This document shows positions 1 to 47,804 of a stretch of DNA of 47,804 nucleotides, piece after piece. Position 1 is the first letter of the stretch. Every line of letters begins with the position of its first letter. Location: the IMG/VR virus record IMGVR_UViG_3300018084_000006, positions 1-47,804 of that record; one strand, given 5' to 3'. The stretch comes from a virus. Under the pieces are notes generated by a model, which saw only the letters and a program-made list of their open reading frames with translations, searched no databases and had not been told where the DNA came from. The position numbers and the translations under genes were made by a program.

Positions 1-42
1 GTCAGCCGGTCGTGTGTCCCTCTAAATAAATAGGGAAACTAT

Positions 43-423
43 ATGCTTCTCACAGATGAAGAGGTTCAGGAGAGAATTGAATCTCCACTAAATCTCTTAA
101 ATCGTTTGCGTCACGCATCCAAGGCTCATTCTCCTTTGCTTCCACCTAAGTCTGGTGAACTAATACCAGATCTAGATGAGAAACTAGAGCCTGATGTAAA
201 GAAGCAAGCCACAAAGATCATGAATGCTGCATTGAAGGAATTAGAAATGCGTATTCCTGACGTGCAGAAACCAGAGAAGCTCGCCTTGATTGCCGAGACT
301 ATGAATAAAGTCATAGTGGCTAGGGAAGATAAAGACAAGGGTAGCAACGCACCACAAGTCATTGTATATGCACCCCAGGTAATTCAGGAGTCTCATTTCG
401 AGACTATCATTGTACAGGAGTAA
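43..423 (+). CDS. Hypothetical protein, possible small terminase subunit
   Basis: This 126-residue protein is mostly helical, charged and free of membrane segments. I recognise no firm motif. The ATG follows a purine-rich AGGGAAA stretch, and the TCCCT/AGGGA pair just upstream could form a small hairpin. It is the first gene of the rightward block, 2.4 kb before TerL with the lysis genes in between. A small acidic helical protein ahead of TerL could be a TerS, but this rests on position alone. A stretch near residues 30-45 is rich in Pro and Leu. Confidence 0.6.
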   Translation: MLLTDEEVQERIESPLNLLNRLRHASKAHSPLLPPKSGELIPDLDEKLEPDVKKQATKIMNAALKELEMRIPDVQKPEKLALIAETMNKVIVAREDKDKGSNAPQVIVYAPQVIQESHFETIIVQE

Positions 424-426
424 AGA

Positions 427-924
427 ATGCGCTCAGCTCTGTTTGCAATCATCCTAGCATTACCCATCAATGCATTCGCTCAATCAGATCCTTGCATTGC
501 GGCTGCCCCTCCATTCGTTGTATCTTCAGGTGCTCCATATACTGTTACTTGGTTAATGGATGCTCAAGTCCCAGTCTCGCCAACAGACCCAACATTAGTT
601 AATCAAAGGATTGATGGATATTACTTACAGATAGACCTGCAAACTAGAACTAGAATTACTTCAGCACAGGTCACAGTCCTCCCTCCTTGTTCCGCAACCA
701 CTCCCAATTCTGGCAAGATTCCAACCGTATACAGAACAACTTCTGGAGTAACGCGCGGAAGCCATACTGCAAGATTAGCTGCATTCAATTTCACGTTGGA
801 TGTTAATGGAAATCCAACTACTAGTGAGCAGGAAGGACCAGCGGTAACTGTCCCTTTCGACGCCGTTGACCCATTACAATCTACTCCTCCAAGGATTCCA
901 GGAAATGTGATAATTCGTAAATGA
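427..924 (+). CDS. Exported hypothetical protein with signal peptide
   Basis: The protein has 165 residues. Residues 1-19 form a clear Sec signal peptide: MRS, then a hydrophobic core, then the signal peptidase I type site AFA before Gln20. The mature part is rich in Thr, Ser, Pro and beta-branched residues, as in a fibronectin-III-like beta sandwich, and holds two cysteines (around 23 and 88) that could form a periplasmic disulfide. GGAG lies 6 bases upstream of the ATG. The next gene overlaps its stop by ATGA. Its place beside holin-like and lysin genes suggests a role in the cell envelope, but the function is unknown. Confidence 0.7.
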   Translation: MRSALFAIILALPINAFAQSDPCIAAAPPFVVSSGAPYTVTWLMDAQVPVSPTDPTLVNQRIDGYYLQIDLQTRTRITSAQVTVLPPCSATTPNSGKIPTVYRTTSGVTRGSHTARLAAFNFTLDVNGNPTTSEQEGPAVTVPFDAVDPLQSTPPRIPGNVIIRK

Positions 925-1196
925 CTCCGGTGGACGCTGAATTTACGAAGTGGCTCGTTACCCTTGGGGTCGGCGGTGTATTAGCTGGATTTATGTTCAT
1001 GTTCTATCGAAAGGACGTGAAACAATATACTGAACTTTGGAAAACGGCTACAGACCAGTTGATAATAATAATTAAAGAAAACACAGTATCTAACACACGC
1101 CTAATAACTTTACTTGAAGCTCAAGAACGAAACGCATTGAGGAAGTCTGACATCGAGGCTTTCTTAGATAAGAGGTTGAAAGAACAGAAAGGATAG
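921..1196 (+). CDS. Small membrane protein, holin-like (BhlA/UviB type)
   Basis: This 91-residue protein has one N-terminal membrane segment (about residues 11-29, ending FMFMFYRK) followed by a charged, helical, probably cytoplasmic tail. That layout matches BhlA/UviB-type holins and related small phage membrane proteins. The start overlaps the preceding stop (ATGA), so translation is probably coupled to the exported protein upstream. A muramidase and a lipoprotein follow within 1.2 kb, which supports a lysis role. The holin call is inferred from topology and position, not from a sequence motif. Confidence 0.55.
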   Translation: MTPVDAEFTKWLVTLGVGGVLAGFMFMFYRKDVKQYTELWKTATDQLIIIIKENTVSNTRLITLLEAQERNALRKSDIEAFLDKRLKEQKG

Positions 1197-1197
1197 C

Positions 1198-1461
1198 ATG
1201 CCTGAAGAGTTTAGCGAATCCTTTAAGGAACAAGTTATTGCAGATGAAGCTGCTGCTGAAAAAGAATTTCAGGATCAATTAAAGAAAGATGAAGTTGAAG
1301 AGCTAGTTAAAATTGCGGCTGATGATGTTCCTGCTAAACAGCTATATACATTGTCAGAAGTTACAGGACTCGCAATTAAGATTGCATTACTTGAATCTGG
1401 TGCTGATTCAATGTCACAGATTAGAACATTTGATAAGATTAAAGCGGCACTAGAAAGGTAG
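1198..1461 (+). CDS. Hypothetical acidic helical protein
   Basis: The protein has 87 residues and is strongly charged, with Glu/Lys-rich helices over residues 1-45 and a more hydrophobic C-terminal half (LYTLSEVTGLAIKIALLESG). AAAGGA precedes the ATG by about 5 bases. It lies one base after the holin-like gene, in the same operon. I do not recognise a family; it may be a cytoplasmic lysis regulator or unrelated. Confidence 0.6.
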   Translation: MPEEFSESFKEQVIADEAAAEKEFQDQLKKDEVEELVKIAADDVPAKQLYTLSEVTGLAIKIALLESGADSMSQIRTFDKIKAALER

Positions 1462-1468
1462 AGTAGAC

Positions 1469-1705
1469 ATGGCAGTAGGAACAGCAACAGTCTCGGCTTC
1501 AACTGGACCCGGAATAGCAGTTACTTCCAAAGTCATTGCTAACGTTCTAAGTTTCTATGTTGATATTTTAAAGCAAGTGATTTTCTTTTATCAAGTTAAT
1601 GATGATCAGACTGGTCCTATGCAACAGTTTGCTCTAAGCAATACAGTTACATTCACTGCTACTATTTCAAACGGAGCATGGACGATTACTTTAGTAGTGA
1701 CATAA
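1469..1705 (+). CDS. Hypothetical protein, paralogue of the next gene
   Basis: This 78-residue beta-rich protein is full of Ser, Thr and Val, with only a few charged residues. It ends in a hydrophobic strand (WTITLVVT). The motif SNTVTFTA at about residues 56-63 recurs as SNTVEFTA in the next protein, so the two are probably a tandem duplication. An AAGGTAGAG ribosome-binding site precedes the ATG. It may be a small virion or decoration protein. Confidence 0.55.
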   Translation: MAVGTATVSASTGPGIAVTSKVIANVLSFYVDILKQVIFFYQVNDDQTGPMQQFALSNTVTFTATISNGAWTITLVVT

Positions 1706-1718
1706 GATATTAATAGAA

Positions 1719-1961
1719 ATGCCAACAGAACTGTTAACGCTTGGAGTGCCACATACTTTAGTAATTGGAACTCCTTATGCATTGCCTGATATGAGATGTT
1801 TATTATTTTCTGATTCAGCAACTGCTACATTTACACAATCTAATACTGTTGAATTTACAGCCTCTGTTGCAATAACTCTTGCAGGTGGACAAGCAGAAGT
1901 GGCAGGAGGATTTATCAAGTGCGCTGTCGCAACTGCATTAGTTATGCTTAAGAAGCAATAG
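1719..1961 (+). CDS. Hypothetical protein, paralogue of the preceding gene
   Basis: This 80-residue protein is of the same type as its upstream neighbour: short, beta-rich, with the shared SNTV-x-FTA motif near residue 46. No good Shine-Dalgarno sequence precedes this ATG, so expression may depend on the gene before it. The C-terminus (ALVMLKKQ) is amphipathic. Function unknown. Confidence 0.5.
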   Translation: MPTELLTLGVPHTLVIGTPYALPDMRCLLFSDSATATFTQSNTVEFTASVAITLAGGQAEVAGGFIKCAVATALVMLKKQ

Positions 1962-1968
1962 GAGGAAC

Positions 1969-2142
1969 ATGTTAGTACTTCTTGGACTCGTGGTTATTCT
2001 TGGGATTGTGGCTTGGATTGTTAACTCAAGTCCACTTGATCAATTCTTTAAGAATGTTGCATTTGGCATTATTGCAATTATTATTCTTGTTGCATTTTTT
2101 CGAATTGTTCTCGGCGTTAGTCTTACATCTGCTTTACAATGA
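1969..2142 (+). CDS. Small two-helix membrane protein, holin-like
   Basis: This short gene encodes 57 residues beginning MLVLLGLVVILGIVAWIV and ending TSALQ. GGAGGA lies just upstream of the ATG, and its TGA overlaps the next ATG (ATGA). There are two hydrophobic segments, residues 2-18 and about 32-49, joined by a short polar hinge (NSSPLDQFFKN), as in small class II holin-like proteins. With the lipoprotein and muramidase directly downstream, a holin or antiholin role is plausible. Confidence 0.65.
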   Translation: MLVLLGLVVILGIVAWIVNSSPLDQFFKNVAFGIIAIIILVAFFRIVLGVSLTSALQ

Positions 2143-2351
2143 AGCTTCTCCTTCCTCTTATCCTAATTTGCGTTAGCGGCTGTGCCACAACACATTCACT
2201 TGTAAAGGTGGAACGAGTTGGGCCAGTCGAAGCCGAAATCTGGCACAACAATAAAACTAAACAGTGTGAGAGACGAGTCTATCTTGACTCGATGTATTTC
2301 AAGACTATAGTGGATTGTCCTGCAACAAATAATGAGGTCCAGATTCACTAA
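2139..2351 (+). CDS. Outer-membrane lipoprotein, candidate o-spanin (Rz1-like)
   Basis: The protein has 70 residues with a lipoprotein signal peptide: MKLLLPLILICVSGC, with lipobox VSGC and the lipidated cysteine at residue 15. The mature part is short, polar and has two further cysteines. It overlaps the membrane-protein gene before it (ATGA) and the muramidase after it (one base). A small lipoprotein between a holin-like gene and a lysin fits an o-spanin, which joins inner and outer membranes in the last lysis step. No embedded partner (Rz) is obvious; the single-TM protein at 921-1196 could serve. It supports a Gram-negative host. Confidence 0.6.
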   Translation: MKLLLPLILICVSGCATTHSLVKVERVGPVEAEIWHNNKTKQCERRVYLDSMYFKTIVDCPATNNEVQIH

Positions 2352-2908
2352 TGGAAATCACCCTGGGGCACTGTCAAGCCTGCGCTGATTCCTTAGGCAT
2401 CGCGCCGGAATTAGTCCAAACTGTAGCTAGAGTAGAGTCTCAGGGTGATCCAAAAGGATTCTTATTTGAGCCTCACGTATTTAGCAAGTTAACTAATCAT
2501 ATTTATGATCAGACTCGTCCCGATTTATCTTATCCTAAATGGGACAAAACAAAATACCCAAAACATAAAGAAGATAGATTAGTTCAATTTGGTAAGGCAG
2601 TTTATCTTGAGCCTTTGCGAGCCTATGAGTCTGCAAGTTGGGGCTTGTTTCAGATTATGGGCTACCATTTCAAAGTTTGTGGTTACAGCTCCGCTCTTGC
2701 AATGTCAGCAATCTTGCAATCGAGTGTTGAAGCAAATGTAACTGCATTTGGTAAAATCCTACAGAGTATGTATTTGATTGATACTCTTCGTGCTAAAGAG
2801 TGGGAGAAGTTTGCCAAGATCTATAATGGTCCTGAATATAAATTAAATAACTATCATATTAAGATGCAGAATGAATATGACCGAATTATTAATACCAAAG
2901 TCGCTTGA
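2351..2908 (+). CDS. Endolysin, N-acetylmuramidase (DUF3380 type)
   Basis: The protein has 185 residues. It matches single-domain phage muramidases: an N-terminal helix with ARVESQGDPKGFLFEPHVF (about residues 26-44, with Glu29 the likely catalytic acid), the central ASWGLFQIMGYHF, and the C-terminal YNGP-x-Y-x-x-N-x-Y-x-x-K signature. Enzymes of this family cleave the MurNAc-GlcNAc bond of peptidoglycan. There is no signal peptide and no separate cell-wall-binding domain, so it would need a holin to reach the wall of a Gram-negative host. The TerL start overlaps its 3' end by 38 bases. Confidence 0.85.
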   Translation: MEITLGHCQACADSLGIAPELVQTVARVESQGDPKGFLFEPHVFSKLTNHIYDQTRPDLSYPKWDKTKYPKHKEDRLVQFGKAVYLEPLRAYESASWGLFQIMGYHFKVCGYSSALAMSAILQSSVEANVTAFGKILQSMYLIDTLRAKEWEKFAKIYNGPEYKLNNYHIKMQNEYDRIINTKVA

Positions 2909-4556
2909 TGATACGGCTGCTGATCTAATTAAAGAATGGAAGCCGTTCCCTAAGCAAGAACTATTTCTTTCCATTCCAGAATCAATTAAAGAAGGTTTCT
3001 ACGGGGGCGGAGCAGGAAGTGCCAAAACAGAAACCTTAATGATGTATCCAATCGTAAGAGGTTGGTACAAGAATCCTAGATTCAAACAGCTCTTTCTACG
3101 ACGGACTAATCCAGAGTTAAAGCTCGAGATTATCCCTCGTATGAAACAGATTTATCCTAGATTTGGTGCCACGTGGAATGGTCAAGACCAGGCTTTTACA
3201 TTTCCGGCTCCTGATCAATACGGCTCTGGTTTAAGAGGTAATTCTGGTGCAGTCATTGCGTGTGGACATTGTGAGACAGAAGATGATGTCCACCGATATG
3301 ATGGAATGGAAATCAATCTTTTTACGCCAGATGAGCTTACGTCGCTTACGGAGTGGATCTTCCTTTACATTGGATATACAAGAACTAGAGCTCCTGTTGG
3401 GTCCGGATTGCCCGAATGCATACGAGCTGGCGGTATGCCAGGAGATATTGGACATACATGGGTTAAGAAGCGATTAGTTGATCCAGCTCCTAAAGGTTCA
3501 AAGATTATTATTGGCAGGGGTGGTAACAAACGAATCTATATTCATGCAACTTATCTTGATAATCCTCATCTCGGTCCAGCTTATGGGCAGACTCTTGCTG
3601 CAATGCCAGAGGCTGAACGTAGAGCCAAGTTGGGAGATTGGGAAGCATATGAAGGTTCAGTATTTGACGAGTTAAGAACTAGACAATACCCTGATGAACC
3701 AGAGCATGCTTTACATGTAATAGAGCCCTTCGAGATTCCCGACTGGTGGCCAAGAATGATTATTGGCGACTGGGGAATGAGGGCAATGACATACGTTGGG
3801 TTCTTTTCAATCTCTCCTTCTGGAAGGTTATATCTTTATCGTGAGTTAGCCTGGAAGAATGAGAAGATTGCTCAGTGGGCTCCGGTAGTAAAAGAGTTTG
3901 CTGATAGAGAGAATCCAAGAACGATTAAGTTCTGTAAATCAGCAGGACAAGATCGCGGGCAAGAGAATACAATTCAGTCTCAGATTGAAGATGCGTTAGG
4001 TAGGTTTATTGAGCTTTCCACGAATACGGCTGGTTCTCGTATAGCAGGAAAGCAATTAGTTCATGAGTATCTCAGGTGGAAGCCACGTCCTATTATTCCA
4101 CTAAGTGAGATACCTATATTTGATGAAGGATATGCTCAGTGGCTTTATCGTAATAAAGGTGCAGATGATCACAAGAATTATTTAAGGCTATTTGATCCTC
4201 CCAGTGAAGAAGTTAATATTCCAAAGCTACAAATCTTTAAACAGTGCAAATTAATGATTATAGCTCTCCAGTCTTGCTCATATGCTAAGCCAGGCAAAGA
4301 TGGAATTAAACCGGAAGATGTTGCCGAGTTCCCAGATGATGATCCTTATGATACATTACGCTACGCATGCGACTCTGCAGAAAGATATTTTGAGGAGTCT
4401 GCTCAAGAATTCGAACGCATTCAGGCACAGGAACAACTTATTAAAACCCTCCAGAATACAAACGACTGGACCGCATTTTATCGTAATATGAATAAAGTTG
4501 AAACAACTAATCGGATGCAAGTAGTTAGACCATTTCATAGAGGTAGGAGACATTAA
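2871..4556 (+). CDS. terL: Terminase large subunit (TerL)
   Basis: This 561-residue protein is the packaging motor: an ATPase drives DNA into the prohead and a nuclease cuts it. The Walker A-like loop GGGAGSAKT is at residues 45-53; the usual Gly before Lys is Ala here. The RNase H-like nuclease half begins near IIGDWGM, with Asp300 a probable metal ligand. A late acidic cluster (DDDPYDTLRYACD) near residues 490-502 fits the C-terminal catalytic acid region. The length is normal for TerL. The ATG at 2871 lies inside the muramidase gene; a second ATG at 2877 is possible. Portal follows after two small genes, the usual order. Confidence 0.93.
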   Translation: MNMTELLIPKSLDDTAADLIKEWKPFPKQELFLSIPESIKEGFYGGGAGSAKTETLMMYPIVRGWYKNPRFKQLFLRRTNPELKLEIIPRMKQIYPRFGATWNGQDQAFTFPAPDQYGSGLRGNSGAVIACGHCETEDDVHRYDGMEINLFTPDELTSLTEWIFLYIGYTRTRAPVGSGLPECIRAGGMPGDIGHTWVKKRLVDPAPKGSKIIIGRGGNKRIYIHATYLDNPHLGPAYGQTLAAMPEAERRAKLGDWEAYEGSVFDELRTRQYPDEPEHALHVIEPFEIPDWWPRMIIGDWGMRAMTYVGFFSISPSGRLYLYRELAWKNEKIAQWAPVVKEFADRENPRTIKFCKSAGQDRGQENTIQSQIEDALGRFIELSTNTAGSRIAGKQLVHEYLRWKPRPIIPLSEIPIFDEGYAQWLYRNKGADDHKNYLRLFDPPSEEVNIPKLQIFKQCKLMIIALQSCSYAKPGKDGIKPEDVAEFPDDDPYDTLRYACDSAERYFEESAQEFERIQAQEQLIKTLQNTNDWTAFYRNMNKVETTNRMQVVRPFHRGRRH

Positions 4557-4558
4557 TC

Positions 4559-4933
4559 ATGTGGGGATGGTTAAGAGAATTCAGAAATGTTTGGAATGAA
4601 CCTACAATATGTTCTTCCTGTGAGCTTCTAAAGGTTGAGTTGAGCAACGAAAGACTAGAGAAGCAAAGACTTCTTAATCGTCTTTTGGCTCCTCAGCTAC
4701 AAGAGCCCGAACGATTAACGGCTCCAGAAGTTCAGGTTCCAATTGGGACAAAGCATATTCCTTGGAGAGTTAGACAGCAAATGCTTGAGCAAGCTGATAG
4801 AGAGAAGGCTCAAGTGATAGCTGAATTTAAGAAGAGAGATGCTGAAGCTCGCAAAGCTAATCCTACTTCTATTACTCCAGCTACTACGATTGAAGAATTA
4901 GAACAGAATCTTGGAATTGTAGAGGAGAAGTAG
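4559..4933 (+). CDS. Hypothetical protein between terminase and portal
   Basis: The protein has 124 residues, with an N-terminal CSSCELLKVELSNERLEKQR stretch that combines a CxxC pair with the start of a coiled coil. The middle (KHIPWRVRQQMLEQADREKA) is basic, and the C-terminal part is Ala/Thr rich. GGAG lies 11 bases upstream of the ATG. Proteins of this shape are common between TerL and portal in phages of this gene order. The role is unknown; it may help assembly of the portal vertex. Confidence 0.65.
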   Translation: MWGWLREFRNVWNEPTICSSCELLKVELSNERLEKQRLLNRLLAPQLQEPERLTAPEVQVPIGTKHIPWRVRQQMLEQADREKAQVIAEFKKRDAEARKANPTSITPATTIEELEQNLGIVEEK

Positions 4934-5164
4934 ATGCCATTCTTTCAAGAAGATAAAAAGAAGAAGCCTGCTGAAGCTGCAAAGCCAGTAGCTCAAAAGC
5001 CTGATATGGTAAAGCGTATTCAGGATGCAGCGATGGCTCAGCGAGAACGTGATCTCAAAGCTGAAGAGGAAAAGAAAAAGAAGAAGGGCGTGAATACGGC
5101 TCCTTCTCAGGGAGTTCTCAGCCGTCTTTATGACATGTTCGTGGGGACTTCGGAGAAGAAGTAA
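4934..5164 (+). CDS. Hypothetical lysine-rich protein
   Basis: This 76-residue, highly charged protein has runs of Lys and Glu (for example EEEKKKKKG near residues 45-53) and looks largely disordered, apart from a short C-terminal helix (LSRLYDMFVG). GGAGAAG precedes the ATG, and the stop shares bases with the portal start (TAATG). Function unknown. Its tight fit between packaging genes suggests a head-assembly role. Confidence 0.6.
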   Translation: MPFFQEDKKKKPAEAAKPVAQKPDMVKRIQDAAMAQRERDLKAEEEKKKKKGVNTAPSQGVLSRLYDMFVGTSEKK

Positions 5165-7416
5165 TGCCCGATCTTAAGCTGCCAAGTGAAAAGATTCAGC
5201 GTCTATTGCTCGAAATCGTTGAGCACTTTGACGGCGAGGATAGGGCTGTTCACGAGAGACAGATTCGCAAATGTCGTAGACTTAAATTATATTGGGATAA
5301 CATCTTTCAGGCATGGTATTCGGAGGTAGCACATGATTGGCGAATCTGGGATAATTCAATCTCAGAAGACACAGCAGACCAAGCCTATTATGACAAGCCA
5401 GTCAATACCTTCAGGGCCTATACTGAAACGATTATTGCTGCTTTATCTGTTACTACTCCTTCTGCAAAGTGTTATCCAGAGGATGCCGATTCTTCATTAG
5501 ATACCGTAACGGCTAAGGCTGGGGATAAAATTAGTTTACTAATCAATCGACATAATAATGTTAATCTTCTTTGGCTAAAATCTCTCTATACTTATTATAC
5601 GGAAGGGACTGTCTTCTTCTATTCCTATCCGAGAAGTGATGAAAAGTATGGGACTTATGAAGAAGTTCAGAGAGAAGAAGAATTAATTGATAAGGATATG
5701 ATTAAGTGCCCTGTCTGTGGTCAGATGACTGAAGTAGATGAGACACAGGATATATTTCAGCCAGAAGAACAACCACAAGATAACTGTCCAAACTGTGGCA
5801 ATCTTGTGACGATGGAACAAACAACGCAATCATTCTCAACAACCAAGATTGTTGGCAAGACAAAGCATCCAAAGTCTCGTGTCTGTCTAGAAGCATATGG
5901 CGGTCTATACGTTAAGATTGCTAACTATGCTAAGACTGCAGAACAGACACCATACCTCATTCATTCCCAGGAAGTTCATTACGCTTCTGCAATGGAAGAA
6001 TATGAACATCTCCTTGGTAATCCAAAGTTACTGAATCAACTAAAGTCCCAGGGTGTAGGTCCAATGGATACCTATGCTCAGTGGGGACGATTGAATACTC
6101 TTTACATGGGAGAATATCCTAACTATGTAGTTACTAATCGAAAGGCTTGGTTGCGTCCTTGCTCTTACAATATTCTTGGCGATCAGGAGGATGTTAAAGA
6201 GCTAAAGAAACTCTATCCTCGTGGAGTTAAAGTTTGTTTAGTTAATGATGAATTTGGTTCAGCCGAACCACAGCTCCTCGATGATTATTGGAGTATCTCA
6301 GTTAATCCACTTGAAGATTATCTAACTCATGACCCAGCTGGAATCCCACTAGTTGCGCCACAAGAAATTACTAATGACACTATTTCTTTGGTTCTCCAGA
6401 CAATGGAACATGGAGTTGGACAAACCTTTGCCGACCCTGGGGTGCTCAACTTTAAGTCATACCGAGATACGGAAACTATACCGGGCGGCGTTTATGAAGC
6501 GACGCCGAAGAGTGGTAAAGGACTTTCGGAAGCATTCTATCAAGTAAAGACAGCTACATTAAGCTCAGAAGTATTACCATTCTTTGAGCTGATTCAATCT
6601 TTAGCTCAGTTAGTCTCTGGTGCTCTACCTAGTTTATTCGGCGGCCAACTGGATGGCTCGAATACGGCTAGTGAGTATTCAATGTCTCAGGCTCAAGCGA
6701 GACAGAGAATTCAGAATACCTACAAGCTATTCACATCTGTTTGGAAAGAAGTTCAAGGTAAAGCGATTCCAATGTTTATTAATAATATGAAAGCCGACGA
6801 GAAGGATGTTCAGAGACTTCCAGATGGCTCATTTATTAATATCTTTATTCGTATGTCTGAGCTAGAAGGTAAGATTGGTAAGATTGATCTCGATGCTGCT
6901 GATAACTTACCACTTACTTGGTCTCAGATTAAAGATACTATTATGAAGATGTTTGAATTGCAGAATCCTTTATTCTTGGAGATGTTAACGGCTCCTGAGA
7001 ATATTCCAGTTCTACGCGATGCTATTGGATTAAATGATTTCTATATTCCTGGTGAAGATGACCGTAGCAAACAAAATGATGAAATCCGTCAACTCTTAGA
7101 ATCTGAAGCTATTCAAGATCCAGAGACTGGTCAATTCGAACCGTCTGTTGATATCGATCCACTCTATGATAAACACAATATTCAATTTGAGATTATTAGG
7201 CAGTGGGCTACTAGTGAAGCTGGTCGTCTTACTAAGATCGAGAATGAAGCTGGTTATCAGAATGTATTACTTCACGGTCAGAAGCATTACTTCGAGATGA
7301 ACAAGCAATTGATTCTACAGCAAGGTGCTGATGAATCGAAAGGCAAAGATAATCCTGAGAAGCCGAAAGGCTCTAAGGAAATAAGTGGAGAAGAAGATGT
7401 CCCAGTTACCAGCTAA
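5164..7416 (+). CDS. Portal protein with inserted zinc ribbon
   Basis: The portal forms the dodecameric ring through which DNA enters the head. At 750 residues it matches large podovirus-type portals. It follows TerL and precedes a scaffold-like and a capsid gene, and the middle part (SGALPSLFGGQLDGSNTASE, near 490-510) resembles the portal signature that ends in a conserved SQAQARQ helix. An unusual insert at residues 182-211 carries CPVCG and CPNCG, a four-cysteine zinc ribbon with an acidic loop between. The C-terminus is charged and probably disordered. ATG start with GGAGAAG upstream. Confidence 0.88.
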   Translation: MPDLKLPSEKIQRLLLEIVEHFDGEDRAVHERQIRKCRRLKLYWDNIFQAWYSEVAHDWRIWDNSISEDTADQAYYDKPVNTFRAYTETIIAALSVTTPSAKCYPEDADSSLDTVTAKAGDKISLLINRHNNVNLLWLKSLYTYYTEGTVFFYSYPRSDEKYGTYEEVQREEELIDKDMIKCPVCGQMTEVDETQDIFQPEEQPQDNCPNCGNLVTMEQTTQSFSTTKIVGKTKHPKSRVCLEAYGGLYVKIANYAKTAEQTPYLIHSQEVHYASAMEEYEHLLGNPKLLNQLKSQGVGPMDTYAQWGRLNTLYMGEYPNYVVTNRKAWLRPCSYNILGDQEDVKELKKLYPRGVKVCLVNDEFGSAEPQLLDDYWSISVNPLEDYLTHDPAGIPLVAPQEITNDTISLVLQTMEHGVGQTFADPGVLNFKSYRDTETIPGGVYEATPKSGKGLSEAFYQVKTATLSSEVLPFFELIQSLAQLVSGALPSLFGGQLDGSNTASEYSMSQAQARQRIQNTYKLFTSVWKEVQGKAIPMFINNMKADEKDVQRLPDGSFINIFIRMSELEGKIGKIDLDAADNLPLTWSQIKDTIMKMFELQNPLFLEMLTAPENIPVLRDAIGLNDFYIPGEDDRSKQNDEIRQLLESEAIQDPETGQFEPSVDIDPLYDKHNIQFEIIRQWATSEAGRLTKIENEAGYQNVLLHGQKHYFEMNKQLILQQGADESKGKDNPEKPKGSKEISGEEDVPVTS

Positions 7417-8734
7417 CGATGCTCCGGCTTTGTCCGGAAAGAGTGTCGATGATATTTTCAAGGGTTTATCTGATGGGGATGACCAAGAAACTCTTGATTT
7501 AACTAAGCCACTCAAGAAGCCTGCGGCTAAAGAAGATAAGACAGAAGACAAGGAAGATAAAGAAGATAAAGATAAGAAGCCAACTGAAATCTCTGATGAA
7601 GACGAAGACAAGGATAAAGACAAAGATAAAGATAAAAACGAAGATGAAGATGAAGACGAATTAGCTGAAATCTTAGAGGATCTTGAAGAGCCAGATGAAG
7701 AGAAGTTAGAATTAACAACTCCTGTTCGTCGGCGCGAGATTCTCAAGAAGTATCCTAACCTCTTCAAAGATTTTCCATATCTTGAGAAGGCTTATTACCG
7801 TGAGCAGCAATTCACGGAAATTCTTTCTACTATTGATGATGCTAAAGAGGCTGTTAAAGCCAAAGATACATTAGAGAATTACGTTGATGACATGGTTGTC
7901 AAAGGCAATGTCAATAACGTTCTAAAGCTTATTAAAGATACAAATCCAGATACGTTTGCTGGAGTTGTTGACAATTATATGGATCATCTTATGAATGTTG
8001 ACAAGGAAGCTTACGGTCATGTCCTTGGCAATATTACAAGGAATATTATTCTTGGGATGGTTCAAGAAGCCCAAGATAATGGTAATGAAGACTTGAAGGT
8101 CGCTGCACTATTACTGAATAAGTATGCGTTTGGCACTTCCAAGTTTACGGCTCCAAGTAAATTAGCAAAGGCTGAAAACGCCGAAGGCAAAGATAAAGAA
8201 ACAAACCTCTCTAGACGAGAGCAAGAATTTGCTGAACGCCAAGTTTCTTTAGTTACAGCTGAAGTAGAAACTAAAGTTAATAATTCAATCAAGAGCGCAA
8301 TTGAAAATAATATTGATCCTAATGGTGTAATGACTGAATATATCAAGCGTAATGCCATTAAGGATGCACAGGAGAAGATCACTGAATTAATTTCTAAAGA
8401 TATTAGATTGAAGAAGATTGTTGATAAACTGTGGGAAAAAGCCGCAGCCGCAAACTTCTCTGACACATCCAAGGCTGAAATTAGAAAAGCATTCTTATCT
8501 AAAGCCAAATCATTACTATCACCAGTCCTAAAGAGTGCTAGGAATGAGGCTCTAAAGGGAATGGGTCGTAAAGTTAAAGAAGTTGATACTGAAGTTATTG
8601 AAGATAATGATACGGGTGAAAAGCCCCAGCGTCAAAGAACAGAGCGCCGCCTTAGCTCCCCGGATAAGGCCAAGTTAGACTCGTTAAAAGGTAAGAATAG
8701 CTACGATGCACTGCAGTCACTGATGGGAGACTAG
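7397..8734 (+). CDS. Scaffold-like acidic head protein
   Basis: I place the start at ATG 7397 (445 residues), because GGAG lies 6 bases upstream; an in-frame GTG at 7385 would add four residues but lacks a site. Residues about 40-100 are an extreme Asp/Glu/Lys tract of repeated DK and ED units. The rest is predicted helical and Lys/Glu rich, with no enzyme motif. Size, charge and position between portal and major capsid fit a scaffolding protein that guides procapsid assembly. The C-terminal stretch (KPQRQRTERRLSSPDKAKLD) is basic, as in capsid-binding tails of scaffolds. The gene overlaps the portal by 20 bases. Confidence 0.75.
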   Translation: MSQLPANDAPALSGKSVDDIFKGLSDGDDQETLDLTKPLKKPAAKEDKTEDKEDKEDKDKKPTEISDEDEDKDKDKDKDKNEDEDEDELAEILEDLEEPDEEKLELTTPVRRREILKKYPNLFKDFPYLEKAYYREQQFTEILSTIDDAKEAVKAKDTLENYVDDMVVKGNVNNVLKLIKDTNPDTFAGVVDNYMDHLMNVDKEAYGHVLGNITRNIILGMVQEAQDNGNEDLKVAALLLNKYAFGTSKFTAPSKLAKAENAEGKDKETNLSRREQEFAERQVSLVTAEVETKVNNSIKSAIENNIDPNGVMTEYIKRNAIKDAQEKITELISKDIRLKKIVDKLWEKAAAANFSDTSKAEIRKAFLSKAKSLLSPVLKSARNEALKGMGRKVKEVDTEVIEDNDTGEKPQRQRTERRLSSPDKAKLDSLKGKNSYDALQSLMGD

Positions 8735-8735
8735 A

Positions 8736-9095
8736 GTGTCAATAACAGCCGTCCTAAAGAACTATGTTAAATTCTCTGGGGACCAGGAGAGTGAATTAGT
8801 TTACACTTCTGGTGATTTAACTGACTCACCTTGTATTCAGGAGTTAGTTAGCCTCTCCATTGGAAATAACACAGTCAACATTCCTGATGTTGATGCTTTC
8901 ACTGTTCACGGGCTTGCAATTGTTCCACCTAGCCTAAATGCAGTGGAGCCAATTCTAAAGGGGGTTGGTGGAGATACAGGTATCACATTAAGTGCAACGC
9001 AGGTTTCTGTAGTTATGTTAGGGTCCACACCTCCTGCTTCAATTGTAATTAACGTTGCTGCAGAAGTGATTGGATTACGTCTAATTTGGTTTTAA
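8736..9095 (+). CDS. Hypothetical small head protein
   Basis: The protein has 119 residues and starts with GTG at 8736, with GGGAGA about 6 bases upstream. It is beta-rich, with many Val, Ile and Ser and a hydrophobic end (AAEVIGLRLIWF), and has no charged tract. Lying between scaffold and major capsid it could be a decoration or cement protein. No family recognised. Confidence 0.6.
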   Translation: MSITAVLKNYVKFSGDQESELVYTSGDLTDSPCIQELVSLSIGNNTVNIPDVDAFTVHGLAIVPPSLNAVEPILKGVGGDTGITLSATQVSVVMLGSTPPASIVINVAAEVIGLRLIWF

Positions 9096-9107
9096 CAAGG
9101 AGCTAAG

Positions 9108-10358
9108 ATGGCAGTTACCGAAAGTCAGGTAGTTGCATTAGAACTTGAACGCGTTATTCCGAAGATTCAGACACTCTTCGAACGTGATGACTTGTTCTTC
9201 TCAACTATCAAGAAGCGCGATGTAGAGAAAATCTCTAATCGCCAGATGCGTATTCCATTAGAGATCCGTCCTGGTGGATCTTTCCAGTATTTCAATGCTG
9301 ATGGTGGAGACTTAGGACGCGGTGGTGGGCCGACCTTTGAAAAGGCTGTGGTCAACTCCGTATTCCTTTCAGAGAATATTGAATATACCAAGTTGACTCA
9401 GTGGTCTACTGATAGCGATCGTAAGGCTATTGTCAATGCCGTTCGTAGGTTAACGGCTACGGCAATGGATGAATTACGGCGTCAGTTAGATTCACAGTTA
9501 ATGCAGGGTGGTAATGGTGTCGTTGGAACTATTACTACTGTTACAGTTAACGTAGGAAATGATCAATATCTTTTAAATACTGATGGTTTCGGTGCTCGTC
9601 TTGTTCGATACGGGCAGACCGTTCAGGTTTTTGATACAACTCTTGCTACTCTTCGTGGCACGGGTGTTATTACCTTCTGGGATGTGGCTAACAAGATTAT
9701 TCAGGTTACGCCAAATATTGCTGGTTCAGTTGCTACCGATGTCATCGTAGTGATGGGCATCTCTTCGCCCACCTCACTTCCTGCTATTTATGGAGTTCCT
9801 TATCATCATTCAAATGCATCGACTGGTACTTGGCTTGGATTCGCGCGTTCTACTACGCCTGAAATCCGTTCCAACGGTGTAAATGCGAGCAGCAATCCGC
9901 TCTCACTTCCACTTCCACGTCTTGCAATTAATCAGATTGGTAATCGTGTTGGTATCAATAACTCCTTCAATCCTACTGCCTGGATGCACCCTGCGCAGCA
10001 GCAGGCTTATGAGGAGATTGGTCAGTTAGTTATCATGATTAATAAGGCCCCGAAAGATGAGGGTCTTAATATGTATTTTGGTGGCAATATGCAGATGGCT
10101 GGTGCTGGAGTTAAATGCTCCTTCAACTGGAATCCAGCTCGTATTGATTTGATTGTTGATGAGGTCTGGGGTCGTGGAGAGATTCTCCCGCTTGGATTCT
10201 ATACCACTGATGGACGACGGATCTTTGAGATTCGTGGACCTTCGGGTGGTGTTGCCACTGCGGAAATCTTCTACATGGTTCTTGGAACTCAGTTCTTCGT
10301 TACCAATCCAGCAGCTACTGCTTACATTTATAATCTTGCAGTTCCTTCTGGATACTAA
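9108..10358 (+). CDS. Major capsid protein
   Basis: This 416-residue protein is the likely main shell subunit with an HK97-type fold. It follows the scaffold, has the best ribosome-binding site of the region (AAGGAGC), and holds features usual for this class. These are an N-terminal helix (ESQVVALELERVIPKIQTLFERDD), an extended loop rich in Gly (GGDLGRGGGPTFE, about 62-74), a long spine helix (RKAIVNAVRRLTATAMDELRRQLDS) and a beta-rich C-terminal domain. No cleavage site or crosslinking residues can be assigned. A fold prediction would settle the assignment. Confidence 0.85.
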   Translation: MAVTESQVVALELERVIPKIQTLFERDDLFFSTIKKRDVEKISNRQMRIPLEIRPGGSFQYFNADGGDLGRGGGPTFEKAVVNSVFLSENIEYTKLTQWSTDSDRKAIVNAVRRLTATAMDELRRQLDSQLMQGGNGVVGTITTVTVNVGNDQYLLNTDGFGARLVRYGQTVQVFDTTLATLRGTGVITFWDVANKIIQVTPNIAGSVATDVIVVMGISSPTSLPAIYGVPYHHSNASTGTWLGFARSTTPEIRSNGVNASSNPLSLPLPRLAINQIGNRVGINNSFNPTAWMHPAQQQAYEEIGQLVIMINKAPKDEGLNMYFGGNMQMAGAGVKCSFNWNPARIDLIVDEVWGRGEILPLGFYTTDGRRIFEIRGPSGGVATAEIFYMVLGTQFFVTNPAATAYIYNLAVPSGY

Positions 10359-10370
10359 GGAGATATTAAA

Positions 10371-10679
10371 ATGCCAGCTGATACACTCAACTTTCAAGAT
10401 TATTCCACTGTTCAGGATAGATCACAGCCACAGGCAAAGACTCTTGCCTCAGCCAATACAATTGCTCCATCTGGATTCCTTACTGTATTAACTGGTAACA
10501 CAGTTGTTAAAACCATTACACCTCCTATGGCTGGATTGCATATGCTTGCTATTCAGTTTGCTGGAGCGGCTGGTGTTGATGCTACTGGTAACGTTCTGAC
10601 TGCAAAGGCTTCAGTTGCAGGTGAAGTTATGTTACTAGTTTACAATCCAATTACTGCTAAGTATGTTCCTGTTGGTTAG
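10371..10679 (+). CDS. Hypothetical head protein, candidate decoration protein
   Basis: The protein has 102 residues, is rich in Ala, Thr and Val, and is predicted to be beta-strand. A strong AAGGAGAT site lies 8 bases before the ATG. Directly downstream is a rho-independent terminator, so this gene ends the capsid transcription unit. High expected expression and its place after the capsid gene suggest decoration or head-fibre use. No family recognised. Confidence 0.6.
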   Translation: MPADTLNFQDYSTVQDRSQPQAKTLASANTIAPSGFLTVLTGNTVVKTITPPMAGLHMLAIQFAGAAGVDATGNVLTAKASVAGEVMLLVYNPITAKYVPVG

Positions 10680-10690
10680 TTAGCCCTAGG

Positions 10691-10727
10691 AGGGAGAGTA
10701 TCTTCCAAGTGCTCTCCCTTCTATTTT
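10691..10727 (+). terminator. Rho-independent terminator after capsid genes
   Basis: A perfect 8-bp stem (AGGGAGAG at 10691-10698 with CTCTCCCT at 10712-10719) encloses a 13-base loop. It is followed by the T-rich tail TCTATTTT. It lies 12 bases after the 10371-10679 gene and just before a new ribosome-binding site. It probably lowers transcription from head genes into tail genes. Confidence 0.8.
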
Positions 10728-10735
10728 GAGGAATT

Positions 10736-11302
10736 ATGGCTGAGAAAATAGAAACTGTTAATCAGTATCTAGAAGACAACTTCGGAATTGATACTGATGA
10801 TAGTAAACCGATCTTTCGAGTTGTATTTTCAGACGAACAATTTGAGAAACGAGAAACCAAATTTACCAACATTGGTATTGAACTTTTATACCCAGAGGTT
10901 CGAGAACTACCTAAATATCAATGGATTAAAGGTATGTATGTTCTTGAACGCAGGGTTCTTGTTCCAGATGATAATCTTAAAGAGCTAGCTGGGCTTAAGA
11001 AATCATATGAGCCTGTCTGGGTATTTCAGGGGGCTGATGGCTTTCCAGTTCCACCTACAATTTTAGGATGTAAAACTGTTATTGATGTCTTATATGCGGC
11101 TCTCGGCAAATCGAGCCTAGCTAAATATAAAGAAGATATTCCTGCAATTGGGAGTCCTCAGGAACAGTATGAAGCTAATAAAGCTAGTATTGATCAAATT
11201 GAAAATGAATTATTTGGTGATGAATCTAATTTAGGACAAGAAACAATCAATGCTAGTGGCAGTGCAATTGTTATGCCTGCTAATTATGAAAGGAAACACT
11301 AA
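10736..11302 (+). CDS. Hypothetical protein, head-tail region
   Basis: The protein has 188 residues: an acidic N-terminal part (about 1-60), a mixed alpha/beta core with VWVFQGADGFPVPPT (about 95-110), and a C-terminal acidic helix. GAGG precedes the ATG. The stop overlaps the next start by one base. I recognise no family. Its place suggests a completion or connector role. Confidence 0.55.
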   Translation: MAEKIETVNQYLEDNFGIDTDDSKPIFRVVFSDEQFEKRETKFTNIGIELLYPEVRELPKYQWIKGMYVLERRVLVPDDNLKELAGLKKSYEPVWVFQGADGFPVPPTILGCKTVIDVLYAALGKSSLAKYKEDIPAIGSPQEQYEANKASIDQIENELFGDESNLGQETINASGSAIVMPANYERKH

Positions 11303-12063
11303 TGTCAATGGTAGGTTCGTTTCCAAGTATGAGGGAATTGAATCGTAAGACTGTCCGTGGTGCTGTTAATCCATTAGATAAGTCTACGCTAGTTTCTATT
11401 TACCCTCGCCCCATCAAGTTCTTCAATTTAACTCTAACTCCTGGATTATGGAACTTAGAGGCTGGTAGTGTTGAAGAACCAGCAATTTTAGTCGTTGGGC
11501 CATCATCTTGGTTTAGAGATGTTGGACCTGACGAGCCGCTAATCGAAATCGTGCAATCATCCGTGCAAATTGCGGCTTCTCTCATTCAAGACTATCTGAG
11601 TGGAATGTTTGCCTGCAATATGCACGATTCGATGCCTGGATTGTTTTTCGTTCCTGGCTGTAAAACTCATCAGGATGGTTCTATTAATTCAGAAAAAACA
11701 CTTGAGTGGATTAAGGAAGAACATCAGCATCTTATCGCAGCGGCTGTCAAAACTCAACTTGGTTATTGGAGAAATCTTATTAGATATGGGGATGCTCTTT
11801 GGGCTCGTTCCAATGGTAATCCTCTTGTTATTAATGATGAGACTCGAATGGCTGCAAAGTTACTCGGTTCTCAAGATAAAGATTGGATGAAAGATTTCCA
11901 GAATCAAGGTCAGATTCGTTGCTTTGCTTGCGGCTCATTCAAGAGTCCTGATTATCCAATTTGCCAGGCTTGTCATACTATCGATCCTCAGCATCCAAAA
12001 GCGCATTTAATTCAGAAAGCCGCAAGTGGACCATTCGTAGGCTTGACCAGCACAGGTAAATAA
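11302..12063 (+). CDS. Hypothetical protein with C-terminal zinc ribbon
   Basis: The protein has 253 residues. The C-terminal region (about 211-230) holds CFACG and CQACH, a CxxC plus CxxC/H zinc ribbon. The N-terminal half is beta-rich and the middle helical (LEWIKEEHQHLIAAAVKTQ). Zinc ribbons are unusual in connector genes, though the portal here has one too. It lies between an unknown protein and a gp4-like adaptor and shares bases with both neighbours. Function unknown; a structural or assembly role is inferred from position. Confidence 0.6.
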   Translation: MSMVGSFPSMRELNRKTVRGAVNPLDKSTLVSIYPRPIKFFNLTLTPGLWNLEAGSVEEPAILVVGPSSWFRDVGPDEPLIEIVQSSVQIAASLIQDYLSGMFACNMHDSMPGLFFVPGCKTHQDGSINSEKTLEWIKEEHQHLIAAAVKTQLGYWRNLIRYGDALWARSNGNPLVINDETRMAAKLLGSQDKDWMKDFQNQGQIRCFACGSFKSPDYPICQACHTIDPQHPKAHLIQKAASGPFVGLTSTGK

Positions 12064-12756
12064 ATGCCCATCCTGTTAGCTTCTGAGGTGATGGACTTAG
12101 CCGCGGCTGCAATGAATGACGTGGATAAGACCACCTATGATTATGATACGCAAATCCCGTATCTTAAGATGGCACTTCAGGAGCTACAGGAGATTTTTGA
12201 GCTGAATAGTCTTGCAGTAACTGAGCAGAGTTCAGCCGCAATTCCTGTAAATGCTGGAGTGACTGAGATTATATTCAATGCACCTAGTCAGCCGCGTTTA
12301 CCTGATAACCTTATTGAGCCTCAACAGCTTTGGGAACGACCAAGAGATATTAATCCTTTCGTTCCAATGGTTCGTAAGGAATTCATTCCACATGATCTAG
12401 TTGGCGTTCAAGCTAATATGTTTACATATTGGGTTTGGCAGGATAACAAGATTCTTCTGCTTTCATCCAATGCTGATAACGATATTAAGATTGACTATAT
12501 AGGATCTTTATTCCCAAAATATATTCGAGAAGAGACAATCCTTCCAGTTCAAAATGGCCAAGGGTATCTTGCTTATAAAACAGCTGAATTAATGTCTGAT
12601 ATGATTGAACACAATATGGAAAGAGCTCAATCCAATGGTGGACGAGCATTGATGGCAATGGATAGAATTTCAGGTATTACGATTAAGAGTAAGCAGCAGA
12701 TTATGGCTCGACGTAGGCCATTCCGCGCTGCTTATAAGAGAACAGGAACTTGGTAG
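12064..12756 (+). CDS. Head-tail adaptor (P22 gp4 / T7 gp11-like)
   Basis: The protein has 230 residues. The N-terminal helices (LLASEVMDLAAAAMNDVDKT, then PYLKMALQELQEIFE) and the later YWVWQDNKILLL beta pair are the layout seen in adaptor proteins that bind under the portal of short-tailed phages. The C-terminal part is basic (ARRRPFRAAYKRTG), as in tails that contact the portal. It directly precedes fibre and nozzle genes. The assignment rests on layout and order, so it is moderate. Confidence 0.6.
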   Translation: MPILLASEVMDLAAAAMNDVDKTTYDYDTQIPYLKMALQELQEIFELNSLAVTEQSSAAIPVNAGVTEIIFNAPSQPRLPDNLIEPQQLWERPRDINPFVPMVRKEFIPHDLVGVQANMFTYWVWQDNKILLLSSNADNDIKIDYIGSLFPKYIREETILPVQNGQGYLAYKTAELMSDMIEHNMERAQSNGGRALMAMDRISGITIKSKQQIMARRRPFRAAYKRTGTW

Positions 12757-12812
12757 ACTCTGGCGCATATTAATAACGATATGTGCTGGCCTAACGACGG
12801 CTGGAGTAGCAA

Positions 12813-13469
12813 ATGCCTGGAAATGAACAGTTTGGTCGTGGAAGTGTTTGGGCATCATTAAAATCTGTATTTAATATTGATGCTGGCTGGTATATATTTG
12901 CGGGAGTTCCAATTAGTGGAGCTAGTGGAACTTTTGCAGGTAAAGCAGGCCCTGGAGCTACAGTAATTGACTCTACTACTGGAAATAATTATACAAATCT
13001 AGGAACAAAAGCTTCACCAGTATGGGCATCTGTTAACCTACCAGCACCTATTGGAACTGGTGGATTAACTGGAGGAGGTTTAGGTTCTATTGGCAATGCC
13101 AAGATGACCTATGACTTTGCCTCAGATGGTGGTGCGATTTCTACTATTACTCCCCTTAACTCTCCTACGCTTCCAGCAGGAGCAATTGTTCTAGGAGGCG
13201 TAATCGATATTACTACTACACTTACCTCTGGTGGTGCAGCTACTATTGCGCTAGGTTTTGGTTCTGGTGCTCAGGTCGCTGCATTGAAAGCTGCTACTGC
13301 TGTTGCATCTTATGCTGCTGGTACTACATTAGTAATGATTCCTATCTTTACATCAGCTACCTACTTAAAATTAACTGCTGCAGCTAGAATGACTCTAACA
13401 GTTGCTGCAGCTACATTAACTGCTGGTAGAATGGATATAAATGTGGCTTACGTTCAAGGGAATGTGTAA
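12813..13469 (+). CDS. Virion protein, probably tail or fibre-like
   Basis: The protein has 218 residues with low charge, rich in Gly, Ala, Ser and Thr. The second half holds LPAGAIVLGGVIDITTTLTS and AATIALGFGSG, a beta-sandwich pattern often repeated in virion proteins of environmental phages. GGAG lies 7 bases before the ATG. A structured intergenic element follows. Probably a surface protein of tail or head. Confidence 0.6.
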   Translation: MPGNEQFGRGSVWASLKSVFNIDAGWYIFAGVPISGASGTFAGKAGPGATVIDSTTGNNYTNLGTKASPVWASVNLPAPIGTGGLTGGGLGSIGNAKMTYDFASDGGAISTITPLNSPTLPAGAIVLGGVIDITTTLTSGGAATIALGFGSGAQVAALKAATAVASYAAGTTLVMIPIFTSATYLKLTAAARMTLTVAAATLTAGRMDINVAYVQGNV

Positions 13470-13477
13470 TTAAATTT

Positions 13478-13548
13478 AGGGGATGGCGAGGCTCTGGGAC
13501 TTACGTTGACCCCAATCGATGTGAGAAAAGAGAACCGAGCTATCCCCT
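13478..13548 (+). ncRNA. Structured intergenic element before nozzle gene
   Basis: The 88 bases between genes can fold as one unit. AGGGGATGGC (13478-13487) pairs with GCTATCCCCT (13539-13548), 10 bp with one G-U. Inside, CTCT (13492-13495) can pair with AGAG (13529-13532) and GGG with CCC. There is no T-run after it, so it is not a standard terminator. The next start, ATG 13558, lies 9 bases beyond the stem and has no Shine-Dalgarno sequence, so the fold may control translation. Confidence 0.5.
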
Positions 13549-13557
13549 ATTCATAAC

Positions 13558-15078
13558 ATGGCAAAACAACTAAGAGGACATCCACCGGCTGAAATTAGTA
13601 AGTTTGGTGGATTATGGAGACGCGGAGACGCAGAAACAACTCCGCTTGATCATTTTGCTGAATCTGACAATATAATTTCTATTGGTGATCAGACTGTTGT
13701 TACTAGACCTGGAATTGGTATTTCTCAAGATGTAGCCGTTCCACTTGAAAATGTAAGACGAATTTATAACTATAACACTGGAGAAGCTAATACACAGTTA
13801 GTTTTAACGGTTGACGCTGGAACCGGAAGGATTTATCACGTCATTGATGCAACTACTGTATTTGGTCCTCTCTTAACAATTTCTGGAATGGAGGATTTCG
13901 CATTTGCTCCCTATGGTGGTAGAGCATATATCTCTCCATTTGCTTCTTTCCCTCAGGGTGATTTAACCATTGAAAAGGGACTAGAAGACGAGTTTGTTTA
14001 CGTTTATGCTGGTGATGGAACGGCAGCTCGTAAGGCTGCTGGTGCTCCATTAACTGGCAATATGACGATTGCTAATGGAGCAGCCGGTAATACAGACCCA
14101 GGTTTACATATCTTCGGTTTTGTTGCCGAGACTATCTCTGGATACTTAACGGCTCCTGGTCTCCTCGAAACATTTACTACCGCTGCAGCTTTTTCAGTTA
14201 GTTTTACTGTTATTCCAACTTCAGGAGACCCAAATGTTGTTGCTAGGCATCTCGTTGCGTCAAAAGTTATACCAAGCTATAACGGGAATCTTGAAGGATA
14301 CGACCTCTTCTTTGTTCCCGGTGGGACTATACCCAATAATACTGATACTTTTCTTAGCAATATTTCTTTCTTTGATCAGGATCTTTTAGATGATGCTAGC
14401 CACTTGCTGGATAATTTTGAAGAGATTCCTGCAGGGGCTCACCTTTCTCTTTATAATGAACGCCTTGTTGTTGGTGCAACTTTTGACGATATTAATCTTG
14501 CTTTGGTTTCAGCCAGAGGGGAGCCAGAAGCTATTAATCAGATTAGCGGTATTCTCTCTGTTCAGCCTGATGGCAACCCTATTACTAATGGACAAGAATT
14601 AAGGGATGTTTTTTATTTATTTAAAAGAACACGAACTATTGCTTATGTTGACAATGGTGATGAGCCATCATCTTGGGAACCAACGATTGTTGATAATGCT
14701 GTAGGAACATGTGTTCATGGAGTTGCAACAGTTCTTGACTCTGGAAGTTCTTCAGCTGATTTCCTTATCATATGCGCATTCTCAGGAGTTTATTTATTTA
14801 ATGGAAAATTTATAACTCCTGAATTATCTTTTAAGATTAATGATCTTTGGCTTTTATTTGATAGAAATGAATTTGGCAAGTTACAAGTCATACAATCTCC
14901 AATCCGTAAGAATATCTACATTGTATTACCAGATAGGACCATGCTTGTTGGTAGTTATGATGGCGGTTTAGACTCTAAAAATCTCTCATGGTGGCCTTGG
15001 TCCTTCAGAATGGGAGTTAACACAGTGGCAATTGTTAATATTGATGAAATTGTTATTGGCGCAGATTTGGGGACATAA
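13558..15078 (+). CDS. Tail nozzle / stabilisation protein (beta-propeller type)
   Basis: The protein has 506 residues and is almost all beta-strand, with blade-like repeats of strand-turn-strand such as RIYNYNTGEANTQLVLTVD, NIYIVLPDRTMLVGSYDG and FLIICAFSGVYLFNGKF. The opening (FGGLWRRGDAETTPLDHFAESDN) resembles the start of nozzle or stabiliser proteins that close the short tail and hold DNA in. Size, fold pattern and the adaptor gene 0.8 kb upstream support this. The start has no Shine-Dalgarno sequence and follows a hairpin. The stop overlaps the next start. Confidence 0.65.
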   Translation: MAKQLRGHPPAEISKFGGLWRRGDAETTPLDHFAESDNIISIGDQTVVTRPGIGISQDVAVPLENVRRIYNYNTGEANTQLVLTVDAGTGRIYHVIDATTVFGPLLTISGMEDFAFAPYGGRAYISPFASFPQGDLTIEKGLEDEFVYVYAGDGTAARKAAGAPLTGNMTIANGAAGNTDPGLHIFGFVAETISGYLTAPGLLETFTTAAAFSVSFTVIPTSGDPNVVARHLVASKVIPSYNGNLEGYDLFFVPGGTIPNNTDTFLSNISFFDQDLLDDASHLLDNFEEIPAGAHLSLYNERLVVGATFDDINLALVSARGEPEAINQISGILSVQPDGNPITNGQELRDVFYLFKRTRTIAYVDNGDEPSSWEPTIVDNAVGTCVHGVATVLDSGSSSADFLIICAFSGVYLFNGKFITPELSFKINDLWLLFDRNEFGKLQVIQSPIRKNIYIVLPDRTMLVGSYDGGLDSKNLSWWPWSFRMGVNTVAIVNIDEIVIGADLGT

Positions 15079-16322
15079 TGCCAGTTAGAACCTATACCGG
15101 CCTCGATCTTATTAATTACTCTGAAACTGATAATACAGGCGAGGTTGAGGCCCTTGGTACTGTTAGTAGACTTGTAGTTCCTATCTCACAGGCTGTATTA
15201 TCTTTAGTCGCTAGTGGTAATGGTGCATCATCTACTCCATCTGCTTTTGATATAGAGGCATTTGGATCTGTTGATGTTCATGGAGAATTAGATTTTGATG
15301 TATTTCCATCTATTCCAGATAACGCAGTTATTATGCGAATTAGAGCTAAGATGGAAGCTACTATTACTGCTCAATCTAATGCCACAATTCCATTAAATGG
15401 AGGATTGGTTGCAGTTGGTGGTAAAGTTTCTTGGGTTACTAATGCGCTTGAATTAACTGATCTTACAATCGTTGTAGATGATAATATGGGACCTGGGGTT
15501 AACTTAAGTGTAACCCAAAACGCATCAATAACTTTCTCTACTGAACAAGTTTTAGATTTTAGCCCTGTAGGTATCACAAAGGCTCAGTTAGTTGCTGATT
15601 ATACTGACCATGATTGGGCTCTTGAATGTGAACATGCAAACCCAACTATATCACGGGATTCAACGGCTACTACTGGTGCAGTTGGTGACTTCTCAAATAC
15701 TGTCACGCTTAATAATTTCCAGTTTATTGTTGAATACGAATCAGGCCCGGAAGTTTCTTTAACTCCATCTGGTGGTAATGTCGAGAGTGGACAAATTATT
15801 CAGGTTTCATCTCCTGATGTTGATCCACAAACATTAACATATGCTGCTCTACAGGGCAATAAGGTCATTCCAATACCTATCAGTCCTGAAGGAGAGCTAG
15901 AGATTCCAGCTCCACCAACTGATCCATGTTTAGATTGTCTTACTGGTTGTACAGAGTGTGATGATTGCTTTACGGTTTGTGAAGAAGATTTAGAAGGTGA
16001 AGCATGTCAAGCATGTATGGAAGCATGTCTTGATTGCTTAATTAATTGCTTAGAAGATTTAGAGGATGCTGAAGAGTGTCAAGATTCTACTCAAGATCCT
16101 CCAGCCGCTATCCCAATTGTTATTATCTGTAGTGGTCCTCCATTCCCCGGTGGTTCTGTTCCACTTGGTAACTTTACAATTCTTGTTGCCAATGCTTCTG
16201 GCATCTATCATCTAGTTGATGGTAAGGCAGAAGATACATTATATTCATCTGTTAGGGATGGAACAACATTCGATGTTAAAATCCCCAATCCTGGTGCTAA
16301 GACTGGATTCTTCAGGAGTTAA
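15078..16322 (+). CDS. Virion protein with 12-cysteine insert
   Basis: The protein has 414 residues. Residues 1-270 are beta-rich with low charge, as in a fibre or tail protein. Residues 284-334 hold 12 cysteines in regular spacing: CxxCxxxCxxCxxCxxxC, a gap of eight, then CxxCxxxCxxCxxxC, with acidic residues between and one last Cys. The rest of the protein has few cysteines. The spacing places cysteines on one or two faces of helices, as in metal-storing four-helix proteins, and also includes a CxxCxxCxxxC ferredoxin-like set. After the insert a beta-rich domain follows. Position points to the virion; a metal-binding role is inferred. Confidence 0.6.
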   Translation: MPVRTYTGLDLINYSETDNTGEVEALGTVSRLVVPISQAVLSLVASGNGASSTPSAFDIEAFGSVDVHGELDFDVFPSIPDNAVIMRIRAKMEATITAQSNATIPLNGGLVAVGGKVSWVTNALELTDLTIVVDDNMGPGVNLSVTQNASITFSTEQVLDFSPVGITKAQLVADYTDHDWALECEHANPTISRDSTATTGAVGDFSNTVTLNNFQFIVEYESGPEVSLTPSGGNVESGQIIQVSSPDVDPQTLTYAALQGNKVIPIPISPEGELEIPAPPTDPCLDCLTGCTECDDCFTVCEEDLEGEACQACMEACLDCLINCLEDLEDAEECQDSTQDPPAAIPIVIICSGPPFPGGSVPLGNFTILVANASGIYHLVDGKAEDTLYSSVRDGTTFDVKIPNPGAKTGFFRS

Positions 16323-16324
16323 AG

Positions 16325-16645
16325 ATGGCTAGGGTTGGAATTTCTGGAGATATCATTCATACTGTTGGAGTTAGATATCGAGTTAAGGGTGTAGGATCAT
16401 TTCAAACTCGATTATATAATATGGGTGAAGTTGATGATAACTCTTTAAAGTTTAAGAATTTAGATAATATTACGCTTGGAGCTAAGAAGAATCGGGAGAA
16501 GACGGCTCTAGCTAATTTCCAAGATCAAGGAATTCAGATTCGATTTAGGACTGTCTTCTTTGGGGAACTTATTAATTTATCTAAAATTTCATTATTCTAT
16601 AAGCCAGTTGCTGAAAGCTACCCGATTAAGACCGGCGGTGCTTAA
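16325..16645 (+). CDS. Hypothetical virion protein
   Basis: The protein has 106 residues, beta-rich, with basic stretches (LGAKKNREKTAL). It starts two bases after the cysteine-insert gene and shares a base with the next start. AGGAG lies about 8 bases upstream of the ATG. It may be a short connector of the fibre complex. No family recognised. Confidence 0.5.
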   Translation: MARVGISGDIIHTVGVRYRVKGVGSFQTRLYNMGEVDDNSLKFKNLDNITLGAKKNREKTALANFQDQGIQIRFRTVFFGELINLSKISLFYKPVAESYPIKTGGA

Positions 16646-17187
16646 TGCCTACAACCGAACAAATTATTCAAAGATTAAATAAACTTAAAAGCACTCTACT
16701 TACATCTGGATTATCACAAACTAATCAACCTCTATTTGAAGTTATCAATCGACTCATTCAAGCTATTATTGACTCTAACGTAGGCGTAGTAGAAATTACT
16801 GGGGGTAGTGGAAGTGGTGGATTAGCAAATCAGCCATACTTAACACATCAGAATGCTTTAGCTGATTTACCATCTTCACGACAGTTACTAGCCGGCGATA
16901 ATGTCAATTTTGATGATTCAGTCTTCGGCGAACGGACGATTGATGTTTTATTAGATTTTATCATTAATGCTGATCTTGTAACATGGACTGATGAAACAGC
17001 ATCGTTTCCAGATTCTAGATGGTTATTAGCTGGTCCATTTATTACTATCGATACATCAGTTGCAGGTCAAATTATTATTAGCGCAGTGTCCCCAGATAGA
17101 GAATGGTCAGTTCTAACTAATGGTGATGCTGTTAATCCAGAATTAATATTTGCCGATGGCGATGTGATAATGACACACATACCATAA
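16645..17187 (+). CDS. Fibre-like virion protein
   Basis: The protein has 180 residues. The N-terminal helix (residues 4-47) could trimerise; a Gly/Ser linker (GGSGSGG) follows, then two related segments, LPSSRQLLAGDNVNFDDS and FPDSRWLLAGPFITIDTS. These look like a repeat of an L-P-x-S-R-x-L-L-A-G unit frequent in phage tail fibres. It overlaps both neighbours. Probably part of the fibre or spike complex. Confidence 0.6.
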   Translation: MPTTEQIIQRLNKLKSTLLTSGLSQTNQPLFEVINRLIQAIIDSNVGVVEITGGSGSGGLANQPYLTHQNALADLPSSRQLLAGDNVNFDDSVFGERTIDVLLDFIINADLVTWTDETASFPDSRWLLAGPFITIDTSVAGQIIISAVSPDREWSVLTNGDAVNPELIFADGDVIMTHIP

Positions 17188-17795
17188 TGGGATTTGCAAG
17201 ACGTAACGAAACCGATGATGCTACTTGGGCTAGGGCATGGGATGCAGATGCCGTATCTGATTTAGTATCTATTTCGGCTATTGGAGGAACGGCTGGTCCT
17301 CATCATGGCGATATTGCACTTGTTGATGCCAATGGACTTTATTATCTATGGATGGATGATGGATCTTGGCGTCCATTAACTCCAGATTATGAAGAAGGTA
17401 GTTGGACACCAGTAATTGGTGGAAGTGGTGGAACTACTGGACAAACATATGGTTTACAAAATGGTAGATATGTTAAAGTTGGTTCATTAGTTACATGCTT
17501 CTTTGCTGTTCAACTTTCTGCTAAAGGGACTATTACTGGAAACGTAGAGATTCAAGGATTACCATTTACTATATCAAATGATTTTGGAGTATTCCGCTCA
17601 GTTTGTTCATTAAACTGGTTTGATCTTGCAACTGCACAATTAATCATACAGGGTGGATGTATTGAGAATACTACTGTAATGTTCGTTCGTGCATTAGCCG
17701 CAGCGGCTGTTACTATGGGTAATACACTTGCTGCAGCAGATATTAATGACGATACTGCCTTTAGTGGCACGTTTATATATATTGCCCAGAGTTAA
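17187..17795 (+). CDS. Tail fibre tip-like protein
   Basis: The protein has 202 residues. The segment EEGSWTPVIGGSGG, then TGQTYGLQNGRYVKVGSLVT, then GTITGNVEIQGLPF (about residues 70-130) is a pattern I know from C-terminal domains of many phage tail fibres and spikes. It is therefore a good candidate for host contact. The N-terminal 65 residues carry a Y-Y/W repeat (LVDANGLYYLWMDDGSWRP), also usual in fibres. Probably assembles with the collagen-like protein that follows. Confidence 0.7.
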   Translation: MGFARRNETDDATWARAWDADAVSDLVSISAIGGTAGPHHGDIALVDANGLYYLWMDDGSWRPLTPDYEEGSWTPVIGGSGGTTGQTYGLQNGRYVKVGSLVTCFFAVQLSAKGTITGNVEIQGLPFTISNDFGVFRSVCSLNWFDLATAQLIIQGGCIENTTVMFVRALAAAAVTMGNTLAAADINDDTAFSGTFIYIAQS

Positions 17796-17798
17796 ACC

Positions 17799-19013
17799 AT
17801 GAAATTAGAAGAAGTAATCCTTAGAGGAGTATTTGCTGCTCGTCCAGCCGCTAACACCGTGGCTGTTGGTACTTTGTATTATGCTACAGATACTCTTGTC
17901 ACATATCAATCAGATGGTTCTTCGTGGAATAGTTATGCTGATAGTGGTTCTGGCTCTTCTAGTTCTAGTATTTCAGCAATCCCTGGAGTAGATGGACTAG
18001 ACGGCGAACAAGGTGAACAAGGTCTTCCTGGTATTCAAGGATTAACTGGAAGTATTGGTCCGACTGGTCCTACTGGCCCAAAAGGTTCTGATGGATCTCC
18101 CGGTATTTCTGGTATTGACGGAGAAGACGGCTTTGATGGATTCCCTGGTATTCAGGGAGATAAAGGCTCTCAGGGAATTCAAGGTTTACAAGGATTAGTT
18201 GGACCACAAGGATTAGATGGTAATGATGGAGAAGAAGGATTTGGATATCCTGGTCCTGTAGGTTCGAGAGGTTCTACAGGGGCTACAGGTCCATCCGGTA
18301 TACAAGGTTCTCTTGGACCTCCAGGAATAGATGGAGAGGACGGAGAACAAGGATCTCAAGGATATCCCGGAACACAAGGTTCTAGAGGAATACAAGGAAT
18401 TCAGGGAGTACAAGGAGTTCCTGGATTAGATGGTTTTGATGGTGAAGATGGATTTAATGGAACTCCTGGAACTAATGGTTCACAAGGAATACAAGGTCCA
18501 ACTGGTCCAACAGGAATAACTGGATCACCTGGTATTCCAGGACTAGATGCTGAAGAATCAGAATATCCTTATATCATCCCAGGTCCAATTGGTAAGACTG
18601 GTCCTGCGGGAAGTGGAGGCGGAGGTAGTGCTACTACAGTAGAAGTAAATTTAAGTGCTACACCTGTATGGAGAGGAACATTTACAATTACTGATGCTGC
18701 TATAAGTGGAACAAGTAAAATATTAGCATGGCAAGCTCCAGGTCCTTATACAGGTAAAGGAACTAGAGCAGACGAAGCTGAAATACAACCTGTATCTATA
18801 ATTGCTGTAAATCCTGGAGCTGGTTCTGCATTAGTATATTGGCAAACACCCCCAATGATTACTTATAGCCCAAGTCCTATATTAGGTCATTACATGAATG
18901 TAGTAACAAATATCGTTACTCAGCCTAAAGATCCTCAAGGTATTGTTCTTGGGAGTCGTCTTAGACTTGGTAAGGTCAGAGGAAACGTAAAATTCACTTA
19001 CATGGTGATGTGA
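17799..19013 (+). CDS. Collagen-like tail fibre protein
   Basis: The protein has 404 residues. Residues about 1-50 (LEEVILRGVFAARPAANTVAVGTLYY) are a fibre N-terminal module shared with the gene at 20056. Residues about 61-265 are Gly-X-Y triplets with many GPTGP, GIQG and GEDG units; such stretches form collagen triple helices, which in phages make stiff trimeric fibres. The C-terminal 130 residues (from SGGGGSATTVEVNLS) form a beta-rich head that may bind the host. Glu-Asp triplets (GEDGEQG, GFDGEDGF) recur about five times, each near a cluster of other triplets, which suggests expansion by repeat duplication. Confidence 0.85.
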   Translation: MKLEEVILRGVFAARPAANTVAVGTLYYATDTLVTYQSDGSSWNSYADSGSGSSSSSISAIPGVDGLDGEQGEQGLPGIQGLTGSIGPTGPTGPKGSDGSPGISGIDGEDGFDGFPGIQGDKGSQGIQGLQGLVGPQGLDGNDGEEGFGYPGPVGSRGSTGATGPSGIQGSLGPPGIDGEDGEQGSQGYPGTQGSRGIQGIQGVQGVPGLDGFDGEDGFNGTPGTNGSQGIQGPTGPTGITGSPGIPGLDAEESEYPYIIPGPIGKTGPAGSGGGGSATTVEVNLSATPVWRGTFTITDAAISGTSKILAWQAPGPYTGKGTRADEAEIQPVSIIAVNPGAGSALVYWQTPPMITYSPSPILGHYMNVVTNIVTQPKDPQGIVLGSRLRLGKVRGNVKFTYMVM

Positions 19014-19014
19014 C

Positions 19015-19695
19015 ATGGCAGTAATCGAAGGCGGAGTTTCGGCAGCATTAGCAGGTGTAGGTGCAGAAGCATCTTCTCCATTACATACTGTCCGAATGCC
19101 AGTTTCTTTTGGTTCTGGCGGATGGTATAGAATGGGTCCTAGCAGCGGAACAATGGCTGCAGCATTAACGGCTCAATCTGAAATATTTCAATTTAGATAT
19201 GTTACTGCTGCATCACGAATTGCTTTAATTTATAAAGTTTCAATAAGTGCAGGAATAAACTTAGCTGCGACCGCTGCTGCTTTAGTCGCATTTCGATTAA
19301 CTGTAGCACGTGCTTGGACTGCGGCTGGAACTGGTGGAACTCGTATTGTTTTAACTGGTGATAATTGTAATTTACGCACATCGATGTCTGCATCAGAGGT
19401 TAATGATGCTGGAATATCAACTACTACAGGATTAACCGCTGGAACTAAAACTTTAGATACTACTGATATTGGAGCTATTGCTCAAGGTATTGGAACTGGT
19501 GCAATTACTACCGCTGCAGCTTTACCACTTATCCCTGTAACAGCATTATTCGATGCAGATGGTGAAGGTCAATGTCCTTTAATTCTTGCTAATCAAGAAG
19601 GATTTGTAATTCGTATTGGTGCTAATACCTTTCCTGCAACCATGACATGGCACTTCTGCGTGAATGTTTTGTGGGGAGAAGTTCCTGCTTTCTAG
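19015..19695 (+). CDS. Virion protein, fibre-associated
   Basis: The protein has 226 residues, rich in Ala, Thr and Gly with few charges, beta-sandwich-like (for example RIALIYKVSISAGINLAATAA and MTWHFCVNVLWGEVPAF at the end). It starts one base after the collagen-like gene. Proteins of this composition are common in the fibre regions of environmental phages. The role is probably structural or receptor-facing. Confidence 0.55.
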   Translation: MAVIEGGVSAALAGVGAEASSPLHTVRMPVSFGSGGWYRMGPSSGTMAAALTAQSEIFQFRYVTAASRIALIYKVSISAGINLAATAAALVAFRLTVARAWTAAGTGGTRIVLTGDNCNLRTSMSASEVNDAGISTTTGLTAGTKTLDTTDIGAIAQGIGTGAITTAAALPLIPVTALFDADGEGQCPLILANQEGFVIRIGANTFPATMTWHFCVNVLWGEVPAF

Positions 19696-19708
19696 GTTAG
19701 GAGAAAAC

Positions 19709-20053
19709 ATGCCCCGAACAGCAAAGAGATTAGTTGGTCCTGCATTAATTGCAACTGGTCCAACTACGGTTTACACAGTTCCAGCTCTAACGAAGACGAT
19801 TATTCGACAAATTCATATTTCAAATCCATCTGGAGCCGCTGTCACGTTTACCTTGTCGGTAGGTGCTGACGCTGCTGGCACTCGTTTATGGTCTACCTAT
19901 TCAATTCCGGCGGCAGCGGCTGGAGTAGTTGATTCAGTTCGTGACATCTTTATGTATTTAGTTATGGATGCAGCCGAAATCCTTACCCTTTCAGCCGGAA
20001 CGAACAACATCCTAGACATTACTATTACTGGTGATGAAATCACTCTTGGTTAA
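19709..20053 (+). CDS. Small beta-rich virion protein
   Basis: The start is set at ATG 19709 (114 residues, MPRTAKRLVGP), because TTAGGAG lies 7 bases upstream; an earlier in-frame ATG at 19664 lies inside the preceding gene and has no site. The protein holds TVYTVPALTKTIIRQIHISNPSGAAVTF split over two strands and an LSVGADAAGT turn, a pattern common in small phage surface proteins. Function unknown. Confidence 0.6.
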   Translation: MPRTAKRLVGPALIATGPTTVYTVPALTKTIIRQIHISNPSGAAVTFTLSVGADAAGTRLWSTYSIPAAAAGVVDSVRDIFMYLVMDAAEILTLSAGTNNILDITITGDEITLG

Positions 20054-20055
20054 TC

Positions 20056-20736
20056 ATGAACTTAGAGGAAGTAATTCTTCGTGGGCTGGCCTCTGCACGT
20101 CCATTAGCTACAAGTGTGCCAGCCGGAAGTTTATATTACTCCTCTGATTCTAAAGCCACAGATAGATCAGACGGAACAAATTGGGAATCCTTCTCTGATG
20201 GCGGAAGTTTAATAGGCATTAGTGGAGCGATTGGTCCTCCGGGAATGGATGGTGAAGATGGATTAGATAGCTTTATTGGTATGGCTGGAGCTGTATCTAG
20301 TGGTAGTGCGGGCAGAACATTAATATCTTTTAATCAACCAAATTCCGGTAGCGGTCATAACCCTGCTGATAGCACACAATATTTCTTTTTAACTGCTTCT
20401 TCAAGTAACCCAGGAACTACTTCCAACGGTAACTTTGGTCCAGTAATGACCAGAGATGGAACAGTTACTAGGGTATTTATTAAAGTAGTTATAGGTGGAA
20501 CATTAGGATCTAATCAAAATGTTACATTTACTTTACATAACAATACTCAAGCAACAAGTGAAGCAATAACAACAACAGGACAGTTGACGGCTAATCCATC
20601 ATCTATTAGCAATACTGGAATGACTCTTGCGTTTACGGCAGGAGATGTATTGCAGGTTTCAATGACTACACCAGCCTGGACAACAAATCCAACGGGTGTT
20701 TTTTACTCTTTTGGTGTCGAATATACTCCAACTTAG
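20056..20736 (+). CDS. Short collagen-like fibre protein
   Basis: The protein has 226 residues. The N-terminus (NLEEVILRGLASARPLATSV) repeats the module of the collagen-like protein at 17799. A short triplet stretch (IGPPGMDGEDGLDSF, about 60-74) follows, then a beta-rich C-terminal domain (from about residue 85) with Asn, Thr and Gly. It looks like a shortened paralogue with a different tip, so the two may share an attachment point on the virion. Confidence 0.7.
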   Translation: MNLEEVILRGLASARPLATSVPAGSLYYSSDSKATDRSDGTNWESFSDGGSLIGISGAIGPPGMDGEDGLDSFIGMAGAVSSGSAGRTLISFNQPNSGSGHNPADSTQYFFLTASSSNPGTTSNGNFGPVMTRDGTVTRVFIKVVIGGTLGSNQNVTFTLHNNTQATSEAITTTGQLTANPSSISNTGMTLAFTAGDVLQVSMTTPAWTTNPTGVFYSFGVEYTPT

Positions 20737-20770
20737 TAATGGTTACTAAACGCTTAGGGGGTGATATAGG

Positions 20771-21589
20771 ATGGCTGGCTTTGTAGCAGGAACTGATCGA
20801 TTTGGTCCTCAAAAGAAAAGGCCTAATCCTGTAGAGGATATGTATAAAGTTTACAATTCCTCTGTTAGTCAACAGGCAGGCGATTATGATGATATTATGA
20901 GTAGATTTAAGGATATTTATAATACATCTAGAGGAGGAGGTGGAGACACTTACACTCCATACAGTGCTGATAAAGCTACCTATAACAAATCGGCTGATAC
21001 TACTTCTGCACTAGCTAACCTAAAAGATCTCTCAGAGACTGGTGGTTTATCTGGTGCTGATCAGCAAAATTTAAGAGCTAGAGGCATATCTCCAATTCGT
21101 TCGATGTATGCCACTGCTCAACGTGATATGGATAGGAATAGACGCTTATCTGGTGGTTATTCTCCTAATTTTGGTGCTGTAACGTCTAAAATGACTCGTG
21201 ATATGTCGAGTCAAATTGCAGACCAAATGGATAATGTTAATGCTCGTATTGCCGAAATGGTTCAATCTGGTAAGCTCTCTGCTGCTCCAAATTATGCGAG
21301 TGCGGCTCAGGCTGAATCTGAATTAGGTTCAAGATTTGCTTTGTCTAATCGTGATGCAGAGAATGAAGCTCGTAAATCTAATGCTATGGGAATGCTTGAA
21401 TCCAAACGTAATAAGCAGAGTCTAGCCGCAAATGCTGCCCAGGGTATGACTCAATTATATGGAACTACTCCTGCGCTACCTAAACTTTATGGCGATCAAG
21501 CTATGGATACTGCTAGATTCCAGAATGATGTAAATCAGCAGAAGAAGCGGACTGCTATCGGTGGACTTCAGAGCATGTTGAGGAGATAA
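20771..21589 (+). CDS. Hypothetical structural or internal virion protein
   Basis: The protein has 272 residues, mostly polar, rich in Ala, Asn, Gln and Arg with long predicted helices (for example QIADQMDNVNARIAEMVQSG). It has no enzyme motif or signal peptide. GGTGATATAGG precedes the ATG. With the next two genes it forms the last part of the late operon, where podovirus-type internal or ejection proteins usually lie. Confidence 0.55.
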   Translation: MAGFVAGTDRFGPQKKRPNPVEDMYKVYNSSVSQQAGDYDDIMSRFKDIYNTSRGGGGDTYTPYSADKATYNKSADTTSALANLKDLSETGGLSGADQQNLRARGISPIRSMYATAQRDMDRNRRLSGGYSPNFGAVTSKMTRDMSSQIADQMDNVNARIAEMVQSGKLSAAPNYASAAQAESELGSRFALSNRDAENEARKSNAMGMLESKRNKQSLAANAAQGMTQLYGTTPALPKLYGDQAMDTARFQNDVNQQKKRTAIGGLQSMLRR

Positions 21590-21590
21590 A

Positions 21591-22502
21591 ATGGCATTTC
21601 TAGAATCCCTTCGAGCAACCAATGTATTTCCTCGCAGACCAGCTACTGATCGTCCATTCGGTATGCCTGATATTGATAGTGGTAATGTTGCTGAATTATT
21701 TAGACAGATTGGTCCACTTGCAAATTCAATGAATGATGAGAATATGCGTCGCGATAAAGAAATGATGGAATTTGAACATACATTAAAACAGCCAAGACCA
21801 GCTCCTATGTCTATGACACAGAGGGCTTATGGTGGCGGTCAAGCTCCTATGCAAGGATCAATTGCTGGGCCATCTTCTCCTATTGGTAACTTCTCTCCAA
21901 TGCAGAGAATGTTTCAAGCTAGGGATCAACAAGAAAAAGAAGATAAATTCAAAGCTAGTCAATTTGCTAATGAACGTGCTGGTAAACTTCAGCAGGCAAT
22001 GGCTGAAGGCAGTATGCGTAATACTGGAGAGATGGAACGCCTTGTTCAAGAGATTAATGCTCGTAAAGAGCTGGGAACTGCAGAGATGGGTTCTCGTGAA
22101 AGAATTGCTGAAAATCAATTAAAAGCTAAAACTGGAGAGACTACTGCTGATAGAGATGCTAGAGTAGCCGGAAGTGCCGCTGATAGAGCATCTCGTGAGA
22201 AGATTGCTGGAATGCCAGCTAGGGCTACTGAACCATCAGCTACTCAGCAGGGTAATGCAATGGAGAATAGATTTCAGCAGCTAGCTATTGATAATCCAGC
22301 TGCAGCCGCAATATTAACTAAAGATCCTGACACAAATCAAATTATATTCAAGCCTGGTTCGGATCCTAAGCAGATGGAATTTGTTAGAAATTATCTCAGG
22401 CAACAGCAAGGTTCTACTCAACAGAAAACCATTACTCAGAAGAATAGCAAAGGCCAAACTAGAACCTCAACTGATGGTGGTAAGACCTGGATGATGCAGT
22501 AA
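21591..22502 (+). CDS. Hypothetical internal virion protein
   Basis: The protein has 303 residues. The middle (about 100-210) is a charged helical stretch with many Glu, Lys, Arg and Ala, probably coiled coil; the N-terminus is Pro and Met rich (APMSMTQRAYGGGQAPMQ). The C-terminus ends STDGGKTWMMQ. It starts two bases after the preceding gene and overlaps the next by one base. Candidate ejection or core protein. Confidence 0.55.
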   Translation: MAFLESLRATNVFPRRPATDRPFGMPDIDSGNVAELFRQIGPLANSMNDENMRRDKEMMEFEHTLKQPRPAPMSMTQRAYGGGQAPMQGSIAGPSSPIGNFSPMQRMFQARDQQEKEDKFKASQFANERAGKLQQAMAEGSMRNTGEMERLVQEINARKELGTAEMGSRERIAENQLKAKTGETTADRDARVAGSAADRASREKIAGMPARATEPSATQQGNAMENRFQQLAIDNPAAAAILTKDPDTNQIIFKPGSDPKQMEFVRNYLRQQQGSTQQKTITQKNSKGQTRTSTDGGKTWMMQ

Positions 22503-25500
22503 TGTCAAAACTAGCTGATTTAGCAACTAAGAAATTTACTACTAAGGACTTCGAGGAAGCTCTTGCTCGAAATCTTGAAAAGAAGAAAAAGAAAGAGACT
22601 CCTGTAGAGACTCCCGTAGAGACTCCCAAAGATGATTGGAAAACTGTAGATGAGTCTGATTGGAAGACTGTAGAAGCTCAATCAGAAGCTACTAATCCAG
22701 AAAAAAGTTTATTTAACAAAGCTATTGATTGGTATAACGAGCCGCAAACCAACTTTGGTGAGCAGAGGAGTGAGGCTCTCAAGAATATTCCTCAGAAAGA
22801 AAGAATTAAGCATACTGGTGGACAGAATAAGTTACAAGATTTTCTTGCTGAAGTAGATGCTATGAGTGGTGGATTTAGACGTGGCGCATGGGAAGGTGTA
22901 GGTCGCGCTGCTGATATGATAATGACTCCATCTACAATTGTTGGATTACTAGGTGGAGGACTTGCTAATAAATTGGCTAGTGCTGGAATTAAAGGTGCTG
23001 GTGCTATTAATAATTTAGTTAGGGGAGGTGAAGCCACTGGAGTTATTCATGGTGGCAGAACCATGCTTGATCCTAATGAAAATGTAATGAATCGTATATT
23101 TGGTGCTCTTGAGGCTGCTGGGAGTGCTGCCGGAGTTAGATATGGCAATCTTCCCGAAGCCCCTACCGTGAGCAAACCAAAACCTAAAGTTAAGGTAACA
23201 GCCAAGACTAGTCCTGTAGTAGAGCCAGAAGTAAAAGCTACTCAACCAGAACTTCCAATTGAACCAGCGGCTGAAGTTCCTCTTAAAGAGAGCTCTGAAG
23301 AGATGGTTAAGAGGATATTCCCTGGAATGGAACGGGGTAAATCCAAATTTGATCTTTCTAAATCCATTAAGAATTTTGTCTCCGAAGAAGAAGGCTCAAT
23401 TGACCTTTCTAGACTCTTCCAAGGTGAGGAAGATTTAGGTTACAGTGTTAGAACTAATGATCCAAATGCAATTGATATTGGTGAGGTTAGAGGCGAGCCT
23501 ATTGATTTAGACCAAGCTGCATTAGAAGCAGGAGAAGGAACGGCTAAGCTTGTAGGACCAATTCGTCAATTCTTAGGTGATGAATCTGGTGAGATTAGGT
23601 TTGATAATCAACGCGGTAAAATGATTAACGAATCTGATGTAGTTCCTCCACCTGAAAAGGGAGAGTTTGAACTACCACATGAATTTGCACCTGAATTGAT
23701 GCAACAAGCCGATGAAGCATTTGGTGGATATTCTCCTCGATTCGAGGCTAGAACTCCATCACCTGATATTGAACCTCTACCATCTATGTTTGATCGTCTC
23801 AAGCAAACTATGGTGGACGAGAGCGGCTCCGTTCCAAGAGAGCCAGAAGTTAAAAAGTATGATATGCAAGGTAGGTTAGTTAAGAAAACTGGTGAGCGTA
23901 TATCTCCAGAAGATGCTAGGATTCAGAAACTTACTGATGATGCAATGAGAGCCGCTGAAGCAGAGAGAAAGACAATGCTTCGGTCAGGTGAGACTGAACT
24001 TACTCCAGAAGAGTTAGAATCGTTTAGAACTAAGATGCAATCTGGTGAACAGTTTGCTGAAGAAGTTCAGGCTTCGCCTGCTAGAGAAAACATGCCATTA
24101 CTTCGTAGTAAAGATTATATTCCTGGTCAGGGTGAATCAGCTAAATCGGCTAATCGTCGTGAGGCTGGTTTCTTTGGTGATAGGACATCATTCAAGGAGA
24201 ATCCACTTGAAGTTAAGCCTGAAGGATTTGCTGAGAAGACTAAACGTTTTCTAGCAGATGAGAAAGGTGAAATTGATCTTTCTGGACTTTTAGGGGATGA
24301 ACCTATTCCTGGTCCTAAGATGGGTGCAAAGTCTGATTTATTGCATAGTGAAGAACTAACGCCAGATTTACCTATTACTAAGAGGGCTCAAAAACCTGAA
24401 GAACAACCAGGTATGTTGCGCCAAATCGTTGATGCCCCAATGGGTGCTATGTCAGTTGATTTACCATTTATTTCATCTGCTGCATTTAGACAGGCTTCGC
24501 CTTTAGCTTGGACAAAGGCTTGGGGTGAGTCTTGGGTGAAAGCAGCTAAGGCTTATGGTTCTGAAGGCGCTTATGATGCCACTATGAAAGAGATTATGGA
24601 TAGTAAATTATTCAAACCTCGCTATCAACCATCTCATAATGCAAAGGGTGAGATAACAGGATATAAAGAAAAAGCCTCTATTGCTGAGGATCTTGGCCTT
24701 AAAATGTCTGACCTGAAGAACTTCTCAAGACGAGAAGAAGTTTCTAGGTCCATGTTGGCTGAGAAATTACCAGGTGGTTGGGGTGATCTAATTAAGCGTT
24801 CTAATAGAGCTTATTCTGCATTCCTTAACTGGACTAGAGCTAAGACACTAGAGAAGCTAATTTCAGAGCAGAAGTGGGCTGGTAATGAGAATGATGTCAC
24901 CATTGCTAAAGGACTTGCTGAATTTATTAATGATGCTACAGGACGTGGTTCTCTCAAATTCCAAGGTCCTAAAGGTAGCCAATTAAATCTAGAAAGATCA
25001 GCTCCATTCGTTAGGAATGCTCTCTGGTCTCCAAGATTATTAGCATCAAGATTAAAATTTTTAAATCCATATACTTATACTAATGCTCCACCTGAAGTTC
25101 GCCAGCAGTATATCAATGGATTAATGAGATCAGCCGGAACTTGGCTAGGCTTTGCAGGTTTGGCTAAGATGGGTGGAGCAGAAGTCAATACCGACCCAAC
25201 TAATGCCGACTTTGGTAAGATTAAAATTGGTGATACTAGGATTGATCCAGGTGCAGGATTTCAGCAATTATTAGTCCTTGCAGCTAGGGAATCTCCTAAA
25301 GCAGTAGGTGAACAGTTTGGATTTGACACAGGTCACTTTACTAGTTCTGCTACTGGTAAATCTCAAGAGTATGGAAAAGGATTTAGACCAAAGGATAGAA
25401 TTTCAGTATTTGAGGACTTTGCTGCCTCTAAACTTCATCCTACCTATAAATTGGCTTATGATTTGATGAGGGCTTCCAGTGACCGTCCTGTCCATGTAGG

Positions 25501-25729
25501 TGATAGGATTGTTCAGATGACTCTTCCCATCATGGCTCAGGATATAATGGATGCGGCGAAAACGGACCCAGAGCTTGCTGCTATTCTAGGCCCGCTTTCG
25601 TCGGTTGGAATGGGAACTTCTACTTACGGGAGAGGCGATAGAATGTCTGATCCCGTATTTACTGATTCAATTGAACAGGCTCTCGGTCAACAGCCTGGCA
25701 GTTTAAGAGGCACTATAACTAAATGGTAG
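22502..25729 (+). CDS. Large internal or polyvalent virion protein
   Basis: The protein has 1075 residues and is the largest in the window. The N-terminal third is charged and Pro/Glu rich, with two copies of ETPVETP near residue 35 and two DDWKTVD-like units after it. The middle holds spaced repeats of a DE-x-G-E/S-I motif (see findings). The C-terminal 450 residues are helical and more hydrophobic, with WSPRLLASRLKFLNPYTY and WLGFAGLAKMGG, as in the C-terminal parts of long phage polyvalent or ejection proteins. It ends the late operon and overlaps the convergent gene by 11 bases. Probably packaged in the virion and injected; no catalytic motif is visible. Confidence 0.6.
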   Translation: MSKLADLATKKFTTKDFEEALARNLEKKKKKETPVETPVETPKDDWKTVDESDWKTVEAQSEATNPEKSLFNKAIDWYNEPQTNFGEQRSEALKNIPQKERIKHTGGQNKLQDFLAEVDAMSGGFRRGAWEGVGRAADMIMTPSTIVGLLGGGLANKLASAGIKGAGAINNLVRGGEATGVIHGGRTMLDPNENVMNRIFGALEAAGSAAGVRYGNLPEAPTVSKPKPKVKVTAKTSPVVEPEVKATQPELPIEPAAEVPLKESSEEMVKRIFPGMERGKSKFDLSKSIKNFVSEEEGSIDLSRLFQGEEDLGYSVRTNDPNAIDIGEVRGEPIDLDQAALEAGEGTAKLVGPIRQFLGDESGEIRFDNQRGKMINESDVVPPPEKGEFELPHEFAPELMQQADEAFGGYSPRFEARTPSPDIEPLPSMFDRLKQTMVDESGSVPREPEVKKYDMQGRLVKKTGERISPEDARIQKLTDDAMRAAEAERKTMLRSGETELTPEELESFRTKMQSGEQFAEEVQASPARENMPLLRSKDYIPGQGESAKSANRREAGFFGDRTSFKENPLEVKPEGFAEKTKRFLADEKGEIDLSGLLGDEPIPGPKMGAKSDLLHSEELTPDLPITKRAQKPEEQPGMLRQIVDAPMGAMSVDLPFISSAAFRQASPLAWTKAWGESWVKAAKAYGSEGAYDATMKEIMDSKLFKPRYQPSHNAKGEITGYKEKASIAEDLGLKMSDLKNFSRREEVSRSMLAEKLPGGWGDLIKRSNRAYSAFLNWTRAKTLEKLISEQKWAGNENDVTIAKGLAEFINDATGRGSLKFQGPKGSQLNLERSAPFVRNALWSPRLLASRLKFLNPYTYTNAPPEVRQQYINGLMRSAGTWLGFAGLAKMGGAEVNTDPTNADFGKIKIGDTRIDPGAGFQQLLVLAARESPKAVGEQFGFDTGHFTSSATGKSQEYGKGFRPKDRISVFEDFAASKLHPTYKLAYDLMRASSDRPVHVGDRIVQMTLPIMAQDIMDAAKTDPELAAILGPLSSVGMGTSTYGRGDRMSDPVFTDSIEQALGQQPGSLRGTITKW

Positions 25730-26288
25730 TGATTAGATACTGAACTAGATTCAATCGTTCAACTCTAGTTAAGTCTCTACACGCTGAGCTAATTTTGATA
25801 TGCAATTCTGGATCATGGGCCGCTGACTGGGTTTGTTCCTGGTTAGCGGCTTTTGTATTTTCAAATGGTGTTCCTCGAATATCTGAATATCGTTCTGGAC
25901 CGTAACAAACTGTTTCTCGAATCTCTCCTGCTTTCTCTCTCTTTTCCTTCCTTGCCGCCATCCATAACGTAGCAATAACAGCTATATCGCGTTCCGTATC
26001 AGCAATTGACTCATTCTTCGGAATCTTGTTTCCACTCTCCAATACGTAGAGACGGTATATCTTCTCGCCCAAACGCCCCACGAACCCAGCATCAACTGGA
26101 GAGTGACTGAACATACTAGCAAGAGTGCCAGCAAATTCATAATTAGCAGATGGAGCATTATTGTTAGCATAATCATGACTCTTGATGTCATGGGTTTCTG
26201 CCATTTCTTGGAGTAATTCGTAAAAGAGGGGACTGCCACATCTTTGCCTCTGTGGCCCTTCTGATTTGCCTTCAATATCATAATTCAT
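25719..26288 (-). CDS. Hypothetical phage protein with DYA/N-x-SI-x-DTE motifs
   Basis: The protein has 189 residues. The region KSHDYANNNAPSANYEFAG, then SPVDAGFVGRLGEKIYRLYVLE, then PKNESIADTERDIAVIATLWMA (about residues 36-111) is a compact helical domain with conserved acidic residues. I link it loosely to DUF1599/NMAD-like or dNTP-pyrophosphatase-like folds, which use DE-rich helices to bind nucleotides. The C-terminal 60 residues are less ordered. It is the last gene of the leftward block and hosts the late terminator. Nucleotide metabolism is a guess. Confidence 0.6.
   Translation of the reverse strand: MNYDIEGKSEGPQRQRCGSPLFYELLQEMAETHDIKSHDYANNNAPSANYEFAGTLASMFSHSPVDAGFVGRLGEKIYRLYVLESGNKIPKNESIADTERDIAVIATLWMAARKEKREKAGEIRETVCYGPERYSDIRGTPFENTKAANQEQTQSAAHDPELHIKISSACRDLTRVERLNLVQYLITTI
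25819..25861 (+). terminator. Strong rightward terminator inside convergent gene
   Basis: GCCGCTGA (25819-25826) pairs with TTAGCGGC (25843-25850) and CTGGG with CCTGG, making a 13-bp stem with three G-U pairs and the loop TTTGTT. TTTTGTATTTT follows. This is a standard rho-independent terminator for the late operon, 90 bases past its last stop codon. It lies fully within the coding part of the leftward gene 25719-26288. No T-run exists on the other side, so it should act only rightward. Confidence 0.85.
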
Positions 26289-26515
26289 TATTCTTTAGTC
26301 TCCGCAATTGCATCTGGATCAGAAAATACTACAGCTTTGATAGCCCACATTGCTGTTTGTTCATTCTGAGTAATGGCAATGGCTGTACGACGAGGATCTT
26401 TACATACTTCTTTAATTAAACGTTCACCCTCTGAGAAATGTTCTCTCAGCTTGTTGACTCTCTCCATACCTTCTGGAGATGGCTTGTGATACGCGTAAGG
26501 CTTGTCAATAGGCAT
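26288..26515 (-). CDS. Acb2-like protein, candidate anti-CBASS cyclic-nucleotide sponge
   Basis: The protein has 75 residues. It is helical, with a RVNKLREHFSEGERLIKEVC helix, a short turn with DPRRTAIAIT, then a second helix NEQTAMWAIKAVVFSDPDA. This matches what I know of Acb2 and the related Acb2/Tad1 hairpin domain: a small two- to three-helix protein with R-x-x-AIA-x-T and MWAIKA near the end. Acb2 binds cyclic di- and trinucleotides made by host CBASS (and related) sensors, so the effector is not activated. The start overlaps the end of the large gene upstream with no gap. Binding of signal molecules is inferred from resemblance only. Confidence 0.6.
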   Translation of the reverse strand: MPIDKPYAYHKPSPEGMERVNKLREHFSEGERLIKEVCKDPRRTAIAITQNEQTAMWAIKAVVFSDPDAIAETKE

Positions 26516-28570
26516 TTACGGCTCCACGTGAACTTCGACAGTTCCATCGACATAAGTAACATTGCCTTCATTATCAGTAGCAGTAACACGAAGGGTCCAA
26601 TCACCATTGACTACAGGCTTGAATGCTAGAGCCCTACAATAGCGACCATCTCTACGTGGTTCATCTAAGAACATAATGGAGATGGATGGCTCTCCATCAT
26701 CTAGTAATTCTAAATCAACTCTGATTACTGGATTAGCAGAAGTAACATCAAAACGGATAAGCATACCCTTTGGATCACCACGGTGAACATTTGTATCATA
26801 TTCAATAAGTTCAACTCTAAAGTCAGAAGGAGGAATATCTCCAACTGGTAAAACAAACTTCTCTGGAATAACAGGACCACTCATTACTGAGGTTTTAACT
26901 TTACATGCTCCTTCTGCATCTTCAAATACATCCCAGCCGCCCGTGGCCAGTGTTCTAATAATATCAGATGCTAGAGGAATTGGATTTCCTTCATCATCAA
27001 CAATACCAGGAACGAATACGACGTTTCCTCCGTCTTTCCTTTCCAATCCATATCCTTCAGCCTTGTGAACGGCTGCTCCATCATTAAGTAACTCTCCACT
27101 CCTTGCTCCCATTGGAGTTGGATAGTTTGGTCTAAATGCTCTCAGAGTATCTAGCACTCTAGTATCTAACGGTTGTGATACAAATTCGTCGTCAGGCATT
27201 CCAGTAACTCCTTCCATCAGCTCTTCCCAAAGTGGTCTTAATTCTGGATGATCATTTAATCCTGTTGCCCTATTCTGGTCAGAGAATATAAGCAACATAT
27301 TAATACGAGGATTGTCTCTAGCCAGCTCAGCATAGACTGAAACCAACCCTTCTAGATTAGTTGTTAATGATGCGTTACTCGTATAGCACTGACAAATTAA
27401 AGCAATCTTTGTATATTCTAGTGGAACCATGTTGATAATAAGCTGCATATTAGCTTTGAATATAAATGGACTTTCGTCTTTGAAACAATAAGCGTATAAT
27501 CCAAGCCAATCTTTAGGTTTTAATTCCGGCCATCGTGGCCAGTTTCTACCATCCCAATATGCTACACATGGACGGAATGTAGCCGCACACTTCTCTTCAA
27601 TATCAAGAACAGATATACCATCTATCCACTCAGCAAAAACGATATCATCTGTATTTACAATATTGCCAGAAATATCATATCGAATCTTGACTAATGCATT
27701 ACCAGGCGGAAATTCAGGTGGCGGCTGATTAAATTCAAACCAACCTACCCAACATTTCTTGTTCATTGCTGGAATGGGTATATCTTGTAATAATTGAACT
27801 CTTGGTTGAGTAACAATATTAGTATCAGAAATTATATAATCTCCAGACCCCTCACCATTAGTAACAGACCAAACCGTTCTAATCACATTCTGTATAAGAG
27901 CAATCATATCTGGATGATAAATGAAATCACTATATGGACGGATTTGATAGCCAATGGTAGAGTTGAATGGATGTAGAACTAATCCATATTCCTTAGAGAG
28001 ATAACTAATCCACCATTCACCATTAACTTGAACAGCATGTGGATGCCATTTTACGCCTGGTAGAGTAATTGGTTGTGGAATACCAGTAGTATGAAAATTG
28101 AAACTGAAATCACGCCAGATAGCTCTCTTCTCTCCAAGTAACTGTAATTCAGCAATTGGCTGTGTGGTTAGTTGCCAATCAGTACCATCAAGTTCTCTGA
28201 CGTTACAACCGAATACATCATTCTGCCTATCAACGATGTATCCAATTGCTCCGTCTGGTCCAACATCAAGTAATCCCGCCTTTGGTAGATGTAATCCTGT
28301 TGAACTATATAATCCATAATTAGCTAACCAAGCCGCAAACACGTTCCCATCAGCGGCGAGTTCATTTGCGGCTCGGATGTCAAGAGGAGCCCTTGCACCA
28401 GTAGTTGGGTTATATAGCCAGATGCCATTATCTGAATTATGAATACAAACTACATGATCGTCAGTAATCCAGTATGGGCCTAATAATTCTGGAATAGGTG
28501 CTCCATCTACAGAGCCCTGAATCCCAGCAATCCCCATCCCGACTCGACCTTGATTACTCAGTCTGGGCAT
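26516..28570 (-). CDS. Large multidomain beta-rich protein, possible virion or surface enzyme
   Basis: The protein has 684 residues. About 1-330 is beta-strand repeats with W and D-x-G-x-x-W features, as in a beta-propeller. About 345-465 (GLYAYCFKDESPFIF through IALICQCYTS and INMLLIFSDQNRATG) resembles a TIM-barrel-like alpha/beta part, seen in glycoside hydrolases. About 590-684 is an Ig-like domain (VIRVDLELLDDGEPSIS, DWTLRVTATDNEGN). No signal peptide. It lies in the early block beside small accessory genes, not in the late operon. It may be an enzyme or adhesin acting on sugars at the cell surface. Domain calls are from pattern only. Confidence 0.5.
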   Translation of the reverse strand: MPRLSNQGRVGMGIAGIQGSVDGAPIPELLGPYWITDDHVVCIHNSDNGIWLYNPTTGARAPLDIRAANELAADGNVFAAWLANYGLYSSTGLHLPKAGLLDVGPDGAIGYIVDRQNDVFGCNVRELDGTDWQLTTQPIAELQLLGEKRAIWRDFSFNFHTTGIPQPITLPGVKWHPHAVQVNGEWWISYLSKEYGLVLHPFNSTIGYQIRPYSDFIYHPDMIALIQNVIRTVWSVTNGEGSGDYIISDTNIVTQPRVQLLQDIPIPAMNKKCWVGWFEFNQPPPEFPPGNALVKIRYDISGNIVNTDDIVFAEWIDGISVLDIEEKCAATFRPCVAYWDGRNWPRWPELKPKDWLGLYAYCFKDESPFIFKANMQLIINMVPLEYTKIALICQCYTSNASLTTNLEGLVSVYAELARDNPRINMLLIFSDQNRATGLNDHPELRPLWEELMEGVTGMPDDEFVSQPLDTRVLDTLRAFRPNYPTPMGARSGELLNDGAAVHKAEGYGLERKDGGNVVFVPGIVDDEGNPIPLASDIIRTLATGGWDVFEDAEGACKVKTSVMSGPVIPEKFVLPVGDIPPSDFRVELIEYDTNVHRGDPKGMLIRFDVTSANPVIRVDLELLDDGEPSISIMFLDEPRRDGRYCRALAFKPVVNGDWTLRVTATDNEGNVTYVDGTVEVHVEP

Positions 28571-28760
28571 TACGCTTTACCTCATTGAGTAAACATACTG
28601 CAATTTCTATCTTACAGAGTGGGCATTCGTAATGTTGAGATTGGCTAACTGGTGTAGTATATAATGGACCAGCAGGAACCATTTGAGGATCTTCAGTTCC
28701 GGCCACATTACAATCGACGTGGTAGACGATGAGTGATAAATTATTAGATAACGCCACCAT
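28554..28760 (-). CDS. Hypothetical small protein with CPLC motif
   Basis: I place the start at ATG 28760 (68 residues); a GTG two codons earlier is possible. It has a CPLC pair near residue 48 and a Cys near 17, which may bind a metal. The gene overlaps both neighbours, which is typical of this block. No clear ribosome-binding site, so the start and even the gene are uncertain. Confidence 0.45.
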   Translation of the reverse strand: MVALSNNLSLIVYHVDCNVAGTEDPQMVPAGPLYTTPVSQSQHYECPLCKIEIAVCLLNEVKRNAQTE

Positions 28761-28968
28761 CGACACGACTCACATCTTCTGCACGCAAACCCTTGTCAGT
28801 CCTAGTGGGTTCGAATTCTAATACAATTATTATATCATCATCAAAATCCTTACATAGATCTTCCCAATGCCCATCAAAACTAGCCTGATGGAAGAAGTAA
28901 TCAGCCTTATCTCCCTTGATAAAGCCATACCTCTTTTCCCTATTAAGACTCTTCAGTTTTCCCTGCAT
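28744..28968 (-). CDS. Cold-shock domain protein
   Basis: The start is set at ATG 28968 (74 residues), because GGAG lies about 6 bases upstream; a longer form from 29019 would add 17 residues without the domain. GKLKSLNREKRYGFIKG holds RNP1-like KRYGFIKG, and DYFFHQASFDG holds the RNP2-like part, so this is a CspA-type OB fold that binds single-stranded nucleic acid. Phage copies may act as RNA chaperones. The C-terminus (LEFEPTRTDKGLRAEDV) fits the usual fourth and fifth strands. Confidence 0.85.
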   Translation of the reverse strand: MQGKLKSLNREKRYGFIKGDKADYFFHQASFDGHWEDLCKDFDDDIIIVLEFEPTRTDKGLRAEDVSRVDGGVI

Positions 28969-29182
28969 CGTCAACTCCAGTAGGCCAAGCCGTCTCTGTC
29001 CCATCCTCATTAATAACAATAACCTTGCGATAACGAGTAGAATTCTTAGTCATCTTTAATAGTAGTTTTAATACACAATTCTTACAGGCAGGCTTTGTAA
29101 CTTGCTTGTGCTGAGCTGAGAATCCTGCCCATTCTCCTTCTATCTTTCTAATGTAGACTGCTTCCACGTTTCTTCCTCTCAC
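28943..29182 (-). CDS. Hypothetical small protein with CKNC motif
   Basis: The open frame gives 79 residues from a GTG at 29182; an ATG at 29054 would give 36. The longer form has CKNC near residue 33 and basic helices. It overlaps the cold-shock gene by 26 bases and the upstream zinc protein by 35. The start is uncertain. No family recognised. Confidence 0.45.
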   Translation of the reverse strand: MRGRNVEAVYIRKIEGEWAGFSAQHKQVTKPACKNCVLKLLLKMTKNSTRYRKVIVINEDGTETAWPTGVDDAGKTEES

Positions 29183-29348
29183 GTGTGGCGATTTTCATTT
29201 TATCTAAACATGCTTGACAACAAGAACGTCCTTTTTTCTTCTTAGCAGGACATCTTGCGCATAATCCTGTTTTATAGCGTCTCTCACGCCAAGTTTGATA
29301 TGGTAGTTTAACTCTCATTTCACAGTTAGGACAAACAATAATAGACAT
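29148..29348 (-). CDS. Small zinc-ribbon protein
   Basis: The protein has 66 residues with CPNC at residues 6-9, CARC at 30-33, then CCQAC at 43-47, and a basic C-terminus (ATRERKKRGSS). Two or more CxxC pairs point to a zinc-binding nucleic-acid-binding protein. The ATG touches the stop of the gene upstream. One of at least six small zinc proteins in this block. Confidence 0.65.
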   Translation of the reverse strand: MSIIVCPNCEMRVKLPYQTWRERRYKTGLCARCPAKKKKGRSCCQACLDKMKIATRERKKRGSSLH

Positions 29349-29608
29349 TACTCTGGCTCTAGTATTTCATACAGTTTTACATCAGGTTCTATACCTTCTT
29401 TAGCCGCAATGAATCTAACACATTCCTTAGCAGCCTCACTGTATGCTTTAGTAATTTGCCAATCATCACATTGACCTTCTCTATAATGCCTCCAAATCTT
29501 ATCTCTTAATCTTTTAGGCAACATAAACCAATGACGCCTGCACATGAACATCTCGGGAGGAACATTCACTTCACAGGCTGTAGCATGGCATGTATGCACA
29601 GATATCAA
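29348..29608 (-). CDS. Conserved-type phage protein with CHA...FMCRRHWFMLP motif
   Basis: The protein has 86 residues. Its N-terminal half reads TCHATACEVNVPPEMFMCRRHW, a Cys/His-rich unit often found in phage and prophage hypothetical proteins, with C7, C12, C23 and H8/H26 as possible zinc ligands. The rest is helical (LRDKIWRHYREGQ). The start is a TTG overlapping the upstream stop (TTGA). Function unknown. Confidence 0.7.
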   Translation of the reverse strand: MISVHTCHATACEVNVPPEMFMCRRHWFMLPKRLRDKIWRHYREGQCDDWQITKAYSEAAKECVRFIAAKEGIEPDVKLYEILEPE

Positions 29609-30279
29609 TCTTCCATTGCTTTTTTGAATCGCTCTAACTTAGTCTTTAATATTCTATTCTCTTCAACAGTAATAATAAGGAATTCACGCATATCAGTGAG
29701 TTCTTTAATAGTATTATCAAGCATTTCGACTGAAATATCTAATTCAGAACGCACACTTTTAGGAACAGCCGTTCCAGATTTCTTTCTACGTTGAATAGCT
29801 ACCCATTGAGTCACTGAACCAAGAGTAGTTTTAATACCAGACTGATTAGCTTTTTGAAATAAAACTCTACCATTATCTGCATTGGATTTGGACCAATCAA
29901 TATGATCTATAAGAATAGCTAATCTACCCTTAGCTTGAGTCTCCTTTACTTCTTCTTCCAGTACTTTAACTGTATTACTGTTAGGGAAGAATCCTTTAAG
30001 AGTTTCATATGCTGCTTGGGTAGTTTTACGAATTAGAAATGGTATATTTTTTCTTTGGGCATAAGAAGCTAACCAATTATAATGATAAGTAGGTAATCCT
30101 ACTCCAAGTATAATAACCTTAGTATTAGTTGGGACTACAGCTAATAATTGAGCTCCTTCTATTTCTCTGCAATTAATATGCAAAACAGAAGGGTGCGTAG
30201 CATATTCTTTTACAAAACCAATATCCCAAAAAGCATTAACAGCAATTCCACCCTTAGTTAGGTCAACTACTTCATCCAT
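29605..30279 (-). CDS. Hypothetical alpha/beta protein
   Basis: The protein has 224 residues. Alternating strands and helices (VVPTNTKVIILGVGLPTYHYN, then RLAILIDHIDWSKS) suggest a Rossmann- or TOPRIM-like fold in the first 140 residues, and the last 60 residues are a coiled coil (LDNTIKELTDMREFLI). The order beside a DUF3987-like ATPase suggests a replication helper. No motif is firm. Confidence 0.5.
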   Translation of the reverse strand: MDEVVDLTKGGIAVNAFWDIGFVKEYATHPSVLHINCREIEGAQLLAVVPTNTKVIILGVGLPTYHYNWLASYAQRKNIPFLIRKTTQAAYETLKGFFPNSNTVKVLEEEVKETQAKGRLAILIDHIDWSKSNADNGRVLFQKANQSGIKTTLGSVTQWVAIQRRKKSGTAVPKSVRSELDISVEMLDNTIKELTDMREFLIITVEENRILKTKLERFKKAMED

Positions 30280-31517
30280 TAGCTCTCCAACTTTCGTTTG
30301 AGATATGCCTTGTAAGATTCTAACGGCTCACCTGATAATCTAACTTCCCAATCAGAATTACTACCTAATCCTACTTTAATCTTCTTGACCCAACCCATCT
30401 CGACTAGATTGTCTAGAACTTGGTCAAGAGTAAATGTATTATATTCTCCATAACCTTTCCAAAGAAGTTGTTTCTTAGTCATTTTCTGTTCTGACGCGGC
30501 TAATAGGTAATCTAAGACGGATTTTGACGCAGCGGCTAGTGGGTCTGGGCCTCGACCTGAAGTTGTTTTCTTATTTGCGTAGATTAGGGAGGTCACTTTT
30601 TCAATAGCTTCTGTTAAGTGTTGTTCTGTTATCTCGCCTGTAAATTCCCAATCTGCTAAGCACAGGCACATACCTACTTTTAATACATGATCTGGAACAC
30701 GATTAAGGAATCCTGTTTTATCGGGTGTCTGTTCATTACGCCACTTCCTACGCCATGTATTGAACAGAGTCCTAGCTCTATCATTAGGAGCTAATTGACC
30801 TTTATTCTTAGCTATATGCTCTAAATGTGGAACATATTTAGGTGCTACATAATCATCAAATTTGGTTTCTACCGTTGCTTCTGTCTCATCGAAGAGATCT
30901 ACGTTTTTTGATCTTTTCTCTTCGTATATAAGAAGATTTCTACCAATATACCCACCTTCGATATTTGCTTGTGGTATACTGTCATAGAAATGCGCGGGAC
31001 TAGAACCAAAGAGAGCGGTAATGTATGGATTCTTGAGCTTCTCTGCACCGTCACCCTTAAGCAAATTCGTCCACTCTGGATTATAATTTCCATCGTATAG
31101 GTCCGTGAGAATGGTCATTGAATCAGGATCAGCAATAATGGCTGTTGATAACTCACCATTAACGATGAACCCTCTACTGTCTTGTATTGGAGCTTTACCT
31201 TCGATACTTCTAGTTGTGGCTAATTCTTTGATGATAGCTTGGATTGAAGATCGTCCAGCAATAACTCTAGTTGCACCAGCTTTGCTAACAAGCAATTTAG
31301 CGCGATTAACAGGAAAACCTTTTCCAAGTCCGGATTCTCCCAGAAGCATAATATACAAGTTCGGTTTATAGATAAGATCTCCTTTAAGAGTAGTGAGATA
31401 GTAATTGTTGCCAGCACTAGCAGAAATGCAGGCGAGGAAACTATACCAGAGCCAAGGTTTGGGTGTTTCAACATGACTACATTCGTCTACCAGTGAATCT
31501 ATCCAATTCTGCCTCAT
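30279..31517 (-). CDS. DUF3987-like ATPase, replication helicase or primase-associated
   Basis: The protein has 412 residues. The P-loop GESGLGKG is at residues 60-67; a later acidic strand (GFIVNGELSTAII, about 113-125) fits the Walker B region, where E usually follows. The C-terminal part (about 330-400) looks like a winged-helix domain. In phages this family lies beside primase or polymerase genes and probably unwinds or loads DNA. It sits one gene cluster downstream of the PolA-like gene. No separate primase is seen, so this protein or a host one must supply primers. Confidence 0.7.
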   Translation of the reverse strand: MRQNWIDSLVDECSHVETPKPWLWYSFLACISASAGNNYYLTTLKGDLIYKPNLYIMLLGESGLGKGFPVNRAKLLVSKAGATRVIAGRSSIQAIIKELATTRSIEGKAPIQDSRGFIVNGELSTAIIADPDSMTILTDLYDGNYNPEWTNLLKGDGAEKLKNPYITALFGSSPAHFYDSIPQANIEGGYIGRNLLIYEEKRSKNVDLFDETEATVETKFDDYVAPKYVPHLEHIAKNKGQLAPNDRARTLFNTWRRKWRNEQTPDKTGFLNRVPDHVLKVGMCLCLADWEFTGEITEQHLTEAIEKVTSLIYANKKTTSGRGPDPLAAASKSVLDYLLAASEQKMTKKQLLWKGYGEYNTFTLDQVLDNLVEMGWVKKIKVGLGSNSDWEVRLSGEPLESYKAYLKRKLES

Positions 31518-31669
31518 GGCTTCATCGTTTTTTGTAATTTCTCAACAATATTAACGACGTGTTGCTCATCATCTTTAGATGGATTAGTCTTTCTCATCAC
31601 ACTTATTATCAATAGAATTTCATGATTAGTAAGTGAAACTAACCGTGCTTCATTAGAATCAGCTTTCAT
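31514..31669 (-). CDS. Hypothetical short protein
   Basis: This short gene encodes 51 residues. The ATG lies 5 bases after AAGAAG and overlaps the upstream stop (ATGA); its own stop overlaps the ATPase start (ATGA). The protein is charged and helical (MKADSNEARLVSLTNHEILL). The two matched overlaps make it likely to be translated as part of the operon. Function unknown. Confidence 0.6.
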   Translation of the reverse strand: MKADSNEARLVSLTNHEILLIISVMRKTNPSKDDEQHVVNIVEKLQKTMKP

Positions 31670-31884
31670 TTCTTCTTACCTTGCGACCAAGCCGCTGTTA
31701 GCATCGTATCAACATACTTGTTAGACACATGCTCAATACCCTCTGCAACGAGAAGGACATGAAAATCTTTACGCTTATAGATAGTTGAAATGGAGTCACC
31801 ATAGAACCACTCCTCATCTCGAAGATGCTGACTCTGTGCCCATTTCTTTGCAAATAGATAGCTTGAGGCAATTAGGCAGATCAT
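31666..31884 (-). CDS. Hypothetical small protein
   Basis: The protein has 72 residues with a hydrophobic N-terminus (MICLIASSYLFAKKWA) that may be a weak membrane anchor or buried strand, then polar. It overlaps both neighbours by four bases. A DEEWFYGDSISTIYKRKD stretch holds acid and aromatic residues. No family recognised. Confidence 0.55.
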   Translation of the reverse strand: MICLIASSYLFAKKWAQSQHLRDEEWFYGDSISTIYKRKDFHVLLVAEGIEHVSNKYVDTMLTAAWSQGKKK

Positions 31885-32168
31885 ACTTTATCCCTATCAA
31901 ACATATTGTCAACTTCCTTTCCAATGTGCTCCTTAATAGCCTCCCGAATGCTGGTTTGAATATAATTTCTGGTTTCTTGAGACATTAAAATCTCATCTAC
32001 TATAAACATTAATTCGGCTTGTTTTAGCATAATAGATCTGTTAATTAAATCTTTAATTACGTGATTGGCAAAATTTTTACCATGAAACAATAATTCTACC
32101 TCACTGATATACGCAGTGAGAGTGACTAGTTTCTTCTCTGGTATTTTACCCTCTTCAAAATTAATCAA
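31881..32168 (-). CDS. Hypothetical helical protein
   Basis: The protein has 95 residues and is mostly helical. It starts with TTG at 32168, overlapping the polymerase stop (TTGA), with AGGAAGG upstream inside the polymerase gene. This makes coupled translation with the polymerase likely. It may be an accessory to replication; no motif seen. Confidence 0.55.
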   Translation of the reverse strand: MINFEEGKIPEKKLVTLTAYISEVELLFHGKNFANHVIKDLINRSIMLKQAELMFIVDEILMSQETRNYIQTSIREAIKEHIGKEVDNMFDRDKV

Positions 32169-34654
32169 ATCTTCACCTTCCTCATCTCTGCGTAGTTAGT
32201 ATCGCTTATCTCAATATCACAAGGAATAGTAAGAATAATATCTCGTTTCAAGCTGCAATACGTAGAGAAGTCTATTGGGGTCTGCATATGCTGTTTTATC
32301 AACTTGGCATATGGTTCCCAGTTATTCGCAGGCGCTTGCATCAGTAGACTATCATGGTTTTCAGATATCCACATCATAGCCTTGTCGCCATTCAACTCTT
32401 CATCGATCTTGAGTGCGGCTCCTTGAACTAGATGAGCTACTGTTCGCTGCGGGATGTTTGCATAACCTTCTTTATAAGTGGAATCATCCATCCTCCCATT
32501 AAATATTCGAACCCCTCCAAAAGGATCAATAAGAGTTCGAGTATATTCAAGACAATCAATAATATCAGTATGAAACTTACCTTTAATCCTCGGAGAAGCA
32601 GCGTGGAAAAGCTTGAGCATTTCTCCGGCTTTCCAACTAGAGATCGATATGGGAATATCAAACTTTTGGGCATCTGTATTAAACTCCAACATGAACCTAT
32701 TAGAGCCCATGTCATAATTACCAGCGTGACGAGTTTTCTTACCACAGAACCTCGCTGGATCTTCCTTATCCATGTCATCGACTATTTTGATATAACCAGG
32801 CTGTAAGTTCAGCTCCTTAGTCATACCCATGATAAGGCCAGCCGTCCGACGGTGAATATCTATCTTGTCAAATGCAGCTAGAAGATCCCAATCCTCTGAA
32901 AGAATTGCTACTACCCTAGCTTCGGCTTGGCTTGAATCTCCTTGAAGGAATATGGTCCCTTCATCCGGGATGAACATACTCCTAATATCTTTAGCAAGTC
33001 GGCCATGCTTGGAAATAGTGTGAAATGGTATACCTCCAAACTTGCCAGGTCTGAGTGGCTTTTTAAGGCTAGAAGTAGATGATCTACACGTTTCTGTAGA
33101 GATGATGTTGAAAGAGCATTTACATCTAAGATCGTAATCTGGTTTAAAGTTGATATAACGACTACGTTGGGTTCTGATTCTTTTCTCTTCGAGAAGGACT
33201 GTAAGGATTTCTTTCTTGAGTTTGTCTTTGGCATAATTCCCCATTAACGCAACAATAGTATCATCCGCCGTTGGAGCTCTCTTACGCATCTTAAATTTCA
33301 TCTCTTTATATAATAATTGAAATACTTGTGGATACGATGCCACATTAATTTCGTGCCCAATCAGACCTACTAATCTGCTATGGGAACCATCCTGCATGAA
33401 TGTATATTTCTGAGATAATTCGCGTTGCCGAGCGTGATCCACTCTAAAGCCGTTGTTTTCCATCTTCAAATAAAACTTGTGCTTCTTCATCATATAATTG
33501 TAATAATACTCAACAAGCGGAACTTTATGAACTCTAGCTAACTCATATAAGTCAAGCTCTAGTTCTTCATCAATCTCTTTAGTTACGAGCGAATCCATCG
33601 CGTTGTATTTCAACAACTGTTCAATGGGATGCTTGCCTAGCCGGAACTCCTTGCCTTCATCTTTATAGAACGGCTGGCGAGTCCATAAAGACGTCATCAT
33701 TCCTAAGCTTTTCTTAGGCAACTCTGGGAATACTACACGGACCTTAATAATAATATCTGACTTTACGTATGGAATAACAAAGCCACAACGACCTAGTTTG
33801 AACTCATCATATTTGAAATTCTGGCCAATAATACCTAATCGTCGATATTCCTTATCAATCAGACGCCAACACTCGACAAGCTCACTATAGCCCATCGGTG
33901 TGATTTCATGTTTACCTATTTGACGAAGTAGAGGAATGCTAATCGCATGATGGCGATTATAAGCAAAACTAGTAGAGACAGGGATACAATTGATAGATTC
34001 AATATCTGACGCTGCTGCTGTTGCATCTTTATATTGAGTGAAGAAACGATATACGTCAAGAGAGTTTCTTGCGACAACAATTTCTCTTTGTGGAAGGGAT
34101 AAGGTTCTAGTTTTAGATTCTTCAACAGCTCTTGCGATATCATGTTCAATAAGTTTAAGGTAGGTATATTCGAGTCCTCCACTGGAATCTTCTTCTCCAT
34201 CATCACTCCATGTCTTGTGTGAGAATAATGCGGCTGGATGTATTGTAGGGACTACTTTAATAACTCCATCACGTGCAGTAAGAATGCTGCCACGATAGTT
34301 GAGAATGCCATCATAGTTAGTAACAGCTTTAAGAGCTTCGTTTCCGATTGCAAGTATACATTTGGGACGAAACTTCTCAATCTCGTTCGCCCATAATTCT
34401 TTAATAGACTGCTCAAGATCAACGCCAATAAGATGGAGCTGTTTAAAATCGTTAAGAGGAGGGCGATACTTAACAACATTTGTGATATAGCATGCTCCAC
34501 GAGATTGTCCTGCCTTTCTTAATGCGTCGTTTAGGTATTCACCAGATGGGCCTACGAATGGGATACCTTGCTCGTGCTCATGCTTTCCAGGTGCCTCACC
34601 GATTATCATCAAGTCTGGCTCTAATGGCCCTATACCAGCTATGTATCGGCTCAC
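32165..34654 (-). CDS. Uracil-DNA glycosylase / family A DNA polymerase fusion
   Basis: The protein has 829 residues from a GTG start. Residues about 1-180 are a family 4/5-type UDG domain (PDLMIIGEAPGKHEHEQG, then PFVGPSGEYLNDALRKAG and the ITNVVKYRPP loop). About 195-370 is a 3'-5' exonuclease domain (ASDIES, the DxE motif). About 400-829 is the polymerase: motif A GDSSQAEARVVA near 571, motif B KKTRHAGNYDMGSN near 636, motif C NHDSLL at 766-771. It replicates the phage DNA; the UDG part may remove uracil or bind it. The motif C acid is followed by Ser, not Glu, and the Tyr-Gly of motif B reads Tyr-Asp. SPO1 polymerase is a known UDG-PolA fusion. Confidence 0.88.
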   Translation of the reverse strand: MSRYIAGIGPLEPDLMIIGEAPGKHEHEQGIPFVGPSGEYLNDALRKAGQSRGACYITNVVKYRPPLNDFKQLHLIGVDLEQSIKELWANEIEKFRPKCILAIGNEALKAVTNYDGILNYRGSILTARDGVIKVVPTIHPAALFSHKTWSDDGEEDSSGGLEYTYLKLIEHDIARAVEESKTRTLSLPQREIVVARNSLDVYRFFTQYKDATAAASDIESINCIPVSTSFAYNRHHAISIPLLRQIGKHEITPMGYSELVECWRLIDKEYRRLGIIGQNFKYDEFKLGRCGFVIPYVKSDIIIKVRVVFPELPKKSLGMMTSLWTRQPFYKDEGKEFRLGKHPIEQLLKYNAMDSLVTKEIDEELELDLYELARVHKVPLVEYYYNYMMKKHKFYLKMENNGFRVDHARQRELSQKYTFMQDGSHSRLVGLIGHEINVASYPQVFQLLYKEMKFKMRKRAPTADDTIVALMGNYAKDKLKKEILTVLLEEKRIRTQRSRYINFKPDYDLRCKCSFNIISTETCRSSTSSLKKPLRPGKFGGIPFHTISKHGRLAKDIRSMFIPDEGTIFLQGDSSQAEARVVAILSEDWDLLAAFDKIDIHRRTAGLIMGMTKELNLQPGYIKIVDDMDKEDPARFCGKKTRHAGNYDMGSNRFMLEFNTDAQKFDIPISISSWKAGEMLKLFHAASPRIKGKFHTDIIDCLEYTRTLIDPFGGVRIFNGRMDDSTYKEGYANIPQRTVAHLVQGAALKIDEELNGDKAMMWISENHDSLLMQAPANNWEPYAKLIKQHMQTPIDFSTYCSLKRDIILTIPCDIEISDTNYAEMRKVKI

Positions 34655-34818
34655 CGATTTTTCTTTCGTTTAATTTGCTTCTCTAGAAGAATGATTCTAT
34701 CAAGCATTTGATTCTTTTCATAATTTAATTCTTTCATTTTATCTTGCAACAATACAATCTTAGCAGGACCCTCTAGTATGTTGTTAATAAGAATACTGAT
34801 AGCTTGGTCTAATTTCAT
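34651..34818 (-). CDS. Hypothetical short coiled-coil protein
   Basis: This short gene encodes 55 residues, beginning MKLDQAISILINNILEGP and ending in a basic stretch (KRKKNR). The heptad-like pattern suggests a dimeric coiled coil. The start overlaps the upstream stop (ATGA) and the stop shares bases with the polymerase GTG (GTGA). It may assist the polymerase. Confidence 0.6.
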   Translation of the reverse strand: MKLDQAISILINNILEGPAKIVLLQDKMKELNYEKNQMLDRIILLEKQIKRKKNR

Positions 34819-35042
34819 AACTTCGCCGTTTTATCCATCGCTTCACGAATTTTATTAAATATAGCACGTGCTTCATCCTCAGTTTGATAGTAAAATGGAT
34901 TGTGACTACCCTTATATGTCACTGTAATAAACCATTTCATACCAGGATGGGATGAGCTAGCATAAACAAGTTCACCCCAAGTAACATTCCTAATACCCTG
35001 AATATTGACAATTACCTTCTCGTCTGAAACACATAGATTCAT
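34815..35042 (-). CDS. Hypothetical small beta-rich protein
   Basis: The protein has 75 residues: alternate strands (VIVNIQGIRNVTWGELVY, then WFITVTYKG), then a final helix (DEARAIFNKIREAMDK). The arrangement resembles a small PH-like or DUF-type domain. It overlaps both neighbours by four bases. Function unknown. Confidence 0.6.
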   Translation of the reverse strand: MNLCVSDEKVIVNIQGIRNVTWGELVYASSSHPGMKWFITVTYKGSHNPFYYQTEDEARAIFNKIREAMDKTAKL

Positions 35043-35257
35043 ACCTTCTCCCTAAATCCTTTATAGAGTTGTGTTTTTACAACGTGAAGATCTTGATCAA
35101 AAAACTTATGTGCTTTCTTCATAAATATCTTTTCTGCATTATCTTTATCTTTAGCATAAATAATAATAGTCATACTTCTTAATTCATAATTAGATCTATT
35201 CATCGGAGTGCAAACATACTTAAACATGACAACAGGTTCAATATCTTTATCAGTCAA
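35039..35257 (-). CDS. Hypothetical small protein
   Basis: The start is set at TTG 35257 (72 residues), since AAAGGAG lies 7 bases upstream; a TTG two codons earlier sits too near that site. The sequence has a beta strand set (RSMTIIIYAKDKDNAEKIF). It overlaps both neighbours. No family recognised. Confidence 0.55.
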   Translation of the reverse strand: MTDKDIEPVVMFKYVCTPMNRSNYELRSMTIIIYAKDKDNAEKIFMKKAHKFFDQDLHVVKTQLYKGFREKV

Positions 35258-35528
35258 ATTCAATCTCCTTTGAATTCATCTCTCTCTTCTTATCTCTAAT
35301 CCATTCTAATGCATCACTCATAGATCTAAAACGACGTAATTGCTTCTCATGAGTCTTAACCCATGAAGCTACTGTTATATCCTGACTAACTGAGCCAGTA
35401 CTTCTATTGAGAGATTTAGCTGTCTTCTCAATTGTCCACTGACTCTCACCTTTACACATACCCACATGGTAGTTGTATACCTGGACGGCTCGGTCTAACC
35501 AACCTAACTTAATTAGAGTGAGCTTCAT
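35250..35528 (-). CDS. HTH-type protein, possible regulator
   Basis: The start is ATG 35528 (92 residues), overlapping the upstream stop (ATGA). The segment WTIEKTAKSLNRSTGSVSQDITVASWV (written here in parts WTIEKTAKSLNRS and TGSVSQDI) has the shape of a helix-turn-helix of the type in ParB-like and sigma-like proteins, where TGSVSQDI is the recognition helix start. The C-terminal helix is basic (HEKQLRRFRS). It may bind DNA near the origin or act on transcription. Confidence 0.6.
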   Translation of the reverse strand: MKLTLIKLGWLDRAVQVYNYHVGMCKGESQWTIEKTAKSLNRSTGSVSQDITVASWVKTHEKQLRRFRSMSDALEWIRDKKREMNSKEIEFD

Positions 35529-36055
35529 ATTTTGGTTTTCCAGTGACAAATTGTGCACACGAAAGGCTCCTCTTTCAATCTAAAGGTTGATACTTCTAGA
35601 CCACACTTACTACACTTTCTAAGTTCAGATTCTTTAATCCTATTACCCTGTGCATCATACTTAACATCAGATTTAGGTTTATATTGAGGATTAGTCTCTC
35701 TATCCCAATATGTCCCACCTTTAACTGGATCTTCTTCAGCCGATTTCCAATAAGAATTCCATTTCCTGAACCAGTCATCCTGATAAAATTTAGCTTCTGG
35801 GCTACCTTGGGCTTCGTATGGCTTGCTTCTCCATTGAGGTTCAGAAGATCTCTTTATATCAGCCCAAGTCCCAGAATTAGATGTTGGATTACTAGCTGAC
35901 CTAAATTTGTCAGCCGCTATCCGAATAGGCTTAAATATGGCAAAGTCGTTCTCAGCTAGTATCTTGCAAGCCTTACGTGCGGCTAGGTTAGCTTCGTTGT
36001 CGCTTGGATTATTATTTGCTAATCTTATTATGCTCTTGAGTTTTTCTATGTCCAT
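35525..36055 (-). CDS. DUF2786-like protein with C-terminal zinc ribbon
   Basis: The protein has 176 residues. Residues 1-42 (KLKSIIRLANNNPSDNEANLAARKACKILAEN, read in two helices) match the DUF2786 pattern of two helices with an N/D-x-x-E-A-x-x-A-x-x-K motif. The middle is polar and Trp/Tyr rich. The end holds CSKCG and CTIC, a zinc ribbon. DUF2786 proteins are frequent in phages; the function is not known to me. Confidence 0.7.
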   Translation of the reverse strand: MDIEKLKSIIRLANNNPSDNEANLAARKACKILAENDFAIFKPIRIAADKFRSASNPTSNSGTWADIKRSSEPQWRSKPYEAQGSPEAKFYQDDWFRKWNSYWKSAEEDPVKGGTYWDRETNPQYKPKSDVKYDAQGNRIKESELRKCSKCGLEVSTFRLKEEPFVCTICHWKTKI

Positions 36056-36257
36056 GTGGAAGTCTTGTGAATGAACCTTTTGGATCGTCTTCGTAGAACC
36101 AATAACGATTAGCCTTATGTTGATAATCTTCTGGATTACGATATCGAAATATCCATACTCGATTACATTTAGGACACCAGCAAGTAGTCTTAATTAGAGA
36201 GTATGGAATCTGTCTTGGCTCACATCTTAGGCAATTCTCTCGACGTTTTCTTTTCAG
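36012..36257 (-). CDS. Zinc-binding hypothetical protein with probable CTG start
   Basis: The open frame extends into the tRNA gene, whose translation would give a meaningless N-terminus. The real product probably starts after it, but no ATG, GTG or TTG is available in frame. A CTG at 36257 has AGG 9 bases upstream and would give 81 residues with CLRC at residues 9-12 and CWCPKC near 26-31, which look like zinc ligands, then WIFRYRNPEDY. The overlap with the next gene is 44 bases. The zinc motifs argue for a real gene; the start is uncertain. Confidence 0.4.
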   Translation of the reverse strand: MKRKRRENCLRCEPRQIPYSLIKTTCWCPKCNRVWIFRYRNPEDYQHKANRYWFYEDDPKGSFTRLPHGHRKTQEHNKISK

Positions 36258-36277
36258 CCAAGTTAGCCTATCAAAAT

Positions 36278-36361
36278 TGGTGCCGGAGGAGGGAGTCGAA
36301 CCCTCATGACTTACGTCGAAGGATTTTAAGTCCTTTGTGTCTGCCATTTCACCACTCCGGC
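36278..36361 (-). tRNA. tRNA-Leu(UAA)
   Basis: The 84-base gene folds as a class II tRNA. The acceptor stem is GCCGGAG with CTCCGGC; the anticodon stem AAGGA/TCCTT holds the loop CTTAAAA, giving anticodon TAA. The variable arm is long, the T arm holds GGTTCGACTCC, and CCA is encoded at the 3' end. It would read UUA, a codon used often in the genes here. It lies within a leftward operon, so it is probably cut from a longer transcript. Confidence 0.92.
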
Positions 36362-36365
36362 TAAA

Positions 36366-36453
36366 TTACGGCTACAGTATAGGCATTTCTCATTGCCCGA
36401 TACTTTTACAGCCATTTACCCTCGGGCCTAGCGGGGTTTAACTGTAGCCGTAA
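36366..36453 (-). ncRNA. Large hairpin directly 5' of the tRNA
   Basis: A perfect 13-bp inverted repeat (TTACGGCTACAGT at 36366-36378, ACTGTAGCCGTAA at 36441-36453) closes a 62-base interior. Inside, GCCCGA/TCGGGC and GGCA/TGCC pairs give two or more inner helices. It is not a tRNA: there is no T-loop or anticodon stem. It lies four bases from the tRNA 5' end. It could be an RNase substrate that frees the tRNA, or a separate structured RNA. Confidence 0.55.
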
Positions 36454-36466
36454 ACTTATCTAACTA

Positions 36467-36847
36467 CTAGGTCAGTGTCTGGAAATCGGCAACGTCATTG
36501 AATTCGTTGCCCTTATCCGACTTACCACGTTTGATATAAACCTTGAGCTTCTGGCCAATCGCAGACTTGAAAAGCTCAGAAGTCAATTCATAACCCTTTT
36601 CCGGATCATATGGAAACTTAAGTGTGGCCCAGAGAGCCTTACCGAATCCAAGAGCCTTCTCATTGAACAGGCGCTTGACGGTATTGCCCTTGGAAGGACC
36701 ATCTAATACCTTAAAATAGAAAATACAATTGGTAGATCCATCGGTAGAAGCATCCTTCTCTTCATAATCCACAATCTCTACTGGATGCCAACCGGGTGGA
36801 ATGAGATCGCCACGTTTGAGATCGTCTGGTGTGAGAATTGCACGCAT
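36467..36847 (-). CDS. SSB-like protein (DUF669 type)
   Basis: The protein has 126 residues. PPGWHPVEIVDYEEKDAS, then NCIFYFKVLDGPSKGNTVKRLFNE and KLKVYIKRGKSDKGNEFNDV match phage OB-fold proteins of the DUF669 type, which bind single-stranded DNA. These lie beside Sak4-like recombinases in many phages, as here. It probably coats single strands during replication and annealing. The ATG lies 13 bases after a GAAGAGAC stretch. Confidence 0.7.
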   Translation of the reverse strand: MRAILTPDDLKRGDLIPPGWHPVEIVDYEEKDASTDGSTNCIFYFKVLDGPSKGNTVKRLFNEKALGFGKALWATLKFPYDPEKGYELTSELFKSAIGQKLKVYIKRGKSDKGNEFNDVADFQTLT

Positions 36848-36877
36848 GTTTGTTGTCTCTTCTTTCTGGTAAGTGGT

Positions 36878-37756
36878 TTACTTCTCCCAAGGCTTCTTAT
36901 CTGAAACCATTGGGACGACGTTTGGTTTGTTCATATTAGCAAATGGACTAGCTATTACTGGCTCGATAACCTGAGCTTCTAACTTAGCTACCTCTTCCTT
37001 CCAAACATCATAGAAGAGGCGATTTGTAATATCCATTTCACAATTTAATCCAATATTACTCTTTGCATAATCATCTCCAATTTGCTCGGTTGATACTAAA
37101 TATTGTAGTGTCGATCTGCCAGCAGCCCCGTCCCAATTCGACTTCTTAGAGAAATGGTAAATCTCTGAGAATTGACCTGGGATGATTCCGGCTACCTTGC
37201 TGCCATAAGTAACAATAGAATTAACTTTAGACACTTTCATACCAGCACCAGTCCCTTCAATCTTCATGGACGGTAGTGGATGACAGGTCCAAATAACGTG
37301 GCATGGCAACACTCTGCAAATATCTAATGCCTGAGTGACAAGTGAAGTCTCAACCTTATACTCATCAAAATCAGGTATAATTCTATCCTTATTTTTATCC
37401 TTTTTATTATCTCTAAAACCTAATGACCAATTAACACAGGCTGAGGTCATTGTAGTCACAGAGTCATTAATAATAGCAACATAACGACAATCTCGACTTA
37501 ACTTGAACATCATGTTGAGATATTCGTTAGCATTGTGTGCGCCATATACCTCAAACTCAATATTCTTTAAAATTTGTGGGTCATGCTTCTTATAAAATTG
37601 AACCAATTCAATCGGACCTTTCTTGTCCCAATATGATAGGAACACAGGCCCGAGTTTGGCAAATGAAGCAGCGGCTATAGTCTTTCCAAATCCCCACGGG
37701 CCTTTCAGAAGGAAAGACATATAATCGTGAGATGCACTAAGCTGATCTAACTTCAC
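36878..37756 (-). CDS. Sak4-like recombinase, AAA_24/RecA-fold ATPase
   Basis: The protein has 292 residues from a GTG start that overlaps the upstream stop (GTGA). The Walker A GPWGFGKT is at residues 19-26; VAIINDSVTTMTSA (about 92-105) is the Walker B strand; the later VIWTCHPLP fits a sensor strand. The arrangement and size match single-strand annealing/strand exchange proteins of Sak4 type, which work with an SSB and a nuclease. All three occur in this block. It should repair or recombine phage DNA. Confidence 0.75.
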   Translation of the reverse strand: MKLDQLSASHDYMSFLLKGPWGFGKTIAAASFAKLGPVFLSYWDKKGPIELVQFYKKHDPQILKNIEFEVYGAHNANEYLNMMFKLSRDCRYVAIINDSVTTMTSACVNWSLGFRDNKKDKNKDRIIPDFDEYKVETSLVTQALDICRVLPCHVIWTCHPLPSMKIEGTGAGMKVSKVNSIVTYGSKVAGIIPGQFSEIYHFSKKSNWDGAAGRSTLQYLVSTEQIGDDYAKSNIGLNCEMDITNRLFYDVWKEEVAKLEAQVIEPVIASPFANMNKPNVVPMVSDKKPWEK

Positions 37757-37956
37757 GATATTTCATCCAGTCTTTCTTGAAGATCTGCTATTAACATTCT
37801 AACTACAATCGGATCCATTAATACAGTTGCAGTATTAGTTAGTGGTGAAAATGTTCCCTCAGATAATCTAACCCCGATAGAAATCTTCATCTCATTTGGT
37901 ATGGAATGCACCCATAACTGATACTTCTTGCTAACATTATATACTTCTGGTTTCAT
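37753..37956 (-). CDS. Hypothetical small protein
   Basis: The protein has 67 residues: two strands (KYQLWVHSIPNEMKISIGV) and a C-terminal helix (VVRMLIADLQERLDEI). It overlaps the recombinase start (GTGA), so translation is probably coupled. No family recognised. Confidence 0.55.
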   Translation of the reverse strand: MKPEVYNVSKKYQLWVHSIPNEMKISIGVRLSEGTFSPLTNTATVLMDPIVVRMLIADLQERLDEIS

Positions 37957-38324
37957 TAAACCTTCTCTACTCTAATCGGTCGTGTCTCACGCCTTAATAC
38001 TGCAACAATCTTAACAATAATAGCACATTCTTTATCTTCACGTTCCATAATAGCTTTTGCATGTTCAACAGCCTTCTCGTATGTTGAATGGGACCACTCA
38101 GCATTGCATCCACTCTCAATAGCTGTTGCAATATGAGCTGCGCCGACGTAAAACTTGTTGATTTCCATGATGTCAAATTTCCTTTTCTTTTTATTGAATG
38201 ACCAGTGAGTGCTTCTGATTTCTTTGTGTGTTAATCTTTCTGGAATATAATCATTAGCTTGATAATAATCATCATCAGCTAGTAGATACATTCTCTCTAT
38301 ATCAAGTTCGGCCATATCGCCCAT
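37956..38324 (-). CDS. Hypothetical protein
   Basis: The protein has 122 residues: an acidic N-terminus (LADDDYYQANDYIPE), then a mixed domain ending in ECAIIVKIVAVLRRETRP. The helix HSTYEKAVEHAKAIMERED may bind a partner. The ATG overlaps the upstream stop by one base. Function unknown. Confidence 0.55.
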   Translation of the reverse strand: MGDMAELDIERMYLLADDDYYQANDYIPERLTHKEIRSTHWSFNKKKRKFDIMEINKFYVGAAHIATAIESGCNAEWSHSTYEKAVEHAKAIMEREDKECAIIVKIVAVLRRETRPIRVEKV

Positions 38325-38680
38325 TAAATATCCTCATCTCTTTCAATTGTTACAACTTTGCCTAGCCGCTCACGTAATGAACTAGTAGTATCTTTAGCCA
38401 TGTCGGCCAATGCGGCTTGAGGTCTTAACTTACTAATAAACTTGGTATTACCTTCTGAATCTTGAACCTTCATCTTGCCACAGCGGGTGCAATGTGGCTT
38501 TGCTAATTTAACACTATACTCATTCATAGTGAATTCGTCACCACAAATGTTGCAAATAGTTTTCTTACCTAAAGCGAGAGCGGCTTCGATCTTATAATTG
38601 CAGTCCAACGTGCAGAAGTATACCTTTGTCCCGTTGGAATATCGATGCCTCCTTAACTTATGAACGTGTCTTTCAGTCAT
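38324..38680 (-). CDS. Zinc-finger protein with three CxxC/CxxxC pairs
   Basis: The protein has 118 residues. CTLDC near 23-27, CNICG near 41-45 and CTRCG near 61-65, with H and K in between, suggest two small zinc folds. The rest is helical and ends with a basic helix (SLRERLGKVVTIERDED). It may bind DNA or RNA. It touches the starts of both neighbours. Confidence 0.65.
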   Translation of the reverse strand: MTERHVHKLRRHRYSNGTKVYFCTLDCNYKIEAALALGKKTICNICGDEFTMNEYSVKLAKPHCTRCGKMKVQDSEGNTKFISKLRPQAALADMAKDTTSSLRERLGKVVTIERDEDI

Positions 38681-39021
38681 TATTGAAGTCTCACTTCCTC
38701 TGGTAAACCTTGGATATTAATCTCAACTACAACAAGGTCGGTAGCCTTACGACCATCATCCTTGCATCTAATATCAGAGTCACCATCATAATCATGAAAT
38801 ACAGTAGCGTTAGGAGTAATAGCCCACATCGAAATACAACGAGCTGCTTTCCTACGTGTATCGAGTAATCGTGGTACTGGTTCAGCATTAACCATTCTAC
38901 CAGTTAAGTCTTCTAAGTTAGCGGTCTGAATGGCTGGGTTCCAGTGGGAATAGCCACGATTTCTCTTGCCTAATGGCATCAACATTCCAGTAGCTTTATG
39001 CATGATGACGTAGAAGATCAT
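38680..39021 (-). CDS. Hypothetical protein
   Basis: The protein has 113 residues. It begins with MIFYVIMHKATGMLMP and has VPRLLDTRRKAARCISMWA in the middle, a helix of a type I have seen in phage hypothetical proteins (marking rows of DTRR-KAA). The end is a beta strand set (DLVVVEINIQGLP). No function assigned. Confidence 0.6.
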   Translation of the reverse strand: MIFYVIMHKATGMLMPLGKRNRGYSHWNPAIQTANLEDLTGRMVNAEPVPRLLDTRRKAARCISMWAITPNATVFHDYDGDSDIRCKDDGRKATDLVVVEINIQGLPEEVRLQ

Positions 39022-39239
39022 TTTGGAACCTCTCTAAGAGCCTCTCTTATCATAATAAGATTCTCATAATCTTCATCTTCAATCCTAGCATGACACCAAG
39101 AGCAAGCTATGAAGTTTCCACCATTTTTAGGAAACATAATTATAAAGTATCCAATTTTACAATGTATACACTGTAATGGATCGCTAAGCCCTTGCTTCTC
39201 AGCTCTCTGACGACTCTGTAGCTTTGTCCATACTTTCAT
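39018..39239 (-). CDS. Small zinc-ribbon protein
   Basis: The start is set at ATG 39239 (73 residues), with GGAT about 8 bases upstream; an upstream frame to 39308 would extend deep into the nuclease gene. CIHC at about 24-27 and CSWCH near 45-49 form a zinc ribbon with an intervening beta part. It overlaps the nuclease gene by 41 bases. A helper of the nuclease is possible but unproven. Confidence 0.55.
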   Translation of the reverse strand: MKVWTKLQSRQRAEKQGLSDPLQCIHCKIGYFIIMFPKNGGNFIACSWCHARIEDEDYENLIMIREALREVPK

Positions 39240-40116
39240 TGACTTTATCCGCAATCTGCTCTGATGTTTTCTTAAGCCCCTTAGTAACATCCCAAGGTTC
39301 GCCATCAATAAACAATGTCATTAGCTTATGCTCAGCGGCAGATTCACCTGAGCTATCGCAAACATCATAATATTCACACTTTCGATTGAACTTGTCACAG
39401 CTTGTCTCATTCTGAGGCCAATAGTTATTGATGAGACAGTCCACATAATGCTCGATTACGGCTGTGATGTTACGTTTCCACTGATCAAGATACAAATGAT
39501 CAAATGAAAGTGGAACACGAGTAAACTTCTCGTGGGCTGGGACAGTCTTCTGAAGTCCAATTTTATTAACTAGAAGATAATTGCTATTTAGAGCATTAAC
39601 GTAATTCTTGAATTGATTTGACATTCGACCAGTGGGGTAGGAACGTTCGAATGACTTGTGGTCTATAGGTAGGTTAGTATAGCGGTTGTCGTTAATGATT
39701 AAGTCTATTTTGCCAGAAAGGAAGAACTTCCATTCTTCAGTCTCATGTAGAAGATATAAGAAAGATTTCTCAACCTCAACTATCTGAAACTGTTGATCGG
39801 CTACTCTCCAGTAATCAAAGTATTCTTCCATCACGTCGATTACACGAAGGATATCGTCTACTTCCAAATCCGTATCGACGCCGGCACTACGAACGGCTGA
39901 GAGAGCTTTGGTAACAGCATCATAATAATTAACACCATTTTTAATGTCTTCGTAATATGATTCAGCCGCCAAATGGATAAGCGTTCCGCGGTCGAGTGGA
40001 GCGGCTTTTGTAATTGGAACCTTTAAACGACGATATCTATTACTATACTTCCGTTCACATAGACGGAAGGTATCGTATTGAGATATATCCATTACGATGT
40101 TTAGTTTCTCAGTCAT
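39199..40116 (-). CDS. PD-(D/E)XK nuclease, Cas4/RecB-like with Fe-S cysteines
   Basis: The protein has 305 residues. It shows GTLIHLAAE (His motif), GKIDLIIND (Asp motif, about 130-140) and NLPIDHKSF (D-x-K, about 148-156), the core of RecB-family nucleases. Cysteines C20, C240, C247 and C253 are spaced as in Cas4 and AddB, where they hold a 4Fe-4S cluster. It is expected to resect double-strand ends to make 3' single strands for the Sak4-like recombinase and SSB. The ATG overlaps the upstream gene (ATGA). Confidence 0.82.
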   Translation of the reverse strand: MTEKLNIVMDISQYDTFRLCERKYSNRYRRLKVPITKAAPLDRGTLIHLAAESYYEDIKNGVNYYDAVTKALSAVRSAGVDTDLEVDDILRVIDVMEEYFDYWRVADQQFQIVEVEKSFLYLLHETEEWKFFLSGKIDLIINDNRYTNLPIDHKSFERSYPTGRMSNQFKNYVNALNSNYLLVNKIGLQKTVPAHEKFTRVPLSFDHLYLDQWKRNITAVIEHYVDCLINNYWPQNETSCDKFNRKCEYYDVCDSSGESAAEHKLMTLFIDGEPWDVTKGLKKTSEQIADKVNESMDKATESSES

Positions 40117-40313
40117 TTAATCTTCTTATCAAACTTTACCACTTCCACATTTTCAATACCCATTTTATCAAAAATAGTTGCTAGTACATCTCGAATTTGG
40201 TCTAACAAAATAAATGAATTACCATATGTTCTAATCTCACCACAATCTATACGATCTACATCGACTCTAATAAAATCAGTATAGTTAACTAAAGTGACTT
40301 TAACTTTACTCAT
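40113..40313 (-). CDS. Hypothetical small protein
   Basis: The protein has 66 residues. Strands (KVKVTLVNYTDFIRVDV) and a helix (LDQIRDVLATIFDKMG) suggest a small alpha/beta domain. It overlaps the nuclease start. No family recognised. Confidence 0.5.
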   Translation of the reverse strand: MSKVKVTLVNYTDFIRVDVDRIDCGEIRTYGNSFILLDQIRDVLATIFDKMGIENVEVVKFDKKIK

Positions 40314-40558
40314 CTTATCCTCTGCTTAACTACATCTAATAACGTTCTAAAGTCAGGGCTAAGTATATAAGTGCAGAATTCTAAGTGCTGAGCAGTTTGT
40401 TCTTCAGTAACAATCATAAACTTAGAACCATCACGCATTACAAACATCCTATGAGTAGCTACATATTCTTTAATATCATTCTCAAATTTATGTTTAAACC
40501 ATTCATAAGCATACTGAAAACTTTTAGCTACGATTGCTGTTGGCAGTTGTTTATTCAT
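40310..40558 (-). CDS. Hypothetical small protein
   Basis: The protein has 82 residues, with a helix (AKSFQYAYEWFKHKFENDIKE, read in two turns), a strand pair (MFVMRDGSKFMIVTEEQ) and a final helix. It overlaps both neighbours by one to four bases. Function unknown. Confidence 0.55.
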   Translation of the reverse strand: MNKQLPTAIVAKSFQYAYEWFKHKFENDIKEYVATHRMFVMRDGSKFMIVTEEQTAQHLEFCTYILSPDFRTLLDVVKQRIR

Positions 40559-40839
40559 TACTTCCTCTGGTCTGCTAGAATGAAATCAAGTTCTTGTAAT
40601 GATTTATCTTTAATTTCAGTAGCAACTTTATTAATCTTATCGTTAATTTGATTAAGCGTTAAATCTCCAATATCTGGACCAGTCAGTATTGCTTCTCTAC
40701 CTGCATCTAATTGAAATGCAACTAGCCGCAATGCCCCCGTTGTGGTAAAGTCAATTGGAAAATTCATAGCTGCGAGTAACCGAGTAATTAACTCAGCTCG
40801 ATCAACTATATCTTTCTTCCATTTAAGATCATCTGTCAT
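40558..40839 (-). CDS. Hypothetical helical protein
   Basis: The protein has 93 residues, all helical by eye (ELITRLLAAMNFPIDF and QINDKINKVATEIKDKS). It has no zinc or enzyme motif. Its stop and start share bases with neighbours. No family recognised. Confidence 0.55.
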   Translation of the reverse strand: MTDDLKWKKDIVDRAELITRLLAAMNFPIDFTTTGALRLVAFQLDAGREAILTGPDIGDLTLNQINDKINKVATEIKDKSLQELDFILADQRK

Positions 40840-41036
40840 TAGTTAGTTCCTCGATAGTAGCTGCCATCTTCCCTGAAGTAGAAGGCTGCAAAATATAGTT
40901 TGGGCCAATCGGTGACAGTGAGAACGGCTACGAGTCCATAGCCTTCTCCAATATCAAGTCTGCATTTATAATTATAATCCTTTTGAAACATCTCACGCAT
41001 CTTGAGCGCGTTGTCGATTCCAGCTGGGCTGCTCAT
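40839..41036 (-). CDS. Hypothetical small protein
   Basis: The protein has 65 residues, beginning with a helix and continuing with strands rich in Tyr (GYGLVAVLTVTDWPKLYFAA, FYFREDGSYYRG). It overlaps the upstream gene (ATGA). No family recognised. Confidence 0.5.
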   Translation of the reverse strand: MSSPAGIDNALKMREMFQKDYNYKCRLDIGEGYGLVAVLTVTDWPKLYFAAFYFREDGSYYRGTN

Positions 41037-41644
41037 TCTTTTTCCTCTCCTGTAAGTTTCATAATCTCGAATGCAATTTCTTGTAGGTCTTTCTCATCCC
41101 CAAATTGAAAACTACCAATGGGATATACTTTAACTCCACCATCAGATAGGTTAACTACTTTCTTAAGATGAATATCGTTTCCATACTGTTCAGCGTGGAA
41201 TTGATATCCAATGGGATGTGGCTTAGAGTATTCTCTTACGCGAGATACTCTCCAAACCCTCTCTATCTTCTGTGATAATCTAGCGGAATTTTGTAGTTCA
41301 ATCTCAGTCTTAGACTGATTATCACAGATGTAAATCGTGTGGTCCCGAACTTCAAGCGCGATGTAATGCTTGGGAATCGTAACCAGATACATGGCTGGTA
41401 GCATCTTAATTAGAACTGAACCAGCCCAAAAGATCGATCTTCCTTTAAACGATGGGATCTCTGTAAATTCGAGACCCATTGCATTACCTGCCTTCATTAA
41501 ATCGACAGGATATACTCCTCTAATCTTGAATTGACCATTAGCTTTTGTAATTTCTTCAGCACATGAATCAGTATCTAGTCCAGTGAATATCGAAAGGACG
41601 GCTGGACCACAGAAGATATTCATTCCGAATTGAACTTCGTCCAT
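41033..41644 (-). CDS. Papain-like cysteine peptidase or related fold
   Basis: The protein has 203 residues. N-x-x-CGPAVLSIFTG (Cys12) near the N-terminus, PKHYIALEV (His93) and IYICDNQS (Asp108/Asn109) give a Cys-His-Asp set in the order used by papain-like and C39-like enzymes. Such folds cut peptides, amides or ubiquitin-like links. A stretch after the triad is beta-rich and polar. Nothing shows the substrate; host-protein processing is one option. The stop overlaps the next gene. Confidence 0.55.
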   Translation of the reverse strand: MDEVQFGMNIFCGPAVLSIFTGLDTDSCAEEITKANGQFKIRGVYPVDLMKAGNAMGLEFTEIPSFKGRSIFWAGSVLIKMLPAMYLVTIPKHYIALEVRDHTIYICDNQSKTEIELQNSARLSQKIERVWRVSRVREYSKPHPIGYQFHAEQYGNDIHLKKVVNLSDGGVKVYPIGSFQFGDEKDLQEIAFEIMKLTGEEKE

Positions 41645-41838
41645 TAGGCAATCTCAATATATCCATCACCTTTTTGCAGATGATGGTTAGATGATTTAGT
41701 GTAAACATCAGCTATTTGATAATTAGCCTCTGCTGGCATAAAGATTGGTTCTTGTCCATCATATTCTCTGTATGCAATCATAATTGGAATATCATCACTA
41801 AATGGCTCAAGCATTTTGATTAGATCAGCTTTAGTCAT
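41644..41838 (-). CDS. Hypothetical small protein
   Basis: The protein has 64 residues. It starts MTKADLIKMLEPFSDDIPIM, a short helix and acidic turn that I know from many small phage proteins, then a strand set (GDGYIEIA). The ATG has GGAGACA about 5 bases upstream. Function unknown. Confidence 0.6.
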   Translation of the reverse strand: MTKADLIKMLEPFSDDIPIMIAYREYDGQEPIFMPAEANYQIADVYTKSSNHHLQKGDGYIEIA

Positions 41839-41854
41839 TTAATTGTCTCCTTCC

Positions 41855-42004
41855 TTACTCTTCTTCAATGTAGTATTGTCCAATAATAAAATCTAATGAT
41901 AGTAGAGCTAATGAAAATGTAAAGTGAACATGCCCTTCACATCGGCAATCAATTTCAATGCCGAATCGAAATGTCCACGGGTGAGTGATGAGTGCTATGT
42001 GCAT
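41855..42004 (-). CDS. Hypothetical short protein
   Basis: This short gene encodes 49 residues from ATG 42004, which overlaps the upstream TAA by one base (TAATG). It is beta-rich with CRC near residue 20 and an acidic end (YYIEEE). The coupling with the neighbour supports it. No family recognised. Confidence 0.5.
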   Translation of the reverse strand: MHIALITHPWTFRFGIEIDCRCEGHVHFTFSLALLSLDFIIGQYYIEEE

Positions 42005-42183
42005 TAGCTCTCTTTTACTGGGAGCAGCATAATTATATCTTTTATTTCGAAGGCAAAAATTGCATCTTGAACTGATGGATTTTCTTCAATTAATTCATTA
42101 CATATAATCTCACATGTTTCCTTGAGAGAACGAAATTCATTTGTAGCAATCTCAAGGCAGAAAAGAACTTTTACAGTTTCCAT
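42004..42183 (-). CDS. Hypothetical short protein
   Basis: This short gene encodes 59 residues beginning METVKVLFCLEIATNEF. It overlaps the helicase end by 13 bases and has GAAGG just upstream of the ATG. Mixed strand and helix; two cysteines (9 and 24). Probably translated with the helicase. Function unknown. Confidence 0.55.
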   Translation of the reverse strand: METVKVLFCLEIATNEFRSLKETCEIICNELIEENPSVQDAIFAFEIKDIIMLLPVKES

Positions 42184-43745
42184 GCCTTCTTTCCCTTTGT
42201 TACGAGAATCATGGCAAGTTCACTCATGAGAGAGTTCTCACTCCATTGAATCTCTTTATTATCTAGTGCTCCTGCTACAATTGCTCGCTTCTGTTCAACA
42301 AGTTCAGTAAAGAACTCATCAATTGTTTCTGAGCAGAGAGTGTAATTAACATTAACTGCATTCTTTTGACCGTATCGATGGAATCTAGACTCAGCTTGCT
42401 CTTCATTTGCAGGATTCCATTGACGTTCCATCATAACTGCATCACTACAGAACTGAAGATTTAAACCTTCACCTGCTGCAAGAGTGGATGCAATTAGAAT
42501 ACGGCTTGCGTTATCATCCTTGAATTTCATTGTCAACTTATGACGATCATCCGAGGACAATGAACCTTTCATCAGTAATGGCTTAATCTTAGTTAACTCA
42601 ATAATCTCAGCATTCAACAGCTCCATCACGTCTTGATGGTGCGTGAAGATTGTTATCTTGCGGTCAGTGCTTTCGATAAACTCTTGAACAAACTCGGCAA
42701 CGGCTGGGACCTTACTAAGACCAGTAATATGACGCATCTTTGTCATAATTACTATCTTAGCCGCTCCGCGTTCGCTCTCAGTTATATCATCAGCGTAGAG
42801 GATATCATCAAGCTCTTTAAGGAGCTCAATGTATATCTTCTTGACCTTGCCATCTAGCTCTACGTGACTAAACCGTCTAGAAAACTCTGGCAAATCCTTT
42901 AGAACCTCATCCTTCGTTCTACGAATGATAAAGTCTTTCGTATCATCGTTGAACTTTTGAGGATTCTTGAGCCCCCCTACTTTACCTCCCCAACCGTTAT
43001 CGTAATGGTCACAATAACTGTCGAGAAATTTAGCATAATGTGGAAATTGTCTTGGCCGCACCAGATTCAATACAGTAAAGTATTCACCTGCATGATTCTT
43101 GATTGGCGTTCCTGACATGGGAATAATGTGTGGAACATCCTTGCACAGCTTCTGGACGGCTTTGGCTCTGTCTGAGAGATGATTCTTGATTCGCTGGCAT
43201 TCATCCAAGATGACTGTTTTAATGTCATCCTTGACAAATCGAAACATCTCTTCATTTTTTGCCATGTCATATGTTACAATGTAGATGTTGAATCCCGGAG
43301 CACAGAATTCCTTACCACTAGATATTACTTGGGTGAGGAATCCTTTTTGACCTAACCAACGGTCAATCTCCCAGAACCATTGTAACTTGACTGTTGAGGG
43401 TGGGATAATGATTGCAGGTAGTAATTCTGCTTGATGTAGTTTTAGCAATGCAAGGGCTTGAACTGTCTTACCTAATCCTTGCATGTCTGCGAGAATGGCC
43501 CGTGCGTTTGCGGCTTCCATTCTCTTTACACCATCAATTTGGAATGGCATTAATGTCTTACCATCCTTAGAAACAATTGAGGTGTATAAATCATCAGCAG
43601 AACCAAGTTGACCTTCGGTAACTAAGTGTCCACATTCCAATGTTACTAGGAATGTTGAACCTAGCTTAACTCTAGTCAACTCAACTGCAATCTTACCACA
43701 ACCTTTTGCTGGGCAAGTTTGCTTGATGATTGTCGATAGTGCCAT
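42171..43745 (-). CDS. SNF2-family helicase/translocase
   Basis: The protein has 524 residues. Motif I is GLGKT at 90-94, motif II is DECQ at 182-185, and motif VI lies in ESRFHRYGQ (about 455-465). These give a Swi2/Snf2 type superfamily 2 ATPase that moves on duplex DNA. An N-terminal part with C11, C16, C38 and H40 may bind zinc. In phages such enzymes are linked to replication or recombination. The start has GGAG 14 bases upstream; a switch-like RNA structure (43770-43914) lies 25 bases before the ATG. Confidence 0.88.
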   Translation of the reverse strand: MALSTIIKQTCPAKGCGKIAVELTRVKLGSTFLVTLECGHLVTEGQLGSADDLYTSIVSKDGKTLMPFQIDGVKRMEAANARAILADMQGLGKTVQALALLKLHQAELLPAIIIPPSTVKLQWFWEIDRWLGQKGFLTQVISSGKEFCAPGFNIYIVTYDMAKNEEMFRFVKDDIKTVILDECQRIKNHLSDRAKAVQKLCKDVPHIIPMSGTPIKNHAGEYFTVLNLVRPRQFPHYAKFLDSYCDHYDNGWGGKVGGLKNPQKFNDDTKDFIIRRTKDEVLKDLPEFSRRFSHVELDGKVKKIYIELLKELDDILYADDITESERGAAKIVIMTKMRHITGLSKVPAVAEFVQEFIESTDRKITIFTHHQDVMELLNAEIIELTKIKPLLMKGSLSSDDRHKLTMKFKDDNASRILIASTLAAGEGLNLQFCSDAVMMERQWNPANEEQAESRFHRYGQKNAVNVNYTLCSETIDEFFTELVEQKRAIVAGALDNKEIQWSENSLMSELAMILVTKGKKAWKL

Positions 43746-43769
43746 GTTTTTCTTTTGTTCTCCATTCTC

Positions 43770-43914
43770 TTACTACGCCGATGGAAGGATTAAAGGCTCT
43801 AGTTGCAGGGCCAACTAAATTGACAGGCCATGTGTGCACATTCTGGTGTAGTGCAACTAGCTCTTAAAGGTATCCAGCATTAACCTACCTTTAATCCCTC
43901 CATCCGAGTAGTAA
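43770..43914 (-). promoter_or_regulatory. Long inverted repeat with alternative pairing, helicase leader
   Basis: Two 27-base arms, 43770-43796 and 43888-43914, are inverted copies with 24 of 27 matches. A nested 9-bp stem follows: CTAGTTGCA (43799-43807) with TGCAACTAG (43852-43860). TTAAAGGT (43864-43871) can pair with ACCTTTAA (43887-43894), which competes with the outer stem for the same bases. This makes two exclusive folds possible. It lies in the leader of the helicase gene. The centre holds ATGTG/CACAT and two GGCC copies. Confidence 0.6.
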
Positions 43915-43993
43915 AAGAACTTGGGGCCGCCGTTTTCTTTTGGATATCACTATTGAAGTTATCGCAGGATATCTAGTAAACATTGGCCCCAAG
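43908..43993 (-). terminator. Hairpin with T-rich tail, possible attenuator
   Basis: CTTGGGGCC (43920-43928) and GGCCCCAAG (43985-43993) form a perfect 9-bp stem around a 56-base loop, in which two GATATC copies (43943-43948 and 43968-43973) can pair. Read leftward the stem is followed by TTCTTTTACT. This may end or slow transcription from the SpoVG-like gene upstream, before the helicase leader. The loop is large for a simple terminator. Confidence 0.45.
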
Positions 43994-43997
43994 ATGA

Positions 43998-44342
43998 TTA
44001 AACGCTCGGAACTATCTCAACCTTTGCAACATCAGCTCTTGCAAGCCTTGGCGTATTGAATACTGGACCTTCAAACTCATCCAGTATCAATTGCTGCAAG
44101 TCATCCAACAGTGCAGGGTCAGAGGGACGAAGAAAGAAATAAGGACGTTCCTTTTCTCCTTCTCGTTTGCCTCCGGCCGTTGTAGCAGGAAATAGAACGA
44201 ATAGACCGCCCTTTGCTGGGTCGTCGCAGATTGTGAATCCTACCAAATGGAATCCTTTGAGAACTCCATCAGTGAATTCGACTGCGGCTTTGCCTACTCG
44301 ATTGCCCTGCTTTAACAGGAACTTCTCAACCTTGATTTTCAT
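43998..44342 (-). CDS. SpoVG-like hypothetical protein
   Basis: The protein has 114 residues. The middle (KGFHLVGFTICDDPAKGGLFVLFPATTAGGK, read as three strands) and the following P-x-x-FLRPSDP turn then LQQLILDEFE helix have the order of SpoVG: strand, strand, GLF-V-x-P loop, helix with E-F-E. SpoVG binds DNA or RNA as a regulator. GGAGAG lies upstream of the ATG. The call is moderate and rests on layout. Confidence 0.55.
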   Translation of the reverse strand: MKIKVEKFLLKQGNRVGKAAVEFTDGVLKGFHLVGFTICDDPAKGGLFVLFPATTAGGKREGEKERPYFFLRPSDPALLDDLQQLILDEFEGPVFNTPRLARADVAKVEIVPSV

Positions 44343-44357
44343 TTTGCTCTCACTCTC

Positions 44358-45053
44358 CTACGTGAACTTGAGTTTGGATAAATCCAATGGCTTAGTGTCC
44401 ATTGGTGCTATTACAATGGGCTGGATTTGGGGAACAGCCGTCCCTTCCTTACGAGCTTCCTTATTCGCTTCTCTCTGCTCGTCGCTAATTATTCCTGTAT
44501 TAGCAACGTTTGGTTGTGGCCTATCCTTTCTGGCTTGAGAAACCATCTTAGCTATCATTTGGTTAATCTCGTTGTCGGACAAACCAAGCTCGGCTAATTT
44601 GTCTCTCATCTTGTCTAGCTTACTGATTCTAGAACCACGCTGCTTGACTTTGTTGATAGAGTCAGTAACGGTAACATCTGGACCTGTAGGAGCAATTTGC
44701 CATTCTCCCTTAGAGCCAGACTTAGCCTTTCTATTACGACGCTCTTCGCCAGCAGCAATGATTCTTGCTTTAGCTTCTCTCGCAATCATCTCAAGCTCTT
44801 GGATATGCTCCTCAAGCTCTGCATCATTGAGATTAATAACTAAAGCTGCTTCTTCGTTGAAGAACTTCTGATGCAGTTCCTCGTTAGGTGTCATAAGTAG
44901 CTTATTCACTCTCCCTTCTGCCGTCCAATACAGTGAACTATCGTATGTTGACGGCGTGATTTGATAGTGCTCAATAGACTGAAGCGTTCTATCTGAGGCA
45001 CAATGGCTGTTAAGAGACGCATTCGTTGTGCCGCAGATACAAAGCCAAGCCAT
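44358..45053 (-). CDS. Hypothetical protein with helical core
   Basis: The protein has 231 residues from an ATG that overlaps the upstream TAA (TAATG). The first 40 residues hold CICG and another Cys, as in a weak zinc site; residues about 70-100 are an acidic helix (NDAELEEHIQELEMIAREA), and the rest is charged with a Pro-rich tail. A shorter start at 44894 is possible but has no ribosome-binding site. No family recognised. Confidence 0.5.
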   Translation of the reverse strand: MAWLCICGTTNASLNSHCASDRTLQSIEHYQITPSTYDSSLYWTAEGRVNKLLMTPNEELHQKFFNEEAALVINLNDAELEEHIQELEMIAREAKARIIAAGEERRNRKAKSGSKGEWQIAPTGPDVTVTDSINKVKQRGSRISKLDKMRDKLAELGLSDNEINQMIAKMVSQARKDRPQPNVANTGIISDEQREANKEARKEGTAVPQIQPIVIAPMDTKPLDLSKLKFT

Positions 45054-45298
45054 TACTTAAGATTGAAGCGTTCTATCTCTTCTGGTGTAGCATTGATGAG
45101 TATAGCAAACTCTGCCCTTGTTGAGCCGTTGTATATTCTACATTGGCAGGCAAACTTAGCTCTTGTGCCACATGTAGGACATTTCTGGTATGTATCCTCA
45201 CCGCAGATATGTTCACCATTCTCTGAGTGAGACTGAGCAATATGTTTGCAATCCTTACACCTTGGCCAAAGATTGCCTATTTCATTTGGGCTTCTCAT
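45053..45298 (-). CDS. Zinc-binding hypothetical protein
   Basis: The protein has 81 residues with CKDCKH near 14-19, CPTCG near 40-44 and CQC near 51-53, plus a further Cys near 32. This is a probable zinc fold. It is the second gene of the early leftward operon and overlaps the first (ATGA). A regulatory role is possible. Confidence 0.6.
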   Translation of the reverse strand: MRSPNEIGNLWPRCKDCKHIAQSHSENGEHICGEDTYQKCPTCGTRAKFACQCRIYNGSTRAEFAILINATPEEIERFNLK

Positions 45299-45456
45299 TT
45301 TCCCTCAGTTTCTTTAATCTCGTAAGTTACATCCTTAACGAGTGTAAGCTCAGAATCATACTCGTTGTAGAATGTATCTTTGATTTGCTCTGCTAGTTCT
45401 TCGATATCCTCTTCGAAGTCGTCCTTGAGGATAATTCTCATCTCAATGTATTTCAT
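45295..45456 (-). CDS. First gene of the early operon, small acidic protein
   Basis: This short gene encodes 53 residues (MKYIEMRIILKDDFEEDIEE at the start). It has the best ribosome-binding site on this strand: AGGAGG, 8 bases before ATG 45456. It lies first after the early promoter, about 345 bases downstream. The protein is acidic with a strand-helix-strand shape. A DNA-mimic or regulator role is conceivable, but there is no direct sign. Confidence 0.65.
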   Translation of the reverse strand: MKYIEMRIILKDDFEEDIEELAEQIKDTFYNEYDSELTLVKDVTYEIKETEGK

Positions 45457-45479
45457 TTAGTATTCCTCCTTTGCACCTC

Positions 45480-45547
45480 AATGAGTGACTCGCCAGCCGT
45501 AGTTCCTCTACCTGTTTAAGCCAGCAGACACTAACGAGCCACTCATT
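45480..45547 (-). promoter_or_regulatory. Leader hairpin just upstream of first early gene
   Basis: AATGAGTGACTCG (45480-45492) and CGAGCCACTCATT (45535-45547) pair over 13 bases with one mismatch that is a G-U in one RNA sense. The loop is 42 bases and includes CCAGC and GCTGG parts. Two more hairpins lie upstream in the leader: GGCTGTT/AACAGCC (45556-45586) and AGCTTCT/AGAAGCT (45610-45650). Together they make the 345-base leader strongly structured. It ends about 10 bases before the AGGAGG of gene 45295-45456. Confidence 0.5.
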
Positions 45548-45732
45548 CAAATGCAGGCTGTTTTTCAGTCTCTATACAGAACAGCCAAACTGTAAGCCAA
45601 TTAAATTTTAGCTTCTACCATCTACACTGGCAATTGATGGGTAAGAAGCTTTTATTTACTCCATGATGCACCTCCATAAGATACTAAAATGGAATGCAAA
45701 CGAAATGATTTGTCATCTAAAGTGGACAGAGG

Positions 45733-46133
45733 TGTCGGTTGTCCTCGTGAGCGGTCGGTGGACATCGGATGACATCGGAACGTTTGGGAACGGTCGGAAC
45801 TGAGCTAAGTATAACACAGTTCGAGACTTGTGTCAATCCCCCCGATGGGCCTCTCTCTCCCCAACTAGTGTATGTCGGTCTGGCAATTTCTCTTCTATCT
45901 GTATACTATTATATATATAAAAAAATATATAGATAATAATAAGAGATAGGTAAAGAGAGTGTCAGAGAGGGAGAGCGACGTCGAGGTTAGGGGGAGAGGG
46001 GGGATAAACCCCGCCAAACTCGCTAAACCCCTGTAAACGCAGGCAGTTACGCCCTGCTCGTCGCGTGAAAAGGCGTGCTGAAACGTTCCGACGTCTCACG
46101 ACATCTCACGACAGCTTACGACAACGACCGACA
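45733..46133. other. Origin-like region: two inverted 10-bp repeat arrays around an AT tract
   Basis: Left array (45733-45784): TCG at 45735, 45745, 45755, 45765 and 45775, and looser units to 45800. Right array (46081-46133), inverted: CGA at 46089, 46099, 46109, 46119 and 46129. Each array is five 10-base units that begin TGTCGGT and end TCGGAACG-TTT; the two arrays match at about 39 of 53 positions by hand. Between them is an AT-rich tract (about 45901-45950) and a G-rich strand near 45983-46002. Phased repeats beside an AT tract are usual for iteron origins; partition sites are an alternative. No long open frame lies here. Confidence 0.65.
45808..45836 (-). promoter_or_regulatory. Early leftward sigma70 promoter
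   Basis: Read leftward, the -35 box TTGACA (45831-45836) is a perfect match, the spacer is 17 bases and the -10 box is TATACT (45808-45813), five of six. Transcription should start near 45801 and cross the left repeat array (45733-45784), then the leader, then the early operon. A host sigma70 enzyme should be able to use it. Confidence 0.85.
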
Positions 46134-46159
46134 GCTATGACCTAATTAGGTGACAGCTA
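46131..46159. promoter_or_regulatory. 12-bp palindrome flanked by direct repeats
   Basis: ACCTAATTAGGT (46140-46151) is a perfect 12-bp palindrome. It is flanked by ACAGCTAT at 46131-46138 and again at 46153-46160. It adjoins the outer edge of the right repeat array. A palindrome of this kind may be an operator for a dimeric regulator. Confidence 0.55.
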
Positions 46160-46198
46160 TCTATCTATTTAGTTGCTTTAGAAAGATTTGAGAGGGGA

Positions 46199-46250
46199 AG
46201 GAAAGAAGAATGGCAGGGAGAATATCTTTATGATAAAAACTCCCTGCCAT
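46199..46250 (-). terminator. Terminator after gene 46309-46749
   Basis: ATGGCAGGGAG (46210-46220) and CTCCCTGCCAT (46240-46250) form an 11-bp stem. Read leftward a TTCTTCTTTCC run follows. It would stop transcription from the upstream gene before it enters the origin-like region. The sequence between the gene and this hairpin holds further palindromes (CGCTAG/CTAGCG near 46274-46290). Confidence 0.65.
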
Positions 46251-46308
46251 CTTCAGCTTACTCCGAAAGAGACGCTAGTATATCTAGCGAGCGAACGAAG
46301 TGAGCGAG

Positions 46309-46749
46309 CTATTCGCCAAACTTCGCAGTGAAGCCAGGACGAATGATGTTGACTGCATCTTCCAAGGAAATACCCAAACCCTTGGAATAGTTCCGAACGG
46401 CAGTCCTGAACGTGAGCTGAACATCAGCAGCCCACGAAGCAACAACGAACTCCGCAAGCGGGTCAGAAGCTGCCTCATAGTTCGCAGCATTCAAGCCACG
46501 AATGAGGTAGTCAGTCAGTTCCGATTCCTTGCTTGTGACAACTGACATGAACTGTTCGACACTCTTGGGAAGCGTATCGGGAAGTGAATCGTCGAATGCT
46601 TCGTAAGTGATGACCTGTGGATTCTTTCCACGAGTAGCACCTACCTTTTGACGTGTTCCAACTCCCGAACGTCCCTTGTTGACTACTTCAGCATTGGCTT
46701 CTGCCTTTTCGCGTGCTGTCTCGACTGCCGTCTTCTGCTCTTCAGACAT
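46309..46749 (-). CDS. Hypothetical protein with own promoter beside the origin-like region
   Basis: The protein has 146 residues. The N-terminal 45 are charged and basic (RSGVGTRQKVGATRGK), probably disordered; the rest is helical (SVEQFMSVVTSKESELTDYL and DPLAEFVVASWAADVQLTF). It is transcribed on its own, with a consensus -10 promoter and a terminator. A small basic-tailed helical protein beside phased repeats could be the factor that binds them, but no DNA-binding motif is firm. Codon choice here is more GC-rich than in the early operon. Confidence 0.65.
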   Translation of the reverse strand: MSEEQKTAVETAREKAEANAEVVNKGRSGVGTRQKVGATRGKNPQVITYEAFDDSLPDTLPKSVEQFMSVVTSKESELTDYLIRGLNAANYEAASDPLAEFVVASWAADVQLTFRTAVRNYSKGLGISLEDAVNIIRPGFTAKFGE

Positions 46750-46802
46750 TTTCGTAACTCCCGAGATTAGTGGGGATGATTCCCCGTCCGCCTTGTGACT
46801 CC

Positions 46803-46831
46803 ATTATACCACGAAGCGAAACGAAACGCAA
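46803..46831 (-). promoter_or_regulatory. Sigma70 promoter for gene 46309-46749
   Basis: Read leftward, -10 is TATAAT (46803-46808), a perfect match; the spacer is 17 bases; -35 is TTGCGT (46826-46831), three to four of six. Start is expected near 46796. The leader to ATG 46749 holds a GGGGA/TCCCC hairpin. Repeats of CGAAACG-type units surround the -35. Confidence 0.8.
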
Positions 46832-46998
46832 GCGAAAACGTGGGTAAGTCAACCGATGTTGCAGCCCTTTTTATCAGCCATTGTTAGCGCCGTCTCACCA
46901 GAATGAGAAAGGTTTATGTTCACCTCTAATTGACGAAGCCACGATTGTCCAATGCTAGAATGGAATGCACTCAGCGCTTACTCTGAGCCATCCTAGAC

Positions 46999-47163
46999 TT
47001 ACTTGGGCAATTTGTATCTCAGTGGAGACAGAACCAATCGAGGAAGGCTTACGAATGATGCCTGCTCTAGGTCATGTCTCCGTTTTTCTCTGTTGACTCG
47101 CCTACAGTTCACCGTTATTTTGGTGTTGAAGATGCGAGCCCACTTTGTTACTCTTGGACTCAT
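46999..47163 (-). CDS. Hypothetical short basic protein
   Basis: This short gene encodes 54 residues beginning MSPRVTKWARIFNTKITVNC and very rich in Arg and Lys (RRVNREKRRHD). GAGG lies about 9 bases before the ATG. It may be real, as phages often have short basic proteins, but it lies in an otherwise gene-poor stretch (46750-47290) and lacks overlap with neighbours. The rest of that stretch holds only the promoter and small hairpins. Confidence 0.4.
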   Translation of the reverse strand: MSPRVTKWARIFNTKITVNCRRVNREKRRHDLEQASFVSLPRLVLSPLRYKLPK

Positions 47164-47204
47164 ATGTGAACCTCTTCAAATCCTTCTAAAGAAACTAAAT
47201 AGAA

Positions 47205-47242
47205 ACCTGCTTCACAAACTGCTATCAATCTGCGAAGCAGGT
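47205..47242 (-). terminator. Probable leftward terminator
   Basis: ACCTGCTTC (47205-47213) and GAAGCAGGT (47234-47242) form a 9-bp stem with a 20-base loop. Read leftward, TTTCTATTTAGTTTC follows. It is 49 bases past the stop of gene 47291-47443 and probably ends that unit. Confidence 0.6.
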
Positions 47243-47290
47243 CCCCAAATCTTCACAGGCTAGAGCACTAGATACGCAGGGCTGGAATGG

Positions 47291-47443
47291 TTAGAAGAAT
47301 GGAGCGTCGTAGATATGCCAATTAGGAACTTTCCAATCATCAGCATATTGAACTGCATCAACATGGGTTTGAAATACTCCAACGATGTATTTATCCCCCA
47401 TTCGATTGATGCCCATAAGAATGTGAACAGTTTTGCTGCTCAT
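47291..47443 (-). CDS. Hypothetical short protein
   Basis: This short gene encodes 50 residues (MSSKTVHILMGINRMGDKY at the start, then FQTHVDAVQYADDWKVPNW). It overlaps the upstream stop (ATGA), so translation is probably coupled. The strand-helix-strand shape with a final aromatic patch (WHIYDAPFF) is a small domain type seen in phages. Function unknown. Confidence 0.6.
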   Translation of the reverse strand: MSSKTVHILMGINRMGDKYIVGVFQTHVDAVQYADDWKVPNWHIYDAPFF

Positions 47444-47649
47444 TTGTTCCACGGAGCTTGATTAGCTTTGTGAGCGTCAAGCCTTTCCCGTGCCTCAACT
47501 TGTTTGCCCTTGATTGCAGTGAGTAGGATATCCATCGCAGTAAAGATATCCATTCCGCACTTCTGAAGAACAGTGAGAGCCTTTTCTAATTGCTTTCGTT
47601 CACTGGCTCTCAGGTTCACCAGAATAACTAATTGCTCGCTTGGTGACAT
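47440..47649 (-). CDS. Hypothetical helical protein
   Basis: The start is set at ATG 47649 (69 residues). A longer TTG form to 47730 (96 residues) is open but has no clear site. The protein is helical (LRASERKQLEKALTVLQKCG, then MDIFTAMDILLTAIKG). It is the last gene in the window. Function unknown. Confidence 0.55.
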   Translation of the reverse strand: MSPSEQLVILVNLRASERKQLEKALTVLQKCGMDIFTAMDILLTAIKGKQVEARERLDAHKANQAPWNK

Positions 47650-47804
47650 GAGAATCTCGTTTCTGCCCTGCCTATCTAATGCTCTAACCCGCGAAGGTGG
47701 AGAGCAAAAGATGGCATGTTTAAGACTCAACCTAGACTTGTAAGGTCCAAGTTAAGAATATGTGCTCACAAGGATGTCCTAGTATTAATGCTGGACACTG
47801 CGCA

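Follow-up and report, generated by a model that had tools for sequence, protein, structure and literature searches.

Results

Gene context of the locus

We analyzed a stretch of 47,804 bases (hereafter the window), which is the complete IMG/VR virus record of an uncultivated phage. Its gene order is the same as that of a 50,250 bp relative (G001) but circularly permuted, from which it follows that the two window ends are adjacent. Transcription of the late genes is rightward, starting from position 43, and that of the early genes is leftward (to 46.7 kb); the site described here thus sits in the divergence between late and early genes, at the head of an early operon that includes polymerase, primase/helicase, helicase, Sak4, exonuclease, PD-(D/E)XK nuclease, and DUF669 genes. 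The relevant features are, in window coordinates:

45733-45783, plus strand: left array, made of five units of 10 bp in which TCG recurs at a fixed step (read as CGA on the transcribed strand)
45808-45836, minus strand: sigma-70-type promoter, TTGACA-17-TATACT, 11/12 consensus matches
45907-45931, no strand: central AT tract TATTATATATATAAAAAAATATATA, an AT-only run of low stability and candidate DNA unwinding element
46081-46132, minus strand: right array, also five units of 10 bp, in the opposite orientation to the left array
46205-46254, minus strand: strong hairpin after the 146-aa gene (-28.3 kcal/mol, z -6.7)
46309-46749, minus strand: 146-aa protein P0001, candidate binder, adjoining the arrays in all relatives that cover both
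42171-43745, minus strand: SNF2-type (SF2) helicase of the early operon, conserved in every relative examined over the region
35250-35558, minus strand: 102-aa helical HTH protein P0006, candidate binder with a weak KorB/ParB structural match
32165-34654, minus strand: UDG-DNA polymerase A fusion, an early-operon gene that belongs to the replication context
30279-31517, minus strand: DUF3987 primase/helicase-like protein (replication context)

Several further genes were observed along the way. The UDG-polymerase A fusion has distant full-length relatives in Microcystis and Desulfofustis phages. A 75-aa protein (26288-26515, minus strand) matches the Acb2/Tad1 hairpin domain with E 5.4e-11 (some members of this family are cyclic-nucleotide sponges that counter CBASS/Thoeris defence) and has ~71-73% identical copies in two relatives (G006 and G007). 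There is one tRNA gene, tRNA-Leu (TAA) at 36278-36361 (minus strand), as well as a collagen-repeat tail protein (17799-19013, plus strand) and an N-acetylmuramidase endolysin gene (2351-2908, plus strand) that immediately precedes the gene for the large terminase. For the host, two scans of bacterial genome contigs for relatives returned no match.

Two inverted arrays with exact 10-bp phasing

An earlier note on this DNA had described TCG and its complement CGA as recurring at exact 10-base steps in two arrays, and we recovered five of each: TCG starting at 45735, 45745, 45755, 45765, and 45775 in the left array, and CGA starting at 46089, 46099, 46109, 46119, and 46129 in the right array. A sixth TCG near the left array, at 45794, is out of the 10-bp register. 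Step-10 runs of at least four TCG or CGA occur nowhere else in the window, and across all 64 trinucleotides at steps of 4-30 the window contains just 13 runs of at least five. When compared with 300 dinucleotide shuffles, lag-10 identity over 50 bp lay above the shuffle maximum in both the right array (35, against a mean of 21.5 and a maximum of 28) and the left array (29, against a mean of 20.1 and a maximum of 25), so the phasing withstands comparison with shuffled sequence.

The description of the arrays as inverted copies of one five-unit block also held: a repeat search returned them as the arms of a single inverted repeat (45711-45792 / 46074-46155, 82 nt, 71% complementary), and both blocks start with TGTCGGT and end with TCGGAACGTTT, matching the start and end that had been described.

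The AT-rich tract that had been placed between the arrays was found at 45907-45931. It is the sole AT-only run of at least 20 bp in the window and is included in the window's least stable 50-bp stretch, which starts at 45902. Across 15 genomes, the tract forms the least stable 50-bp window in 13 and the second least stable in the other two. Separately, we observed that the contigs of several relatives (L073, L076, L069, L031, L024, L034, and G030) stop within roughly 200 bp of the AT tract, which could mean that the tract assembles poorly, or else that these are genuine DNA ends or replication intermediates. TAA/TAT-repeat AT tracts of more than 100 bp in two relatives (G014 at 11534 and G032 at 31198) lie elsewhere than the arrays and are unlike the arrays' AT tract.

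Promoter and flanking elements

In the window, the promoter separates the AT tract from the left array, which we refer to as array B, the promoter-side array. It reads across this array into the early/replication operon, such that array B starts within the first tens of transcribed bases. In relatives, the same interval always contains a near-consensus sigma-70 promoter, usually at a distance of 30-70 bp from the AT tract across loci, with the tract upstream and its end 17-97 bp from the -35 element. On the other side of the arrays, the hairpin at 46205-46254 is probably a transcription end that separates the 146-aa gene from the arrays. The possibility that the array acts as an RNA element was rejected for lack of a stable fold: predicted folding of the transcript of array B was not stronger than that of shuffled sequence (z -0.24), making DNA the likely target.

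We also found a box, CAACNACTTACAGG, on the promoter side, in the 5' leader between the promoter and array B. This box is conserved in many relatives (e.g., L013, L025, and L028) at ~105-145 bp from the AT centre, is sometimes mirrored on the opposite side (L015, L021, and L027), and is weak in the window. A dyad operator (TGTCC-N-GGACA) spotted by eye at the array edges was discarded, with the strict pattern nearly absent genome-wide.

The design recurs in relatives

The same layout—array, ~150 bp, AT tract, sigma-70-type promoter, and inverted array, beside the 146-aa gene—is fixed in relatives. Scanning whole genomes or large contigs for paired period-10 windows around a low-stability tract, we found exactly one such place per genome in 13 of 16, compared with 1 match in 3.43 Mb of Markov-resampled sequence. 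The other three were a contig cut at the AT tract (G030), a weak case (G035), and a contig without the array-adjacent conserved genes (G025). We had considered G030 as an array genome without the 146-aa gene, and rejected this because its contig is merely cut at the tract. A second route through the SNF2-type helicase yielded 21 loci with detected pairs (20 after removal of one near-duplicate), which together with the window, L018, L025, and L070 brings the total to ~24 distinct contigs that carry the design, and the arrays are thereby conserved in relatives. Most loci below threshold still have the AT tract along with weaker period-10 repeats. Start-to-start array spacing is 328-396 bp in loci with both arrays complete, and the AT centre lies 113-163 bp from array B across loci with differing words. 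Among named phages, the design was not found in Mel-JY34, ctMlz233, or LS06-2018-MD01, which carry a related PolA, and no relatives of the capsid or the 146-aa protein were present in 50,697 named phage records.

Period and symmetry are constant while the word changes

Mean within-array identity was 0.52, 0.46, 0.42, and 0.38 at lags 10, 20, 30, and 40, and at background (0.23-0.25) at lags 21, 31, and 42, indicating a period of 10.0 bp and not the 10.5 bp per turn of relaxed DNA. A short multi-copy repeat is thus held in fixed helical phase, as seen both over these four lags and in the shuffle tests. Inverted similarity between the two arrays exceeded direct similarity in 17 of 19 loci.

The repeated word itself differs from phage to phage: the unit is GTGTCGTAAC-like in many relatives, and reads TTACGTACCA in L028, GCGGGTGAAC in L032, TGCTCGACAT in L071, AATCTGAGAG in L160, and ACGTTGACAG in L138. 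The two arrays of one genome share their word, inverted (identity 0.70 within vs. 0.47 between genomes), and none of 20,000 permutations reached a value as high (P < 5e-5). Slippage alone is disfavoured as the source of this agreement because the copies are 350 bp apart and in opposite orientation. The simplest reading of a shared changing word is one co-evolving DNA binder, probably phage-encoded, and the same pattern argues against a conserved host protein such as DnaA as the binder.

Candidate binding proteins

Two window proteins had been put forward in the earlier note for binding tests, and we treat both as candidates. The 146-aa protein always adjoins the arrays. A search with it returned 35 loci in IMG/VR. 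Among relatives that cover both it and the arrays, its gene is found on either strand, and even where it is divergent (L133, L138, L156, L167, and L181) it is separated from the early operon by the arrays. Searches of Pfam, PHROGs, and NCBIfam assigned the protein to no family with significance, named phages contain no match to it, and its structural model (pLDDT 84) has no match in PDB or BFVD. The 102-aa protein is modelled as a four-helix HTH (pLDDT 89) and weakly resembles the KorB/ParB type, its matches being weak (best E 0.6, TM ~0.5). The correlation of protein with array divergence singled out neither: a partial Mantel test over 13 genomes gave nothing significant.

Within the 146-aa protein, we considered covariation of its TRGKNP loop with array type. 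GT/GS variants of this loop occur in L028, L068, L069-L071, and L073, and the idea was rejected because L069 and L070 keep a TCG array despite the variant. In distant phages (L188-L203), remote relatives of the 146-aa protein with the motif TRGxNSRxI are encoded just downstream of the SNF2 gene, an arrangement that suggests a replication-linked family.

Discussion

A proposed replication origin coupled to the early promoter

We propose, with a probability of roughly 0.6, that the site is an iteron-type replication origin with a second role in regulation of the early promoter. The observations behind this proposal are the layout, the exact period, conservation, the shared word, the least-stable tract, the promoter position, and the replication gene context, and the adjacent, easily melted A+T-rich region of iteron origins is present as the least stable window of 13 of the 15 genomes. 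Protein binding, melting of the AT tract, and the start of replication with replisome loading at the site are inferred from them. One sequence-specific protein, probably phage-encoded, would form a row along each array, a protomer or a dimer occupying every 10 bp so that all sit on almost one face of the helix. Pointing at each other across ~350 bp, these rows would strain the AT tract until it opens, and the opened tract could serve for loading of the DUF3987 helicase/primase, the SNF2-type helicase, and polymerase A. Because one array is located just downstream of the early promoter start, the same binding at array B may also limit or time early transcription and so couple replication to it. 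More speculatively, a row that enforces 10.0 bp per turn would overwind the arrays, with the compensating unwinding passing into the AT tract.

GC skew, which had been suggested as a check on the origin, proved uninformative. In two genomes the cumulative minimum coincided with the site, and in most of the rest it fell where the late operon begins, while pooled fourfold-site skew on coding strands was negative in early, late, and 146-aa genes alike. This shared sign indicates that bulk skew is coding-driven, and the sign change at fourfold sites expected of replication strands was not seen. Since it is confounded by divergent transcription, we dropped skew as origin evidence; it neither supports nor refutes the proposal. 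The earlier origin reading therefore keeps the phasing, the inverted design, the AT tract, and conservation in its favour, gains nothing from skew, and still seems the best reading of the sequence.

Alternative functions

A pure transcriptional switch, in which the arrays are operators of a cooperative regulator looping across the early promoter and the AT tract is an upstream element or bend, is an unlikely alternative to which we nevertheless give some weight. The near-consensus promoter that always separates the AT tract from array B, and the start of array B within the first transcribed bases, are in line with such a switch, and a similar picture would be expected of an operator for which the tract is nothing more than an upstream element of the promoter. 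However, the tract mostly ends too far upstream of the -35 element for a classical UP element and is the least stable part of nearly every genome, strictly symmetric arrays ~150 bp on either side of it are more than repression needs, and neither a repressor nor an integrase is among the matches listed for the 71 window proteins.

We regard as improbable that the terminase small subunit, a protein that binds phased repeats, recognises the site as a pac-like packaging start or as a genome end. Such a role would suit a site in the early/late divergence from which, counting across the record ends, the large terminase gene lies ~5 kb downstream, with the contigs of several relatives ending at or near the AT tract. 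However, those ends may simply arise because the tract assembles poorly, and terminally overlapping (circular) relatives, e.g., G006, G007, G014, G016, and G026, have the array in their interior. The site also adjoins the early promoter, in the early half of the divergence, and its position does not follow that of the terminase genes.

The earlier note named partition sites as an alternative. In the form of a parC-like centromere of a phage-plasmid bound by a ParR-like ribbon-helix-helix protein, we consider this very unlikely: R1 parC does have ten repeats in two groups with a promoter in the middle (PMC5016525) and pB171 ParR binds 10-bp direct repeats (PMC9426499), but in place of the directly oriented 10-20-bp repeats of parC 17 of 19 loci here have inverted clusters, the genes under the promoter are replication genes and not a par operon, and the Pfam/PHROG matches listed for the 71 window ORFs include no linked NTPase (ParM, ParA, or TubZ), ribbon-helix-helix adaptor, integrase, or plasmid-maintenance gene.

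Comparison with described systems

Returning to the origin proposal, the closest functional parallels are found among iterons. In lambda, the O gene contains the origin, in which 19-bp iterons adjoin an A+T region of 40 bp, and plasmid iterons are in phase with the helix (PMC5043065). The phage site would share with ori-lambda and iteron plasmids the replicon-specific initiator-site repeats by an A+T-rich opening region, near an early/replication transcript. Unlike the lambda iterons, which lie within the initiator gene on one side of the A+T region, its units are 10 bp long, intergenic, and set in two opposed arrays with the A+T tract in the centre, and 10-bp units in two opposed clusters are not typical of iterons.

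The symmetry is instead reminiscent of HSV oriS, where inverted boxes surround an AT spacer that melts and the binder, UL9, is an SF2 helicase (PMC12543377). Both share the inverted layout around an AT-rich tract, and the phage early operon also encodes an SF2/SNF2 helicase; oriS, however, has single boxes at much closer spacing, compared with the five-unit phased rows of the phage. We take this resemblance as one of layout only and not of homology, with the phage SF2 helicase a candidate array binder.

With parC of R1 and pB171 the site has in common two clusters of 10-11-bp repeats around a promoter and, if our proposal holds, a row-forming binder (PMC5016525, PMC9426499). The two R1 repeat groups flank the par promoter and are described as direct (PMC5016525), controlling a par operon, whereas the phage arrays are inverted and head a replication operon, with no partition motor among the matches listed. 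Finally, Corndog (Cluster O mycobacteriophages) has, between divergent genes, an AT-rich element of 39 nt accompanied by sets of repeats, which has been suggested as a possible origin (PMC4351075). As described, the Corndog repeats lie to the right of the element and no inverted 10-bp phasing is reported (PMC4351075). By analogy, then, the phage site would work most like an iteron origin, with the symmetry of oriS, and we claim membership by descent in none of these classes.

Implications for uncultivated phages

Our results establish a real, conserved, and well-defined DNA element in a group of uncultivated phages. It is unusual in design, with strictly 10-bp, paired arrays, and judging from its sequence features is most likely a replication origin. 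More tentatively, and at somewhat below even odds, it may represent a previously undescribed class of phage origin, in which opposed rows combine a rapidly changing 10-bp word with constant period, orientation, and spacing throughout a large group of phages, an initiator without a recognised fold (possibly the 146-aa protein) opens the AT tract and gates the early promoter, and each phage has a private word. Such a private word, if true, would resemble plasmid incompatibility groups.

To our knowledge, the origins of most uncultivated phages are unknown. The signature described here is recognisable by a simple scan, once per genome, in a phage group whose capsid and 146-aa protein have no relatives among the named phage records. 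Many changes of the word against an unvarying period, symmetry, and spacing provide a natural experiment on how an initiator and its array shift specificity in concert, and the spacing of 10.0 bp (not 10.5) on both sides of a melting tract would make mechanical unwinding by origin binding directly testable.
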